Source: Roseburia sp.
Lineage (GTDB): Bacteria > Bacteroidota > Bacteroidia > Bacteroidales > Bacteroidaceae
Length of the DNA: 64,000 nt
Direction of reading: 5' to 3'
Assembly: GCA_023665185.1 (NCBI GenBank)
Contig: JAMPEL010000003.1
Coordinates: 39,556 to 103,555 of the forward strand
In this document: piece by piece, positions 1 through 64,000 of the stretch
Numbering within the stretch: the stretch's first letter is position 1
Layout: every line of letters begins with the position of its first letter
The notes under the pieces: model-generated
Told to the model about the DNA's origin: nothing
What the model saw: the letters and a program-made list of their open reading frames with translations, nothing else
The model's database searches: none
Program-made: the position numbers and the translations under genes

Positions 1-141
1 AGTACGCAAAAAACACAAACAAAACATCGCAAATATTAAAACTCAACTCTATAAAAACAAGATGAATCACGCAAAATGTCGGATACCCCCAAAAGCGGAA
101 AAATCGGTAGTGTTTCACAGAGTGTGTCTGAATAAGAATAA

Positions 142-182
142 AGAAAGGCCTTGCTTTCATTTCTGACAAGCAAAGCCTTTCT
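142..182 (-). terminator. Terminator of the FAS1-SusCD operon
   Basis: A 15-bp stem (142-156 with 168-182, one G-T pair) with an 11-base loop lies 20 bases past the SusD stop codon. On the minus strand it is followed by the T-rich run TTATTCTTATT. It is placed to end the long minus-strand operon. Nothing else is visible between position 1 and 203. Confidence 0.75.
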
Positions 183-203
183 TTATAATAAATACAAATA
201 GTA

Positions 204-2117
204 TTATCTTGTAGGAAGCGGCAAATACCAGTTTCCGTTACTCAAAGCCTTATAAAGAGCTGCATCGTAATTGTCCTTACCTTTACGGTATGCCACAGTC
301 TTAGCAATAAAGTCCTTATCATTGTTACGCATAGCACAACGCATCAGGTCATAGAAACGCTGTCCCTCAAATATACCCTCAAGAGCTTCTTCTTTAAGAA
401 TAAGTTGCTCTACACGCGGAATACGGTACGCACGCTGTGCATTGCCTGCCAACAATGCCATATTAGCCTCTTTTACAGCTTCATAAGCCAAAGTATCCTC
501 ATGAGTAGACTCTTCTGTCAAATCCGGAAGTTCCTGAATGCCTGTCGAGTCAGTAGGGAGAGTATAGTATTTGTTATATTCACTATAACCACTACCCAGA
601 CTATGAACACCCATTACAGTAGCTCTCTGGGATGGCTCACGCTCAGCGGTAATATATTCATCAATTGGCCAACTTGCAAGCGTTCCTCCACCAAGTGAAA
701 CTTGTACTCCTACCGCAGAGATGCGCTCACGCTCATCATCCGAGATTATGTCTGACATCACAGTTGAGGAAAGACCATACTTGAGCACGGCAAATGCAGT
801 CTCCGGGAATCCCGCAAAATTAAGAGCCTCAGCAAAATGCAGATAAAGTATTGGCACACGATAGAATGGAAGATATTCTATTCTCTTATCCGGACCTGAA
901 TTTACTGTGCTGGCCGCATATTTCATAATATGCTGGCGGTCTTTGCTTAATTCGGCATGATAGCGGTCATTAACCGTAGATGTCTTATAAGTAGCATACA
1001 AGCGAAGGTCGCCTTTCAGCAATTCATCATCCCAGACAACCTTTGAGTTGCTATAAATATATTCGTAATTGCCTGTATTCCCTTCATAAGCCTCACAAAA
1101 GACCTCATCCATAGAAAGCTCCATGCTACGCTCAGATGGGTTTATAGGCACATAATAGTTATTCTTATACTGAGAATTGAACATTGCATAGATTTCACTA
1201 TAAGTACCATCATAAGCACAGGTGTCAAGAGGCAAGATACCAATATTGACAGCTTGTATCGCACTGGTAAAACCATTAGAATAACCATCTGTAGGTCTCC
1301 CGTCAAAATCCTTGCTCATCCAATACATCTGATAGCTCCTGTCAAGCGGCACACCATTCGCTACAAAGAAATCATGATATAATTTGGCAGACTCAAGAAA
1401 ATCACTTTGATTATTAGTGTATGAGCCTCTCCAAAGATAAAGTTCCGCAAGCATGACACGAAGTGGGATGAAGAAACTCATACTTGGAATATTCCTTATA
1501 GAGCCATAGTTTGGCAAATCGATATTCTTTGCCACGTAGCCTTCAAGGTCAGCAATGAGGAAATCGCATATACCTTGCATGTTTGCGCGATTAGTTGTAG
1601 AGCTTACGATTTCCTCTGCGGCATTAGCAGTAGTAACAGCCTTTGTCACGAGTGGCACCTCGCCATAGTTCATCGCCAACTGAAGATAAGTCCATGCACG
1701 GAAAGTCTTCACAGCCACAATTTCCTTCTCGTAATAATACTCATTATGAGTAATCAACATTGAATCCACATAATCAAGGAATATATTACAAGAATTTATC
1801 ACAGAATAATAATCCACTACAGAGTTATACTCATTGTCAAGAGAAATGGCATTGTTAGCCACCTCCTGCAAGGTAGTTGAAGTAGACGAATTAATATCGA
1901 CAAGGTCTGCACGCAACTCACCTAAAAGAATTGTACGGTCAGCAAGTTTCTGCATACGATTGATTATTCCCATCACCTGATACATAGAATCCTTTGGAGC
2001 AAGATCTGTAGTGACAAGGGAATTTTCAGTCGTGAACATATCTTCACAGGAAGTTGTAGCCGCTCCGACTGATGCCAGAAGCAGTCCTGAAAGTATTATA
2101 GATTTTGTTTTCATCAT
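204..2117 (-). CDS. SusD/RagB-family outer-membrane lipoprotein (distal pair)
   Basis: This 637-residue protein is the ligand-capturing lid of a SusCD transporter. It starts with a lipoprotein signal ending TTSC (Cys24) followed by Glu-Asp, a pattern typical of Bacteroidetes lipoproteins exported to the cell surface. The helical TPR-like part follows (around residues 130-240, with a RAWTYLQLAMNYGEVPL segment), and the C-terminal part carries the family signature around EGQRFYDLMR. It is the last gene of the minus-strand operon, 91 bases after its SusC partner, and a terminator follows. The ligand cannot be read from sequence; no glycoside hydrolase is in the operon. Family assignment is firm, substrate unknown. 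Confidence 0.93.
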   Translation of the reverse strand: MMKTKSIILSGLLLASVGAATTSCEDMFTTENSLVTTDLAPKDSMYQVMGIINRMQKLADRTILLGELRADLVDINSSTSTTLQEVANNAISLDNEYNSVVDYYSVINSCNIFLDYVDSMLITHNEYYYEKEIVAVKTFRAWTYLQLAMNYGEVPLVTKAVTTANAAEEIVSSTTNRANMQGICDFLIADLEGYVAKNIDLPNYGSIRNIPSMSFFIPLRVMLAELYLWRGSYTNNQSDFLESAKLYHDFFVANGVPLDRSYQMYWMSKDFDGRPTDGYSNGFTSAIQAVNIGILPLDTCAYDGTYSEIYAMFNSQYKNNYYVPINPSERSMELSMDEVFCEAYEGNTGNYEYIYSNSKVVWDDELLKGDLRLYATYKTSTVNDRYHAELSKDRQHIMKYAASTVNSGPDKRIEYLPFYRVPILYLHFAEALNFAGFPETAFAVLKYGLSSTVMSDIISDDERERISAVGVQVSLGGGTLASWPIDEYITAEREPSQRATVMGVHSLGSGYSEYNKYYTLPTDSTGIQELPDLTEESTHEDTLAYEAVKEANMALLAGNAQRAYRIPRVEQLILKEEALEGIFEGQRFYDLMRCAMRNNDKDFIAKTVAYRKGKDNYDAALYKALSNGNWYLPLPTR

Positions 2118-2208
2118 TGATTCATTTTTTACGTCAGAATTCAGTGTTCAGACAAGTCCCATTCTTCAGGAACAGGGATTGCCCAAACACCAAATCCCCA
2201 AACGTTGG

Positions 2209-5200
2209 TTACAAATTAATCTTAACACCAAGTGTAAAGCTACGTCCATAGGTAAGATAACCTGCATCTATACCCTGATAGAGGACACCATTCGCACATG
2301 ACACTTCCGGATCGCTGCCAAGATACTTGGATATTGTAAACAGATTGTTTCCAGCAGCCCAAATGGTCAGTCCCTGAATGTATTGATTCTGTATAGGCAA
2401 CTTATAGCTGACTGTTACATTCTTAAGCTTCAAGTATGAGCCGTCTTCAATCCAGCGGTCAGAGAAGCGGGAATTTCCCATAGCATCACCATACGATATC
2501 TTAGGAATGTCGGTAAGCTGTCCCTCTGCCATCCAACGACGTCCAAGCGAAGTTGTCTGATTCATGAAAGCAGAACCCGATTCAAGCAACGCACGCTGAT
2601 AGTTATAAATATCATTGCCAATATTATAATTGAAGTTAGCAGAAACAGTCCAGTGCTTGCCGATAAAGAAATTAGCATGAATGTTACCGTATATATCCGG
2701 ATTAGGGTCGCCAATCACAGTCATGTCAGCATCGCTTATCTCTCCATCTCCAGTCAAGTCAACAAAGTGCATGTCGCCAGCTCCAAAGTAATCTCTGACA
2801 CCAGTTGAATTAACCTGATAAAGCCCAGCAGCCTCAGCCTCGGCAGAAGTAGCAAACACGCCGTCTGTCTTATAGCCATAGAACACACCTACAGGCATAC
2901 CAACCTTAGACAAGATAGTGGCATTGTACATATCGGTTGTAAACTCGCTCTTTCCTTCTGGAAGTTTTGTAAGTTTGTTCTTATAATGTCCGACACTTGC
3001 ACCCAATTCAAATTTGAATTTCGGAGCATCAACCACCTTCGCATTGAAAGCAAAATCAAATCCTTGATTGCTCATTGCACCATCGTTAGTCCAGTAGTCT
3101 TCCAGACCTGCCACATAAGCAAGAGTACCAAGCGTCAAGAGATTGCTTGTCTTTGAATAGAAGTAATTGAACTTCAAGTTCAACCGGTTGTTGATAAAGT
3201 TACCCTCAAGTCCCGCATTGAAACGATTGGTTGTTTCCCAACGCAATTTGGTGTTTCCGATATTTGTGATACCAATACCAGAGACAGAATTTCCGAGGAA
3301 GCTCTGGCCTGCCATATAAGTAATTGTCGCGTTATTGTCGATAGCGTCATTACCTACAGACTCAAAACCGGCATTGACTTTCAACATATTCACACCTTTA
3401 TTAGGACGGAACCAGGACTCATTGCTGATAACCCACGCACCTTGTATTGATGGGAACAATCCCCATGCCACATCACAGAATTTCAAGCCGGCATCGGTAT
3501 CCTTACCGAAACGTGAAGACGTTTCCATAGACACAGAACCCTGCAAGTAATATTTCTCCTTATAATTATAGTCAATGTTCGCATAGTAAGCAAGTGAGTT
3601 CCAAGAATCGTCCACACCAATAGTCTCCTTATACTGAAGCGCAGTGGTCAAGTTTGGAGTTTTGTCGTTACCAGTATTATAACCATAGAAATTAGAAGAA
3701 GAGAATGTATCATTCATATAGCGGACACCACCGAATATATCCATTCGATGGGCACCAAGCGGAATAGCCCAATCAAAACGAGTGTCGCTGAAGATTGCAT
3801 TGTGCTTTGTGAACAATGACGACTTCGTGTTATCAATCTGTCCTTTATTCTCAAGATAGAATGTAGGCATACCCACTATAGGTGTATAATAATCCTCATT
3901 ATAGCTCTCCATTGTGTAGCTGAACCTCTCCTGTACAGAGAAATTCTTTGTAGGCTGCCATTTTGGAGTCACTGCTATATTGACAATAGTATTATCCACC
4001 GAGTTTTTATTCTTATCATCAGCATTTTTCAGAATAGCCACCGGATTGGCAAGTGAAGCGGCATTTCCAAGCACCTCACTCAAATAGGTATCCGCATCTG
4101 AATAGAATGTAGACGGCTTGCCATCTGTAGAGAAATCATACGGACTCAAGAACGGAGCCTTTACCAATGCCAAGAATCCCGGAGAAGCAACGGAAGCACT
4201 TGAGAACTCAGAAGACAATCCGTTGTCACGCAGATTACGTGTAACATTTGAGTATGATGCATCGAAACGAGTTGTAATCCACTTGTTCAACACAATATCC
4301 GTATTAAAACGAATATTGAAGCGAGTGAAATCATTCTCTTTCAATGTAGCCTGTGCATTCGTATATCCTACAGAGAGATTATAGTTTGCCACGTCATCAC
4401 CACCTTGAATATGTATTCCATAATTCTGTGTGATAGCCTCCTTATATACCTCGTCATTCCAATCCGTATTATTATGGTACATATTATAATAATAGTAGTT
4501 CGGATCATCGTTCAAGAACTTGAACTCAGTAAGTTTTGTTCCTGTAGAACCCAGAAGTTCTGATGTGTAAGAACGGTATTGAGAAGCATTCATCACATCC
4601 ATAGACTTCGGCACAAGCTCCACTCCGGCAGAGAGGTTCACGTCAATGCGTGTGGCCATGCTCTTATTGCGTTTGGTATTAATCAAAATCACACCGTTTG
4701 CAGCTTTGGCACCATAGATGGCAGTACCATTCTTCAACACTTCCACACTTTCAATATCATCCATACTGATACCGGAAAGAATATTATTAAAGTATCCCTC
4801 ATGTATCATGTTCTGGTCATAGAGCATATCATGTATGACGCCATCTACCACAATCAAAGGTTGTGCGTTTGCATTCAAAGAGTTATATCCATTGATGAAC
4901 ATGGACATACCAACTCCAGGAACAGCTGTGCGAGAAATGGAGCGTACATCCGCTCCCAGTCTGTTTTGTATTTCCTGATCAATGGAAACTGCTGTAGACT
5001 GCTCAAATCCAGCTGTACCCACAGACTTGCTTGCAGATGTCCGCAGAGTGTAATCACCAAGATATTTATCAGAATACAAACTCATATCAACATGTCCGGT
5101 ACGTCCGCTGACAGGAGCCTGCACCAGTCCATAACCATCCAGTTTGGCACTCAATGATGTAACAAAAACAGGCACACTAATCGTATAGGTACCGTCCTCA

Positions 5201-5472
5201 TCTGTCATGGCTGTATAATAACTATTGTTGAAGGCTTTTATCTGCACACCGGCAAGAGGTTCCTTCGTAGCTGCATCAATCACCTTACCCTTTATTTCCA
5301 TCATAGGATACTTTTTCTGCGACTTCACTTCACGCTTTGCAGGAGCGACAGAAGCTTCCGCTTCATCCTGAGCCGACATAGGGAATGTTCCCATGAAGAA
5401 AATCATAGCTGCAAGTCCGTACTTACAAACCTGCTGCATATTTCTGTTTGGATATAATAGCATATTTTTCAT
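2209..5472 (-). CDS. SusC/RagA-family TonB-linked outer-membrane transporter (distal pair)
   Basis: Beta-barrel partner of the adjacent SusD. After a signal peptide ending near PMSAQ it has a carboxypeptidase-regulatory-like domain (KGKVIDAATKEPLAGV), a TonB plug (NAQPLIVVDG, then IESVEVLKNGTAIYGAKAAN) and a long barrel ending in an aromatic-rich strand. The frame stays open to 5535, but the upstream gene stops at 5483-5485, so I place the start at the ATG at 5472, 10 bases past that stop; ATGs at 5493 and 5505 would overlap it. The resulting length (1087 residues) is normal for the family. The plug box that usually reads RGxxS here reads NGYNS, a mild divergence from the sister SusC at 11166-14495. 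Confidence 0.93.
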   Translation of the reverse strand: MKNMLLYPNRNMQQVCKYGLAAMIFFMGTFPMSAQDEAEASVAPAKREVKSQKKYPMMEIKGKVIDAATKEPLAGVQIKAFNNSYYTAMTDEDGTYTISVPVFVTSLSAKLDGYGLVQAPVSGRTGHVDMSLYSDKYLGDYTLRTSASKSVGTAGFEQSTAVSIDQEIQNRLGADVRSISRTAVPGVGMSMFINGYNSLNANAQPLIVVDGVIHDMLYDQNMIHEGYFNNILSGISMDDIESVEVLKNGTAIYGAKAANGVILINTKRNKSMATRIDVNLSAGVELVPKSMDVMNASQYRSYTSELLGSTGTKLTEFKFLNDDPNYYYYNMYHNNTDWNDEVYKEAITQNYGIHIQGGDDVANYNLSVGYTNAQATLKENDFTRFNIRFNTDIVLNKWITTRFDASYSNVTRNLRDNGLSSEFSSASVASPGFLALVKAPFLSPYDFSTDGKPSTFYSDADTYLSEVLGNAASLANPVAILKNADDKNKNSVDNTIVNIAVTPKWQPTKNFSVQERFSYTMESYNEDYYTPIVGMPTFYLENKGQIDNTKSSLFTKHNAIFSDTRFDWAIPLGAHRMDIFGGVRYMNDTFSSSNFYGYNTGNDKTPNLTTALQYKETIGVDDSWNSLAYYANIDYNYKEKYYLQGSVSMETSSRFGKDTDAGLKFCDVAWGLFPSIQGAWVISNESWFRPNKGVNMLKVNAGFESVGNDAIDNNATITYMAGQSFLGNSVSGIGITNIGNTKLRWETTNRFNAGLEGNFINNRLNLKFNYFYSKTSNLLTLGTLAYVAGLEDYWTNDGAMSNQGFDFAFNAKVVDAPKFKFELGASVGHYKNKLTKLPEGKSEFTTDMYNATILSKVGMPVGVFYGYKTDGVFATSAEAEAAGLYQVNSTGVRDYFGAGDMHFVDLTGDGEISDADMTVIGDPNPDIYGNIHANFFIGKHWTVSANFNYNIGNDIYNYQRALLESGSAFMNQTTSLGRRWMAEGQLTDIPKISYGDAMGNSRFSDRWIEDGSYLKLKNVTVSYKLPIQNQYIQGLTIWAAGNNLFTISKYLGSDPEVSCANGVLYQGIDAGYLTYGRSFTLGVKINL

Positions 5473-5482
5473 TGTATCAAGA

Positions 5483-7120
5483 TTATTCTTCATCAGTAAC
5501 TTCATCTTTGTGAGGTGTGAATATAATTGACTCAATCAGCATCTCACGGGAATAATTCTTTCTTGCAGAAGAGCTTACATAAGTTGCCAACTGGAACATA
5601 ATGCCCGCATCACTTTCTCCGTAGAATGTCTCAGGGAATGTATATGTATCAATATATACCGTATCCAAAAGCACATCCGGATTATTGGTGTAGTTCTTTC
5701 CACCGCCACAAGCATAATTTCTTGATTTAGGGAAATTGCCATTAGCGTCTTTAATAAAAAGATTCGCCCTGAACTGACAAGGTTTTATATCTCCTGCCTC
5801 CGTAAGTCCATTGTCAACGGTACCCAAGATAGACGGCAACATAACGACAGAAATATCATAAGTACCAGACAACAGATTATTTACATAGAAAGAGATGGTT
5901 GGGTTTGCTGAAGCTGTAGTAGGTGCCACATCCAAATAAGTATACACTGTACCATCATTCCCAGTAAGTGTAATCGGTGAATATGTACAAGTCTTCAAGT
6001 ATTGGTCATCTGTATTGATATTCCTTACTAACTCCGGCCGCACTTCAACCTTAGTAAAGAAAGACTCATATATAGAGAATGGAATCTCATCGTACTTATA
6101 CAGCACACCATTACTACATTCAATCTTCTCTGCCGGATTAGCCAACAGTCCGTTCTCCGCAAACGGCTTATAGTACACATTCTGTTCTGGTAGATACTTT
6201 GAATAAGTAGAAGACATCAGAGAGTCATTATAATGAATGTTCTCATTCATATTGAAATAACAGTCTATCATTGTGTAAATATTGGCATACAATTCCTGAA
6301 GAGAGTCTCGTCCAACAATCGTAGAGTGTAAATTGAACAGTTTCTTTGTCTCCTCATAACGCTTGCGGTAAGCCTCATTTGTTACACCTATAGCCCAATA
6401 GCTGGAATCCTCATTATTGATAATCGCATCAAGTATGTTCATAACTTTATTGTTGGCAATCATCACTGAATCCACATAGATACGGTTACCATCCTCGTCT
6501 ACACCACGGTACACACTGCGCGCCTCATCAAGCGAATCCTCTTCATAAGCCAAAAGGAATTCGTACATGTCAGACAAGTCCGCATCCATACTCAGCTGCT
6601 CATACAAATTGGCACGGAAAGGCAATTCAGAGTGCATTACATGCAGCACACCATTCTTGCAAAGATTGTTCTTTGAAGAAACAAGCTCACCGTTGACAGA
6701 AGAACCTTCAATGGCAAACTTCTTGTCATTGAGCATCATAATGTCGTTAGATGCATTTGTAATGGAGTAATTATAACGTGTGATATGGTTTTGCACAAAA
6801 TGCTTGATTACATTATCCTTGTCTCCTGACTCAATCTGTGCCAACAGCGCACTTTTATCAAAAGAGCCGTTGACAGGAGCAAAGACTGTATAAACCTGTT
6901 CTGTATTGAGTACCTCATCATATCCTGTAGCCCTGAGCACCTCACAGAAATCACTCAACGAGTCGGTTGTACTCAACTGTTGATATAGAGACACATTACT
7001 TACCCCACCAGCATTGGCATCATAATGTTCATCCCATGTGTCAGAACAAGAATAGCATGCAGCCACAACCATTGTCGCAGCCACTCCTGCATGGATTGTT
7101 CTTATTAGTTTTTTATTCAT
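5483..7120 (-). CDS. Fasciclin (FAS1) domain surface lipoprotein, 545 residues
   Basis: Lipoprotein signal with cysteines at 22 and 25 followed by the acidic stretch SDTWDEHYD, which suggests surface exposure. Residues about 40-170 form a FAS1 domain: YTVFAPVNGSF is the first conserved box and NGVLHVMHSEL the second. A more divergent FAS1-like part follows to about 350, then a C-terminal beta-sandwich region (about 370-540). FAS1 domains in other organisms mediate adhesion to proteins or glycans; the role here is inference. It sits directly before the distal SusC (10-base gap) and is separated by 104 bases from the 690-residue FAS1 gene. It contains no catalytic motif I can recognise. Confidence 0.85.
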   Translation of the reverse strand: MNKKLIRTIHAGVAATMVVAACYSCSDTWDEHYDANAGGVSNVSLYQQLSTTDSLSDFCEVLRATGYDEVLNTEQVYTVFAPVNGSFDKSALLAQIESGDKDNVIKHFVQNHITRYNYSITNASNDIMMLNDKKFAIEGSSVNGELVSSKNNLCKNGVLHVMHSELPFRANLYEQLSMDADLSDMYEFLLAYEEDSLDEARSVYRGVDEDGNRIYVDSVMIANNKVMNILDAIINNEDSSYWAIGVTNEAYRKRYEETKKLFNLHSTIVGRDSLQELYANIYTMIDCYFNMNENIHYNDSLMSSTYSKYLPEQNVYYKPFAENGLLANPAEKIECSNGVLYKYDEIPFSIYESFFTKVEVRPELVRNINTDDQYLKTCTYSPITLTGNDGTVYTYLDVAPTTASANPTISFYVNNLLSGTYDISVVMLPSILGTVDNGLTEAGDIKPCQFRANLFIKDANGNFPKSRNYACGGGKNYTNNPDVLLDTVYIDTYTFPETFYGESDAGIMFQLATYVSSSARKNYSREMLIESIIFTPHKDEVTDEE

Positions 7121-7224
7121 ATCCTCTATACTCTTTTATTGAGAAAATCTTTTTATTCTGCCAGCTGTCCCTTCAAGAACAGCCGACAGAAATATCAGAT
7201 TTCAAGTTTCAAATATTACTATTT

Positions 7225-9297
7225 TTAGTGTTTGTCTTCCGGATAAGCCTCATTGTTATATACGCTGCTTGGAACAAGCTCTATATAGTCAAATGCAAAC
7301 TCGGCATCATCCTTCTCCAGTTTCTGCTGCACCCTTATGTAACAATTTGTCTTACCATCAGTATGGAACTGAGTAACCACCTTACGCAAGGTGTTACTCA
7401 GAGACCTAAAAGGCTCTTTACGTGCAGCTGTATTCGCATCTGAATGACAATAAGAATCTGGGCCTTTCATCCATCCAATATTATGGAATGTCTTATCGAA
7501 AGCAGAAATAGCGTCTTCATCTCCCAAAGCATCATCACTGCGCCATCCGATATTAGGACCACTCACACGCATGTCAAACGGAATGCCACAAGGCTGCAAA
7601 GCACCATCATCACCATATTGGAAATAGATTTGGATAATTCCACGCCCCGCAAAGTCCACACAAGTTGCAATACGGAACTCATAAGTACCTTCCGGTAATG
7701 GTGGAAGTTTGAATGTGAAGTCATAATTTCCAGATATAGTCAGCTCATCACCTTGATAAGACCAGAAATCCAAGAATCGGTTTCTCACATGGATATGCGT
7801 TTCCGGATTCTGGAACGTAAAGTTCTTCACATAACCGGTCTTGAATCCGATAGCATGAGTACCGTTCACATTAGGGTCTTTAGAATCAGACCACAAAGCA
7901 TATCTATTATTAAAAGGGCCGCTTCTTGCATAATGTCCACGTGCGCCACTCGTCATAAAGTCAGGTGAAAGAGTTGTGGCATCAATACGGATACGTTCAT
8001 TGAGCACCACTTCCTGTGTCTCACGTCCATAAGAAATAATATCGCTGATATAATGGTATGTACCATTTCGTGCATTGTGGTCGCCACCTGCCTCTGTAGA
8101 AGAGTACACTCTTGCGCCCGGCACCAAAGCCACCTTACCATCAGAGTTCTTACCGACACCGCGACGGTTCACGAATATACCCAAGTCGCCAGTACCCTTA
8201 TCACCAGTTGTAGGGTGTGAGATTTTCATGATACTATGAGGCATCATTGTCTCATACCAGTCAGCAACGTCCCAAAGTCTGTGTTTGAAGTTATTCTTGA
8301 ACAACTCATTGTTCTCCACAGCCATACCGTCATATTCAGCCAAACGATCCAGCAAATGATATGAGATGAAACGGTTCAAAGAGTTTCTTCTGTCTGTCAT
8401 GTCTGTAATCTCTGCATCTTCTGGATACATGTCATCATAGATTTCAGCAGCCAGACGCTTCATATCGTCCAAAGACTTTACACCGTGAGCATGGAAAACA
8501 GAGTCCGGCTCCACAAATGCAGTGTATTTGATTTCACGGTTTTTGCTGTAATATACAATATCAAACTCACTTGCAGTTTTAATAGCAAGTCCTGTAGCTA
8601 TTGAATCCACACTTGGAGTGGCATACGAATCGTCCTTCCAATCCATCATCAGTAAATCCAATCCTGTCGCACGCAAAGCCTCATAGAACAATGTAGCGTT
8701 AGCGTCCTTAGCAATCATATCAGGAAGCATATCTGTTGACGATACAAGCACCTTGTCGATAGTATGTATCACACCGTTCTTCACAGAGTCATCTATCAAA
8801 TCCAATTTGGAAGCATTGTTCAAGAAATACGAAAGTCTGATTTCGCCTGGGACAGACACAGAATCGGCAAGATATGTCACACTTATCGGTCTGTCAAGCA
8901 TATTTGTCAGCGACTCTCCCTCTGTATAGTCAGTAGTGTAGAAAGCCTGCTTGATAATATGCGTAAAGGCTATAGTATCACAATCTTCCTTTGAAAGCTG
9001 GTTTACAGACTCCAGTCCAAGCCCTGAAAGATACAGTTCAATCGCATCATTAGTAGGCGCAAACACTGTATATTCACCATAGGTGCCCAATAAGTCAAGC
9101 ATTTTGGAACGGTCGAGGATAGTGACAAACTCACTGAACTGGTCACGCTCACTAAGATAGTCCTTTGCCATCTCACCGGTAAAGGTATAATAGTTCTCTG
9201 CTCCCGGATCATCAGAACAACTCACGGCGATTGTCTGCATCATGGACAACAGCAAAGCTATAAAAGCAAGATTCCTTATTTTTACAAACATCTTCAT
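7225..9297 (-). CDS. Fasciclin (FAS1) domain surface lipoprotein, 690 residues
   Basis: Signal peptide with lipobox AVSC (Cys27) followed by SDD, a classic surface-export signal. The first FAS1 domain (about 45-190) has both boxes, YTVFAPTNDAI and NGVIHTIDKVL. A second, degenerate FAS1 domain runs to about 430 and ends HYISDIISYG. The C-terminal third (about 440-680) reads like a galactose-binding or CBM-like jelly roll (LPPLPEGTYEFRIATCVDF, then FAFDYIELVP). It follows SusD of the proximal pair by 6 bases. The combination of FAS1 domains with a possible sugar-binding domain suggests a ligand-holding accessory lipoprotein for the transporter, but this is inference. Confidence 0.85.
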   Translation of the reverse strand: MKMFVKIRNLAFIALLLSMMQTIAVSCSDDPGAENYYTFTGEMAKDYLSERDQFSEFVTILDRSKMLDLLGTYGEYTVFAPTNDAIELYLSGLGLESVNQLSKEDCDTIAFTHIIKQAFYTTDYTEGESLTNMLDRPISVTYLADSVSVPGEIRLSYFLNNASKLDLIDDSVKNGVIHTIDKVLVSSTDMLPDMIAKDANATLFYEALRATGLDLLMMDWKDDSYATPSVDSIATGLAIKTASEFDIVYYSKNREIKYTAFVEPDSVFHAHGVKSLDDMKRLAAEIYDDMYPEDAEITDMTDRRNSLNRFISYHLLDRLAEYDGMAVENNELFKNNFKHRLWDVADWYETMMPHSIMKISHPTTGDKGTGDLGIFVNRRGVGKNSDGKVALVPGARVYSSTEAGGDHNARNGTYHYISDIISYGRETQEVVLNERIRIDATTLSPDFMTSGARGHYARSGPFNNRYALWSDSKDPNVNGTHAIGFKTGYVKNFTFQNPETHIHVRNRFLDFWSYQGDELTISGNYDFTFKLPPLPEGTYEFRIATCVDFAGRGIIQIYFQYGDDGALQPCGIPFDMRVSGPNIGWRSDDALGDEDAISAFDKTFHNIGWMKGPDSYCHSDANTAARKEPFRSLSNTLRKVVTQFHTDGKTNCYIRVQQKLEKDDAEFAFDYIELVPSSVYNNEAYPEDKH

Positions 9298-9303
9298 AAT
9301 CCA

Positions 9304-11151
9304 TTAATTTTTTTCAGTTGTTTTATCTTGTGCATAAGCAGGATTCTGTTTCAACATCGGATTTGCGTCCAACTCAGACTCATAATACGGTGTGTACATG
9401 AAATCCAACATCGCCATCTTAATTTTCATCACACTTGCGTTGCTGGCAAATTTACTGCTCAAACACTCTGCATAATGATTCGTATTACCTTCACGACGTG
9501 CCCTGCGCACAAGGTCGTAATAGCGTTTTCCTTCAAAAAGCAACTCACGACGACGCTCAACCTCTACAAGGTTCACAAAATCAGCCTGTGTCACATACTT
9601 ACTTCTGTCTATGATATTAGAAGTAGAAGTCTGCAACGAAGCACGGTAATATACAGCACAAACAATATTGAAAGCATCATCATAATATTCCTGTGCCGTA
9701 GAATACACATTGCCAAATGCAGCTCTGGTCTTCACGTTCTCATTTTCAGAATTATCCTCTTCTGCATTCTGAGAGATATAACCGGCAAGCTGCACCTCTG
9801 CTTCCGCCTTCATCAGCATCACATCAGTCAGACGATAAACAATCCAATTCGCCACATCTTGGCTGCGATTGGTCATCATACCTGCACCCCAAGAACTGCT
9901 ATTCGTACCAACTTTCACACCAACCATACTCGCCACATACTTACGGATATTGTAATTACCACTCTCACCCGGATAGGTAAATCCTTCAGCGGCACGACGG
10001 TCCAATGTAGTAAATATATCACTTATTCCTGTAGAATATGTGTTAGAAGGCCCGCTTTCTCCGAGCAGATTCTCACTTGCTTCCAAGAATGCGCCAACTT
10101 TATTCACAGAACCATAGAAATCAGCTATAGCCTCATTTCTCTCAGACTGGCTGGCAGGGAATGTAAGCTCAAATATACTCTCAAAACTGTTTCCATCACA
10201 GAAAATCTTATCATAGGCTGCCGGTACATCATAAGAACTACCTCCTGTAGTTGACATCGTCGAATTAGAACTCTCTGAAAGCAAAGGATAACCATAGGCA
10301 TTGTAACCAGTAGTATTTACCTGACGCTTGATAGTATTGTTCTCATCAATATTGTATTGCTCTATCTTATACTCAATGACCTTATCACAATACTCCACAC
10401 ACTTCAAATAATCCTCACGTGCCTTTGCCTGAGAGACATTAGCGTCAGAGGCTCTCCAAAGATACATGTCGGCAAGCAATGAGTAAATGGCGTTACGAGT
10501 GATACGCGCTGAATTATCAATCTCTGATACATACTTACGCGGAGCAAACTCCTTAACCTCCTCCAAATCCATGATAAGAGTGTCGAGAATATTCTCGTGC
10601 TTTGAAGCCGGCACCTGATATTCCTGAGTGTCATCAATTGACGGGTCCAACACAAATGGAACATCCTTATATGTACGGATCAGATAGAAATAGCACAATG
10701 CACGGATAGCCTTTACCTCCGCAAGATTCGCTTTCAAATCCGACTCAGTATAATTAGGGTCTTTCTCCTGAACCTGAGGCGCATAAGCAATCACTGTATT
10801 ACAACGGTTAATCGCCGTATAAACTACAGTCCAGTCACATGCCACTCCGTTAGACTCAAGCAAATTGCCATTAATCATGTTTCTGTAGTCTGTACTCTCC
10901 GTTGCACGAATACCCGCCTGTACATTGTCGGAACGAAGCTCACTCCAAATAATAAGCTTTGAAATAAAGCTTGTATTAGACATACCTGTATAGCAAGAAG
11001 TAATCACACTCTCGACATCGGACTTGTTTGTCCAATAATTTTCAAGGACAACTTCACTAAGCGGCAACATTTCAAGATCACAGGAAGTTACTGCAAAACC
11101 AGCGAAAGCTGCCAAGCCTAATATTTTTATTTTATTCTTTATATTCTTCAT
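9304..11151 (-). CDS. SusD/RagB-family outer-membrane lipoprotein (proximal pair)
   Basis: A 615-residue SusD homologue with lipoprotein signal VTSC (Cys24) and Asp-Leu-Glu after it. The N-terminal SusD-like segment has LPLSEVVLENYWTNKSD, typical of the family, and an EVKAIRALCYFYLIRTYKDVPF helix pair follows at about 145-170; the C-terminal signature RRRELLFEGKRYYDLVRRA is intact. It is 14 bases after SusC and 6 bases before the FAS1 gene, so all are translated from one message. It is clearly a paralogue rather than a duplicate of the distal SusD, since signal and core segments differ throughout. Ligand unknown. Confidence 0.94.
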   Translation of the reverse strand: MKNIKNKIKILGLAAFAGFAVTSCDLEMLPLSEVVLENYWTNKSDVESVITSCYTGMSNTSFISKLIIWSELRSDNVQAGIRATESTDYRNMINGNLLESNGVACDWTVVYTAINRCNTVIAYAPQVQEKDPNYTESDLKANLAEVKAIRALCYFYLIRTYKDVPFVLDPSIDDTQEYQVPASKHENILDTLIMDLEEVKEFAPRKYVSEIDNSARITRNAIYSLLADMYLWRASDANVSQAKAREDYLKCVEYCDKVIEYKIEQYNIDENNTIKRQVNTTGYNAYGYPLLSESSNSTMSTTGGSSYDVPAAYDKIFCDGNSFESIFELTFPASQSERNEAIADFYGSVNKVGAFLEASENLLGESGPSNTYSTGISDIFTTLDRRAAEGFTYPGESGNYNIRKYVASMVGVKVGTNSSSWGAGMMTNRSQDVANWIVYRLTDVMLMKAEAEVQLAGYISQNAEEDNSENENVKTRAAFGNVYSTAQEYYDDAFNIVCAVYYRASLQTSTSNIIDRSKYVTQADFVNLVEVERRRELLFEGKRYYDLVRRARREGNTNHYAECLSSKFASNASVMKIKMAMLDFMYTPYYESELDANPMLKQNPAYAQDKTTEKN

Positions 11152-11165
11152 AACTGTAACCTAAA

Positions 11166-14100
11166 TTAGAATGCAACAGTTGCACCAAAAGTGAAAGATC
11201 TCTGACGTGGAGTACGTGAATCATCATAACAAGGACTCCAACCTGCCTGTGCCACCTCCGGATCTGCTCCGGAATACTTGGTGATACAGAATACATTGTT
11301 CAGTGTCAGATAGAAACTCAACTGACTGAGTCCCCACTGCTTGATAAGTTTGTTAGGCATTGCATAAGAAAGCTGCGCATAGTTCAGACGCAAGAAAGAG
11401 CCGTCTTCTACAAAGCGGTCGCTACCAAGCCAGTTGTAACCTGTCTGGTACAATGCGCGAGGGACCAAAGCCACATCACCTTCCGAGTGCCAACGCCAGT
11501 TCACACCTTGTGTCTGGTTATTGTTGTCATACATGCCTTCAGCATTCATACGTGCACGGTTAATAATCTTGTTGCCTACACGATAGTTGAACTGAAGATT
11601 CAACGACCATCTGTCATACATGAACTTTGTACCAAAACCACCGGTGAGCTTAGGAAGTGAGCTACCCAAATATACAATATCAAGCTCATTAATCTGTCCG
11701 TCATGGTTTATATCCTCATATATGGCATCACCACCCTTGAACTCATATTCGCCTGTACCGCCATAGTTGAACATCATAGCCTTGGCACGTCCGTTCTCGT
11801 CCAAGATAACAGTTCCATCAGCAGCACGAGCCACAGGAGCATTAGGACCGCTCAATCCCTTGATTTCCTCCTCACTATACTCACTATACTGATACACTCC
11901 CTTATAACGGAATCCATAAATAGAACCAAGAGGATTGTTAAGCTGTACACGTGAGAGATAAGTACCATTTTCATAATTGAAATCACCATTGATGCTTTCC
12001 AGCACTGTCGGGTCCATTTCAAGAATCTCATTACGGTTGTTCGCGAATGTGATGTTGAAGTTCATGCTGAACTTGCCTGCCTTCACCACGCGGTTACCGT
12101 TGATATTGAACTCCCAACCTACGTTACGCATAGAACCAACATTAGACCATGCAAGTTCAGAGAATCCACTTGAACTTGGTATTCTGCGTTTCTCCATCAA
12201 CAAGTCTGTAGTCTTCTGGGTATAGATGGAAATATCACCATTAATCATGTCATCAAAGAATCCGAAGTCAAAACCGAGATTCCAAGTTTCCTTGCTTTCC
12301 CATTTCAATCCAGAAAGACGGATGTTGTTCGGCTGAATAGAGGTGTTGCCCACATAAGCGTTGCCTGCACCATACTTACTATAGAACAGATATTCGGCAC
12401 CAGGCTGACGACCAACAATACCCCATCCCGGACGAATAGACAACATACTGAGCCATTTTACTTTCTCCATCCACGGTTCGTCAGAGATGTTCCAACGGGC
12501 AGAGATAGCAGGGAAAAGTCCCCAACGGTTTTCCGCACCAAACTTCGTTGAACCGTCATAACGCGCTGTAGCAGTCACGGCATAACGTCCCTTGTAAGCA
12601 TAGTGTACCTGCATTGTGTAATAGTTGCTCTTCCACTGACCGAAAGAGTTACTGAAGTCATTGATGACACCATCACTCATAGCAGAAGTAATGTCGCTTG
12701 TAGCCAGACCATATTTCTGAACATACTGTGCCGTAGAGCTACCATCAATATACTGCATACGTGCCAACATGAGCAATGAATGATCCTCATTATTAAAATG
12801 CGGCTGGAAAGTGAGAGTATGAGTAGTCGTCAGACCATGACTCTTATACGATTCATTAGAAGCACGGTTTGCATACTTGCCAGTCCATCCCTCAGTCGAC
12901 AGAATTGCCGGCAAGAATGCGATTTCGTCCTTAGAGAATATATCAAAGATGATACGTCCCTCGTATGTAAGTTTTGTCTGTCCTGCCTCAATACCAAGAA
13001 GGTCATACTTCAAGATGAACTCAGGAGACAGCTTGAGCGTCTTCTCATCATTCTTTGCCATATTAGCCACAGCCACCGGGTTCGGAATATTCAGCTGGTC
13101 ATTACTCAAACGTCCAGATGTCAAAGACTTGTTCATCGTGTAGTAGCGTCCGGTAGACACACCGTTGGCATCCTCCTCATACACTGCAAGGTTTGGCATT
13201 TTCTTGTATGCAATGGCAAGAAGGTCGTCACCGTCATTTGCATTTTTACCGTTTGTACGGTAGTTCTTCTTGTTCAATGTATAAGTCATATCAAAGTTTG
13301 TAGATACAGTGATACGGTCTGACACATAGTAGTCGAGAGCCACACGAGTGGTAAAACGATCAAGATGCTGCTTGATGACAGTACCATTCTGACTATCGTA
13401 ACCACCTGATACACGGAAACGCGCCTTCTCACCACCACCGGTAAGAGAGACAAAATGCTGGTGGTTTGCACCAAACTGAGTCACTTCCTTGCGCCAGTCC
13501 GTATTGTTATTAAACATCTGATAGTCTGGTTTATCCTTATCATAGTTCAACTCCCAAACATAATTAGAGCTGTTCTTATCAGAGTAAGAGTTATCAAGAT
13601 TCGGATTAAAATAAGCCTCCTTCAAGTACATGGTATAGTCATCGCCATTCAAAACTTTCAGTCCTTCAGGCGACCATGCTCCTGTAAAACGATAAGAATA
13701 CTGAACCTTTGTCTTACCTTTCTGTCCGCGCTTTGTCTTGATTTCGATTACACCATTCGCACCCTGTGAACCCCAAATAGCTGTTGCGGCAGCGTCCTTG
13801 AGTACACTTATTGTCTCAATATCCTCCGGGTTCACGTTCAAAAGTTCAGCAAACTTTTCCTCATTGGCATTGTTATAGTCGAAGTCTGCATCCGCATCGT
13901 TTGTCCACACATTACCGTTGACAACAATCAGCGGGTTGGCATTACCGTTGATTGTACTGACACCACGAAGACGCATGGTTGTACCTGCACCCAAGTTACC
14001 GGAATTAGCCACGATGTCAAGACCTGCGATACGTCCTTGAAGCGCCTCGTCCACACTTGTCATGGCAAGACCCTCAAACTCCTTCATGCTGATAGTCTGA

Positions 14101-14495
14101 GAAGCCACAGACATTTCCGTTACCGGAATGGCAAGACCGCTTGACTCAGTTTTCTTGACAGCCTTGATGACGACTTCCTGCAACTGAGTTGCACTCTGCA
14201 TCTTTATTTTAAACACTTTCTTGTCAATAGGAAGCACAACAGTCTTATATCCGATATAAGAAATCTGGATTTTGTCCTTCGGATTAACCACACGGAATGA
14301 GAAGTTACCGTTGATATCAGTAACTCCATGGGCAACGATACGTTTGTTATTGTCTACCTCGACCACATTCACCATCATCAATGGTTCTATATCATCTGAG
14401 ACATTACCTGAAATTACGTCGCCCGCTGCCACTTGCGCCTTAGTGAATGTGCAAAAGCAAGCAAACAGCAAAAGCATTGATATTAATCTTTTCAT
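11166..14495 (-). CDS. SusC/RagA-family TonB-linked outer-membrane transporter (proximal pair)
   Basis: An 1109-residue SusC. Signal peptide about 1-20 (ends FTKAQ), carboxypeptidase-regulatory-like domain about 28-100 (ISGNVSDDIEPLMMVNVVEV), then a plug with canonical boxes MRLRGVSTINGNANPLIVVN and IETISVLKDAAATAIWGSQG, and a barrel ending RQRSFTFGATVAF. It imports a ligand bound by the SusD lipoprotein using TonB-ExbBD energy. The start codon lies 8 bases after the upstream FAS1 gene, giving tight coupling. The plug boxes match the family better than those of the distal SusC. Confidence 0.95.
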   Translation of the reverse strand: MKRLISMLLLFACFCTFTKAQVAAGDVISGNVSDDIEPLMMVNVVEVDNNKRIVAHGVTDINGNFSFRVVNPKDKIQISYIGYKTVVLPIDKKVFKIKMQSATQLQEVVIKAVKKTESSGLAIPVTEMSVASQTISMKEFEGLAMTSVDEALQGRIAGLDIVANSGNLGAGTTMRLRGVSTINGNANPLIVVNGNVWTNDADADFDYNNANEEKFAELLNVNPEDIETISVLKDAAATAIWGSQGANGVIEIKTKRGQKGKTKVQYSYRFTGAWSPEGLKVLNGDDYTMYLKEAYFNPNLDNSYSDKNSSNYVWELNYDKDKPDYQMFNNNTDWRKEVTQFGANHQHFVSLTGGGEKARFRVSGGYDSQNGTVIKQHLDRFTTRVALDYYVSDRITVSTNFDMTYTLNKKNYRTNGKNANDGDDLLAIAYKKMPNLAVYEEDANGVSTGRYYTMNKSLTSGRLSNDQLNIPNPVAVANMAKNDEKTLKLSPEFILKYDLLGIEAGQTKLTYEGRIIFDIFSKDEIAFLPAILSTEGWTGKYANRASNESYKSHGLTTTHTLTFQPHFNNEDHSLLMLARMQYIDGSSTAQYVQKYGLATSDITSAMSDGVINDFSNSFGQWKSNYYTMQVHYAYKGRYAVTATARYDGSTKFGAENRWGLFPAISARWNISDEPWMEKVKWLSMLSIRPGWGIVGRQPGAEYLFYSKYGAGNAYVGNTSIQPNNIRLSGLKWESKETWNLGFDFGFFDDMINGDISIYTQKTTDLLMEKRRIPSSSGFSELAWSNVGSMRNVGWEFNINGNRVVKAGKFSMNFNITFANNRNEILEMDPTVLESINGDFNYENGTYLSRVQLNNPLGSIYGFRYKGVYQYSEYSEEEIKGLSGPNAPVARAADGTVILDENGRAKAMMFNYGGTGEYEFKGGDAIYEDINHDGQINELDIVYLGSSLPKLTGGFGTKFMYDRWSLNLQFNYRVGNKIINRARMNAEGMYDNNNQTQGVNWRWHSEGDVALVPRALYQTGYNWLGSDRFVEDGSFLRLNYAQLSYAMPNKLIKQWGLSQLSFYLTLNNVFCITKYSGADPEVAQAGWSPCYDDSRTPRQRSFTFGATVAF

Positions 14496-14503
14496 GGTTG
14501 AAT

Positions 14504-17260
14504 TTATTTACGTAGTTTAGCTTCCTCTTCTTCTCCACCTTCATCTTCTCCACCTATAAGCACATCATTAGGATCATATATAAACTGCTTGGCACTATAC
14601 AACAACGGATGGTCGATGGCATGAACCACAGCAGTAGACGATGTGGAAATCTGGAGGTCTTCCGGCTTAGTAGAAGCTGCAATTGAACTTTTGTTTAGCC
14701 AGTATTCACGTACCATTGCATTATAACATACGCTCTTGTTTACTTTCTGAGCCGCGCTATATACACCTTTCACAGTGAGGTCATTCTCATCTACTGTCAC
14801 AGCCAATTTATAAGGACGTCCGGTAGTAGTGTTGGCTCTTGCCGTCTCATAGTTACCACTATTAAAGCCCTTGTCTATATATATGGCATTATCCTGTACA
14901 TGATATTTGATGAAGTTGAGCATCACTTTTCTCAGATGAGCGGCAGAGTCGGTTGTCTCTCCATTATCATCCATCTCAACAGCCTCCTCATACATTTCCA
15001 AAGTAGGAAGACCTGCCTCGTATGCCTCCTGCATTGCCGCATTAGTCGGTGCATACAATGTATAATGATATGAGTTGAACAAATATCCGATACTCTCTGT
15101 CTTTGTGTTTTCCGGAACATAGATGAAGTTTCCATTCTTTGAAGCGGAAGTCCAATTGTTCACAGTCACAGTACGTGCGAATGCGCCTACAGCCGACACA
15201 TAATTATAAAATTCCGAGAAATCCTCTTTTTCTGCCAAAAGGTCGCTCAACGCATTTGTCGTAGTCATGACAGGCTCTTTCTTAAGGATATAAGCCTTAC
15301 CGTTATTCATGTTATAAATCTCGTCCACGGCAAGAGGAGTGTTCTGGTCAATCTGCCATCCGCCATACACTTTCATCTGACTTACATCATCAGGATTGAC
15401 ATGTCCGTCCACTCTCAAATAGGACAGGCCCTTTGTCTGGTAGTAAGTCTTTCCGTCCTCAATCTCACCAATCACGATACAGTGTTCAAGCAAGTCGCGC
15501 AAACGGTCGTACACAGCATCATTAGGAATAGTGTAGAGAGGAGCGGCAGAAGATGTCACCTTTCTGATGAAATCACCTTTTACCCATGTACCGTCTGCCT
15601 GCTTCTCATATTTATATGTATCGGCATAAATCATCTGATGCTCCGACTTCGCTGTCTCATCATAATGGAACTCCCAAAGCACAGTCTGATTCAAGCCGAA
15701 AGAAACAGGGTCTACATAACGAAGCAGTCCGTCATTTGTCGGGATGAACAGGCTGTACTTTGTCACCATTGAATTGAGGTAAGCATCATACTGAAGCAGT
15801 TTCACCGCCTTGTAGAAGATGTTCATGTTCTCATTGATGAGCGAAGGGAACAACACCGAAGAATATGTTGTTGGAGTGTACACCTTATTTGTCACGTACA
15901 CCGCACCGTTACATCCGAGAAGCACACTGTCGATACTCTCTGTGTTTACCCCCATCTCCATATTGGCATCGTCGAGAATAGTCTTGAACTTGCTCGGCAC
16001 CGAGGCTGTAAGCGAAATCAACATGTTGTTGTTTATGAGCGCGGCCAACACAGTGTTAGGCACAGCATCCCAAGTCTTGTATCTGTCTTTGAGCACCGCA
16101 CCACCACCGTTGTTCCACCAGTCTTCAAGGGCTGCATCAGTAGGAACGAGCATTACCGCCATATTCTCCATCATGTTAGATGTAGACTGAGCATAAGCGT
16201 TCCACCCCGGGTCAAACTTCAAGAGTCCGTCAAACAGGTTGCCGTCATTGTCCTTGTCAAGCGTATTACTTGTAGTAATAGTCGTTATTCCGCCCGATAC
16301 AGTTGTCGTTGTTGTAGGCTGAGAAAGACTTGAGAAATAACGCTTTGCATAGACAGAATCATAATGAGTTCCCTTGTTCTCATTATATGCGTCGGTAGCA
16401 GTCCTACCAACATAAATAGGCGCGCTATAACGTTCAAGAAGTGAGCTATATCTCTGTGTAGCCGGAGATTTGCGTATGATTTCCGCCATATTGTCCAATG
16501 GCAGAATCACCTCATTCACCTCGTGCAAGAATCCGTTCTTACAGAAGATGTTGGCATCGATAATCTTTGATCTGTTCACATAGGCATCATCGCTCTCTCT
16601 CGTACCCTCCGGGTCATTATAAAGGAAGTCAATATCAGCACTTGTGATGTAGTTCTGCTCCAAGAAACGAGGCATGAAATGAATCATCGGCGCAGCACTG
16701 GAGGCATCCTTAAAGAGCACAAACTCGTCCTGACTCAAAACTTTCCATGGTGTAGTTTCCGGTATCTCCGCATCAGTTTTCTTATAAACAGACACTGAAT
16801 CGTACAAACTCTGGGACGAGCTGCGACGCATACACTCGCCTTCGACAATACCCGACTCACCACCAATGCTGGAAAGCATACTTGTAGTGTAAGGGTTGTC
16901 AATCATTGCCGATCGCAACAACAGTTTCTTCTGCGACTCGGTCAAATCCTCATACCTCTTCACTCCCCACGAGTTGCTCTGATAGAACCTTGAAAAGGCA
17001 TCATCATTGGCAACAAACAGGGTCTTTGAACCAGACTTGGACAGAGTCTCTGTCTCTCCCAGGTCATCAATCAGTTGCAGGAAATTTTTGAAGTCGCCTC
17101 TTTGCTGCATGTAGCCATAGATGCTGTTCAAGCCTGTCGGCTGCTCAGAATCCAAGTCGTAGCCATCTTTGCAAGAGAATGACGCAAAACCTGCCGCACA
17201 CAACACACCTCCTACCAGAAGGTGTCTGCATAGTTTTCTCCTCTGAAAGTTATACAACAT
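14504..17260 (-). CDS. Large lipoprotein with about four fasciclin-like domains
   Basis: First gene of the seven-gene operon, 918 residues. Lipobox SFSC (Cys30) is followed by KDGYDLDSE, again suggesting surface display. I count four FAS1-like units by their first box: KTLFVANDDAF near 90, AVMLVPTDAAL near 375, YSLFIPTNDGLL near 520 and YTLYAPTNAAM near 735. The last unit also keeps the second box (VVHAIDHPLLY). The tail is very acidic (GGEDEGGEEEEAKLRK). Multi-FAS1 proteins elsewhere act as adhesins or matrix binders; here the position at the head of two SusCD sets suggests a surface receptor. No enzyme motif is visible. Domain boundaries are estimates. Confidence 0.85.
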   Translation of the reverse strand: MLYNFQRRKLCRHLLVGGVLCAAGFASFSCKDGYDLDSEQPTGLNSIYGYMQQRGDFKNFLQLIDDLGETETLSKSGSKTLFVANDDAFSRFYQSNSWGVKRYEDLTESQKKLLLRSAMIDNPYTTSMLSSIGGESGIVEGECMRRSSSQSLYDSVSVYKKTDAEIPETTPWKVLSQDEFVLFKDASSAAPMIHFMPRFLEQNYITSADIDFLYNDPEGTRESDDAYVNRSKIIDANIFCKNGFLHEVNEVILPLDNMAEIIRKSPATQRYSSLLERYSAPIYVGRTATDAYNENKGTHYDSVYAKRYFSSLSQPTTTTTVSGGITTITTSNTLDKDNDGNLFDGLLKFDPGWNAYAQSTSNMMENMAVMLVPTDAALEDWWNNGGGAVLKDRYKTWDAVPNTVLAALINNNMLISLTASVPSKFKTILDDANMEMGVNTESIDSVLLGCNGAVYVTNKVYTPTTYSSVLFPSLINENMNIFYKAVKLLQYDAYLNSMVTKYSLFIPTNDGLLRYVDPVSFGLNQTVLWEFHYDETAKSEHQMIYADTYKYEKQADGTWVKGDFIRKVTSSAAPLYTIPNDAVYDRLRDLLEHCIVIGEIEDGKTYYQTKGLSYLRVDGHVNPDDVSQMKVYGGWQIDQNTPLAVDEIYNMNNGKAYILKKEPVMTTTNALSDLLAEKEDFSEFYNYVSAVGAFARTVTVNNWTSASKNGNFIYVPENTKTESIGYLFNSYHYTLYAPTNAAMQEAYEAGLPTLEMYEEAVEMDDNGETTDSAAHLRKVMLNFIKYHVQDNAIYIDKGFNSGNYETARANTTTGRPYKLAVTVDENDLTVKGVYSAAQKVNKSVCYNAMVREYWLNKSSIAASTKPEDLQISTSSTAVVHAIDHPLLYSAKQFIYDPNDVLIGGEDEGGEEEEAKLRK

Positions 17261-17357
17261 AATATTAGAATAGATTATTACTCTCTATTTGTTATTGATT
17301 AATTGTCTCTTGGTAATCCCCATACAGATGCAGCATAACGCACCTATATGCTCAATG

Positions 17358-17388
17358 CAAAGGAACGAATTTTCTATTAGAAAAACAA
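17358..17388 (-). promoter_or_regulatory. Likely promoter of the FAS1-SusCD operon
   Basis: On the minus strand a TTG at 17386-17388 is followed after about 20 bases by TTCCTTTG (17358-17365), close to the Bacteroidetes -33/-7 pattern (TTTG and TAnnTTTG) with one base off in the -7 box. It would give a leader of about 100 bases before the ATG at 17260. No operator or riboswitch was recognised in this leader. Confidence 0.45.
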
Positions 17389-17826
17389 TTTTTTACAGCA
17401 AAGATTGTATGGATGTTTCGTTTTTAACAATAAACGAGACAGAAAGTGAAAGAAATGGAGCGTATCAATAAGAATTTGAGGTGTTTAATAGGAAAAGAGT
17501 CACAAAGGTTTTGTTAATTCACCGGTCTGCATTTCAACATCATATTTCATAGAGTTCTCACATTCCGTATGACATGTTTATGTGTGGATTTACAGCTAAG
17601 AGTGTTGCAACGATGTTTTCCCCACAAGACGACGAATGTCCGGCTTCGTGTAACAAGGCACTATACCTTTATATTTTCACAAAAGTCTCCAGACTTCTCC
17701 GGCATATTCGCCAAAGAAGCCTGAAGACATGTATCTGTCGCCGACAGCCATTCCGACCCTTATATCCTCAACAAAAAGAGAACACACAGCCGCAAACGCC
17801 ACTGCCGCCAAATTCGGAAAAAGTTA
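17389..17826. other. Gene-free gap between operon and GH43 gene
   Basis: No convincing coding sequence on either strand; short open frames here lack start context and homology that I recognise. Apart from the promoter just downstream, I see no strong hairpin followed by a T run, so the end of the GH43 transcript is not resolved. Confidence 0.5.
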
Positions 17827-19713
17827 TTACTGCACTTTCTTTCCCCAATAAGTCTTCGTGCCATTAGCGGTATATCCGCCACACACGACAGTTGCCTTGC
17901 GCGGGGAAGATTCCCAGTCAAGCTCACGTCCAATACAAAGTTCGATTTTCGCGCTGGTGGACGACAACGTGACATTGAGAATATTCTTGTCAGGATTAAA
18001 CGTGGCAGAACCAGAAAGCGCGCCAGAGAGGGTCACACGGCTCGCAGACAGAGTGGAGGCCTTTATGACAAGTTCCGATGATGTTTTCTGCTTGCCATAA
18101 CTGTAGCTCATATCTATCAATTCCCACGTACCAACGAGGTCATCACGTGTAATCGGTGCCTGCTCCACATTCGCATATCTTTCAGGAGAGACAACCGGCC
18201 ACCCGGTAGAAGTCCAGTAGATTTTGCGCACATGCCCCATCATCAGCGCATTGGCATAAGCATTACCCTCGTAGTTTTCAGGCTTGCGCGCCTGCGAGCA
18301 GTAATACCAGTTGCCACGTCCGTCATCGAAGACCGCACAGTGTGAGAAGCCCACCCATCCGTCAATATCTTTTCCACTAAACTTGTAAGGATGTGTCACT
18401 ACCGGATAGGCATCGCCTCCGGCTGTCGTGACATTTGTTCCGTTCATGCCGAGATAAGGTCCGGTGATGCTCTTCGAGCGCACCACTCGTGTATTGTATG
18501 CCACGGCAAGCTCATCGTAGGCAAGGAACAGATAGTAATATCCGGTTTCCGGATTGTATATGACCTCAGGTCCTTCCGAGGCTTGCCAGCGCGATGCCTT
18601 GTTTCGGGTCGCCACCAAACGGCCATACGTGGAAGTCTGTCCCGTTCCGATATTCCACGGATCGCCAAGCGGTTCGAGAGTCTTTCCCGTTTCCGGATCA
18701 AGCTGGATGGCAGCGATACCGCTGTGCCATGAGCCATACAAAAGCCAATGTTCTCCTTCCGGAGTGATAATGTAGCTCGGGTCTATGGCATTCCAGCGGC
18801 TATAAGCATTCCAGTCACTGGTACTGCTGCGTGAATATGCGTCCTTGCCTTTGTCAGAGGCAGAGCACAACACGGCTCCCTTATCTTCCCACTTGCCGGA
18901 CGCGGGGTCGGAGGTTTCCATTAAGCCAATCCATGCCGGTTCGTTCCAGCTGCCGTCAAATGTGGTTCCTCCGGTCTTTATGTAGTTGCCATCCACCACT
19001 ATGCTGTAATACATGCGGTAAAGATTATCATTGACACGGCGGATGGTTGGTGCCCAATAGCCTCTGCCGCCAAGTCCGTCTGCCGTAATCAGAGGCACTC
19101 CCCTACGCTCTCTCACAGCATTGATGGAATCGAGCATCCATGAAGGACCCGCTTCCGGCATCGGACATGAGTTGTTGTAACTCGTCACCGGCTCCCAATT
19201 GACAAGGTCTTTGGAGCGGCGCATATAATAGTGTCCCTTTCCCGACTGCGGATTTCCATATCCTGCATCGGTCTGCGACATATAGAAATAGCCGTCAGCA
19301 GCCTTCATCACCGAAGGGTCGTGAATATTGGCAAGCTGCCAACTGGCGCGTTGGTTCCATCCTGCCACACTGACATAATTATCGGAATATGTAGGATAGA
19401 ACTTAGAATAATTCTTGTTCTGATATTCGATATGCAGACGCATCAAAGCATCCGGAGCAAAGAATGTCAGACTGTCCACTGTCCGGAGAGTATATCTCTC
19501 ATTGGAACCGTCGACAAACTCAAAGCGCAGAGAGTCATTCAGATTTGTACGGTTGCCATGCGTCAATCCTATACGCTTGACATAATCCATATTATACACA
19601 TCGGTTCTATTTTCCGTACCGCCACGGTTTACATACACTTTTTCCGGAGTCTGCGCCACACAGAACAAAGAAGTTGCCATTGAAAGGGTCAAAGGAAGTA
19701 TCGTCTTTTTCAT
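17827..19713 (-). CDS. GH43-family arabinanase-like glycoside hydrolase
   Basis: A 628-residue secreted enzyme (signal peptide ends near CVAQ). Residues about 24-90 hold a tandem beta-strand module, see findings. The five-bladed propeller begins with IHDPSVMK, giving the catalytic base Asp132; NAIDPSYIITPEG gives the pKa-tuning Asp311, and QASEGPEVIYNPETGYYYLF gives the acid Glu380. These three carboxylates in this spacing are the GH43 signature, and the overall form resembles extracellular endo-alpha-1,5-arabinanases, including a small C-terminal beta-barrel domain (about 530-628). The start ATG overlaps the stop of the 165-residue gene (ATGA), so the two are translationally coupled. Arabinan as substrate is inferred from subfamily look, not proven. 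Confidence 0.9.
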   Translation of the reverse strand: MKKTILPLTLSMATSLFCVAQTPEKVYVNRGGTENRTDVYNMDYVKRIGLTHGNRTNLNDSLRFEFVDGSNERYTLRTVDSLTFFAPDALMRLHIEYQNKNYSKFYPTYSDNYVSVAGWNQRASWQLANIHDPSVMKAADGYFYMSQTDAGYGNPQSGKGHYYMRRSKDLVNWEPVTSYNNSCPMPEAGPSWMLDSINAVRERRGVPLITADGLGGRGYWAPTIRRVNDNLYRMYYSIVVDGNYIKTGGTTFDGSWNEPAWIGLMETSDPASGKWEDKGAVLCSASDKGKDAYSRSSTSDWNAYSRWNAIDPSYIITPEGEHWLLYGSWHSGIAAIQLDPETGKTLEPLGDPWNIGTGQTSTYGRLVATRNKASRWQASEGPEVIYNPETGYYYLFLAYDELAVAYNTRVVRSKSITGPYLGMNGTNVTTAGGDAYPVVTHPYKFSGKDIDGWVGFSHCAVFDDGRGNWYYCSQARKPENYEGNAYANALMMGHVRKIYWTSTGWPVVSPERYANVEQAPITRDDLVGTWELIDMSYSYGKQKTSSELVIKASTLSASRVTLSGALSGSATFNPDKNILNVTLSSTSAKIELCIGRELDWESSPRKATVVCGGYTANGTKTYWGKKVQ

Positions 19714-20207
19714 CTCTTCTGTACTTTTACGGATTTTCCATTTATGTGAATGATATATGTCCCGGCTGCAAGCGTGTCGAGAGTGAACGAGTCTCCGCTT
19801 TCAACTGAGAGTGTCTTTATCAAACGGCCATCAACCTGATAAACCTTGACCTCTCCGCCGACAAGGCAACGCACCGTCCCGCCAGTCCATTCCAGCACCT
19901 GCCCGCCAATCTCTTCCTGCAAATGCCCGATACTTGTTGCCACCGACTCAAAGAGCAGGGCATCGTATGTAAGAAGATTGAACTCATCGGAGGTTCCATC
20001 CACACGGTTCACAAACATTTTGTTCACATACGCTTCGTCCTCACGCACCCGGGCAAATTCCAAGCTGCGGAGAGTTGAATAGTCAAGACTCACATACTCC
20101 CCCTCTGAACTGAGAAGATACAAATCGTAGTCATCGGCTGACACAGAATTGGGACTAAAGACAAAAGCGGCGCACAGAAGTGCGGCAAGCTGCATTTTCT
20201 TTCTCAT
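19710..20207 (-). CDS. Small secreted protein with T9SS-like C-terminal sorting domain
   Basis: 165 residues with a signal peptide ending near SVSA. Residues about 27-90 are two short beta-strand repeats (YLLSSEGEYVSLDYSTLRSL and RVDGTSDEFNLLTYDALLF). The last 60 residues (VKVYQVDGRLIKT, then LDTLAAGTYIIHINGKSVKV) resemble the type A sorting domain of type IX secretion cargo, ending in Lys-Arg. There is no room for a catalytic domain between the two. Its stop overlaps the GH43 start, so it probably works with that enzyme, for instance as a surface partner. I know of no named family covering the whole protein. Confidence 0.75.
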   Translation of the reverse strand: MRKKMQLAALLCAAFVFSPNSVSADDYDLYLLSSEGEYVSLDYSTLRSLEFARVREDEAYVNKMFVNRVDGTSDEFNLLTYDALLFESVATSIGHLQEEIGGQVLEWTGGTVRCLVGGEVKVYQVDGRLIKTLSVESGDSFTLDTLAAGTYIIHINGKSVKVQKR

Positions 20208-20311
20208 AATATCATGATTTACGAAGAATAAACGACAAACGCATTCATCCCCCGATATTTATTCCTGTCAATGAATGTATTGGCATAAAGCATACATGTC
20301 ACTTTAATGTG

Positions 20312-20319
20312 CAAATTTA
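20312..20319 (-). promoter_or_regulatory. Candidate -7 box of the 165-aa/GH43 unit
   Basis: TAAATTTG on the minus strand matches TAnnTTTG exactly and would give a leader of about 98 bases before the ATG at 20207. No clear TTTG lies 19-21 bases upstream, so the assignment is tentative. Confidence 0.35.
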
Positions 20320-20527
20320 CAAATTTCTGAGACATTCGCATTATTTTTATTGCTTTTCTTGAAGAATGGGACAAAAAGAGCTGAATGCATGGATTGACAT
20401 TATGACAAATTCGGAAATCAGAGGTTTTTGACGTGTCCAGACAGACTCTTTGACTTTTTGCAAGTGTGTGTGTTGTGTTTTTAGATAGATTCTTTGACTT
20501 TTTGTAAGTGCGTATTTTTTTTGTTTA

Positions 20528-20680
20528 GACAGACTCCTCCGTCACTTCGTGACACATCCCCTAACTTAAGGGAGGAGCTGTATACCTTGTCAATCAACAC
20601 GTTAGTTTCTCTGCCAACATGGTAACCAGGTTCCTCCCCTAAGTTAGGGGAGGTGTCACAAAGTGACGGAGGAGTCTGTC
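20528..20680. repeat. Inverted-repeat element with 48-bp arms
   Basis: Left arm 20528-20575 and right arm 20633-20680 are reverse complements over 48 bases with about three mismatches. Each arm begins with GACAGACTCCTCCGTCACTT, and the 57-base centre is unrelated. It has no coding capacity and looks like a MITE or a folded RNA element. Just to the left, two degenerate copies of the motif (AGACAGACTCTTTGACTTTTTG near 20440 and AGATAGATTCTTTGACTTTTTG near 20482) precede it. Confidence 0.8.
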
Positions 20681-20712
20681 CGAAAAGTCAATAAAATTTA
20701 GAATATTCCTTA

Positions 20713-21376
20713 CAATTTGATATGTTAAATCCCATCTCCGTAGAATCGCCTCAAAATGAACCGGACTCAACCTCGGTTGCAAAAACGCGATTCTACGGAG
20801 GCTTTTAACCCCCGAAAATAGAGTGGACAAACAGAACAACCCAGACGACAAAAAGACATATAAATTTCCTCCCAAACATACCTTTCCCATCCAAAAGCCC
20901 ACAAAAACCCAAAATTACAAGGTGCTGAAAATTTATTTCCAAGGCACACTGATTTTTTTCGCAAGGTACACGAAATTTATTTTCAAGGTGAACAAAATTT
21001 TCAAAGCCCGTTTTTCGGGTCAAAATCGGACATTTTCCCGAATCACTTTCTCAAAAAGACGGTAACAGCCTTTTCAATGCCCCGAAAAACAAAAATGGAT
21101 TTTGAACCCGAAAAAAGACAATTTTAAGACAAAATTTTCATAACTCGCTGATTATCAACACATCCTATTTTGACTCCAACCATGTGTTTTTGGTCTAAAA
21201 CTGCATACTTTCTACCAAAAACACATTTAATTGATTATCAGTGACTTACCAACAAAACATTCAAAAATCAAGCACCAAGTCAAAGTCGGCAGCCGCCAAA
21301 ATGTTAAAAATGCGCCTTCCCGCAAAAGTGACATAATGTCAAAACATCACTTGTCCGCATACCGCTGTCCTGCAAT
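20713..21376 (+). repeat. Dispersed non-coding repeat, copy 1
   Basis: This stretch matches 46537-47166 over about 630 bases at an estimated 75-80 percent by eye, and its right end also matches the window end in reverse. Landmarks in order: CAATTTGATATGTTAAA, a 13-bp perfect stem TCCGTAGAATCGC (20737-20749 with 20787-20799), four 22-bp repeats (20918-21005), the hairpin GCCCGTTTTTCGGG, two TGATTATCA palindromes, and the palindrome GACATAATGTC near 21330. Similarity to copy 3 continues about 35 bases past this palindrome. All frames are broken by stops, and frames do not agree between copies, so it is not a gene. Confidence 0.85.
20918..21005 (+). repeat. Four 22-bp direct repeats in copy 1
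   Basis: Units start at 20918, 20940, 20962 and 20984, exactly 22 bases apart. Each begins CAAGG and continues as an A/T-rich run such as AAATTTATTTT. The same period is kept in copy 2. Regular spacing of two helical turns suggests a protein-binding array, as in iterons. Confidence 0.8.
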
Positions 21377-21556
21377 ATGTGCGACTGGATGGTTCGGGTT
21401 GGAGACTTCCGTTTATAATGCACATAGAAGCGATGCAATGGATGCAGGGAGACGCTGCAATATATTTGAGGTCATCCGACATTTGGAATGGCTTGTTTTG
21501 CTTATTATAGAGTTGGAGGATTAATATGGGTGATGGCTTCCGATGTATTTGGATTG

Positions 21557-21597
21557 TGTTTTGCGGGTGTATTCTGTCAGAATACACCCGCAAAACA
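21557..21597. terminator. Perfect 19-bp hairpin downstream of the CotH gene
   Basis: TGTTTTGCGGGTGTATTCT (21557-21575) pairs without mismatch with 21579-21597 around a 3-base loop. It lies about 110 bases past the stop of the minus-strand CotH gene. Neither side has a long T run, so it may act as an RNA 3-prime stabiliser or a transcription barrier rather than a textbook terminator. Confidence 0.5.
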
Positions 21598-21708
21598 AAG
21601 TATGCATACGGTGTAAATGTCATTATCACTCCAAATGCCGGATGAGAACAGGCTTACAGACAATGATGTACATAGGCAATACGAAATGACGAAGGAGACT
21701 GCCAAGAA

Positions 21709-23580
21709 TCATTCAACCATAAAGGTCACTTCTACATCTACAGCCTTGACTGAATCAACATCACGATATTGATATTGCATTGTCACCGTATGCTCATGCC
21801 CACGGACACAATATCCGGCTTCCGCACGGACTCCACAGTTCCAAGAGAAAAGATCGCTGAACACCTCTATATACACATGCCCGCTGTCCCAAGAGTCGGG
21901 TTCACCATTAACATCAAACCAGCCTCCGAACACACCATTTGTTTTGTTGGCACCTTCGGAACCATCAGACATCAGAGGAAGAATGACAAGATTGTCGGAA
22001 TTGAGGATGGAGGCAGGAGCGACACCCAAGATTCCAGCAAGCTCAGCCCTGTCTATATCCACTGTAACGGACTGCGAATAACCAGCGGCATAGCGGAGAG
22101 ACAATGTTTTCTTTATCTTTCCGACAACAGTTTTTTCCAATGGCAGAGGATAGGCATTGACAACCTCAGTCATGTAATTGGCGCGATTGTGCAGCCATGT
22201 CTTCATACGCGCAATTTCCGTAGCCGTCGTTTTGCCTATACTCCAACGTCTGGAGTCTCGCGCAAAAGCACCTTTGTTCAAGTTGCCTACATACTGCTCA
22301 CACACCTCCCAGTTGCGGAAGAAAACAGAAGAGGCAATGCGACTCCATTCTTCCTTGTATTCTGCGACAAAACGGGAAGAGCCAAACATATCGGTAAAGA
22401 ACTTAGGGAGAGAATAGGATCCATTCTGATGGAGGGGGTCAGTCCCCATCATCAGCTTACGGTATGAGGTAAAAAAATCGTGCTCACTGCCCCAATCGAA
22501 ATCATATCCGGCATCCCAATCCCAGACAGGCCCCATAGTATATTTGCCTCCGGCATCACGGAACATGTACACACTGCGGGGGGCTGTAAAATCGACATTA
22601 TAGAGGTATTCCTGCAATTGCAGCATGGAAATAAACGAAGGAAGGTCCATCAGCTCTGCCACTCTCTCGTAATCATGGGCTTTGATGGCAGTCTCAAGTT
22701 CGGCAAGCTCGGAACGAATCTGAATTATCTGCTCCTCTGTCGGGTCATCAGGATACTTTACGCACATAGGCATCTTGTAGACAGAAGAATAGAAATTATC
22801 CGTGGCGGAAGGACTCAAATCAGGTCCGTCATCGAGGTCGAAACTGAGCAAAACTCCGCCTTCTTCGGCTATATCCACTCGGCTGCTCCCCTGCTCCACT
22901 TGTTCGGTAAGCTGATAAAGCCCTATATACTCTGTATTCAGAAAAACCTCCACATAGCGGGTGTGGTTGGTAAAGGGCATACCCATCCACTGCGCTGTCT
23001 CAAAGGCAAAAGTGTTCATAAGGTCGGTCGGATCACGATAATTGGCAAGAAGCACCCAGTCCTTGTTTTTCTTAAGTCCAAGTATCTTGTCTTTCACATC
23101 AAGTTTTATCCGGTAGGGCTTTTTGGGATACCACAACCAAGTGGAATTGCCTCGTCCGCGTATGCGCGCCGAGCCGGAATAGTCGGAAAACTCTCCTTTG
23201 CCGTCAATGGAGATGTAGCAAGGAACATAATGGTCTTTTGAATCGACAGGAGACAAGTTGTCTGTCACAATGTTCATGGCAAAAACCTTATAATGGTCTT
23301 GTGTATGAGTGTCGGACGAGGAATAAAACGAGATGCTGTCGAGAGAAGAAACCGGAAGAGGTATATAGTTGTCGTCCGTCTCATCAGCTCCATAATGATA
23401 CATCCGCAGGGTATCAAGTTTTTCGTTAAACTCAAAATAGGGCACATGCTCTATAAGGTAAGGGAAATGCCATTCTGCATCCATATCGTGGACGCTTATC
23501 CGAAACCATTCTTGTGATTGACTGCCAAGAGTGAGCAGGAATACCGCAACAAAGCAGAGGGTACGTAGAAACTCTTTCAT
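21709..23580 (-). CDS. CotH-kinase-family surface protein
   Basis: 623 residues, signal peptide about 1-22. The CotH core is clear: ARIRGRGNSTWLWYPKKPYR at about 145, GLKKNKDWVLLANYRDPTDL, and VWDWDAGYDFDWG further on, which supplies the acidic metal-binding motif. CotH proteins of spore-formers phosphorylate serine on coat proteins; Bacteroidetes homologues are common surface proteins of unknown substrate. Residues about 24-90 contain the same tandem beta module as the GH43 and 165-residue proteins (LPVSSLDSISFYS). The last 130 residues form a separate beta domain, possibly of the DUF4859 type. It follows the PagL-like gene by 45 bases and is probably cotranscribed with it. Confidence 0.85.
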   Translation of the reverse strand: MKEFLRTLCFVAVFLLTLGSQSQEWFRISVHDMDAEWHFPYLIEHVPYFEFNEKLDTLRMYHYGADETDDNYIPLPVSSLDSISFYSSSDTHTQDHYKVFAMNIVTDNLSPVDSKDHYVPCYISIDGKGEFSDYSGSARIRGRGNSTWLWYPKKPYRIKLDVKDKILGLKKNKDWVLLANYRDPTDLMNTFAFETAQWMGMPFTNHTRYVEVFLNTEYIGLYQLTEQVEQGSSRVDIAEEGGVLLSFDLDDGPDLSPSATDNFYSSVYKMPMCVKYPDDPTEEQIIQIRSELAELETAIKAHDYERVAELMDLPSFISMLQLQEYLYNVDFTAPRSVYMFRDAGGKYTMGPVWDWDAGYDFDWGSEHDFFTSYRKLMMGTDPLHQNGSYSLPKFFTDMFGSSRFVAEYKEEWSRIASSVFFRNWEVCEQYVGNLNKGAFARDSRRWSIGKTTATEIARMKTWLHNRANYMTEVVNAYPLPLEKTVVGKIKKTLSLRYAAGYSQSVTVDIDRAELAGILGVAPASILNSDNLVILPLMSDGSEGANKTNGVFGGWFDVNGEPDSWDSGHVYIEVFSDLFSWNCGVRAEAGYCVRGHEHTVTMQYQYRDVDSVKAVDVEVTFMVE

Positions 23581-23625
23581 ATATCAGATTATTAGATTTT
23601 TACAAATAGTTTGGAAAAACATGTC

Positions 23626-24888
23626 TCAATGCTTGATACCAAATCGGTATCCGAGTCCAAGCATAAGATAGTTTGGGGTCTTCAAATCATGCAACGTATA
23701 GCCTATATGCAGGAATACAGGGCGGGCGACAGCCACCTTCAATGCAAGCACTTGGTACAAACCGCCCAAGTCGCCTTTAGAATTGATGATATTGGTGCCG
23801 AGACCTGCCACTATGGTAAAATATGGCATGACAAATTCGGCACGCGCGGACAGTCCTAATGACATTTGCCTCCATACGGACAGACGGTCGTTTTCTGACT
23901 TAATGTTCGCGCTTTGGTCGTAGGAGCCATCAAATGAAATCCCGGCTTTGAACATAGGAGAAAGGTTGTACATTGGAGAGAAATTGAATCCGCATACCGC
24001 ATACGTTCCGGGTAATGCCATAGGTCCGGATTCGGTATAGAATCCTTTTGCTCTCCAAGAGCCGAAGAGCATCAGGTCGTAGGTCATATATTTGGCTGAG
24101 GAGGCAGTACGGAGAGGACGGATTGCCGGGAGCTGCTGTCGGTCTATATAATAGGCCAGTCCTATGTTTGCGCCACCGGTATTAAGCCCTGCATTCGGTA
24201 TTTTGGTGTTTCCGTTTGAATAGTGCGACAAGGACACACCAATGTTCAAGTCTATGTTTCTTGACACAATCCAGCTGAGATACAGATTGGTGTTGATGTA
24301 GGCTGTCACCTTCGAGCCTATGATGCGGTTGCTGCTGTTTGCTATAGGGTCATAGGGATTCCAGCCCATCGCAAGTCCTAAGTTCCATTCATAGTTCAAT
24401 GTGAGTTTTGGGGTCAGCGTGGCAATTCTTGCTCCCTGAAAAAGGAATACAGAAAGAGGATTTCCAAGCTGCACGTTGAAATCGTGATATGCCATACCAA
24501 CACCTTGATAGCACTCAGGATAGGCGGTCCCTGTGTTCTGAGGCGAAAGTACAAAGGCATACTTCAGCTTATAGGTGAAGTCATGATTCATTATCCGTTG
24601 TTCTGGATTGTCGCCACGCAGAAATCGGTTAGTATGAAATATGAGGGAGGGACAGACATTCAGTTCTATACGATGTCCACCAAAAGACATTCCATGATTT
24701 TCCCCTATTCGCACATTCGCAAAGTCATCAATGGATGTATGGGACAATGTGTCGGTGTTTACAACAGTATCATTCACAGCAATATGTCCCGGGACACCTT
24801 CCACATCGTCTCCGAATGGAGGAGGACACGCGTATGTCTGTGTCAAGGTATATGGCAGCAATGACAACAACACAAAAAAGATATACAT
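23626..24888 (-). CDS. PagL-like acyloxyacyl hydrolase (lipid A deacylase family)
   Basis: An outer-membrane barrel protein. The segment SLSHYSNGNTKIPNAGLNTG contains the His-x-Ser pair and Asn-rich loop typical of PagL lipid A 3-O-deacylases; in family terms His and Ser are catalytic. The barrel ends LGLGYRFGIKH with an aromatic near the C-terminus. The frame is open to an ATG at 24978, but the ATG at 24888 gives a clean signal peptide (MYIFFVLLSLLPYTLTQTYA), so I prefer it (420 residues); the longer form cannot be excluded. It is larger than the usual PagL (about 170-ish residues) because of a long N-terminal and inter-strand region, as in other Bacteroidetes members. Lipid A as substrate is inference. 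Confidence 0.75.
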   Translation of the reverse strand: MYIFFVLLSLLPYTLTQTYACPPPFGDDVEGVPGHIAVNDTVVNTDTLSHTSIDDFANVRIGENHGMSFGGHRIELNVCPSLIFHTNRFLRGDNPEQRIMNHDFTYKLKYAFVLSPQNTGTAYPECYQGVGMAYHDFNVQLGNPLSVFLFQGARIATLTPKLTLNYEWNLGLAMGWNPYDPIANSSNRIIGSKVTAYINTNLYLSWIVSRNIDLNIGVSLSHYSNGNTKIPNAGLNTGGANIGLAYYIDRQQLPAIRPLRTASSAKYMTYDLMLFGSWRAKGFYTESGPMALPGTYAVCGFNFSPMYNLSPMFKAGISFDGSYDQSANIKSENDRLSVWRQMSLGLSARAEFVMPYFTIVAGLGTNIINSKGDLGGLYQVLALKVAVARPVFLHIGYTLHDLKTPNYLMLGLGYRFGIKH

Positions 24889-25126
24889 GTCCCAATGTTT
24901 CAGAGTTCGCGCGCCACATAGCACGGATGCCAATGAGCCGAAGGATTTATATATTATATGTAGAATTGTCACATTCATTGTATCCGACTATTATGTTAGT
25001 TGATGATGTGCTTAATTAAAGAAGAGAATTCCCTAAGGCAGCAATAACCGTTCCTGCTCTCACTATCTAACAATATAAGGCAGAGAGTACATGGGTGTCA
25101 CCATTTAACTGTTTTATATTCAGTTG

Positions 25127-25160
25127 CAAATATACGGACAAGTGAGAACAAAAGCCAAAA
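25127..25160 (-). promoter_or_regulatory. Promoter of the PagL-CotH unit
   Basis: On the minus strand, TTTTG (25156-25160), a 21-base spacer and TATATTTG (25127-25134) fit the Bacteroidetes promoter consensus exactly. Transcription would start near 25120. Between here and 25437 I see no gene; a further TATTTTTG at 25343-25350 on the plus strand could have served the broken glycosyltransferase gene. Confidence 0.65.
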
Positions 25161-25437
25161 GAAAGCTTGCTTTTAACTTTGGGGTATGTCGAATGACAGT
25201 ATATCCAATGGAGCCGGATATACGGACAAGCTGAGATTTATGTCAATTCTATTTGAATATTACTGAGCGGCATATATTGAACATTCCTCTAAGAAAAAAA
25301 CAAATTCTTTATTCCACCTGTATAAAAATCCAAAGATTTATGTATTTTTGTATTGCTATTTCTGATGGACAAATCCGTCTTAGAAATGCAGGATACATAT
25401 AATAGACTTATTTAAAGAACTGATACAAATACAGCCA

Positions 25438-26498
25438 TGACCGTATATTTCTACCACACACGGATCTTAACTACATCTATCGCGAATGGGAAGCAGGACG
25501 GTTTCCGGGACATCTGCTGTATGGAGCGACCCATCTTGCAAAAGAAGGCATCGGCATGGTGATGCACCAGCATTCAAAAGGAAATAGTAACCGCATTACT
25601 GCCACCATTAGAAACACAGCTAAAATACTCTTCTGCAAACAAAAAATCGATGCTGTGTATGCGACAAAGTATAATGGCATAGAGCTTCTTATTCTCCTCC
25701 GCGCTATTGGTCTGTATCGTAAACCTATCATCCTATGGCATCACCAACCTGTTGTTGTATCGAAAGGATGGGTGAAAAACTTGTTGTCGCGACTCTTCTA
25801 TAAAGGAATGGATCACCTGTTCTTCTTCAGCGACTATCTATTAGAAAAGTCTTTGGCTACTGGAAAAGTAAGTAAAGACAAAGTGGAACAATGTACTTGG
25901 GGAGCGGACCTCGACTTCTATGACCGACTGACAGCCTCTCTCTCAGTTGAGAGAAAAGACTTTATATCCACGGGAAAGGAACGAATGGATATGCCCACTC
26001 TACTCAATGCATTTGAGAAATGCAAGGATCAAAGGCTTGAACCTCATCACTGCCACCGACTGCTGTGGCACAAACTATGAAAAGATGCTCAGCGTAAGGA
26101 GGATTCCGGAAAATGTGTCTGTGACAATAAACCGGACTATGTGGATTCCGGAACTTGCAGAAAGAATACTTCCACACAAATGTATATGTATCTGCTGCAA
26201 AAAAACAAACTATACCGTTGGTCTTACAACACTTGTAGAGGCTCTTGCCTTCGGTATACCTGTAATCATTTCCAAGAACCCCAACCAACCTTTTGACGTG
26301 GGGAAAATGGGATGTGGCATAACTGTAGACTACTATGACACTGATGGATGGGTTAATGCCATACGCTTCATTGCCGACCACCCCAATGAAGCTTCACAAA
26401 TGGGAAAGAAAGCACGTGAACTTGCGAAAATGACCTATAACATTGAGCATTGTGCGCATATAGTGGCAAATGCGCTAAAAAAGTTCGAGAAGAAATAG
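25438..26498 (+). pseudogene. Frameshifted glycosyltransferase (GT4-like)
   Basis: The message starts MTVYFYHTR at 25438, shifts frame near 25455-25463 into DLNYIYREWEAGRFPGHLLY, runs through WHHQPVVVSKGWVKN and TWGADLDFYDRL, then shifts again near 26028-26038 into GLNLITATDCCGTNYEKML and ends VANALKKFEKK at 26498. Joined, this is about 350 residues of a glycosyltransferase of the GT-B type, with the nucleotide-sugar region VGLTTLVEALAFGIPVI still readable. At least two indels mean it cannot make the full protein unless the assembly has errors. It stands alone beside transposase relics, as expected for decayed surface-glycan DNA. Confidence 0.75.
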
Positions 26499-26504
26499 TC
26501 TTAA

Positions 26505-26815
26505 AGAACATGAGCTGGAACAACACAGGGCTCTCCAGCTCCACAAAGTAGCTGTAGAACACAGCAACCAGAAAGCCGGACTTGTGGGACTCTCTTATGA
26601 AAAACAGATAATAGTGCTTGAAGTTACGGAAGAAGCCGAAATGAAAATACAACAATACAACCATGATCTCACTGTCAGACAAGGAGGCGGGGCGTCTTCC
26701 GAGAAGGACTCCATTGTCGGACAGAAGCTGTCTCCCCACATTTTCTTCCTCAAAATATTTGCAAGACTCATCTATAGCGCAGAAAAAGCTCTGCTATTTT
26801 GTAATCGGTAGTCAT
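26505..26815 (-). pseudogene. IS982-family transposase relic, N-terminal part
   Basis: From an ATG at 26815 the minus strand reads MTTDYKIAELF, then a frameshift, then DESCKYFEEEN and RRPASLSDSEIMVVLLYFHF, FKHYYLFFIRESHKSGF and YFVELESPVLFQLMFFK, the start of an IS982-type transposase. It stops being recognisable about 7 bases from the glycosyltransferase stop codon, so the rest of the element has been lost there. The DDE acidic residues further into the protein are missing. Confidence 0.7.
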
Positions 26816-26911
26816 AATAAAAATTTTACAATCATCTGATTATCACCTATAAAATCACAAAAAATCATTAGACTATCAACTTTTTTCACCCCGTTTTATG
26901 CGTTTCCTTAT

Positions 26912-27061
26912 CCCGAACAGAGGTATTCAAGACACAGGTCTATAAGCAACTTCATCATGAATCCCATATCTGCAATAGAGGCTTACTGCTTCTTTGAAAA
27001 CAAACCGGAGGCTCTTAGAGGATACACTATCAAAAATGATAAACAGCTTGCTTTATTCTAA
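26912..27061 (+). pseudogene. IS982-family transposase relic, C-terminal part
   Basis: On the plus strand the frame ending at the stop 27059-27061 reads EQRYSRHRSISNFIMNPISA followed by EAYCFFENKPEAL and ends KNDKQLALF. RHRS followed by NF and AYCFF with KPEAL is the C-terminal signature of IS982-type transposases. Its orientation is opposite to the N-terminal relic 100 bases to the left, so the two pieces come from different copies or from an inversion. The rest of 27062-27283 shows no gene. Confidence 0.65.
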
Positions 27062-27289
27062 AATTTATACCGAACTGAGGTCAATAATGGCAGTCCGCAC
27101 TTGCCAGCATATCAAAATCGGAGCGAGGTTTTCCCCTTGCAAGGGTGTTTTGAAGGGCGAATGTCCGACAAAAATACATCTTGTAATATGAACAGAAAAG
27201 ACCCGACAAAGTCGTGGTCTTCATAATTTGTTATAATTGTTCTAATGCGATTGGCACAAATCTTTTCGCATTAATTGGGGAGTTGTATA

Positions 27290-27609
27290 ATGGAAATAGT
27301 ACTTTCATTTTTGATTGTCAGTGTCCGATAAACGCGTTTAATCGGCGATTCCAGACGATCTTTATGCATTGACAAGCCCCTATTTCTGTGATAGTATCGG
27401 CTGTCCGATAAAAATATTCTCCTTTCATGGGGTATTCATTGACAAGGATGCCGTATTTGCCCAATTCTGACTCTTCTGATGGTCTTTTATCTCCCAAGAA
27501 AGTTCCTACACATTCAAAACATCGGCTGCCCGAGGAAAATAAAATGTCAAATATGACTTGAAAGGTTTACCGGACACCAATAAATGGAAATAGTACCTTC
27601 ATTTTTGAT
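27290..27609. repeat. 26-bp direct repeats flanking a 268-bp gene-free segment
   Basis: ATGGAAATAGTACTTTCATT with its next six bases occurs at 27290-27315 and again at 27584-27609, with one difference (T to C). Between them, GTCCGATAAA-like motifs recur (27329, 27405, 27528 region). The stretch carries no open frame of interest. It may be the scar of an inserted sequence. Confidence 0.55.
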
Positions 27610-27638
27610 AGAGTCTTTTGATACTATATAGCCAAAAC

Positions 27639-27667
27639 GGGCTGACTCCACCAAATGGAATCAGCCC
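27639..27667. terminator. Hairpin beyond the ribosomal operon terminator
   Basis: GGGCTGACTCCA pairs with TGGAATCAGCCC around a short loop. It lies 44 bases past the main terminator on the minus strand and is followed there by GTTTTGGC. It may be a backup terminator, or face the other way (followed by TAATTTTGT on the plus strand). Confidence 0.5.
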
Positions 27668-27710
27668 TAATTTTGTCTCTACGTTTTTTTAGCAAACAGT
27701 AATTACTCAG

Positions 27711-27749
27711 AAAAAACGTAGTCCTATTTTTATTAATAGAACTACGTTT
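27711..27749 (-). terminator. Intrinsic terminator of the ribosomal operon
   Basis: On the minus strand ACGTAGTTCTATT pairs with the complementary segment ending at 27716 (arms 27741-27747 and 27716-27722 plus inner pairs), and the stem is followed by six T residues (27711-27716). It sits about 80 bases past rplQ and is the clear end of the str-S10-spc-alpha transcript. Confidence 0.85.
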
Positions 27750-27828
27750 GTCAAATATAAATATAATAAAAGTACCCTACTTTATAGCATTAAAGCAAGC
27801 ACCCATTATATAGCATCAAGTTTCAATC

Positions 27829-28311
27829 TTACTCAGCAGACTCAGGCTGTGCCTCTACTGTAGCCTCCTCAACAGAAGCCTCTGTAGTCTTGGCTGAAGA
27901 CTTTCTCGAACGACGAGTACGAGTCTTCTTTACCTCAGCCTTAGCCATGTTCTCATCGAAGTCTACAAGCTCAATGAAAGCCATATCTGCATCATCTGAC
28001 GCACGCTTACCAAGCTTGATTATACGTGTGTAACCTCCTGGACGGTCTGCAACCTTTGTTGCGATAGTTCCAAAAAGTTCAGTAATTGCATACTTGTTCT
28101 GCAAATAACTGAAAACAACACGACGAGATGCTGTTGTGTCATCCTTTGATTTTGTAATCAGCGGCTCAACATACATACGAAGAGCTTTCGCCTTTTGAAG
28201 AGTCGTTGTTATTCTTTTATGCTCAATCAAAGAAATGGCCATATTAGCCAACATGGCAGCCCTGTGAGAAGCCTTACGACCCAGATGGTTAAATTTCTTA
28301 TTGTGTCTCAT
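27829..28311 (-). CDS. rplQ: 50S ribosomal protein L17
   Basis: Last gene of the operon, 160 residues. The L17 core ([20 protein letters not shown] at the start, then a [20 protein letters not shown] segment) fills residues 1-120. The remaining 40 residues are a low-complexity tail rich in Lys, Arg, Glu and Thr, longer than in Escherichia coli L17 and usual in Bacteroidetes. L17 sits near the peptide exit tunnel of the large subunit. It follows rpoA by 3 bases, so the two are coupled. Confidence 0.97.
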
Positions 28312-28314
28312 CTT

Positions 28315-29307
28315 TTAATCTTTGTCTAATTTATACTTAGAAATATCTGTTCCGAACGACAGGTTCAAGCTCTCAAGCAAGTCGTCAAGCTCTGTGAGTG
28401 ACTTCTTACCAAAGTTACGGAACTTAAGCAAATCTGTTTTGTTGAATTGTACCAAATCGCCAAGGGTTTCAACATCCGCCGCCTTCAAGCAGTTGAGCGC
28501 ACGGACCGAAAGATCCATTTCAACGAGTTTAGTCTTAAGCAACTGGCGCATACGCAATACTTCTTCATCGAATTCCTCATTACCGTCAAGATCATTGTTC
28601 TCAAGAGTAATCTTCTCGTCTGAGAACAACATGAAATGGTAAATAAGAATCTTTGCAGCCTCTTTCAAGGCATCTTTTGGATGAATTGAACCATCGGTCA
28701 TGATTTCAAGCACCAACTTCTCATAGTCAGTCTTCTGCTGTACACGATAGTTTTCAACTGCGAACTTGACGTTGCGTATAGGAGTATAAATAGAGTCAAT
28801 AGCTATCTCATTCACTTCATTGCAGAACTCTCTGTTCTCCTCAGAAGGAACATAACCACGTCCCTTGTTTATACTCAATTCTATATCCAATGTCGCTTGA
28901 GGATCTAAATGACAAATTACCAAATCAGGATTTAACACTCCAAATCCACTGAGATACTTATTAATATCTCCTGCCTTAAACTCTGTTGAATTTTCGATAG
29001 CAATGGAAATTCGTTCAGACTCATTCTCATCCACTATTTGCTTGAATCTAACTTGCTTCAGATTCAAGATAATGTTGGTAACGTCCTCCTTAACTCCCGG
29101 AATTGTCGAAAACTCATGCTCAACACCTGCTATACGCACTGTGTTAATTGCATAACCTTCAAGAGAGGAGAGAAGAATGCGGCGAAGTGAATTACCAATA
29201 GTAATTCCAAAGCCGGGTTCCAAAGGACGGAACTCAAACTTTCCGTACTTGTCATCGGCTTCCAACATTATTACTTTTTCTGGTTTTTGAAATGCTAATA
29301 CCGCCAT
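28315..29307 (-). CDS. rpoA: DNA-directed RNA polymerase alpha subunit
   Basis: 330 residues, full length. The N-terminal assembly domain has the [20 protein letters not shown] motif used for alpha dimerisation and beta contact. The C-terminal domain (about 255-320: [20 protein letters not shown], then [16 protein letters not shown]) carries the helix-hairpin-helix that binds upstream DNA and activators. It lies between rpsD and rplQ, the standard alpha-operon place, 9 bases after rpsD. Confidence 0.98.
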
Positions 29308-29316
29308 TGTTAATTA

Positions 29317-29922
29317 TTATTTAGAGTACAACTCGACAATCATCTGCTCTTTAATATTCTCCGGGATGTCAGCACGCTCTGGCAAATGCAGGAACTTTCC
29401 ACCCATAATGTTCTCGTCCCATTCAATCCACGGATATTTGCTGTGGTTGAAACCAGCCAAAGAAGCAGCAATTACCTCAAGTGACTTAGCTTTTTCACGA
29501 ACCGCAACAACCTGTCCTGGCTTTACAGAAAAAGAAGGGATGTTCACAACCTTACCATCTACTGTAATATGCTTGTGACTAACCAACTGACGAGCAGCCG
29601 CACGAGTAGAAGCCAAACCAAGACGATATACTACATTGTCAAGACGTGCCTCAAGTTTCTGCAACAAAACCTCACCAGTAATACCCGGAGTAGAAGCTGC
29701 CTTCTCAAACAAATTACGGAACTGACGCTCAAGCACACCATAAGTGTACTTTGCCTTCTGTTTCTCTGCAAGCATGAGACCATACTCAGAAGACTTCTTA
29801 CGACGGTTGTTACCATGCTGACCTGCAGGATAGTTTCTCTTAGACAATACCTTATCCGGGCCAAAAATTGCTTCGCCGAAGCGACGAGATATTCTTGATT
29901 TAGGTCCAATATATCTAGCCAT
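29317..29922 (-). CDS. rpsD: 30S ribosomal protein S4
   Basis: 201 residues with the N-terminal S4 domain ([20 protein letters not shown]) and an S4 RNA-binding domain at about 93-155 ([35 protein letters not shown]). It nucleates assembly of the 16S 5-prime domain. No N-terminal zinc-type cysteines are present. In other bacteria S4 represses its own operon; a 107-base gap before this gene contains a nested stem-loop that could be its binding site (see 29948-30012). Confidence 0.97.
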
Positions 29923-29947
29923 TATTCTTTCTGGTTTTTGAAAGTAT

Positions 29948-30012
29948 ATCCCATTGCATTGCAGCCGCGACTACAGAAAGGAAAGATGTAGTCAAAATAA
30001 TGACAATGGAAT
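29948..30012 (-). promoter_or_regulatory. Nested stem-loop in the rpsK-rpsD gap, candidate S4 leader
   Basis: An outer helix pairs ATCCCATTGCATT (29948-29960) with AATGACAATGGAAT (29999-30012), with a bulge and one mismatch, and an inner perfect helix GACTACA/TGTAGTC (29969-29975, 29987-29993) closes an 11-base loop. The gap is far longer than most others in the operon. S4 autoregulation is known in other phyla; here it is inferred from position and structure only. Confidence 0.45.
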
Positions 30013-30029
30013 ACACAAATAAATAATAA

Positions 30030-30419
30030 TTATACTCTTCTTCTCTTAGGAGGACGACATCCGTTATGTGGAAGTGGAGTTACGTCAATAATCTCAGTAA
30101 CCTCAATGCCGACACCATGAACACCACGAATAGCAGATTCACGACCATTACCCGGACCTTTCACATAAGCAACAACCTTTCTCAAGCCAAGGTCGTAGGC
30201 AACTTTAGCACAATCCTGTGCTGCCATCTGAGCCGCATAAGGTGTGTTCTTCTTAGAACCTCTGAATCCCATTTTGCCTGCTGACGACCATGAGATAACC
30301 TGTCCTTCACTATTTGCCAAAGTAACAATGATATTGTTGAATGACGAATGAACATGAAGCTGTCCCTGTGCATCAACCTTGACATTTCTCTTCTTAGCAG
30401 AAGTTGTTTTCTTTGCCAT
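30030..30419 (-). CDS. rpsK: 30S ribosomal protein S11
   Basis: 129 residues of standard length. Core motifs [34 protein letters not shown] and the C-terminal [13 protein letters not shown] are intact; this last tail contacts 16S rRNA at the platform. It is 9 bases after rpsM and precedes the structured gap ahead of rpsD. Confidence 0.98.
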
Positions 30420-30428
30420 ATCTGATTA

Positions 30429-30809
30429 TTATTTAGTAGCTTTTTTCTTATTTGCAACAGTCTTTTTCTTACCCTTGCGAGTACGAGCATTATTCTTAGT
30501 ACTCTGACCACGAACAGGGAGTCCGATACGATGACGAATACCACGATAACAGCCTATGTCCATCAAACGCTTAATATTAAGCTGTACCTCAGAACGAAGG
30601 TCACCTTCAACCTTATACTCCTTAGCAATTATTTCACGGATTTTTCCAGCCTGCTCATCATTCCAGTCTTTTACCTTCAAATCCCTGTCTATGCCAGCCT
30701 TATCCAATATTTTAGCTGAACTACTGCGGCCTATACCATAAATGTATGTCAACGCAATTTCGCCTCTCTTATTCTGCGGGAGGTCTACACCAACAATTCT
30801 TATTGCCAT
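30429..30809 (-). CDS. rpsM: 30S ribosomal protein S13
   Basis: 126 residues. The start [20 protein letters not shown] and the helix-two-turn-helix ([17 protein letters not shown]) are typical; the C-terminal extension [17 protein letters not shown] reaches toward the P-site tRNA. It contacts S19 in the head of the small subunit. It follows the short rpmJ gene by 32 bases. Confidence 0.98.
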
Positions 30810-30841
30810 ATATCTTTCTTATTTATTCTCTAACAACAGAA

Positions 30842-30958
30842 TCATCCCTGACGTAATTTATACTTAGGATTCTTCTTATTAATTACAAACAAACGTCCTT
30901 TACGTCTAACGATAACGCAATCTGGTGTACGCTTCTTCAAAGATGCTCTTGTTTTCAT
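30842..30958 (-). CDS. rpmJ: 50S ribosomal protein L36
   Basis: A 38-residue gene. It reads [14 protein letters not shown], then [20 protein letters not shown] and ends LRQG. The zinc-binding Cys/His set of the usual L36 is absent: only one cysteine remains, so this is the zinc-free type. It lies between infA (13-base gap) and rpsM, as in other Bacteroidetes. ATG at 30956-30958, TGA at 30842-30844. Confidence 0.95.
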
Positions 30959-30971
30959 ATATTGATTCTTT

Positions 30972-31190
30972 TTATTTATATCTGAATACTATTCTACCTT
31001 TTGACAAGTCATAAGGAGACATCTCTACACGTATCTTATCACCAGGAAGAATTTTGATGTAATGCATCCTCATCTTACCAGATATGTGAGCGATAATCTC
31101 ATGACCATTCTCCAATTCTACACGAAACATTGCATTAGACAATGCCTCTACAATAGTTCCATCTTGTTCAATTGCTGACTGCTTAGCCAT
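30972..31190 (-). CDS. infA: Translation initiation factor IF-1
   Basis: 72 residues, full length, a single S1-type OB fold: [39 protein letters not shown] and [20 protein letters not shown]. It binds the ribosomal A site during initiation. It is 5 bases after map and starts the alpha part of the transcript. Confidence 0.98.
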
Positions 31191-31195
31191 AGTCT

Positions 31196-31993
31196 CTAAA
31201 ATGATTTATCTCCTAATACTTTTTCTATTTCCTCAAACGACGATAAAATATCCGCTTTTCCTTTACGCACACATATCGAATGCTCAAAATGTGCAGCTGG
31301 TTTATTATCACGAGTGACAACACCCCAACAATCGGGCTGCAAATAAATATCCTTCTTGCCCATTGTTATCATAGGCTCTATTGCAATACAAAGACCGTTT
31401 TTCAAAAGCATACCGTTTCCTCTTTTCCCATAGTTAGGAACTTGGGGAGACTCATGCATCTCACGACCTATTCCATGACCGACAAACTCTCTGACAACTC
31501 CATAACCATTCATCTCACAATGTGTCTGAATTGAATATGAAATATCACCTAATCTGTGACCAACAACAGCCTGCTCTATTCCTTTATACAATGCCTCTTT
31601 CGTTGTAAGCAACAAATTTCTGACTTCATCAGAAATTTCACCTACTGCAAAAGTATAACAAGAATCACCACAGAAACCATTCAATAATGTACCGCAATCC
31701 ACTGATACGATATCACCTTCCTTTAAAGGCAAATCATTAGGAATACCATGCACAACCTGATTATTTACAGAAGTACAAATGCTGGCAGGAAATGGCTCCC
31801 CATAGGGATTGGGAAATCCTTTAAATGTCGGTTCCGCCCCATTATCCCTGATGAATGTCTCAGCCAAAACATCTAACTGCTTTGTCGTCACACCAGGCCT
31901 GATAATTTTAGCAATCTCTGCCAACACTCTTCCCACCAACAAATTGGCTTCTCGTAAAAGTTCAACTTCCTCGTCAGTCTTAAGATATACCAT
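31196..31993 (-). CDS. map: Type I methionine aminopeptidase
   Basis: 265 residues. The five metal ligands and catalytic histidine are all visible in order: [10 protein letters not shown] (His), [14 protein letters not shown] (two Asp), [16 protein letters not shown] (His), CIAIEPMI (Glu) and AHFEHSICV (Glu). It removes the initiator methionine from nascent proteins. It sits between secY and infA; adk, which separates secY from map in many other phyla, is missing here as usual in Bacteroidetes. It lacks an N-terminal zinc-finger extension. Confidence 0.97.
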
Positions 31994-32001
31994 CTTCCTA
32001 T

Positions 32002-33378
32002 TTAATAAGCAGTATTAGCCGCATGAGCACCACGGATACGTCCAGTCTCAAGAAGCCCATCATAATGTCTCATCATCAAATGACTCTCAATCTGCTGAAG
32101 AGTATCAAGAACCACACCAACAAGAATCAACAATGACGTACCACCAAAGAACTGTGCAAATTCACGCTGCACTCCAAACAAACCAGCAAATGCAGGCATT
32201 ATAGCTATAAAAGCCAAAAACAAAGAACCAGGCAAAGTTATGCGAGACATAATCCTATCAAGGAAATCCGCAGTATTTTTACCAGGCTTTACTCCTGGAA
32301 TAAAACCATTGTTCCGCTTCATATCTTCTGCCATCTGAGTTGGATTGATAGTTATAGCTGTATACAAATAAGTGAAAACAACAATCAATACAGCAAATAT
32401 CAAATTGTAGATTCCACTTGTATTGTCCATCAATTGAGTCATGAATGGACTCAACTTTCCGCCAGATATGTATCCTGCAACAGTCACAGGAATAAACATT
32501 ATAGCCTGTGCAAAGATAATAGGCATTACATTTGCCGCATAAGGCTTCAATGGTATATACTGACGCGCACCACCATACTGTCTGTTTCCAACAACCTTCT
32601 TTGCATATTGTACTGGCACTCTACGTACACCCTGTACAAGCAGAATTGCAGCAGCAATAACAGCAAGAAGTACAACAATCTCCACAAGCAAGACAATAAG
32701 ACCTCCCTGCCCAGGAGAAGAGAAACGAGTCGTTAGCTCCTGAATAAATGCCTGAGGAAAACGAGCAATAATACCAATCATGATAATCAAAGAGATACCA
32801 TTTCCAATACCCTTGTCCGTAATCCTTTCACCCAACCACAAAATAAACATACTACCTGCAGCTAGAATGATTGTCGCTGTAATCAAGAACCAAGTCCAAT
32901 CCAATGACGGATAAAGAGCTGTACCTCCAGTCTGTATTCTCAAATTGATAAGATATGAAGGGGCTTGAAATAGCAAAATCAGAATTGTCAAATAACGAGT
33001 GTACTGATTCATCTTTCTTCTACCACTTTCACCTTCACGCTGCATCTTTTGGAAAAAAGGCACAGCAATGCCAAGCAACTGCATCACGATTGAAGCAGAA
33101 ATATATGGCATGATTCCAAGTGCAAAGATAGATGCCTTAGAAAAAGCTCCACCTGAGAACATATCAAGCAAAGACATAAGTCCGCCTTCCGTCTGATTGC
33201 GCAAACCTTGAAGTGCTTCAGTATCAATACCTGGCAAAACAACATAGGAACCAAAACGGTAAACGACAACAAACATAAGGGTAATGAGGAGTCTCGTTCT
33301 GAGATCCTCAATTTTCCCTATGTTAGACAATGTCTTAACAATCTTGATATTCTTAAGTTTATCGATTGCTTTTCCCAT
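32002..33378 (-). CDS. secY: Preprotein translocase subunit SecY
   Basis: 458 residues with about ten membrane helices. The start (IKIVKTLSNIGKIEDLRTRL), the plug region (PGIDTEALQGL), the YAKKVVGNRQYGGARQYIPL cytoplasmic loop and the SASIVMQLLGIAVPFF helix match SecY. It forms the membrane channel for Sec export with SecE and SecG. It follows rplO by only 4 bases, the usual spc-operon order. Confidence 0.98.
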   Translation of the reverse strand: MGKAIDKLKNIKIVKTLSNIGKIEDLRTRLLITLMFVVVYRFGSYVVLPGIDTEALQGLRNQTEGGLMSLLDMFSGGAFSKASIFALGIMPYISASIVMQLLGIAVPFFQKMQREGESGRRKMNQYTRYLTILILLFQAPSYLINLRIQTGGTALYPSLDWTWFLITATIILAAGSMFILWLGERITDKGIGNGISLIIMIGIIARFPQAFIQELTTRFSSPGQGGLIVLLVEIVVLLAVIAAAILLVQGVRRVPVQYAKKVVGNRQYGGARQYIPLKPYAANVMPIIFAQAIMFIPVTVAGYISGGKLSPFMTQLMDNTSGIYNLIFAVLIVVFTYLYTAITINPTQMAEDMKRNNGFIPGVKPGKNTADFLDRIMSRITLPGSLFLAFIAIMPAFAGLFGVQREFAQFFGGTSLLILVGVVLDTLQQIESHLMMRHYDGLLETGRIRGAHAANTAY

Positions 33379-33382
33379 TATT

Positions 33383-33829
33383 TTAAAGTTTTACCGCATT
33401 GCCACCCTTTTCTGTAATCATAGCTTCAGCCTTCTGTGAGAAAGCATGAGCTTCAATATCCAGTTTAGAGGTCAATTCGCCATCAGCCAAAACTTTTACA
33501 CACTGTTTTGAATTTGCCAATCCTGCTTCAATAATATCAAGAAGAGTAATCTTTGTCAATCCCTTGTCATCAGCCAATTTCTGAATGTCATCAAGATTTA
33601 CAGCCTTATACTCAACCCTGTTGATATTTTTGAATCCGAATTTAGGTACACGACGCTGCAACGGCATCTGTCCACCTTCAAAACCAATTTTCTTTTTGTA
33701 ACCAGATCTTGCCTTAGCACCCTTATGTCCACGTGTAGATGTACGTCCCTTACCAGAACCATATCCACGTCCAACACGTTTGCTATTATGCGTTGAGCCT
33801 TCTGCCGGTCTTAAATTATGCAATTCCAT
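33383..33829 (-). CDS. rplO: 50S ribosomal protein L15
   Basis: 148 residues. The glycine- and arginine-rich N-terminal tail (MELHNLRPAEGSTHNSKRVG, GRGYGSGKGRTSTRGHKG) and the folded C-terminal half with KITLLDIIEAGLANSKQCVK are intact. L15 acts late in large-subunit assembly. It precedes secY, with 27 bases from rpmD. Confidence 0.98.
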   Translation of the reverse strand: MELHNLRPAEGSTHNSKRVGRGYGSGKGRTSTRGHKGAKARSGYKKKIGFEGGQMPLQRRVPKFGFKNINRVEYKAVNLDDIQKLADDKGLTKITLLDIIEAGLANSKQCVKVLADGELTSKLDIEAHAFSQKAEAMITEKGGNAVKL

Positions 33830-33856
33830 TTTATTCTCAAAATTAAATTAGTTCAA

Positions 33857-34033
33857 TTAATCTACAACCTCTACAAGATGGTGAACTTTGCGAATCATAC
33901 CACGCAATGATGGTGTATCCTCACGCTCAACTACCTTATTCATTTTTTTCAAGCCTAATGAATCTAGAGTACGTTTCTGATCAATCGGTCGACCGACACG
34001 ACTTTTTATCTGCTTAATCTTAATTGTAGCCAT
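33857..34033 (-). CDS. rpmD: 50S ribosomal protein L30
   Basis: 58 residues from the ATG at 34033 (MATIKIKQIKSRVGRPIDQK), ending VHHLVEVVD. A TTG two codons earlier (34039) also keeps the frame, but the ATG gives the conserved L30 N-terminus and normal length. It sits between rpsE and rplO; L30 is a small large-subunit protein. Confidence 0.95.
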   Translation of the reverse strand: MATIKIKQIKSRVGRPIDQKRTLDSLGLKKMNKVVEREDTPSLRGMIRKVHHLVEVVD

Positions 34034-34046
34034 TACCAATCCTCCT

Positions 34047-34556
34047 TTATCCTCTAAAAACTTTAGTTAAACTAACACCGCGGTTCTGCGCTACAGTCTT
34101 AGGATCACGCATATTAGCAAGAGCTTCAATTGTAGCCTTCACCAAGTTATGCGGATTTGAAGAACCCTTAGATTTTGCAAGAACATCAGTAATACCAACA
34201 CTCTCAAAAACAGCACGCATTGCACCACCTGCTACAACTCCTGTACCGGCAGAAGCAGGCATAACAAGTACACGAGCACCACCAAATTTAGCATAAACCT
34301 CATGTGGAACAGTGCCCTTGAGAACAGGAACCTTGACTAGATTCTTTTTAGCGGCTTCAACACCCTTTGCAATAGCAGCAGTTACTTCGCCTGCCTTTCC
34401 AAGACCATAGCCAATCACACCATCACCGTTTCCAACAACTACAATGGCTGCGAATGTGAATGTTCTACCACCCTTTGTAACTTTTGTAACACGATTAATA
34501 GCAACCAATCGATCTTTCAGCTCGACATCGTTTCCTATCTTAACTCTATTAACCAT
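34047..34556 (-). CDS. rpsE: 30S ribosomal protein S5
   Basis: 169 residues. The double-stranded-RNA-binding-like N-terminal domain ([38 protein letters not shown]) and the C-terminal domain ([20 protein letters not shown]) are complete. S5 helps decoding accuracy and mRNA helicase action at the entry tunnel. It follows rplR by 8 bases. Confidence 0.98.
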
Positions 34557-34564
34557 AATTTCAA

Positions 34565-34906
34565 TTAAAATTTAAGTCCAGCGTTACGGGCAGCATCTGC
34601 TACCTCCTTAATTCTCCCATGGTACAAATAACCGTTACGATCAAATACTACAGTAGTAATACCAGCCTCTATAGCCTTTTTCGCAATCAGTTCACCAACT
34701 TTAGCAGCCTGCTCGCACTTAGCGCATTTTTCCATACCGAGTGATGATGCAGCAACAAGAGTATTTGCTTTCTCATCATCTATAATCTGTACATAAATCT
34801 GCTTGTTACTTCTGAATACAGACATTCTTGGACGTTCAGCGGTACCAGATATCTTATTGCGTATTCTATATTTGATTTTAATACGTCTTTCTAACTTTGT
34901 TATCAT
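34565..34906 (-). CDS. rplR: 50S ribosomal protein L18
   Basis: 113 residues. [20 protein letters not shown] and the C-terminal [20 protein letters not shown] are typical of L18, which binds 5S rRNA together with L5. The N-terminus is short, as expected for a bacterial L18. It lies between rplF and rpsE. Confidence 0.97.
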
Positions 34907-34924
34907 ACTCGTACAATTAAAAAA

Positions 34925-35494
34925 TTATTTAGCACTTGCTGACTTACCAGACTTCCTTCTAATAACCTCACCCTGGAAACGAATACCCTTTCCCTTATAA
35001 GGTTCAGGCATACGGAATGAACGAATCTTAGCACATACCATACCCAGCAACTGTTTGTCACAAGACTCGAGCATGATCAGAGGGTCCTGATTTCTCTCAG
35101 ACTTTGTCTCCACCTTGATTTCCTTAGGCAATTCGAAACAAATAGCATGAGAATATCCCAAAGCAAAATCAAGAACATTACCTGTATTGGAAACACGATA
35201 ACCAACACCTACCAACTGCAATGTTTTCTTGTATCCCTCAGAAACACCTATAACCATGTTGTTAACAAGAGCACGGTACAATCCATGAAACGCATGACGC
35301 TGTTTCGGATTATCAACCATCATATCCACATTCTCCTCCATTGTCAACTTTCCGTCCTCAATCACAACATTTATAGCAGGATTTACATATTGAGAGAGTT
35401 CTCCTTTAGGACCTTTTACAGTTACAATGTCATCCTTATGAGTAACAGTTACTCCTGCAGGAATAATAATAGGCAATTTACCAATTCTAGACAT
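34925..35494 (-). CDS. rplF: 50S ribosomal protein L6
   Basis: 189 residues with two repeated L6 folds. It begins MSRIGKLPIIIPAGVTVTHK, and the C-terminal rRNA-binding segment RMPEPYKGKGIRFQGEVIRR is intact. It sits near the sarcin-ricin loop where EF-G binds. It follows rpsH by 18 bases. Confidence 0.98.
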   Translation of the reverse strand: MSRIGKLPIIIPAGVTVTHKDDIVTVKGPKGELSQYVNPAINVVIEDGKLTMEENVDMMVDNPKQRHAFHGLYRALVNNMVIGVSEGYKKTLQLVGVGYRVSNTGNVLDFALGYSHAICFELPKEIKVETKSERNQDPLIMLESCDKQLLGMVCAKIRSFRMPEPYKGKGIRFQGEVIRRKSGKSASAK

Positions 35495-35512
35495 TATATT
35501 TCCTCTTTTACA

Positions 35513-35908
35513 TTAATATACATAACAAAGAACTTCACCACCGATTTTCAATTCGGAAGCTTCCTTATCTGTCATCACACCCTTAGATGTAGATATTATA
35601 GCAATACCCAATCCATTTATGACACGTGGCATATCTTTATAGCCAGTGTACTTACGGAGACCCGGACGAGAAACTCTCTTAAGACTAACAATCGCATTAG
35701 TCTTAGTTTCCGGATCATACTTCAAGGCAATCTTAATAGTTCCTTGAGGTCCATCTTCTACAAACTTGTAGTTCAACAAATAACCCTTGTCAAAAAGGAT
35801 CTTTGTAATTTCCTTTTTCAAATTAGAGGCCGGTACTTCCACAATTTTGTGTTTAGCCATAATGGCATTTCTCAACCTCGTCAAATAATCTGCTATAGGA
35901 TCAGTCAT
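35513..35908 (-). CDS. rpsH: 30S ribosomal protein S8
   Basis: 131 residues. It begins MTDPIADYLTRLRNAIMAKH and ends in the conserved RNA-binding part GLGIAIISTSKGVMTDKEAS with GEVLCYVY. In Escherichia coli S8 represses the spc operon; here a short hairpin precedes the gene (35925-35939). It is preceded by a 54-base gap after rpsN. Confidence 0.98.
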   Translation of the reverse strand: MTDPIADYLTRLRNAIMAKHKIVEVPASNLKKEITKILFDKGYLLNYKFVEDGPQGTIKIALKYDPETKTNAIVSLKRVSRPGLRKYTGYKDMPRVINGLGIAIISTSKGVMTDKEASELKIGGEVLCYVY

Positions 35909-35924
35909 AATAAAATTAAATTAA

Positions 35925-35939
35925 TCGGGAATCTCCCGA
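35925..35939 (-). promoter_or_regulatory. Short hairpin in the rpsN-rpsH gap
   Basis: TCGGGA (35925-35930) and TCCCGA (35934-35939) form a 6-bp stem with a 3-base loop about 16 bases before the rpsH start codon. It could influence S8 translation, but it is small and may be incidental. Confidence 0.3.
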
Positions 35940-35962
35940 CAATATTTAAATAAAAAAATTGT

Positions 35963-36262
35963 TTACCAGCTTGATTTCTTTACACCAGGGATAAGACCTG
36001 CAGAAGCCATTTCACGGAACTGAATACGTGAAAGTCCAAACTGACGCATGTATCCTCTTGGACGTCCTGTAATCTTACATCTGTTGTGCAGGCGAATAGG
36101 ATTTGCATTAGCTGGTATGCTCTGAAGTTCACGAGCTGCCTCATAAGCCTCCATCGGTTCACCAGTGTTTACAATCTTTTTCAAAGCTGCACGCTTTGCT
36201 GCATATTTAGCTACCAGTTTTGCTCGCTTAACCTCGCGAGCTTTCATTGATTCTTTTGCCAT
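35963..36262 (-). CDS. rpsN: 30S ribosomal protein S14 (zinc-free type)
   Basis: 99 residues, the long form. It begins [20 protein letters not shown] and contains [20 protein letters not shown], which is the S14 signature. The CxxC pairs of the short zinc-binding S14 are absent, so it does not need zinc. S14 lies in the head near the A site. It follows rplE by 5 bases. Confidence 0.97.
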
Positions 36263-36267
36263 ATCTG

Positions 36268-36822
36268 TTATTTTTTTGCATCCTTAAATGGTAATCCAAA
36301 TGCTTTAAGAAGAGCGTATGCCTCCTCATCAGTCTTAGCAGATGTAACGAAAGTAATGTTCATACCCATAATCTTATCAACCTGATCGATATTGATTTCA
36401 GGGAATATAATCTGCTCCTGAATACCAAGCGTATAGTTACCACGTCCGTCGAAGTTAGCACTTATACCCTTAAAGTCACGAATACGAGGAAGAGATACAC
36501 GAATAAGTTTCTCCAAAAATTCGTACATTGTATTGCGACGAAGAGTAACCATTACTCCAATAGGCATCTTCTTACGAAGGCGGAAATTAGAGATATCCTT
36601 CTTAGACAATGTTGCAACAGGCTTCTGTCCTGTAATCTGTGCAATCTCAGCCATAGCGACTTCTATCATCTTCTTGTCAGCTGTAGCCTTACCCAGTCCC
36701 TGATTCACAACAATCTTCTTCAATACAGGAATCTGCATAGGAGAAGAATAATTAAACTGTTTCATCAATGCCGGCACAATCTGCTCAGCATACACATTCT
36801 TTAGATTAGCAGTAGTACTCAT
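36268..36822 (-). CDS. rplE: 50S ribosomal protein L5
   Basis: 184 residues, starting [20 protein letters not shown] after the initiator and containing [20 protein letters not shown] and the [20 protein letters not shown] segment. L5 binds 5S rRNA and touches the P-site tRNA. Its start codon overlaps the stop of rplX by one base (TAATG), showing translational coupling. Confidence 0.98.
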
Positions 36823-37139
36823 TAAATCTCCTCCCCTGATTTTTTTGCATAACGAACTAATTTGCCATTCTCACCAATCCTTCTTCCGATACGTGTAGGC
36901 TTTCCAGTCTTAGGGTCAAGCACGTTAAGGTTAGAAATATGGATAGGTGCCTCCTGCTTAATAATTCCTCCTTGTGGGTGCTTAGCACTTGGTTTTGTGC
37001 TCTTAGACACAATGTTCACACCCTCAACAACGGCACGCTGCTCTTTAACAAGCACAGAAAGAACTTTACCTGTCTGGCCCTTGTAGTTGCCAGCGTTCAC
37101 GTAAACCGTGTCACCTTTCTTTATATGTAACTTACTCAT
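36822..37139 (-). CDS. rplX: 50S ribosomal protein L24
   Basis: 105 residues. A KOW motif opens it ([29 protein letters not shown]), and the loop [20 protein letters not shown] is conserved. L24 starts large-subunit assembly. It overlaps rplE by one base and follows rplN by 19 bases. Confidence 0.97.
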
Positions 37140-37158
37140 TACTATAAATCTTTATAAA

Positions 37159-37524
37159 TTAAAGAACCTCTGTAGCCAAAGAAACAACCTTCATGTTAGC
37201 AGCACGGAGCTCGCGAGCTACAGGACCGAAAATACGGCTACCTCTCATCTCACCAGCATTGTTCAAGAGAACACATGCATTGTCATCAAAACGGATGTAC
37301 GAGCCATCAGCACGACGTATCTCTTTCTTTGTGCGTACAATCAAAGCCTTTGACACTGCACCCTTCTTAATTTCACTTGAAGGGATAACATTTTTAACTG
37401 CTACAACAATCACATCTCCAACAGAAGCATAACGTCTTCTTGTACCTCCGAGAACTCTTATACAAAGAACCTCACGTGCACCGCTGTTATCAGCAACTGT
37501 CAATCTTGATTCTGTCTGTATCAT
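37159..37524 (-). CDS. rplN: 50S ribosomal protein L14
   Basis: 121 residues, one of the most conserved ribosomal proteins: [20 protein letters not shown], then [19 protein letters not shown] and the [20 protein letters not shown] segment. It bridges the subunits. The gap to rpsQ is 3 bases. Confidence 0.98.
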
Positions 37525-37527
37525 ATT

Positions 37528-37785
37528 TTACTTAGCCCTTTCTACGATTTGTACTAATCTCCATCTTTTAGTTTTGCTCAATGGACGAGTTTCCATAATC
37601 AACACTGAATCGCCAATGTTGCACTCGTTATTCTCATCATGAGCATGGTATTTCTTTGTCTTGCTGACAAATTTACCATAAATAGGGTGCTTTTCCTTAA
37701 ACTTTGCAGCAACGACAATGGTTTTGTCCATCTTATTGCTTGTAACCACACCCATTCTCTGTTTTCTTAAATTTCTAACTTCCAT
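37528..37785 (-). CDS. rpsQ: 30S ribosomal protein S17
   Basis: 85 residues with an OB fold: [19 protein letters not shown] and [19 protein letters not shown]. It binds the 16S 5-prime domain early in assembly. It lies between rpmC (12-base gap) and rplN. Confidence 0.98.
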
Positions 37786-37797
37786 GTAGCCGCAATT

Positions 37798-37992
37798 TTA
37801 TTTATTAAGTTCTCTCTGACGCAACTCACACTTCATCCGGGCAATATCACGACGCAATTTCTTAATCTGTGAATAATCCTCCAAAGGAGAAATATGGTGG
37901 TTGAACTTCATATTGCTATAATTTGCAACTTCTGTATCAATACGCTCTGCAAGCTCTGCAGTTGTAAGTTCTCTTATTTCCGAAATTTTCAT
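37798..37992 (-). CDS. rpmC: 50S ribosomal protein L29
   Basis: 64 residues from the ATG at 37992 (MKISEIRELTTAELAERIDT), ending RQRELNK. The frame also opens at a TTG two codons upstream, which would overlap the rplP stop; the ATG is preferred. L29 is a two-helix protein next to the exit tunnel where SRP and trigger factor dock. Confidence 0.95.
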   Translation of the reverse strand: MKISEIRELTTAELAERIDTEVANYSNMKFNHHISPLEDYSQIKKLRRDIARMKCELRQRELNK

Positions 37993-37994
37993 AA

Positions 37995-38426
37995 TCAAGC
38001 ATTTTTGTCGTAATCACGCCTTACAATAAACTTAGTAGTTGTCGGAAGTTTCTGTGCTCCAAGGCGCAATGCTTCTTTTGCGATTTCATAAGATACTCCT
38101 TCAACTTCAAAAAGAATACGTCCCGGTTTAGCAGGGAACACATACGCATATGGATCTCCCTTACCTTTACCCATTCGCACGTCAGCTGGTTTTTTAGTAA
38201 TTGGTTTGTCAGGGAATATTCTAATCCAAACTTGTCCCTGACGCTGCATATAACGTGTGATTGCCACACGGGCAGCCTCTATTTGACGTGCAGTAATCCA
38301 ACGTGTCTGCAAAGCCTTAATACCAAAACTACCAAATGCCAATTCAGTACCTCTATGTGAAACACCTTTCCAACGACCGCGGCCTTTTTGCGGTCTTCTA
38401 TATTTCTGTCTTTTTGGCTGTAACAT
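37995..38426 (-). CDS. rplP: 50S ribosomal protein L16
   Basis: 143 residues. It begins [20 protein letters not shown] and carries the [20 protein letters not shown] segment and the conserved [20 protein letters not shown] near the peptidyl transferase centre and the A-site tRNA. It is 12 bases after rpsC. Confidence 0.98.
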
Positions 38427-38438
38427 AATTCAAAAAAA

Positions 38439-39161
38439 TTAGCGGTTTGACTTTCTGTTTCTGAATCTCCTACCACCGCCATTATTACTGCGGCCTGTCT
38501 CTTTTGTCTGAGTGTAATCAGGAGTCAAATCCTTTTTACCAAACACTTCTCCTCTGCATATCCAAACCTTAATGCCAAGAAGTCCGACCTTAGTCAGTGC
38601 CTCTGCAAGACAGTAATCAATATCAGCTCTGAAAGTATGAAGCGGAGTACGTCCTTCCTTGTACATCTCAGAACGAGACATCTCAGCACCATTAAGACGA
38701 CCAGAAATCTGAATTTTTATACCTTCAGCACCAGATCTCATTGTATTTGCGATTGCAGTTTTAACCGCACGTCTGTAAGCTATTTTGCCTTCAATTTGGC
38801 GTGCAATATTATTAGCTACAATTACAGCATCAAGTTCCGGACGCTTGATTTCAAAGATATTAATCTGAACATCCTTATCCGTAACTTTCTTGAGTTCCTC
38901 TTTCAATTTCTCAACGTCCTGTCCACCTTTTCCGATGATTGCACCCGGACGAGCTGTGCAGATTGTAATTGTCACAAGTTTGAGTGTACGTTCAATGACA
39001 ATTTTAGATACACTTGCCTTAGCAAGACGAACATTAAGATACTTGCGGATTTTGCTGTCCTCAAGAAGATTGTCTCCGAAGTTACTTCCTCCGAACCAGT
39101 TAGAGTCCCAGCCTCTTATTATTCCGAGACGATTACTTATTGGATTACATTTCTGTCCCAT
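38439..39161 (-). CDS. rpsC: 30S ribosomal protein S3
   Basis: 240 residues with the KH domain ([20 protein letters not shown]) and the C-terminal domain ([40 protein letters not shown]). The end is a basic, glycine-rich tail ([16 protein letters not shown]). S3 lines the mRNA entry channel. It follows rplV by 8 bases. Confidence 0.98.
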
Positions 39162-39169
39162 AATTACTT

Positions 39170-39571
39170 TCAGTCATTAGTAGTTTTAGCGTCCACAAAA
39201 ACAGTAACGTGATTCGAACGCTTGCGAATTCTATAACCTCTTCCCTGTGGAGCAGGTCTCATACGCTTAAGCGTAGCACCCTCATCAACAAATATCTTGC
39301 TAATATACAATTCGCCATTCTCAGCCTTACGCTCGTTCTTCTGTTCCCAGTTTGCAATAGCAGAACGCAACACCTTCTCCAAGTCTTTAGAAGCATCTTT
39401 TGAGCAGAATTTCAGAGTTGCCAGAGCTTTGCCAACTTCCATACCTCTTACAAGATCTGCCACATAGCGCATTTTGCGAGGTGATGAAGGGATATTGCGA
39501 AGAATAGCATAGTAAGTAGTCTTTTTGGCCTCCTTAATTTTCTGGGCCATTATGTGTTTCCTTGCTCCCAT
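39170..39571 (-). CDS. rplV: 50S ribosomal protein L22
   Basis: 133 residues. It begins [20 protein letters not shown], with the Bacteroidetes-style MGARK start, and keeps the long hairpin that lines the exit tunnel ([20 protein letters not shown]). Tunnel-hairpin changes in this gene are a known route to macrolide resistance; none is evident here. It follows rpsS by 34 bases. Confidence 0.97.
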
Positions 39572-39605
39572 TATATAATTTTCTTTTTATCAAGTTGTAA
39601 CCTGT

Positions 39606-39875
39606 TTACTTCTTCTTGTTACCGGCATGTCCACGGAAAGTACGAGTGAGTGAAAATTCACCAAGCTTGTGACCAACCATATTCTCCGTAATATAAACAG
39701 GAATAAATTTATTTCCGTTGTGAACCGCAATGGTGTGTCCCACAAAATCAGGGGAAATCATTGAAGCTCTCGCCCATGTCTTTATAACGCTCTTCTTACC
39801 GCTCTCATTCATATCAAGAACTTTCTTTTCGAGCTTTACATTTATATATGGACCTTTTTTTAATGAACGACTCAT
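39606..39875 (-). CDS. rpsS: 30S ribosomal protein S19
   Basis: 89 residues: [20 protein letters not shown], then [20 protein letters not shown] and the C-terminal [18 protein letters not shown]. It pairs with S13 in the head near the A-site finger bridge. It lies 19 bases after rplB. Confidence 0.98.
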
Positions 39876-39894
39876 ATTTTACTCAATTAACTTT

Positions 39895-40719
39895 TTATTT
39901 TTTACGTCTTTCAATAATGTACTTGTTAGAGCTCTTCTTAGGCGCACGTGTCTTGAGACCCTTAGCATACAAACCATTGCGTGAACGTGGATGTCCTCCG
40001 GTGTGACGACCTTCACCACCACCCATAGGGTGATCGATTGGGTTCATAACAACACCACGGTTGTGCGGACGGCGTCCCAACCAACGAGAGCGTCCGGCCT
40101 TACCAGAAGACTCAAGTGCATGGTCTGAGTTGCTTACGCTACCGATTGTAGCCTTACAAGTACTAAGTACCTTGCGGATTTCACCTGAAGGAAGTTTGAT
40201 TACACAAAAACGTCCCTCACGAGATGTTAACTGAGCAAAATTGCCGGCAGATCTTACCATCTTGGCACCCTGTCCAGGACACAGCTCGATATTGTGAATA
40301 ACAGTACCGACCGGAATGTTCTGGAGTGGAAGAGTATTTCCCAAGTCTGGAGTTGCATTTTCACCAGACATAATGGTAGTTCCAACCTTCAATCCATTAG
40401 GAGCAACTATATAACGTTTTTCACCGTCAGCATAGAAGAGGAGTGCGATGCGTGCCGAACGGTTCGGATCGTACTCTATAGTCTTCACTACTGCCGGTAT
40501 TCCGTCTTTATCTCTCTTGAAGTCGATAATACGATAAAGTCTCTTGTGACCGCCACCTCTGTATCTAACAGTCATACGACCTTGATTATTGCGACCACCT
40601 GTACTACGCTTACCGTAAACAAGAGTTTTTTCTGGTACAGATGTAGTAACATCATCAAATGTACCAATAGCTTTGTGTCTTTGACCTGGAGTAATTGGTC
40701 TAAATTTACGAATACCCAT
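39895..40719 (-). CDS. rplB: 50S ribosomal protein L2
   Basis: 274 residues, full length. The peptidyl-transferase-associated loop [20 protein letters not shown] with the conserved histidine is intact, as is the N-terminal [20 protein letters not shown]2 is needed for subunit joining and peptide-bond formation. It is 8 bases after rplW. Confidence 0.98.
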
Positions 40720-40727
40720 TTTGCTTA

Positions 40728-41021
40728 TTAAATGTTACTATAGAAATCAATAGTTTCGCCTTCACGGAGAGTAACTATAGCCTTCTTAAAGGCATTAGTT
40801 CTTCCCTTGATAACACCAGCCTTTGTATAGCGGCTCTTACGCTTGCCAGCGTAGTTCATAGTGTTAACAGAAACTACGTTTACATTGTATTTAGCTTCTA
40901 TCTCTTCCTTTATCTCAATCTTATTGGCTTTAGGATTCACAATAAAGCCGAACTTATTGTTCTGCTTTTCTGTGATAGCCGTCATCTTCTCAGTAATTAA
41001 CGGTTTGATTATATAACCCAT
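40728..41021 (-). CDS. rplW: 50S ribosomal protein L23
   Basis: 97 residues: [40 protein letters not shown] and [21 protein letters not shown]23 sits at the exit tunnel rim and is the trigger-factor and SRP docking site. It follows rplD by 12 bases. Confidence 0.98.
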
Positions 41022-41033
41022 ATTACAGCCTCC

Positions 41034-41663
41034 TTACTTATTAAAAGTTTCGTCCATCAAACTGAGCGCATTTTCTGTAACGACAAGTACATTTGCATTC
41101 ATCACTTTGTAAGTATTGAGTGCAGATGCTGTCATAACTTCTACGCGCTGTATGTTACGAGCAGACAAATATACGTTTTTATTATTCTCTGGCAAAACGA
41201 GCAAAAGTTTCTTACCCTCAATTTTGAGATTATTTTGCATTTTTACAAAATCTTTAGTCTTTGGAGTCTCAAAATTGAAATCCTCAACTACTATAATAGC
41301 ATTTTGCTGTGCCTTGTAAGAGAGGGCACTTTTACGTGCAAGGCTCTTCACCTTCTTGTTAAGTTTAAACCAATAATCACGTGGTCTTGGACCAAACACG
41401 CGACCACCGCCTCTGAGAACAGGTGACTTAATATCACCACGGCGCGCACCGCCACCGCCCTTCTGACGAATAAGCTTGCGAGTTGAACCAGATATTTCGC
41501 TTCTCTCTTTTGACTTATGAGTTCCCTGACGCTGTGCTGCGAGATACTGCTTTACGGCGAGGTAGATAACATGATCGTTAGGTTCAATTCCGAAGATAGC
41601 ATCATTCAATTCAACCTTCTTTCCAGTGTCCTCACCATTAATGTTCAAAACTGAAACTTCCAT
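41034..41663 (-). CDS. rplD: 50S ribosomal protein L4
   Basis: 209 residues. The extended tunnel loop ([39 protein letters not shown]) and the Rossmann-like fold ending [11 protein letters not shown] are typical. In Escherichia coli L4 attenuates the S10 operon; whether it does so here is unknown. The start overlaps the rplC stop by one base (TAATG). Confidence 0.97.
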
Positions 41664-42277
41664 TACTTCTTAATTATTACGATTGAACCATTGTATCCAG
41701 GAACAGAACCCTTTACAAGAAGAAGGTTATGCTCCGGTATTATCTTTATCACCTGCAAGTTGTGTGTTGTAACCTGCGCATTACCCATTTGACCAGCCAT
41801 AGGTACGTTCTTGAATACACGTGAAGGTGTCGCACACGCACCGATAGAACCCGGTTTACGCTGACGGTCATCCTGACCGTGTGTCATCTGACCTACACCA
41901 CCGAAACCATGGCGTTTAACAACACCCTGGAATCCCTTACCCTTAGAAGTTCCTACAACGTCAACATAAGGAGCGTCATTAAAAAGCTCAACAGTGATCA
42001 CATCACCCAAGTTGTGCTCCTCATCATAAGTGAACTCGGCCAAGTGTCTCTTTGGAGTTGTACCTGCCTTCTGGAAGTGTCCCATCATTGGCTTAGTTGT
42101 GTTCTTTTCCTTAGCCTCCTGGAAGCCAACCTGAACAGCAGCATAGCCATCTTTCTCAACACTCTTGATTTGAGTTACAACACAAGGACCTACTTCGATA
42201 ACAGTGCATGGCAGATTTTTGCCATCAGCACTGAAAACGGATGTCATTCCGATTTTTTTTCCTAATAATCCTGGCAT
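41663..42277 (-). CDS. rplC: 50S ribosomal protein L3
   Basis: 204 residues: [40 protein letters not shown] and [20 protein letters not shown], the last being the conserved arm near the peptidyl transferase centre. L3 begins large-subunit assembly. It follows rpsJ by 33 bases and is translationally coupled to rplD. Confidence 0.98.
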
Positions 42278-42310
42278 TTCAATTGCTTTTAATTAATTGT
42301 TCTCAAAATA

Positions 42311-42616
42311 TTAAACTTTAATCTCGACCTCAACACCGCTTGGCAATTCAAGCTTCATAAGAGCATCTACAGTCTTTGTTGTAGAGCTGTAAATGTCAAT
42401 AAGTCTCTTGTAAGTGCAAAGCTCAAACTGCTCGCGAGACTTTTTGTTTACGAAAGTACTGCGGTTTACTGTGTAAATACGCTTGTGTGTTGGCAATGGA
42501 ATAGGACCGCTTACGATAGCGTCTGTTGCCTTCACTGTCTTTACGATTTTCTCAGCAGACTTATCTACCAAGTTGTGATCGTAAGATTTCAGTTTAATAC
42601 GAATCTTCTGACTCAT
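42311..42616 (-). CDS. rpsJ: 30S ribosomal protein S10
   Basis: 101 residues from the ATG at 42616 ([20 protein letters not shown]). The frame is open 17 codons further upstream, but the added residues do not match any S10, and family length supports the internal [23 protein letters not shown] and [11 protein letters not shown] at the end are conserved. It is also the transcription antitermination partner NusE. It follows a 125-base gap after fusA that holds a strong hairpin. Confidence 0.96.
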
Positions 42617-42650
42617 TTGTTTATTATTTAGTTTGTTATAATATTTGCAA

Positions 42651-42703
42651 GAGAAGGAGGTATGCAAGTTAAGAGTCGTTTGCTAACTTGCACCTCCCTT
42701 TCT
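42651..42703 (-). promoter_or_regulatory. Hairpin in the fusA-rpsJ gap, candidate S10 leader element
   Basis: GGAGGTATGCAAGTTA (42656-42671) pairs with TAACTTGCACCTCC (42684-42697) with a 2-base bulge. In the minus-strand message the arm next to rpsJ reads TAACTTGCATACCTCCTTCTC, which includes ACCTCCTT, the same bases as the 16S rRNA 3-prime tail. It lies about 40 bases before the S10 start codon. A role in attenuation or translation control is inference. Confidence 0.5.
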
Positions 42704-42741
42704 TTTTATTTATGTCTGTCAGTTACCCAACAGAAACAAAA

Positions 42742-44859
42742 TTACACGAGATCTACGCGACCATTGCATTCCTGAAGCACAGCCTTTGCGATTGAGCTTG
42801 ATACAGGAGAGTGGTGGTCATACTGCATAGAAGAAGTAGCGCGTCCAGAAGTAATTGTACGGAGAGCTGTTACATAACCGAACATCTCAGCAAGCGGAAC
42901 CATAGCCTTTACGATACGAGCACCAGAACGGCTTGACTCCATACCCTCAACTTGTCCACGACGCTTGTTCAAGTCACCAATAACATCACCCATATTCTCC
43001 TCCGGAGTTACAACCTCAAGCTTCATGATTGGCTCCATGAGAACAGGCTTAGCCTGTGCGCACGCGCTCTTATAAGCCTGAAGAGCACAGATTTCAAATG
43101 AAAGCTGGTCGGAGTCTACCGGGTGGAAAGAACCGTCCACGAGAGTCACCTTCATTGAGTCCATTGGGTATCCACCAAGCACACCATTCTTCATAGCATT
43201 TGCAAATCCCTTCTGAACTGACGGAATGAATTCCTTAGGAATGTTACCACCCTTAACTTCGTCAACGAACTGAAGTCCGCCTTCCTTGTAGTCTTCGTCA
43301 ACCGGACCAACATTTACAATGATGTCAGCAAACTTACCACGACCACCCGACTGCTTCTTGTAAACCTCGCGAAGGTTGACAGTCTTAGTGATAGCCTCCT
43401 TGTAGTTAACCTGTGGCTTACCCTGATTACACTCAACCTTGAACTCACGCTTCAAACGGTCGATAATGATGTCAAGGTGAAGCTCACCCATACCAGAGAT
43501 GACAGTCTGACCGCTCTGCTCGTCAGTGTGAACAGTAAATGTAGGGTCTTCCTCAGCAAGCTTTGCAAGACCTACAGAAAGCTTGTCAAGGTCTTTCTGA
43601 GTCTTAGGCTCTACAGCGATACCGATAACCGGATCCGGGAAGTCCATAGACTCAAGTACGATTGGAGCAGACTCATCGCAAAGAGTATCACCAGTGTGAA
43701 TATCCTTAAGACCTACTGCGGCACCTATATCACCTGCGCTGATAACCTCAACCGGATTCTGGTGGTTAGAGTGCATCTGGAACAAACGGCTCACACGCTC
43801 TTTCTTTCCTGAGCGAGTGTTGAACACGTATGAACCGGCCTCTACCTTACCTGAATAAACACGGATGAAAGTAAGACGACCAACATACGGGTCAGTAGCA
43901 ATCTTGAATGCAAGAGCAGCAGTCTTGTCATCCTCATCCGGCTTGCGGTCTTCCTCTTCCTTAGTTGTAGGGTTTGTACCTACCACGTTAGGAGTGTCGA
44001 GTGGAGAAGGCAAGAAAGCACAAACATAGTCAAGGAGAGTCTGTACACCTTTGTTCTTGAATGAAGAGCCACAAAGCATCGGAGTACATGCCATAGCCAC
44101 AGTTGCAGCACGGAGAGCGCGAAGAATTTCCTCTTCTGTAATAGTAGAAGGATCATCAAAGAACTTCTCCATGAGAGCGTCATCATACTCTGCCACTGTC
44201 TCAAGCATCTTTCCGCGCCACTCCTCAGCCTCGTCAACAAGGTCAGCAGGAATTTCCTCTACAGAATATTCTGCGCCCATTGTCTCATCGTGCCAAAGGA
44301 TGGCCTTCATCTTGATCAAGTCAACAACACCCTTGAACTTCTCTTCTGCGCCAACAGGTATAACAATAGGGCATGGGTTTGCTCCCAACACCTCCCTCAT
44401 CTGGCGTACAACCTCGAAGAAGTCAGCACCAGAGCGGTCCATTTTGTTTACGTATCCGATACGAGGTACGTTATATTTGTCAGCCTGACGCCATACAGTC
44501 TCAGACTGAGGCTCTACACCTCCGACTGCACAATATGTAGCAACAGCACCGTCAAGAATACGGAGAGAACGCTCTACCTCAGCTGTAAAATCGACGTGTC
44601 CCGGAGTATCGATCAAATTAATCTTATACTTGTTACCGTCCCAATTCCAATATGTAGTAGTAGCAGCAGAAGTAATTGTAATACCGCGCTCCTGCTCCTG
44701 AGCCATCCAGTCCATTGTAGCAGCACCATCGTGTACCTCACCGATTTTGTGTGTCAAACCAGTGTAGAACAAGATACGCTCAGAAGTGGTAGTCTTGCCC
44801 GCGTCGATATGCGCCATGATACCGATGTTACGCGTCAAATGCAAATCACGTTTTGCCAT
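42742..44859 (-). CDS. fusA: Translation elongation factor G
   Basis: 705 residues. GTPase motifs are intact: [15 protein letters not shown] (P-loop), the switch I region [20 protein letters not shown] and NKMDRSGAD. Domains II to V follow, ending [15 protein letters not shown] and the domain IV/V region that contacts the decoding centre. EF-G translocates tRNAs. tuf does not follow it, which is the Bacteroidetes arrangement. It follows rpsG by 32 bases. Confidence 0.98.
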
Positions 44860-44891
44860 AATATAAGTTTGTCTCTTTTAGCTTGTTAATT

Positions 44892-45368
44892 TTAGAATCT
44901 GAAGTGAGCGAATGCACGGTTAGCCTCAGCCATACGGTGCATATCTTCCTTACGCTTGAATGCGCCACCCTGCTCATTGAATGCGTCCATGATTTCAGAA
45001 GCAAGCTTTTCAGCCATGCTCTTTCCAGAGCGCTTGCGTGCGAAAATAATCATGTTCTTCATTGAAATAGCCTCCTTACGGTCAGGACGAATTTCTGTAG
45101 GCACCTGGAAAGTAGCGCCACCGATACGGCGGCTCTTCACCTCCACCTGCGGAGTGATGTTCTCAAGAGCCTTCTTCCATATTTCTACAGAAGACTTCTC
45201 TTCGTTCTTCATCTTAGCCTCCACTGTCTTGAGCGCATTGTAGAAAATAGAATAAGCTACGCTCTTCTTTCCGTCATACATAAGGTTATTCACGAACTTA
45301 GTAACCTTCACATCACCATAAACCGGATCCGGCAGGATCACGCGCTTCTTTGGTTTAGCCTTTCTCAT
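44892..45368 (-). CDS. rpsG: 30S ribosomal protein S7
   Basis: 158 residues from the ATG at 45368 ([20 protein letters not shown]). The frame is open to 45446, but those 26 codons match no S7 and lie in the 138-base gap after rps[21 protein letters not shown] and [10 protein letters not shown] at the end are conserved. S7 nucleates the head and represses the str operon in Escherichia coli; the long gap could be a leader, but I see no clear fold. Confidence 0.96.
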
Positions 45369-45506
45369 TGTTTTGTTTTGAATTTTCTTCAGTCTGAGGT
45401 TGCAAATTGTGTTTTCTTCAACGTCCCCACCGGAACATTTACTCAACCCTTTTAGCTTTCCAACAAACCAAAACTTAGTTAAACGTTAATTTCTTATTTG
45501 AAAGAA

Positions 45507-45914
45507 TTACTTCTTCTTTCCGCCTGCAGCTGGTTTTGCACCTGCCTTAGGACGCTTTGCTCCATACTTTGAGCGACGCTGTGTACGACTTGCAACACCT
45601 GCGGTATCAAGAGCACCACGGATAATGTGGTAACGTACACCTGGAAGGTCTTTCACACGACCACCACGTACAAGTACGATTGAGTGCTCCTGAAGGTTGT
45701 GTCCCTCTCCCGGAATGTAAGAGTTCACTTCCTTTTTGTTTGTCAAACGAACACGAGCGACCTTTCTCATCGCTGAATTAGGTTTCTTTGGTGTAGTTGT
45801 GTAGACACGGACGCAAACTCCACGACGCTGAGGACAAGAGTCCAAAGCCGGAGATTTACTTTTGTCTACCAGCACCTGTCTTCCTTTTCTTACTAATTGC
45901 TGAATAGTAGGCAT
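45507..45914 (-). CDS. rpsL: 30S ribosomal protein S12
   Basis: First gene of the operon, 135 residues. [20 protein letters not shown], the decoding loop [19 protein letters not shown] and [20 protein letters not shown] are intact, with the lysines where streptomycin-resistance changes occur still present. The tail [15 protein letters not shown] is basic. It lies 49 bases downstream of a consensus promoter. Confidence 0.98.
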
Positions 45915-45962
45915 TTTGTTTAATTTTTAATTTTTATATATTATAATTTCATTATTTCGCAT

Positions 45963-45992
45963 CAAATGTAATGTCCTTATACACGTGGCAAA
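45963..45992 (-). promoter_or_regulatory. Promoter of the rpsL operon
   Basis: On the minus strand TTTG (45989-45992), 18 bases and TACATTTG (45963-45970) fit the Bacteroidetes promoter. Transcription would start near 45956, giving a leader of about 40 bases before rpsL. This is the only strong promoter I found for the operon; internal ones cannot be excluded. Confidence 0.7.
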
Positions 45993-46536
45993 GGGACACA
46001 ACACACCAAAAAGCGGTGCAAAATTAGTAATTTTCTATCAAATAGCACATTATTCTTGAAAGAAAAACCTTTTCTTTTACAAAAGAGGTGCCATAAAGCC
46101 GTATTTTTAGTATTATTTAACCCTAAAAGCATGTTTCAAACACTTTTTTATGGGTAAAAAAGCACTTCTAAAGCATGAAAAGAGCGACAAGGCAAAGTGA
46201 ATGGAGAAAAATATCGAACCGCGTTTCCATATCTTTTCCTCGCCAATTGGCACGGGCAAAAGCTATACGGCATATAGCTCTTACACCTTATTATATAATA
46301 TGTGGGAAAACAAAACGGATACACACCGCGTAAATCACGATAAAGCCGCTTGCCTCGTGTGTGTGTTCAAGCACGGTCTTTTGGATCAGCACACGTCCTA
46401 TACTGGTGTATTTGCCCGATGCCTCTGTCACAAGCCACCTATCCATCACATATATCACCGGAACAAAAAATTTGCCAGACATATAAAAAAGCAGCAGCAA
46501 ACTACAAAATCCTATCAAAAAAGCCAAAAATTTAGA
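45993..46536. other. Gene-free stretch before repeat copy 2
   Basis: No convincing gene. A plus-strand open frame from 46201 has a Walker-A-like IGTGKS by chance, but it runs into the repeat. On the minus strand a TTG-started frame (46291-46539) begins at the repeat edge with a hydrophobic stretch (FLAFLIGFCSLLLLFYMSGK) and then ends; it may be a decayed membrane-protein gene, but evidence is weak. Confidence 0.4.
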
Positions 46537-46741
46537 CAATTTGATATGTTAAAATCAAATTCCGTAGAATCGCCTCAAAATGAACCGGACTCCGCCGAGG
46601 TTGCAAAAACGCGATTCTACGGAGGGTTTTGAGTCTTGAATTTCAAGTGGACAAAAAGAACAATATGACCGACTAAAAGACTCATAAGTTCAAGCAAAAA
46701 TGCGCCAATTCCACCCAAAAGCCCAACAAAAGCCAAAATTG

Positions 46742-46829
46742 CAAGGTGCTGAAAATTTTTTTACAAGGTACACCAATTTTTTGCGCAAGGTGAACGAAAT
46801 TTATTTTCAAGGCGCACAAAATTTTCAAA
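46742..46829 (+). repeat. Four 22-bp direct repeats in copy 2
   Basis: Units start at 46742, 46764, 46786 and 46808, each exactly 22 bases, each opening CAAGG and followed by A/T-rich DNA. The units are not identical to those of copy 1, but the spacing is kept to the base, which points to selection on spacing. Confidence 0.8.
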
Positions 46830-46861
46830 GCCCGTTTTTCGGGTCAAAATCGGGCTTTTTT
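46827..46861 (+). terminator. Intrinsic-terminator-like hairpin inside repeat copy 2
   Basis: AAAGCCCG (46827-46834) pairs with CGGGCTTT (46851-46858), followed by T residues to 46861. The same place in copy 1 keeps only the inner CCCG/CGGG pairs. If the repeat is transcribed on the plus strand, this would end a short RNA. Confidence 0.5.
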
Positions 46862-47166
46862 CAGAATCTTCCTCTCAAAAAGACCACAATCAGCTTTTCC
46901 ATGCTCCGAAAAACAAAAATGGATTTTGAGTCCGAAAAATGACGGTTTTGAACGCAAAATCTCATAACTATCTGATTATCAACACTCTCTATTTTAACCC
47001 AAACCCTTAGTTTTTAGGCTAAAACTGCACACTTTTTGCTAAAAACATATTCATCTGATTATCTGATACTTAGCACTAATTGGAATCATTTTGAGAAGAT
47101 TTCAAAGCACAAGCGAATGTCCGGAATGTTAAAATCGAGCATTTTCGCCAACTGACATAATGTCAA

Positions 47167-47943
47167 TTAGTTTAACCGAGGCATCCGACAGGAAACCAAT
47201 ATCAGACACATTCAAGCCACCTGCCAAACTCTATAAAGGTATATTCTTCAAATATCAAATCGACACAGAGTTCTCGTCAGACAAGCCTCTGTTATCGCGC
47301 AATTCGGTCAGGATGCCACACAGTTCAACAGGAGCAAGAACCGTTTTGTACGGTTTAGTACCCCACTCGAATGTACAAGCGTCATGCCTCGTGTCTGCAA
47401 TCATCAAGCACCCGGTGCCAGTTCCTCATTGCGAGCAAAGGAGGCCTGCAAGAAAAAGCACAAATACAGTTTCTGAAAACCTTCAGAATGAAAGTATCCG
47501 CCACAAGGCGAAGTCCAACAGCCTGCGGCGAAAAACACCCGCAACCGCAAAGCGGTGCCAAACCGCCACAACCTACAAAGGCTGCGGAATGGTTATCAAC
47601 TGGAAACATCAAAATATTCAAGCTTTTGAATGGCTTCTCAGTGAAAATACATATCTTTGCACAAAATAGCAAGAATCGCCACACATCTATTAAAAGCATG
47701 GCAATTCGCTCTATGAGTTTTTCACAAGACGGGTGCGCGAATATCGTCATACAAGGCATAAAGGTCTGTATATTCCACGACAAGTTGCTTTTATGACAGT
47801 TTCACGACAAATAAGAAAGTCCACCAGAAGACGTTCATACACCCGCAAACAGAAGGAGTCATAGCCAAAACACTGAAAAAATTACCGGTCAAAAGACCGA
47901 CTACGACAGTCAACCGAATATAAATTAATACATAAATAAAACT
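47167..47943. other. Gene-free stretch before dsbD, with a possible promoter
   Basis: No gene that I can support: open frames overlap on both strands (47160-47669, 47371-47796, 47382-47783) and look like chance. TATCTTTG at 47652-47659 fits a -7 box, with TTTG at 47625-47628 placed 23 bases upstream (slightly long), and could drive dsbD with a leader of about 285 bases. A small hairpin CGGTCAAAAGACCG lies near 47886. Confidence 0.45.
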
Positions 47944-50019
47944 ATGAGACGACTAAGGAATGTTCTGACACTATTGTCGCTCCTGATAATAAATATGGCA
48001 GGAGCACAAATGCAGAATCCCGTTCAGGTGAAAAATTCCCTGAAAATGCTTTCAGATACGGAAGCAGAGATTGTTTTTGATGCCACCATCAATGCTGGAT
48101 GGCACATGTATTCAACGAATGTGGTGCCTGACGGACCAACGGCAGCCACTTTCAACGTAGAAAACATCAAAGGCGCAAAGACAAACGGCGCACTTCGTGC
48201 TGTCGGTAACGTAAAGCAGCACTATGAGGAAATGTTCGGGGCTGACGTGTACTTTTTCGAGAACAAAGGGCAGTTCGTACAGAAGATTACATTCACCGGA
48301 GGTCCTTACGAAATAGAAGGATATCTGGAATATGGCGCATGCAATGACCAGAACTGCATTCCTCCAACCGCAGCCGACTTCAAGTTTACCGGTGAGGCAA
48401 AGGCGGCAGCTCCTATCGCAGAAGAAAAGGCAAAAGAAGAGCCGACTGTAAAAGAAAAGGAAAAAACAGAAGAGACCGCCGAGGAAACTCCGCAAGCAGC
48501 CGACACGGCAGCAACAATTATAGAAGCTGATACGACTTCCACTCCGGCAAAAACCTCTGATGAAATCGGCAGCGGCAACCTGTGGACTCCTGTCATCAGC
48601 CAATTGAAACAATTTGAAGACGGAGGAAATGCAACAGCCACAGATTCCTCACTTTGGCAGATATTCCTGCTCGGACTGCTTGGCGGTCTTGTTGCACTGG
48701 TCACCCCATGCGTCTGGCCAATCATCCCGATGACCGTAAGTTTCTTCCTCAAACGCTCAGGCGACAAGAAAAAAGGTATGCGCGACGCATGGACATACGG
48801 TGCGTCAATTGTCATCATCTATCTTGTACTCGGACTTGCCGTCACGGCTATATTCGGTGCAAGCGCGCTTAACTCGCTTGCCACAAATGCCGTGTTCAAC
48901 ATATTCTTCTGTCTGATGCTTATCGTTTTCGCCGCATCTTTCTTCGGAGCATTTGAGCTGACCCTGCCTTCATCATGGAGCAATGCGGTCGATTCCAAAG
49001 CGGAGAAGACAGGCGGTCTGTTCGGTATCTTCCTCATGGCATTCACCCTGACATTGGTCAGTTTCTCATGCACAGGCCCTATTATCGGCTTCCTGCTTGT
49101 CGAGGTATCTACATCAGGCGACATTCTGGCTCCGACAATAGGCATGCTCGGATTCTCCATCGCACTTGCCTTGCCGTTCACCCTGTTTGCCATGTTCCCA
49201 AGCTGGCTCAAGACAATGCCAAAGAGCGGAGGCTGGATGAACAATGTGAAGGTGGTTCTCGGATTCATCGAACTTGCTTTCGCGCTCAAATTCCTGTCAG
49301 TCGCCGACCTTGCATACGGCTGGCGCATACTTGACCGCGAGACTTTCCTTGCTATATGGATTGTACTGTTCGCACTTCTCGGCATGTACCTTCTCGGAAA
49401 AATCAAATTTCCTCACGACGATGATGATGACGGGCACATCAGTGTCACCCGTTTCTTTCTTGCGATGATATCTTTTGCATTCGCCGTGTATATGGTTCCG
49501 GGACTATGGGGCGCGCCTCTGAAAGCTGTAAGCGCATTCGCTCCGCCAATGAAGACACAAGACTTCAACTTGTATGAGGAGAATGAAGTACGTCCTCAGT
49601 TCATGGACTACGATGAAGGTATGGCGTATGCGCGTCAGCACGGCAAGCCGGTCATGATAGACTTCACCGGTTACGGCTGTGTCAACTGTCGCAAGATGGA
49701 GGCAGCAGTATGGGTAGACCAGAATGTGGCTTCCATTATGAATGACGACTATGTTCTCATACAGCTTTATGTTGATGACAAGACACCACTCACAGAACCG
49801 GTCATTGTGAACGACAACGGACAAATTCGCAAATTGCGCTCAGTAGGCGACAAGTGGAGCTATCTGCAAAGCTCTAAATTCGGAGCCACAGCACAACCTT
49901 TCTACGTGCTTCTCGACAATGAAGGCAACCCTCTTACAAGAAGCTACTCGTATGATGAGAACGTAGACCATTACTTGAAGTTCCTGAAAGAAGGACTCTC
50001 TAATTATTCGCAGAAATAA
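47944..50019 (+). CDS. dsbD: Thiol:disulfide interchange protein DsbD
   Basis: 691 residues in three parts: a signal peptide and periplasmic DsbD-alpha-like domain (to about 150), a low-complexity Glu/Ala/Thr linker (about 155-205), a membrane part of eight helices (about 235-540), and a C-terminal thioredoxin domain with GYGCVNC (Cys579, Cys582). Membrane cysteines Cys256 (VTPCVWP) and Cys376 (FSCTGP) are the conserved electron relay. It carries reducing power from cytoplasmic thioredoxin to periplasmic thiol proteins. The next gene is a cysteine desulfidase relative, also thiol-related, but a long hairpin lies between. Confidence 0.95.
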   Translation: MRRLRNVLTLLSLLIINMAGAQMQNPVQVKNSLKMLSDTEAEIVFDATINAGWHMYSTNVVPDGPTAATFNVENIKGAKTNGALRAVGNVKQHYEEMFGADVYFFENKGQFVQKITFTGGPYEIEGYLEYGACNDQNCIPPTAADFKFTGEAKAAAPIAEEKAKEEPTVKEKEKTEETAEETPQAADTAATIIEADTTSTPAKTSDEIGSGNLWTPVISQLKQFEDGGNATATDSSLWQIFLLGLLGGLVALVTPCVWPIIPMTVSFFLKRSGDKKKGMRDAWTYGASIVIIYLVLGLAVTAIFGASALNSLATNAVFNIFFCLMLIVFAASFFGAFELTLPSSWSNAVDSKAEKTGGLFGIFLMAFTLTLVSFSCTGPIIGFLLVEVSTSGDILAPTIGMLGFSIALALPFTLFAMFPSWLKTMPKSGGWMNNVKVVLGFIELAFALKFLSVADLAYGWRILDRETFLAIWIVLFALLGMYLLGKIKFPHDDDDDGHISVTRFFLAMISFAFAVYMVPGLWGAPLKAVSAFAPPMKTQDFNLYEENEVRPQFMDYDEGMAYARQHGKPVMIDFTGYGCVNCRKMEAAVWVDQNVASIMNDDYVLIQLYVDDKTPLTEPVIVNDNGQIRKLRSVGDKWSYLQSSKFGATAQPFYVLLDNEGNPLTRSYSYDENVDHYLKFLKEGLSNYSQK

Positions 50020-50026
50020 TAAAGAA

Positions 50027-50098
50027 TTGAGGTTATAAGGTCAGAAGACAGAAAACACTGTAGGTTTTACAGCTTGTCTTCTGGCCTTATAACCTCAA
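50027..50098 (+). terminator. 24-bp hairpin between dsbD and the next gene
   Basis: TTGAGGTTATAAGGTCAGAA (and four more bases, 50027-50050) pairs with 50075-50098 with one G-T pair, with a 24-base loop. No T run follows, and it ends 12 bases before the next start codon, so it may separate two transcripts or act as an RNA processing or control site. Confidence 0.5.
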
Positions 50099-50110
50099 AA
50101 TCGTATATCT

Positions 50111-51400
50111 ATGGAAAAAACAGAAAGAGAAAAAATCATTTCCTTAATAAAAAGCGAGGTGGTTCCGGCAATAGGATGCACGGAACCTATAGCCGTGGCC
50201 CTTTGTGTAGCCAAAGCCACACAAACATTAGGATGTATCCCCGAGAAAATCGACTTGCTACTCAGCGCAAACATCTTGAAAAACGCAATGGGTGTGGGCA
50301 TACCAGGTACAGGCATGACGGGACTGCCGATAGCCATTGCTCTCGGCGCGCTCGCCGGAAAGCCGGAATACAACCTTGAGGTGCTCAAAGACATAACTCC
50401 CGAAGATGTGGAAAGAGGCAAAGACTACCTTGCCAAAAACAGCATATCCATCAACTTGAAAAAGCACATTGCAGAAAAGCTCTATATCGAAGTGTCAGTG
50501 AAATCGGGCAGTTCAACAGCAAAAGCCATCATCAGCGGCGGACACAGCCACTTCATACTGGTAGAGAAAGACGGTGACAAGCTGCTGGACGAGCATGTCA
50601 ATGTAGAAAGTGCAGAAGAGTCGGAATGCGATGACAGCTGGCTGAACTTACATAAAGTGTATGAATTTGCCACTACCGTACCATTGGAAGAAATAGAATT
50701 CATACGAGAAGCACGCGAGCTGAACGAAAAAGCAGCGCAAGAAGCTTTGAAAGGATGCTACGGGCACGAACTGGGCAAGACCCTTTCCCGTCCTCTTGGA
50801 AAGGGCATCATGGGCGACAGCATATTCTCGCATATCATTTCAGCCACTGCAAGTGCCTGCGACGCACGTATGGCAGGAGCCATGATTCCTGTAATGAGCA
50901 ATTCTGGAAGCGGCAACCAGGGTATCTGCGCCACACTTCCGGTTGTGGTCTTCGCAGAAGAAAACCACAATACAGATGAAGAACTTATGCGCGCACTTAT
51001 ATTCAGCCATCTCACAGCCATATACATCAAGCAAAGCCTCGGCAAGCTGTCGGCTTTATGCGGTTGCGTAGTGGCGTCTACTGGCAGCAGCTGTGGCATC
51101 ACTTACCTGATGGGAGGCACATTCGAGCAGATTACCGCTGCGGTGAAAAACATGATTGCCAACCTTACCGGGATGATTTGCGATGGTGCAAAACCAAGTT
51201 GCGCACTCAAACTTGCCAGCGGTGTGTCTACCTGCATCCTGTCGGCAATGCTTGCCATGCAGAAAAAATGTGTGACAAGCGTAGAGGGAATAATTGACAA
51301 CGATGTGGACAAAAGCATACACAATTTGACAAAGATAGGCAAATATGCCATGACAGAGACAGACCACTGCGTGCTTGACATCATGACCAGCAAAGAATAA
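50111..51400 (+). CDS. cyuA: L-cysteine desulfidase family protein (CyuA/YhaM, UPF0597)
   Basis: 429 residues, full length. The N-terminal GCTEP motif (Cys23) and the later pairs GCVVASTGSSCG and CDGAKPSCALK are the iron-sulfur and active-site segments shared with the serine dehydratase alpha chain and cysteine desulfidases. Family members break down L-cysteine to pyruvate, ammonia and sulfide with an oxygen-sensitive [4Fe-4S] cluster. The gene name is by family; serine or another beta-substituted amino acid could be the real substrate. A yitT-type membrane gene follows by 44 bases, probably cotranscribed. Confidence 0.85.
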   Translation: MEKTEREKIISLIKSEVVPAIGCTEPIAVALCVAKATQTLGCIPEKIDLLLSANILKNAMGVGIPGTGMTGLPIAIALGALAGKPEYNLEVLKDITPEDVERGKDYLAKNSISINLKKHIAEKLYIEVSVKSGSSTAKAIISGGHSHFILVEKDGDKLLDEHVNVESAEESECDDSWLNLHKVYEFATTVPLEEIEFIREARELNEKAAQEALKGCYGHELGKTLSRPLGKGIMGDSIFSHIISATASACDARMAGAMIPVMSNSGSGNQGICATLPVVVFAEENHNTDEELMRALIFSHLTAIYIKQSLGKLSALCGCVVASTGSSCGITYLMGGTFEQITAAVKNMIANLTGMICDGAKPSCALKLASGVSTCILSAMLAMQKKCVTSVEGIIDNDVDKSIHNLTKIGKYAMTETDHCVLDIMTSKE

Positions 51401-51444
51401 TCTATGTTTGCCACAGAATAATATACTCAAAACAAGAAAAAACA

Positions 51445-52335
51445 ATGAGCAATACTATTAATAATGTGAAGCATGAGCTTCAAGACTATTGTTACATCAC
51501 TTTCGGACTGCTGCTCTATGCTTTGGGATGGACCGCATTCCTGCTTCCATACGAAATAGCGGCAGGCGGAGTCACAGGTGTATCCGCCATCGTCTATTAT
51601 GTCAGCGGAATAGAGATACAAGTGACTTATTTCGTCATCAATGCCATATTGATAATCATAGCCATCAAGATTCTTGGATTGAAGTTTTGCATCAAAACTA
51701 TTTACGGTGTCGCCATGCTCTCGTTCATGCTGTGGATTCTGCAAATAATCTTCCGCAACGGAAACGAGAAGCTCCCTCAGATTCTTGGAGAAGGACAGGA
51801 GTTCATGGCATGTGTACTTGGTGCAGCCCTGTGCGGAATCGGACTCGCACAGGCATTTCTTCATCAAGGCAGCACGGGAGGCACGGATATTATCGCTGCC
51901 ATAGTCAATAAATACAAGAATGTGTCGATGGGAAGAACGATACTCTATTGCGACATCATCATCATATCCTCATGCTACCTCATTTTCCACGATTGGAAAC
52001 GAGTAGTATTCGGATTTGTCACCATGTTCGTATTGTCGCTGCTGGTCGACTATGTAATGAATTATGTGCAACAGTCAGTACAATTCTTCATCATATCAAA
52101 AAAATATGAGCAGATATACAAATCCATCATCAGCGAGGTAGATCGTGGTGCGACTCTGATTCCGGGAACAGGATGTTACAGCGGACAACCAGTCAATATC
52201 ATCATGGTCATAGCAAAAAAGCAACAGTCGGTGGCAATATTCCGATTAGTGCAAAGCATTGACCCTCATGCCTTCATCTCGCAAACCAAAGCCGCAGGTG
52301 TCTACGGAGAAGGATTCGACAAAATAAAAGCATAA
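51445..52335 (+). CDS. YitT/DUF2179-family membrane protein
   Basis: 296 residues with about five membrane helices: a first long hydrophobic stretch (FGLLLYALGWTAFLLPYEIA), GVTGVSAIVYYVSGI, and QGSTGGTDIIAAIVNKYK. The C-terminal domain (about 215-296: QQSVQFFIISKKYEQIYKSI, then TKAAGVYGEGFDKI) is a DUF2179-like cytoplasmic domain. Members are widespread, with no firm function; transport has been suggested. Position 44 bases after the cysteine desulfidase gene hints at export of its amino acid or product, which is inference. Confidence 0.9.
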   Translation: MSNTINNVKHELQDYCYITFGLLLYALGWTAFLLPYEIAAGGVTGVSAIVYYVSGIEIQVTYFVINAILIIIAIKILGLKFCIKTIYGVAMLSFMLWILQIIFRNGNEKLPQILGEGQEFMACVLGAALCGIGLAQAFLHQGSTGGTDIIAAIVNKYKNVSMGRTILYCDIIIISSCYLIFHDWKRVVFGFVTMFVLSLLVDYVMNYVQQSVQFFIISKKYEQIYKSIISEVDRGATLIPGTGCYSGQPVNIIMVIAKKQQSVAIFRLVQSIDPHAFISQTKAAGVYGEGFDKIKA

Positions 52336-52337
52336 AT

Positions 52338-52403
52338 ACACAGGCATTGTTGACACAATTATAAAACGCTCCGTTTTTCTAATAAAAGCAACGATGCCTG
52401 TGT
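52338..52403 (+). terminator. Terminator-like hairpin after yitT-type gene
   Basis: ACACAGGCATTGTTG (52338-52352) pairs with CAACGATGCCTGTGT (52389-52403) with one G-T pair and a 36-base loop. It starts 2 bases after the stop codon. No run of T follows immediately, so efficiency is uncertain. Confidence 0.55.
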
Positions 52404-52468
52404 ACCGTTTTCCTCCTGATAAGACCAGTATTTGGAAATATTACTTTTTCATAAAATGTCGCATACAA

Positions 52469-52499
52469 TTTGCAGGAACGATTAAAAGGACTATCTTTG
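52469..52499 (+). promoter_or_regulatory. Promoter of the DUF3467 gene
   Basis: TTTG (52469-52472), exactly 19 bases, and TATCTTTG (52492-52499) match the Bacteroidetes consensus fully. The start point near 52506 gives a leader of about 110 bases before the ATG at 52618. Confidence 0.8.
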
Positions 52500-52617
52500 C
52501 AATACAAAACAGAGGCAAGCAGGAAAAAAGAGCGGTAGAAGAGCAATGTCGAAGACCTGCGATTTTTATCCTACAGCCTTATAAAATGAACTATAAATTA
52601 ATCATTAAACTAAAATT

Positions 52618-52944
52618 ATGGCAAACGAAAATCAGTCAAAGCAGCTACAAATAGAACTGAAACCAGAAGTAGCACAGGGAACTTATGCAAATCTTGCAAT
52701 CATTACTCACTCAAGCTCTGAGGTTATACTCGACTTCATTGGCATGATGCCGGGAATGCCAAAGGCTGAAGTAAAGTCACGTATCGTAATGGCTCCAGAG
52801 CACGCAAAGCGTCTGCTTTTCGCTCTTCAGGACAATGTTCAGAAATATGAGAGCCAGTTCGGTCAGATTCAGTTGCAGCAGCCGCAGCAGCAGGACGGTC
52901 CTCGCACAATCGCTCCTTTCAACGTAAAGAAAGGCGAGGCTTAA
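52618..52944 (+). CDS. DUF3467-family protein
   Basis: 108 residues, no signal or membrane segment. The core QLQIELKPEVAQGTYANLAI, then SEVILDFIGMMPGMPKAEV and MAPEHAKRLLFALQDNVQKY, is the DUF3467 family, with a polar Gln-rich linker and a short tail. The family is small, cytoplasmic and unassigned. It is a single-gene unit with its own promoter and an intrinsic terminator, so it is probably well expressed and stand-alone. Confidence 0.9.
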   Translation: MANENQSKQLQIELKPEVAQGTYANLAIITHSSSEVILDFIGMMPGMPKAEVKSRIVMAPEHAKRLLFALQDNVQKYESQFGQIQLQQPQQQDGPRTIAPFNVKKGEA

Positions 52945-53006
52945 TCAAACAAGAATTGCAAGAAGGCACCGTACTTTGCCGATAAAGAAAAAGTACAAAA
53001 GACCAT

Positions 53007-53052
53007 TCGGGACAAAGGACTTTTACTTTAAGTCTTTTGTCCCGATTTTTTT
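53007..53052 (+). terminator. Intrinsic terminator of the DUF3467 gene
   Basis: TCGGGACAAAGGACTT (53007-53022) pairs with AAGTCTTTTGTCCCGA (53030-53045), one G-T pair, and is followed by seven T residues. It lies 62 bases past the stop codon and is one of the clearest terminators in the window. Confidence 0.9.
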
Positions 53053-53157
53053 ATCATATAAGCACAAAAAAGTCTTAAGCACACAAAAACAAATGAAGCA
53101 GCATACAATAAGGCACAAAAAAGGCAGGATACACTTCATTATACGCAACGTTTGCAT

Positions 53158-53165
53158 TATCTTTG
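53158..53165 (+). promoter_or_regulatory. -7 box of the proBA unit
   Basis: TATCTTTG is the same -7 sequence as in the DUF3467 promoter. It puts the transcription start near 53172, after the ATG at 53163 and before the ATG at 53226, which therefore must be the proB start. I found no strong -33 TTTG. Confidence 0.6.
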
Positions 53166-53225
53166 CAGCGCAAACCTGTCATTAAGACACAGAAACATCA
53201 CAAGCAACAGAAAAAGGACAGCGAT

Positions 53226-54365
53226 ATGATTAAAAAGATAACAATCAAAATAGGCAGCAATGTACTGACGAGAAAAGACGGTTCACTCAATGTGACACGT
53301 ATGTCTGCGCTTGTAGATCAGATAGCAGAGCTAAAACACAGTGGAATAGAGGTAGTACTTGTCTCATCGGGCGCAGTGGCAAGCGGAAGAAGCGAATTGG
53401 GGAAAAGAGGGAAAACAGACAACCACAGGAAAAGCTCAAAGAAGCTGGACAGCGTAGACCAAAGACAACTGTATTCGGCTGTGGGACAGGCAAAGCTCAT
53501 CAACAGATACTTTGAGTTGTTCAGAGACCACGGAATTACTGTCGGACAAGTGCTGACAACCAAAGAAAGTCTGGGTACGCGACAGCACTACCTGAACCAG
53601 CGCAATTGCATTAATGTCATGCTACAATGCGACGTGCTTCCCATTGTGAACGAGAATGATACTATTTCTGTCACAGAGCTGATGTTCACGGACAATGACG
53701 AGCTGTCCGGATTAGTAGCTACAATGACAGACAGCGACATACTGATTATCCTGTCCAACATTGACGGAATCTACACCGGCTCACCTTCCGATACCCACTC
53801 ACAGATAATAAGGAAAGTAGACAAGGAGCAGGACATATCAAGCTATATCCAGACCGAAAAATCCGGATTCGGACGGGGTGGAATGCAAACAAAGAGCAAA
53901 ATCGCATGCAAGGTGGCAGAAGAAGGTGTAGCAGTAATCATCGCTAACGGGAAAAAAGAGAATATCCTGACAGACTTGATTGCGCAAATACAAAAAGAGC
54001 CGGAAAACATCCACTGCATAGCCGAAGGCGACACACCTTGCACGCTCTTCGTACCCTCCACCTCTGAGATGTCCAGCATAAAAAAATGGATAGCACATAG
54101 CGAAGGATTCGCCAAAGGTGCGATACATCTGAACGAAGGCGCATCGGCAATGATGCAAGAAGAAAAAGCCATCAGCATTTTGCCGATAGGGGTGACACAA
54201 GTAGATGGAGAGTTCGAGTATCATGACATTATCAGCATAATCGACAACCACGGAAATACAATAGGAGTCGGACGAAGCGACTACTCAAGTGAGGAGGCAC
54301 GCATGGTAGCCGGCAAACGTAACCAGAAACCGATTATTCATTACGACTACCTATATCTTGAATAA
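53226..54365 (+). CDS. proB: Glutamate 5-kinase
   Basis: 379 residues from the ATG at 53226 ([20 protein letters not shown]). The amino acid kinase core has [21 protein letters not shown] and the [20 protein letters not shown] segment; a C-terminal PUA domain occupies about 275-379 ([31 protein letters not shown]). It phosphorylates glutamate, the first step of proline synthesis, usually feedback-inhibited by proline. The frame is open 21 codons further up, but the -7 box makes that start unusable. proA follows 59 bases downstream. Confidence 0.96.
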
Positions 54366-54424
54366 AAGAATTACCAAGAGAAACACAAAAGAAAGATTCA
54401 GACAAACACTTAAAACCATACAGG

Positions 54425-55672
54425 ATGCTCACTCACACATTTGAACAGGTAAAAGCAGCAAGTATCAAGCTTGCTCTTCTTGAGACAGAGAAAATCAACC
54501 GCATTCTTTGCGAGATTGCAGATGCGGCTGTCAACCATACGGAATATCTGCTGGAGGAGAACAAAAAGGATTTGGACATGATGGACAAAGACAATCCTAT
54601 GTATGACAGACTTAAACTGACAGAGGAACGCATTAAATGCATTGCATCGGACACACGCAAAGTGGCTGCGCTCCCCTCTCCTCTCGGACACATACAGAAA
54701 CATATAGTCCTGCCCAACGGTCTTGATCTGAAACGCGTAAGCGTACCTTTCGGAGTCATCGGCGTTGTGTATGAGGCGCGTCCGAATGTCACATTCGATG
54801 TGTTCGCTTTATGTCTGAAAAGCGGTAATGCCTGCATCCTGAAAGGCGGACGTGACGCAGACCATTCCAACCGTGCAATTACCAACATTATCAAGAATGT
54901 ACTCCAAAAGCATGAAACAGACGAACATATCATCGAACTTCTCCCTGCCACTCACGAGGCAACGGCAGAATTGCTTCATGCCAACGGGTTTGTCGATTTG
55001 GTAATTCCCCGTGGAAGCAAACGGCTGATAGACTTTGTACGGCATGAATCAAGCGTTCCGGTAATAGAGACCGGAGCCGGAGTGTGCCACGCTTATTTCG
55101 ACAAAAACGGAGATACCGCCAAAGGAGCCGCAATCATCCACAATGCAAAAACCAGAAGAGTCAGTGTATGTAACGCGCTCGACTGCATGATTATCCATGC
55201 CGACCGTCTTGCAGACTTGCCCCGTATCTGCCGTCCATTGGCAGACAGCTATGTGCTGATTCATGCCGACCTTCCCGCATTAGCATCGCTCACAGGGTGC
55301 TATCCGGACAATCTCTTAAAGGAATCAACGGAGGAGAGTTACGGGACTGAGTTTCAGTCATACACCATGGCTATCAAGACAGTTGGCTCAGCAGACGAAG
55401 CCATTGCGCACATCAGGAAATTCGGCTCAGGACACAGCGAATGTATTATCTCAGAGGATGAAGAGACGACCAACAGATTCCTGTACCAAGTAGATGCGGC
55501 ATGTGTTTACAGCAACGCACCGACATCGTTTACAGATGGCGCACAGTTCGGACTGGGAGCGGAGATTGGCATATCGACACAGAAACTCCATGCCCGAGGA
55601 CCAATGGCACTTGAAGAAATTACAACCTATAAGTGGATTATACACGGGAACGGACAGACACGAGAAAAATAA
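54425..55672 (+). CDS. proA: Gamma-glutamyl phosphate reductase
   Basis: 415 residues, aldehyde-dehydrogenase fold. [29 protein letters not shown] and the catalytic cysteine (Cys249, [14 protein letters not shown]) are present, as is [11 protein letters not shown]. It reduces glutamyl phosphate made by ProB, giving glutamate semialdehyde that cyclises toward proline. It shares the proB transcript and ends at a terminator 107 bases past the stop. Confidence 0.97.
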
Positions 55673-55778
55673 AAGAGCCCATTCCACACCGCCCTCCACA
55701 CATTGAAGCCGCCTTGTACTCTTTCCATATATACGCAAAGCATTTCAAATTACACGGCAAAATGCATGTTGAACAATC

Positions 55779-55815
55779 AAAGACGAGTTGTCAATAATGA
55801 CGGCTCGTCTTTTTT
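55779..55815 (+). terminator. Terminator of proBA overlapping the end of the opposite gene
   Basis: AAAGACGAG (55779-55787) pairs with CTCGTCTTT (55804-55812) with further pairs inside (TGTCA with TGACG), followed by T residues to 55815. It ends plus-strand proBA transcripts. Its right arm lies inside the last codons of the minus-strand DUF4421 gene, so the coding end and the terminator share sequence. Confidence 0.75.
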
Positions 55816-57035
55816 CTCCATGCATCCACGTCAATACCTTTTTTGCGCTTGAAATAAAATCCCACGTAGAAATTGAGCGAGCCAAAACTATTGTTCAACG
55901 AGAACCTGTCCTGCTTATAATCAAACGAATGCGCCACAAGCGACATTCCCGCAAAATACTTTGAGTCATTGTATACAAAGCCCAGACGTCCGACAAAATC
56001 CACATTAAGATTGTCAAAACTGAACTTTGATGTTTTCTTTTCCGGCAACAAAGCATCTCCGTTGTCCACATCCTCATCCATATCGTAGTAGGTATGAGTA
56101 TAAGCCAAAGCAGGCATGAATGACAGACAAAGCAGGAAACGAGGCTTGAACACCCAATTATAAGAATATCCGAAACTGATATTATAGTCATCGTACTTCA
56201 CATGATGAAACAGCAATGCGTCATCGAGTTTTTCTTGTATGACAGGAGCAAACTGTGTATGGTCAAAATCAATTTTATGATGAGAATAAGAAAGTCCCAT
56301 CTTGAATGTGCCGCAACTGCGCCGCTGCACCGTACTTTGGGAAAAAGCCGCCGGATAAGAAAAATGACGATGGTTGAAGATATAGTACACATTCAAGCCG
56401 CGCGTCTGAATGTTCAGTCCCTTGAAGTCATCCGACAATCCCTCCGGACGAGGCTCGTCCTTACTGAACAAATTGTCGAGATTCCTCACCCTGAAATCAT
56501 TTCCGGTCTTTCGGTAATAGATATCCACACCAATCTTTGAGGTGTAGAGACTGAGATCCATCTCCGTTTTCTTCGTATTACTCTTTTTGTTGCCCAACAA
56601 TCCGCCCACATCAAAGGTGTATCCAAGAAAAATCCACCGCCATCCGAAATATCCGCCAAGCCTGAATGTAGGATTCGGGGCAAAAGTGAGCGACTGTCCC
56701 TTGCCGCCTTTCTCCTTCACGTAGAAACTCTCCTGTGTGCTTGTATTCTGCAACATAAGGGTGAAGTCATACAGATTGGGAATGATGTAGGCAGTATCAA
56801 TATTATTAAACTCCTCAATCTGACTGCCTACATAGCCTCGTATAAGCTTCTTTTTCTTCTTTTTACTGACAGCTTGCAAAAAAGAGTCAGTGCCGTAATC
56901 AGCAGATAATGTATCAAGAGAAGACACTATTGTGTCCTCCACAGCGGCTGCAGAGTTCATACAACGCGCATTCCCGGCATTTGCCGCGCCGCACACAAAA
57001 AGCAATATCAGCAAAAACTTATAAGCCATATCCAA
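55791..57035 (-). CDS. DUF4421-family outer-membrane protein
   Basis: 414 residues. Signal peptide about 1-20, a lysine-run linker near 60-67 (SKKKKKK), then barrel-type strands: FRLGGYFGWRWIFLGYTFDV, GLSYSHHKIDFDH and the last strand LNFYVGFYFKRKKG. It fits the Bacteroidetes DUF4421 group of putative outer-membrane barrels of unknown role. It follows the MATE gene by 21 bases and is likely cotranscribed. Its stop codon lies inside the proBA terminator. Confidence 0.8.
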   Translation of the reverse strand: MDMAYKFLLILLFVCGAANAGNARCMNSAAAVEDTIVSSLDTLSADYGTDSFLQAVSKKKKKKLIRGYVGSQIEEFNNIDTAYIIPNLYDFTLMLQNTSTQESFYVKEKGGKGQSLTFAPNPTFRLGGYFGWRWIFLGYTFDVGGLLGNKKSNTKKTEMDLSLYTSKIGVDIYYRKTGNDFRVRNLDNLFSKDEPRPEGLSDDFKGLNIQTRGLNVYYIFNHRHFSYPAAFSQSTVQRRSCGTFKMGLSYSHHKIDFDHTQFAPVIQEKLDDALLFHHVKYDDYNISFGYSYNWVFKPRFLLCLSFMPALAYTHTYYDMDEDVDNGDALLPEKKTSKFSFDNLNVDFVGRLGFVYNDSKYFAGMSLVAHSFDYKQDRFSLNNSFGSLNFYVGFYFKRKKGIDVDAWRKKTSRHY

Positions 57036-57056
57036 TCCAACTATTCCTGCATTTCC

Positions 57057-58397
57057 TCACCTGTTTCCGTTCATAATCTTCCGAGTCTGCTTGTCAAAAC
57101 GCATAAAAAACAATATTCCCGCCGTAGTCAGTCCAAACGGGAATCCATACCATATCCCGGCAGAACCTCCGCCCATCGGGAAGGCAAACAAATAGCTTAA
57201 AGGAATGGATACAACGATATAAGCAATGAACGCATACAACATCATCATCTTCACATCCTCTATGGCACGGAGAGAATTGGCAAAAACAGTCTGCATACTG
57301 TCGCCAAGCTGATAGAGCATCAGCGGAATGATTATCGGCATTACCGTAGCCACCACTTCCCCGCTTGTAGTAAAAGCGCAAGTCAGAGGCATACGGAATA
57401 TATAAATGGCAGACGCAAGTATCACTCCTGAAAACAATGTCAGCCCAAATGCCACATAAGCGGCCCGTCTCACCTCCGCCCACTCTCCGCGTCCGCGAAA
57501 GTGGCTGATTCTGACAGCCGCAGCAGCACCGATGCCGTAATAAACCATGAAGCATAAAGAGCCTACCGTACACATAATCTGGTGGGCGGCAAGCGCGGCA
57601 GTGCCCAACCATCCCATCATCACAGCACAGACATTGAAAGAACCGGTCTCCATGCTCATCTGCAAACTTATCGGGAGTCCCACCTTGCTCAAATGCATCA
57701 TTCCCCTTCTTGTCATCGCAAGCCTCAGCCCGTTGCGGTATGTACTGTATTTCCTCGTAAAAAGAACAATCAGCGCAAGAACTATCGCCATGACTATTCT
57801 TGACGACAACGTAGCCACACCAGCTCCGACAAGTCCTAACTCGGGAAAGCCGAAAGTGCCGAATATCAACAGATAATTGCCCACAATATTCACCATATTT
57901 CCACCAATCATCACCCACATGGGGGTGCGGGTATCTCCCACCGCATCGCAAAACTGCTTCAAGGAATTGAAAGCCGACATGAAAGGCAATGAGGCAAGAA
58001 TAACCAAAAAATAAGACCGTATCAGTGGCAATATCTCTTCCGGCTGCCCAAGACGGTGCAGATTCAAATAAAGCACGGACATAAAAGCCACAATCCCGGC
58101 ACAAACAAGCAGGTTCATCACCAGGCTCTCTTTCAATGTACGTGCCGCCTCCGCATATTGGCCTCTGCCGAAATGGCTTCCCACAATGGGGGTCGTGCTA
58201 TAAGAGAAGCCGAGCAGAAAGAATATCACCAGGTTAAACACATTATTGGTGAATCCTGCCGCCGACAGTTCGTATGTACCATACTGACCGACCATTATCG
58301 TATCGGCAAAAGCCTGGGCTATATTGCCAAGCTGCCCTATCACAATCGGTATTCCGAGGGCGACAAGCGAGCGAATATGAGATTTATAAGAAATCAT
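57057..58397 (-). CDS. MATE-family multidrug/cation efflux transporter
   Basis: 446 residues with about twelve helices in two MatE repeats. Typical pieces are GIPIVIGQLGNIAQAFADTI and FADTIMVGQYGTYELSAAGF in the first repeat, and GLPISLQMSMETGSFNVCAV with LAAHQIMCTVGSLCFMVYYG in the second. Such pumps use proton or sodium gradients to export cationic drugs or metabolites. No substrate specificity is readable. A DUF4421 gene lies just downstream. Confidence 0.93.
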   Translation of the reverse strand: MISYKSHIRSLVALGIPIVIGQLGNIAQAFADTIMVGQYGTYELSAAGFTNNVFNLVIFFLLGFSYSTTPIVGSHFGRGQYAEAARTLKESLVMNLLVCAGIVAFMSVLYLNLHRLGQPEEILPLIRSYFLVILASLPFMSAFNSLKQFCDAVGDTRTPMWVMIGGNMVNIVGNYLLIFGTFGFPELGLVGAGVATLSSRIVMAIVLALIVLFTRKYSTYRNGLRLAMTRRGMMHLSKVGLPISLQMSMETGSFNVCAVMMGWLGTAALAAHQIMCTVGSLCFMVYYGIGAAAAVRISHFRGRGEWAEVRRAAYVAFGLTLFSGVILASAIYIFRMPLTCAFTTSGEVVATVMPIIIPLMLYQLGDSMQTVFANSLRAIEDVKMMMLYAFIAYIVVSIPLSYLFAFPMGGGSAGIWYGFPFGLTTAGILFFMRFDKQTRKIMNGNR

Positions 58398-58741
58398 TCT
58401 GTTACCAACTTATTTGCCTGCATCCTTTTCATTGCAGGAATTACTTCTTTTTCAGAGAAACATCAAATGTCAAACAATCGTGCAAAGAAACGAAAAATAT
58501 ATGACATGAGCAAAAATCAACTGTTCCTCCCCATATTATCCACACAAAGTCCTCATATACTTACGTGAGTCCGGTAAAGGAATTTGTCAGGAAACTCAAT
58601 TGTTTATTAGCATATTTAATGCAAAACAGCCATCAAGCAGCATAAATTCTCATTTCAGTTCCACATCACAGACTATTAGCAAACTATAATTTCATTATTT
58701 ATCAAATACACATTATATTTGTATCGACAAACGTTCAGTCA
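58398..58741. other. Divergent intergenic region between MATE and propeller genes
   Basis: No gene. TATATTTG at 58714-58721 fits a -7 box for the plus-strand propeller gene and puts the transcript start near 58728, which leaves about 30 bases before the ATG at 58760. No -33 partner is clear. On the minus strand GACATTTG near 58455 is a poor candidate for the MATE promoter. Confidence 0.45.
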
Positions 58742-58759
58742 ATGCTCAAAACTATCATT

Positions 58760-60216
58760 ATGAAAAATAAAGAACCTTTTTCTATCCCGGGAAAAACACT
58801 CGCACGACTTTTCCTTATTATATGTGCTTTCATGCATACAGCTACATATCAAACTAAGGCACAAGAGAACACGAATACAATTCCCGTAGGAAAAACCGCT
58901 GACGGCATTGAACTTTACGGCACACTCACATTCCAAAATTCACGGAATACGCCAAGAAGAAACCGTCCGACTCAAAAGAAGAGATAGGCATATTCAGTGC
59001 GGACAGCAACAAAATAATGCGGACTTTTGAATATAACGGAAGATGGAAAAAGATTATGCCCACAGCAAACGGCATCTTGTTCACATTAAACATCACCAGC
59101 ACACTGATTGACAAGAATACGGGCAACGCAATATGGAAACGGCCGCTCATCCCAGCCTTCTATGATGAAGCCCGGCAGACTGTCATCGGCTACAAAAACA
59201 TAGCATTGAAAGAAATGTGCTGCGTCAGTCTGAATGACAACACACTGCAATGGAAAGCAAAAATTCCGGCTTCTTATGGTTTTGCCGACATAAAACGGAT
59301 GGACGACAGCCGAATCATCATCGCATCCAACGCATTGGCCGCTATCGATTTAGAGAAAGGGAATATCATTTCGCACCCAATGAAAATTGGGAAAAAAGTC
59401 CAAGCAAAAAAGTTGGATACGGATGAAATCATGATGTTGTCCGTATTCGGGTTATGCGCTGTTGCAAGCGGAACACCTTTTGTAATGATAACAAAAGTCA
59501 GATGGGACTATACCTCCACACTTCCCCAAAACGACAATCTTTATTATAATATGTGCTCCCGTATAGTCGTCAATGACCGCAACATCTATTTTGCCGACCA
59601 AAAGGGTATCCATGCCTACAACCTCGACCTCGAAGAGGTATGGAGTTCCTCATTCGCGACAGGCGATGCCGGTGAGTCGGGTATCATCGTGAGCGACAGC
59701 AATGTCATATTGATAAATACCGGTATCAGGACAAAAGGTGTCACCGGAGAGAAGCGGCAAAGCAAGAAGCTGTTCTACACTGTATGCAACAGGTTCAACG
59801 GAGAGGTCGTCAAAGAAGAGCCGTTGTCCATACTTATTGATGAAGCCCAACACATTACACAGACTCTGACTGACACTGTGTATGTCTATAATCAGGAAAA
59901 GCAGTCTTTCAGCAGAATATGCGCACCGCAGAACGGAACAGCCATTGCCACAGAGAACAACCGGATTTACACGATAGGGACAGACCTGAAGGTGACAAAA
60001 GTCTACGACAATGAGGGCGACATTTATTTTGTGGCTTCTTCCTTCCCGGCATATAATGTCATCAATCATGACGATGACACTTGGATTGTAAAGAAAGACG
60101 GAACACCTGTCGTACATATCCAGAAATCATTCTGCCACCCGACAGTAGCGGGCAAATACCTCATTGGACATACGAAACGAAAGAATCAGATTATAAGCAT
60201 ACCGTTAGAGTTCTGA
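58760..60216 (+). pseudogene. PQQ-like beta-propeller protein, frameshifted near its N-terminus
   Basis: The gene opens with a signal peptide (MKNKEPFSIPGKTLARLFLI and so on) and GKTADGIELYGTLTF, then shifts frame in a run of four A at 58935-58938. In the second frame it continues FTEYAKKKPSDSKEEIGIFS through MRTFEYNGRWKK to the end LIGHTKRKNQIISIPLEF. Restoring one A would join the parts as one secreted protein of about 485 residues. The body has repeated propeller strands such as NRIYTIGTDLKVTKVYDNEG. It is either a real null allele, a phase-variable A run, or a sequencing error; function unknown. Confidence 0.75.
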
Positions 60217-60290
60217 AAATATCCTCCGACTATTTCCCGACAGAAAGACACACCTCAATAGCCCTGCACTAAACAACGGAATAATCCGAC

Positions 60291-60352
60291 AAAAAAGTCC
60301 GGCACAAGACAATCGCTCTATTCCGCAATTGCCTTGTGCCGGAAATATTTTT
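60291..60352. terminator. Bidirectional terminator between convergent genes
   Basis: TCCGGCACAAGACAAT (60298-60313) pairs with ATTGCCTTGTGCCGGA (60328-60343), one mismatch. T-rich sequence follows on both strands (AATATTTTT on plus, CTTTTTT on minus), so it can end the propeller gene and serB transcripts, which face each other. Confidence 0.85.
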
Positions 60353-60367
60353 ATACACGGGTACGCT

Positions 60368-61615
60368 TCAACAACGTCCTTTCTCGTCAAGGTAGGAATC
60401 CTTGAAACCGAGGAAATACAACACACCATCGAGTCCGATAGTGTTGATTGACTGTTTGGCATTTGCCACTACACGCGGCTTGGCATGGAACGCAATGCCG
60501 AGTCCAGCCTCGGAAAGCATCGGCAAATCATTCGCACCATCGCCCACAGCAATGGTCTGCGCAATGTCCACCTTTTCCACCTGCGCTATCAGTTTCAACA
60601 ACTCAGCTTTCCGCCTGCCATCCACAATCTCGCCCACATAATGCCCGGTAAGCTTGCCGTCCTCGTCAATCTCAAGTTCGTTGGCATACACATAGTCTAT
60701 GCCGTATTTCTTTTGCAGATACTCTCCGAAATAAGTGAAGCCGCCCGACAGAATGGCAATCTTGTAACCATAACGCTTGAGCACATACATCAGTCTGTCC
60801 ACTCCTTCCGTAATAGGCAGATTCTCCGCAATGTCTCTCATCACGCTGCTGTCGAGTCCCTTCAGCAAGGCCACGCGTTCCGTAAAACTCTCCTTGAAGT
60901 CTATTTCACCGCGCATGGCGCGCTCCGTAATGGCTTTCACCTCATCACCCACTCCGGCCCGCATGGCAAGCTCGTCAATCACCTCGGTCTGAATCAATGT
61001 CGAGTCCATATCGAAACAAATCAGGCGGCGCATACGGCGATACATGTTGTCCAACTGGAACGAGCAGTCCATTTCCATCTGGCTTGACAGTTTCAGCAAC
61101 TCGGCCTGCATGGCGGCGCGGTCTTTTGGAGTGCCTCTCACCGAAAACTCGATACACGCCCTCACATTTTTCTTAGGCTCGGCAATGGAGATACGTCCCG
61201 ACAAACGGCGGATAGAGTCAATGTTCAATCCCTGTTCGGCAATGACGTGTGTCACCGCCTCAATCTGCCGCGCCGACAGTTTCCTGCCCAGCAACGTAAG
61301 TATATAGCGGTTCTTACCCTGCATACTCACCCATCCCTCATACTCCTCTTTCGAGATGGGGAAGAACCGGATTATCACTCCCAGTTCCGAAGCCTTGAAA
61401 AGCATCTCCTTCATCACACGTCCCGAGTTGTCCTCGTCCACCCGTATGAGTATTCCAAGCGAGAGCGTACTGTGAATGTCCGCCTGTCCGATGTCAAGCA
61501 CTGTCACGTCATACCGCGCAAGGATTGTCATCAAAGACGCGGTCAGTCCCGGACGGTCTTCGCCCGTGATACGTATCAGTATCAGTTCCTCTTCCTTATC
61601 ATCCATCTTGTCCAT
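60368..61615 (-). CDS. serB: Phosphoserine phosphatase with N-terminal ACT-like domains
   Basis: 415 residues. The first 180 hold two ACT-like repeats (ITGEDRPGLTASLMTILAR, then RYILTLLGRKLSARQIEAV), which may sense serine or other amino acids. The HAD phosphatase follows: nucleophile Asp202 and Asp204 in FDMDSTLIQTE, ILSGGFTYFGEYL, and GDGANDLPML. It makes serine from phosphoserine in the last step of synthesis. A -7-like TAATTTTG at 61675-61682 gives a leader of about 53 bases. Confidence 0.95.
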   Translation of the reverse strand: MDKMDDKEEELILIRITGEDRPGLTASLMTILARYDVTVLDIGQADIHSTLSLGILIRVDEDNSGRVMKEMLFKASELGVIIRFFPISKEEYEGWVSMQGKNRYILTLLGRKLSARQIEAVTHVIAEQGLNIDSIRRLSGRISIAEPKKNVRACIEFSVRGTPKDRAAMQAELLKLSSQMEMDCSFQLDNMYRRMRRLICFDMDSTLIQTEVIDELAMRAGVGDEVKAITERAMRGEIDFKESFTERVALLKGLDSSVMRDIAENLPITEGVDRLMYVLKRYGYKIAILSGGFTYFGEYLQKKYGIDYVYANELEIDEDGKLTGHYVGEIVDGRRKAELLKLIAQVEKVDIAQTIAVGDGANDLPMLSEAGLGIAFHAKPRVVANAKQSINTIGLDGVLYFLGFKDSYLDEKGRC

Positions 61616-61674
61616 TTCTTTTGTCGTCTGTTTTTTATCATGTTTCTTTTAGCACTTCATCAAGTAATGAACGA

Positions 61675-61682
61675 CAAAATTA
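61675..61682 (-). promoter_or_regulatory. Candidate -7 box for serB
   Basis: TAATTTTG on the minus strand matches TAnnTTTG. No good -33 TTTG is found at 19-21 bases, so this is tentative; read-through from the TonB-domain genes upstream is also possible. Confidence 0.35.
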
Positions 61683-61746
61683 GCAAATAGTGACCGATGT
61701 GCCTAATTTATAAAAAAGAAAATACTGACAGAGATTCCAGAGTTTG

Positions 61747-62673
61747 TTAATGAATACGGAATGCGACAGGAACATTATACGTCACTCTAACAAGCTTTCC
61801 CCTCTGCATACCAGGTTTCCATTTAGGCATATTTCTCATTACTCTTACAGCCTCTGCATCGAGCAACGGATGTACGCTTTTTGTTACTGTCACATCAGAG
61901 ATGCAACCATCTTTATTCACTGTAAACGAGACTCTTGGTGCTCCCTGAATCCCGTTAGCCAATGCAGCTGACGGATACTTGACATTCCGTGAGAGATACC
62001 GCATCAAAGCCTCCGTACCTCCCGGAAACTCCGGCATCGTTTCTACCACCATATACACTTCATCATCCACACTGTCGTTTTTTGCCTCCTCTGGTTGGGA
62101 AGCCGGCACACCGCTTTCGCCCATCGCCAAAGACGGGGTCTCTGATTCCGCCCCCTCACTCACAATTTTGAATGTGACAGGAACAGTATATTTCACCCTG
62201 ACAGCCTTGCCATCCTGCATTCCCGGTGTCCACCTCGGCATCATCCGCACCACCCGTAGTGCCTCGCTGTCGAGAGACGGATGCACACTCTTCAAGACAT
62301 GCGCACCGGACAGAGTGCCGTTTGTCTCCACGATAAACCCTATAAGTACCCTTCCTTGCGCATCGGCTTTCAATGCGTCTGCCGGATATTTCACATTCTC
62401 GCTCAGAAACTGAATCATAGCTTGCTGTCCTCCCGGATATTCCGGCATCTTGCCAGCCACCTCATACACCTCGCCAATACTGTCTGTCAATGCCGCCGCA
62501 CTGCTTGCCGGGTGCTGCCGCGCCACGGTTGTGGCATCAAAAGCCCGTGCGGACATAGAAAGAAACACCAAACAAAGAGCACACACGGTCCTTGTATTCC
62601 TCAACAAAAGAGCTACCGGACGGAAAAAGTTTTCCACCATTCTATTATTCATAAAAATCATCTGCGTTTTCAT
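61747..62673 (-). CDS. Secreted protein with two TonB C-terminal domains
   Basis: 308 residues. An N-terminal hydrophobic stretch (TVCALCLVFLSMSARA) ends in a probable signal cleavage site. Two TonB_C domains follow, about 70-170 (MPEYPGGQQAMIQFLSENVK, ending VRVKYTVPVTFKI) and about 212-308 (MPEFPGGTEALMRYLSRNVK, ending VRVTYNVPVAFRI), joined by a Ser/Glu-rich linker. Normal TonB has one such domain plus a proline-rich periplasmic arm, and none is seen here. It is 34 bases downstream of a similar gene. The start could also be an internal ATG (62640 or near). Confidence 0.85.
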   Translation of the reverse strand: MKTQMIFMNNRMVENFFRPVALLLRNTRTVCALCLVFLSMSARAFDATTVARQHPASSAAALTDSIGEVYEVAGKMPEYPGGQQAMIQFLSENVKYPADALKADAQGRVLIGFIVETNGTLSGAHVLKSVHPSLDSEALRVVRMMPRWTPGMQDGKAVRVKYTVPVTFKIVSEGAESETPSLAMGESGVPASQPEEAKNDSVDDEVYMVVETMPEFPGGTEALMRYLSRNVKYPSAALANGIQGAPRVSFTVNKDGCISDVTVTKSVHPLLDAEAVRVMRNMPKWKPGMQRGKLVRVTYNVPVAFRIH

Positions 62674-62707
62674 TTTTCCATGCCTGACGACATGATTTTA
62701 CTTTTTA

Positions 62708-63565
62708 TTACTGAATACGAAACGCAACAGGAACAGTGTATTTCACCTTGACAGTCTTTCCTTTCTGCATTCCCGCATTCCACTTTGGCATAGAAAGTGC
62801 CACCCTTATCGCTTCTAAGTCCAACACTGGATGCACACTTTTCATTATTGTAGGATTTATCACACTTCCATCCGTATCCACTGTAAATGAAACAAGAACC
62901 CGTCCCTGAATGCCCGCATCAAGTGCCGCTGACGGATACTTTAGATTTCGAGACAAGAATTTCATCAAGGCCTCCATTCCTCCCTGAAACTCAGGCATTC
63001 TTTCTACCACCTGGTACACCGGTTCAGGCTCTTCCGCCGATGGATTTTCTGACGTATCCACCCGCTCGTAGCCAAAAGCCTTTAGTATGTCATTTGTAAT
63101 TTGGAACACAACTGGAATACAATACCGCATTCTGGCAGGTTTTCCCTTACGCACACCGGGAGTCCATTTCGGCATAGATTTTATCACCCTTAGCGCTTCC
63201 TTTGCAAAAACAGGACTAACCTTATTCAGGATGTACATAGATGACAATGAGCCGTCCTTCTCCACAACAAATTCCACCATTACCACCGCTTGCCGCCCAT
63301 CAAGCAAAGCATCCTTCGGATATTGTATATTCTCATATACATATTCGCCCATTGCCGTCGTTCCTCCCGGGAACTCCGGCATTTTGTCCGCAACAAAGTA
63401 CACGGAATCAGTATTTTCCTCCGCCTCCGCTGCCACAGGATGCGCCACATTCAAAGTATCCAAATTTTCATCGGCCGCGAAAGAATTAGAGACAGCCAAG
63501 AGGGCAGAAATGCCACACAACAGTTTGGCATATTTCTGCCAAACACCAAACAAATTATTGCTCAT
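62708..63565 (-). CDS. Secreted protein with two TonB C-terminal domains (paralogue)
   Basis: 285 residues, signal peptide about 1-30 (ending SNSFA). Two TonB_C domains: about 65-160 (MPEFPGGTTAMGEYVYENIQ, ending RYCIPVVFQIT) and about 190-285 (MPEFQGGMEALMKFLSRNLK, ending VKYTVPVAFRIQ). The second domain is closest to the second domain of the downstream gene, so the two genes are probably a tandem duplication of an already duplicated protein. No transmembrane anchor or proline-rich arm is visible. It has its own promoter at 63667-63697. Confidence 0.87.
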   Translation of the reverse strand: MSNNLFGVWQKYAKLLCGISALLAVSNSFAADENLDTLNVAHPVAAEAEENTDSVYFVADKMPEFPGGTTAMGEYVYENIQYPKDALLDGRQAVVMVEFVVEKDGSLSSMYILNKVSPVFAKEALRVIKSMPKWTPGVRKGKPARMRYCIPVVFQITNDILKAFGYERVDTSENPSAEEPEPVYQVVERMPEFQGGMEALMKFLSRNLKYPSAALDAGIQGRVLVSFTVDTDGSVINPTIMKSVHPVLDLEAIRVALSMPKWNAGMQKGKTVKVKYTVPVAFRIQ

Positions 63566-63666
63566 AAAATATTCACCTTTTCTGTATTTATATAATTACA
63601 CTTTTCATCCACAAGTTTTCTGCAATTAAAGAAGCACACCTGTAATCTCCTTCAATCTTTACCTCA

Positions 63667-63697
63667 CAAATATACGACAAAGCATCCTCCCACACAA
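63667..63697 (-). promoter_or_regulatory. Promoter of the tandem TonB-domain genes
   Basis: TTG (63695-63697), a 20-base spacer and TATATTTG (63667-63674) on the minus strand fit the Bacteroidetes pattern. It gives a leader of about 95 bases before the ATG at 63565. No gene is seen between here and the repeat at 63821. Confidence 0.6.
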
Positions 63698-63820
63698 TAA
63701 AAAGGCACGAAATAGAAGAAAGTGTTTCTAAGTAGATTACACTTCAAAACACTTTTGCCGCAATATAGCCAAACTGACGACAGTGTGCAGCCGTTTATGA
63801 TATGCGAGGATATTTGCCTA

Positions 63821-64000
63821 TTGCCGGACAACAGTATGCGGGCAAGGGCGGTTTTGACATTATGTCACTTTGCGGAGAGCCTCGTTTTTTAACATTTCCG
63901 CTGCCTCTTGCTCTTGTCTGATGCTTTATTTTTTAGCGTCTTACCTGTAAGTATTTGATAATCAATTGAATATATTTTCAGTAAAAAGTACGTAGTTTTA
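63821..64000 (-). repeat. Dispersed non-coding repeat, copy 3 (inverted, cut by window end)
   Basis: On the minus strand the end of the window matches the right end of copy 1: TAAAACTACGTACTTTTTAC at the edge, a TGATTATCA palindrome, GCAAAGTGACATAATGTC (63855-63866 core), then TTGCCCGCATACTGTTGTCC. It is clearly a third copy, in reverse orientation; its 22-bp units would lie beyond 64000. Confidence 0.75.

Follow-up and report, generated by a model that had tools for sequence, protein, structure and literature searches.

A dispersed intergenic element with phased 22-bp repeats and a minimum inter-copy distance in a genus of Bacteroidales

The genome of the gut bacterium analysed here (G000; 3.38 Mb, 126 contigs) carries roughly 190-250 copies of a non-coding element that is confined to intergenic DNA, has a core of nearly constant length built around an array of 22-bp repeats, and keeps a distance of at least about 5 kb between neighbouring copies in the sampled stretches of this genome and of a sister species. 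The explanation placed first, although only tentatively, is that these elements are putative protein-binding DNA sites organising the chromosome, which were spread by transposition and are kept by selection. From the patterns described below we infer the protein binding, the transposase and the chromosome-organising role.

Copies in the window and their anatomy

The window, a stretch of 64,000 nucleotides corresponding to positions 39556-103555 of contig C60, contains three dispersed copies of the element (Table 1), in the order in which the initial annotation had placed them; the core limits were taken from an nhmmer model built on 51 copies. All of the parts listed in that annotation, namely the stem, the 22-bp array, the CCCG hairpin, the TGATTATCA palindromes and the TGACATAATGTCA end, are present, and the proposed divergence of 20-25% agrees with the 80% identity between copies 1 and 2. 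Two genes have copy 2 on their 5' side, rpsL and a divergent dsbD-like gene; no outer repeats were detected at this copy. Copy 3 is truncated by the end of the window and then, 78 bp further, by the end of the contig. A further truncated copy lies just to the left of the window (core at C60:39243-39455), and window positions 1-86 are a remnant of the truncated left-flank element, with an outer repeat at about 67-86.

Table 1. Parts of the element copies in the window (window coordinates)
Feature	Position	Strand	Basis
Copy 1, core, 630 bp	20712..21341	+	nhmmer, C60:60267-60896, 667 bits
Copy 2, core, 631 bp	46535..47165	+	nhmmer, C60:86090-86720, 609 bits
Copy 3, 3' part only (model 488-632)	63855..64000	-	nhmmer, C60:103410-103554
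Inverted repeat, left arm CTCCGTAGAATCGC	20736..20749	+	sequence; columns nearly invariant in 49 copies
Inverted repeat, right arm GCGATTCTACGGAG	20787..20800	+	sequence; columns nearly invariant in 49 copies
Four 22-bp repeats (CAAGG...), copy 1	20918..21005	+	starts 20918/20940/20962/20984
Four 22-bp repeats, copy 2	46742..46829	+	starts 46742/46764/46786/46808
CCCG-TTTTT-CGGG inverted repeat	21007..21019	+	sequence
Palindrome 1, CTGATTATCA	21148..21157	+	conserved at >=90% in 51 copies
Palindrome 2, TGATTATCA	21232..21240	+	conserved at >=90% in 51 copies
Right end palindrome TGACATAATGTCA	21329..21341	+	element position 630-633 in nearly all copies
REPIN-like imperfect palindrome, 150 bp, directly 5' of copy 1	20530..20680	.	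18/22 sampled G000 palindromes adjoin the 5' end of a core
Unconstrained 3' tail of copy 1	21342..21472	+	14/14 sampled tails joined to the 3' end of a core
Degenerate outer terminal inverted repeat TCACTCCAAATGCCGGATGA, 3' of copy 1	21626..21645	-	120 such sites genome-wide

The arms of the inverted repeat in copy 1 are 12-14 bp in length, and the block around palindrome 2 is the portion that matches the sister species by blastn. The REPIN-like palindrome 5' of copy 1 and the outer inverted repeat 3' of it both lie beyond the interval 20713-21376 to which the initial annotation had assigned this copy. The palindrome is part of most long forms of the element in G000, and 18 of 22 sampled copies of the palindrome in this genome are directly 5' of a core. 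The possibility that the REPIN-like hairpin and the 3' tail are independent repeats was rejected, since no sampled tail stands without a core and most hairpins lie 5' of one. The REPIN-like palindrome, CTCCTCCGTCACTTCGTGACACCTCCCCTAA..., is mainly found at element 5' ends in G000 and mainly elsewhere in the sister species G002.

Copy number and coding capacity

The two observations that the initial annotation had named as refuting its reading, copies limited to the window and loss of the internal spacing, are not made: about 200 copies are present in the genome, and the core length is kept among them (see below). The 21-bp core word CAAGGTGCTGAAAATTTATTT has 254 matches in G000 at up to three mismatches and the 24-bp hairpin-arm word has 151, with none for the reversed control in either case; these counts include fragments because many contig ends fall inside copies. 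Extrapolation from 47 elements in 0.84 Mb of long contigs gives about 190. With sizes of 0.63-1.2 kb, about 200 copies and no conserved frame, the element corresponds to what is expected of a MITE in being short, multicopy and non-coding. The absence of a conserved frame had been noted initially and holds in the larger set, in which the core length of 632 bp is not a multiple of three and variants of plus or minus 1 bp occur; a coding sequence was rejected on the lack of a frame and on this length.

Constraint on the core

The core measures 631-633 bp (632 +-1 bp) in 47 of 49 full-length G000 copies, despite differences between pairs at 19% of sites; the retention of length noted initially for three copies thus holds in this larger set. 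The cores of G002 measure 662-664 bp in 50 of 66 cases. For the same G000 copies, indels per substitution amount to 0.016 within the core as against 0.10 within the 3' tail, while private indels number 6 per 632 core columns against 29 per 177 tail columns, which makes them 17-fold rarer in the core; across the two measures, core indels are 6-17 times rarer than those of the adjacent tail. All 17 copies that lack the outer inverted repeat and tail still have a core of 630-632 bp. The neutral decay after insertion that would characterise a MITE is thus not observed, since the spacing is kept even in copies without outer repeats.

Conservation is unevenly distributed along the core, with 312 of 632 columns conserved at 95% or more, where a uniform star model predicts about 8% of columns, and 172 of 632 conserved below 80%. 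Variable core sites are near linkage equilibrium beyond about 60 bp. As to gene conversion as the sole source of similarity, this decay of linkage over tens of bases fits conversion tracts or, alternatively, old saturated copies under site-specific constraint. The core pattern fits sites held under position-specific constraint, with a possible contribution of short conversion tracts, and is unlike that of decaying transposon copies. The constraint seen in private changes could partly reflect selection along active lineages before insertion.

Distribution among sister species

The genomes of two sister species in the same genus (G001 and G002) have hundreds of candidate elements that follow this plan with a sequence of their own, at copy numbers like those in G000; the G000 words themselves were absent from both genomes in a word search. 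The plan comprises a left TGTTAAAA, a GATTCTACG block, 22-bp repeats, TGATTATCA, a second TGTTAAA and a TGTCA end. The 10-bp core of the 22-bp repeats is species-specific, being of the CAAGG type in G000, CACCGCGGTG in G001 and CAGYGCRCTG in G002. In 1.13 Mb of G002, 209 of 214 exact occurrences of this dyad are inside elements, and the spacing between neighbouring dyads is exactly 22 bp in 254 of 262 cases. Phasing of the A-tracts, at about 21 and 42 bp, was seen in both species analysed.

A sequence search in 200 genomes of the family did not find the element outside the genus except for one marginal match of 60 bp, and no comparable dispersed repeat was seen in 100-200 kb from each of three other genera of the family. 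Phage, plasmid and viral collections contained no match to the element, and no earlier description of it was found in the literature searched. On these comparisons the element family appears to be genus-specific. For a protein encoded in the window, the nearest named relatives are two MAGs, one of a Bacteroidaceae bacterium obtained from the colon of water deer (92%) and one of a Prevotellaceae bacterium (90%), followed by Bacteroides, Phocaeicola and Paraprevotella at 60-67%; the organism is therefore assigned to a genus of the Bacteroidaceae.

Spacing and genomic placement

The spacing analysis covered stretches that add up to 0.84 Mb in G000 and 1.13 Mb in G002. The 39 neighbour gaps on eight long contigs of G000 have a minimum of 5.18 kb, a mean of 17.3 kb and a CV of 0.45, and the 67 gaps of G002 have a minimum of 5.06 kb, a mean of 12.9 kb and a CV of 0.46. 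None of the 106 gaps is below 5 kb. Simulations that placed elements at random at transcription-unit boundaries, with a weighting by gene orientation, give 10.7 and 28.8 such gaps, or about 40 altogether, and none of 5,000 runs was free of them. An exclusion zone around existing copies, as in Mu/Tn7-type systems, is therefore present. On the remaining G000 contigs, word positions are never closer than 5.1 kb, with the exception of one rearranged pair separated by 141 bp.

Exclusion is seen alike for same-direction, convergent and divergent pairs of neighbours. Since inverted pairs are excluded equally, recombination between direct repeats does not explain the spacing, and deletion between close direct repeats was rejected as its cause; restriction of insertion to gene boundaries was ruled out by the simulation. 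The elements are intergenic in all cases, with none within genes, and are enriched two- to three-fold in divergent spaces (16/37 and 28/70, against a background of 52/366 and 86/455).

Mobility

In G000 a long form of the element, 0.97-1.2 kb in size, has the outer ends GGTTCATCCGACATTTCGAGTGA ... TCACTCGAAATGTCGGATGAACC; ends of this kind number 120 in the genome. Terminal inverted repeats were found at 24 tails and at both ends of 12 copies, and many copies are without them; a different inner pair, TTTTGACAAAATGATA/TATCATTTTGTCAAA, is present in G002. The target-site duplications that the initial annotation had suggested looking for are not evident, as the 12 two-ended G000 copies show no consistent one. 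One long form is inserted in an older core, and the outer repeat of the inserted form lies immediately next to the sequence that it interrupts. This nested insertion (L019:1204-2591, on contig C45 of G000), in which about 310 bp of the older copy are lost, shows that the outer repeat is the left end of the unit. Inverted half elements about 100 bp apart at C71:75138-75688 and C42:8993-9154 of G000 are rearranged composites.

Between G000 and G002, orthologous gene ends share the element in 6 of 16 occupied against 8 of 223 unoccupied cases (stratified z = 4.3), and a smaller first orthology test had given one shared and 4 + 3 unshared positions. Most orthologous positions are not shared, and the orientation of the shared ones is random. 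The excess of partial sharing combined with random orientation suggests that elements reached favoured intergenic spaces independently. The outer inverted repeats, the nested insertion and the species-specific positions support the earlier suggestion of a mobile non-autonomous element as far as the spread of the family is concerned.

A second, short array family

About 20 short, near-perfect palindromes of about 165 bp were found in the 1.13-Mb sample of G002. They mostly contain four dyads at a 21-bp period, and their sequence is unrelated to that of the long element. Only one of them is nearer than 4.4 kb to a long element, where 9.3 are expected, and the gaps that hold short arrays are longer (mean 20.2 kb vs 11.1 kb). 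When long and short elements are combined, the mean gap becomes 10.1 kb with a CV of 0.37, and the maximum on the contigs concerned falls from 33.9 to 18.8 kb. The spacing effect of a related short array in G000 is weaker (P = 0.03), and one array lies 308 bp from a long element. One orthologous gap holds a long element in G000 and a short array in G002, and upstream of rpsL, which in G000 is the site of copy 2 of the long element, G001 has a short array at a distance of about 650 bp.

In G000 the short palindromic 21-bp arrays are located on three of eight sampled contigs, C38, C49 and C71 (10-14 in 389 kb; for example C49:17732, 61946, 75087 and 93771, and C38:2680, 65577 and 82086), and are absent on the other five (456 kb), so that their distribution is possibly regional and macrodomain-like.

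Proposed role and alternative explanations

In the explanation that we tentatively prefer, the sites would arrive by transposition and individual copies would then be kept by selection. Each site may serve as a binding platform for a sequence-specific, probably dimeric protein, in which four or five 10-bp dyads at a 22-bp period, together with the phased A-tracts, would form a multi-protein DNA complex; since 22 bp represent two helical turns, the dyads would be presented on one face of the DNA. The inverted repeat, the TGATTATCA boxes and the TGACATAATGTCA end would be held at fixed spacing within this platform. The approximately 200 sites of a genome, which keep a distance of 5 kb or more and prefer the intergenic DNA of divergent genes, would most likely anchor or delimit loops or topological domains of about 10-15 kb, and the minimum distance is most readily understood either as a spacing requirement of the organising system or as immunity exerted by the bound protein. 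The dyads are confined to elements, phased at exactly 22 bp and distributed chromosome-wide, as would be expected of a nucleoid-organising set of sites. A chromosome-organising role, one of the options named in the initial annotation, is the most economical account of the strict spacing and of selection on the core, without being proven by them. An old fixed system would not be expected to show partly shared positions and random orientation, except with turnover of its sites, and the weak spacing of short arrays in G000 and the nested insertion also count against organising sites. Moreover, target immunity at insertion would yield an identical exclusion zone without function.

It is possible, although doubtful, that the element is purely selfish, a non-autonomous MITE-like unit whose 22-bp repeats are transposase or regulator sites and whose exclusion zone reflects Mu/Tn7-type target immunity at insertion; the constant core would then result from selection for transposition in a recombining intragenomic population rather than from host function. 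The outer inverted repeats GGTTCATCCGACATTTCGAGTGA at 120 sites, the nested insertion, and the species-specific positions with random orientation are all consistent with this, as is the cis-immunity of Mu, which is strongest around 5 kb and decays between 5 and 25 kb (PMC7350765), close to the gap histogram. However, function is ranked above pure selfishness because copies without outer repeats keep the geometry, holding the core length within 2 bp after the loss of repeats and tail, and the 17-fold deficit of private indels in the core points in the same direction. Furthermore, no Y1/RAYT transposase exceeds the Pfam cut-off in the three genomes of the genus (controls positive in 5 of 14), and the Mu-type C-terminal domain PF09299 has no match in the genus, although the control genomes are equally silent and this search is therefore uninformative. 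The lack of a clear target-site duplication, a core divergence of 19%, which is high for an active family, and the distance kept by the unrelated short arrays of G002 also speak against selfishness alone. An unlikely alternative is a cis-regulatory module, that is, a bidirectional promoter, operator or insulator between divergent operons which was spread by transposition and retained where it regulates its neighbours. The two- to three-fold enrichment in divergent spaces with no copies inside genes would suit such a module, and the BrickBuilt element of Porphyromonas gingivalis, which likewise has internal repeats, of 23 bp, contains bidirectional promoter elements (PMC4596501). Nevertheless, the core has no conserved promoter pair of the Bacteroidetes type (TTTG...TAnnTTTG), an exclusion of 5 kb across the genome would not follow from regulation of individual genes, and in the sister species most orthologous genes are without the element.

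A technical origin of the spacing, with close pairs lost where repeats break the assembly, is very improbable. Many contigs do end within an element, but short contigs (e.g. 4.2 kb) are present, and since most elements on long contigs were assembled through, close pairs would sometimes be expected, while none was found in two independent assemblies. A family of structured non-coding RNA genes, another option of the initial annotation, is scarcely credible. Folding of the alignment gives one stable hairpin of 12-14 bp at the left end, and for most of the remaining core shuffled columns fold at least as well. The compensatory changes proposed as a check on the stems do not occur in 49 copies; the arms are nearly invariant, which leaves no covariation to count and makes the test uninformative. 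No Rfam family matches the element, and the G002 consensus does not preserve the pairing of the stem, retaining just GATTCTACG from its right arm.

An extended form of the preferred explanation, which we consider possible but regard with reserve, would be a genus-wide layout of the chromosome by a grid of compound protein-binding sites that spreads and spaces itself, with one site in about 10 kb and a second array family filling the gaps. In such a grid the binding specificity, given by the dyad, would have switched in all of the approximately 200 sites between sister species, so that the sites and their protein would co-evolve in concert.

Relation to known systems

Topological domains in bacteria are of the order of 10 kb, and to our knowledge no sequence that sets them has been described for most bacteria. 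The known matS, Noc and SlmA sites are single short palindromes, and 22-bp protein sites are familiar from the ends of Mu and Tn7.

Among described elements the BrickBuilt MITE of P. gingivalis comes closest; it has 19 copies with a leader, tandem 23-bp repeats, a tail and small inverted ends (PMC4596501). It shares with the present element the occurrence in Bacteroidales, exclusively intergenic location, the leader/tandem-repeat/tail plan, small terminal inverted repeats, the lack of a transposase inside the element and restriction to a species. It differs in its unrelated sequence, in having 19 rather than about 200 copies, and in the variable number of its 23-bp repeats, in place of a fixed 22-bp set within a length-constant core; no spacing rule is reported in the portion of its description consulted. 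Like the REPIN/BIME sequences associated with RAYT, the element forms an intragenomic sequence population of hundreds of intergenic copies (PMC3116915, PMC8049555), and a REPIN-like hairpin accompanies most of the G000 copies. However, a REPIN or BIME is a pair of 20-40 bp palindromes, in contrast to a 630-bp core with a strict minimum distance between copies, and unlike in the REPIN/RAYT system there is no RAYT/Y1 over the cut-off in the genus.

Mu cis-immunity appears to be the closest known analogue of the spacing, in that exclusion extends over about 5 kb and is gradually released to about 25 kb. Unlike in Mu and Tn7, the repeats are in the middle rather than at the ends of the element, and a second, unrelated array family is excluded too. 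The matS/MatP, Noc and SlmA sets also consist of many sites dispersed over the chromosome, which organise it or place division (PMC4726725); the resemblance is in the proposed role, with binding being predicted in the present case. They differ from the 630-660 bp unit described here, with its 4-5 phased dyads, minimum distance, mobile origin and dyads that change between sister species. None of the known systems compared combines all of the features of the element. If it organises the chromosome, the genus would offer a natural experiment in the origin, spread and changing specificity of such sites; if it is selfish, the spacing would represent a clear in-genome footprint of target immunity at the scale of a whole chromosome.

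Other features of the window

An S4-Bacteroidia ribosomal protein leader is located on the reverse strand at window positions 29962-29993, above the Rfam gathering score. The region 204-20207 resembles a cluster of SusC/SusD-type, fasciclin-like and GH43 genes, the GH43 assignment alone being Pfam-checked, and is probably a polysaccharide utilisation locus.
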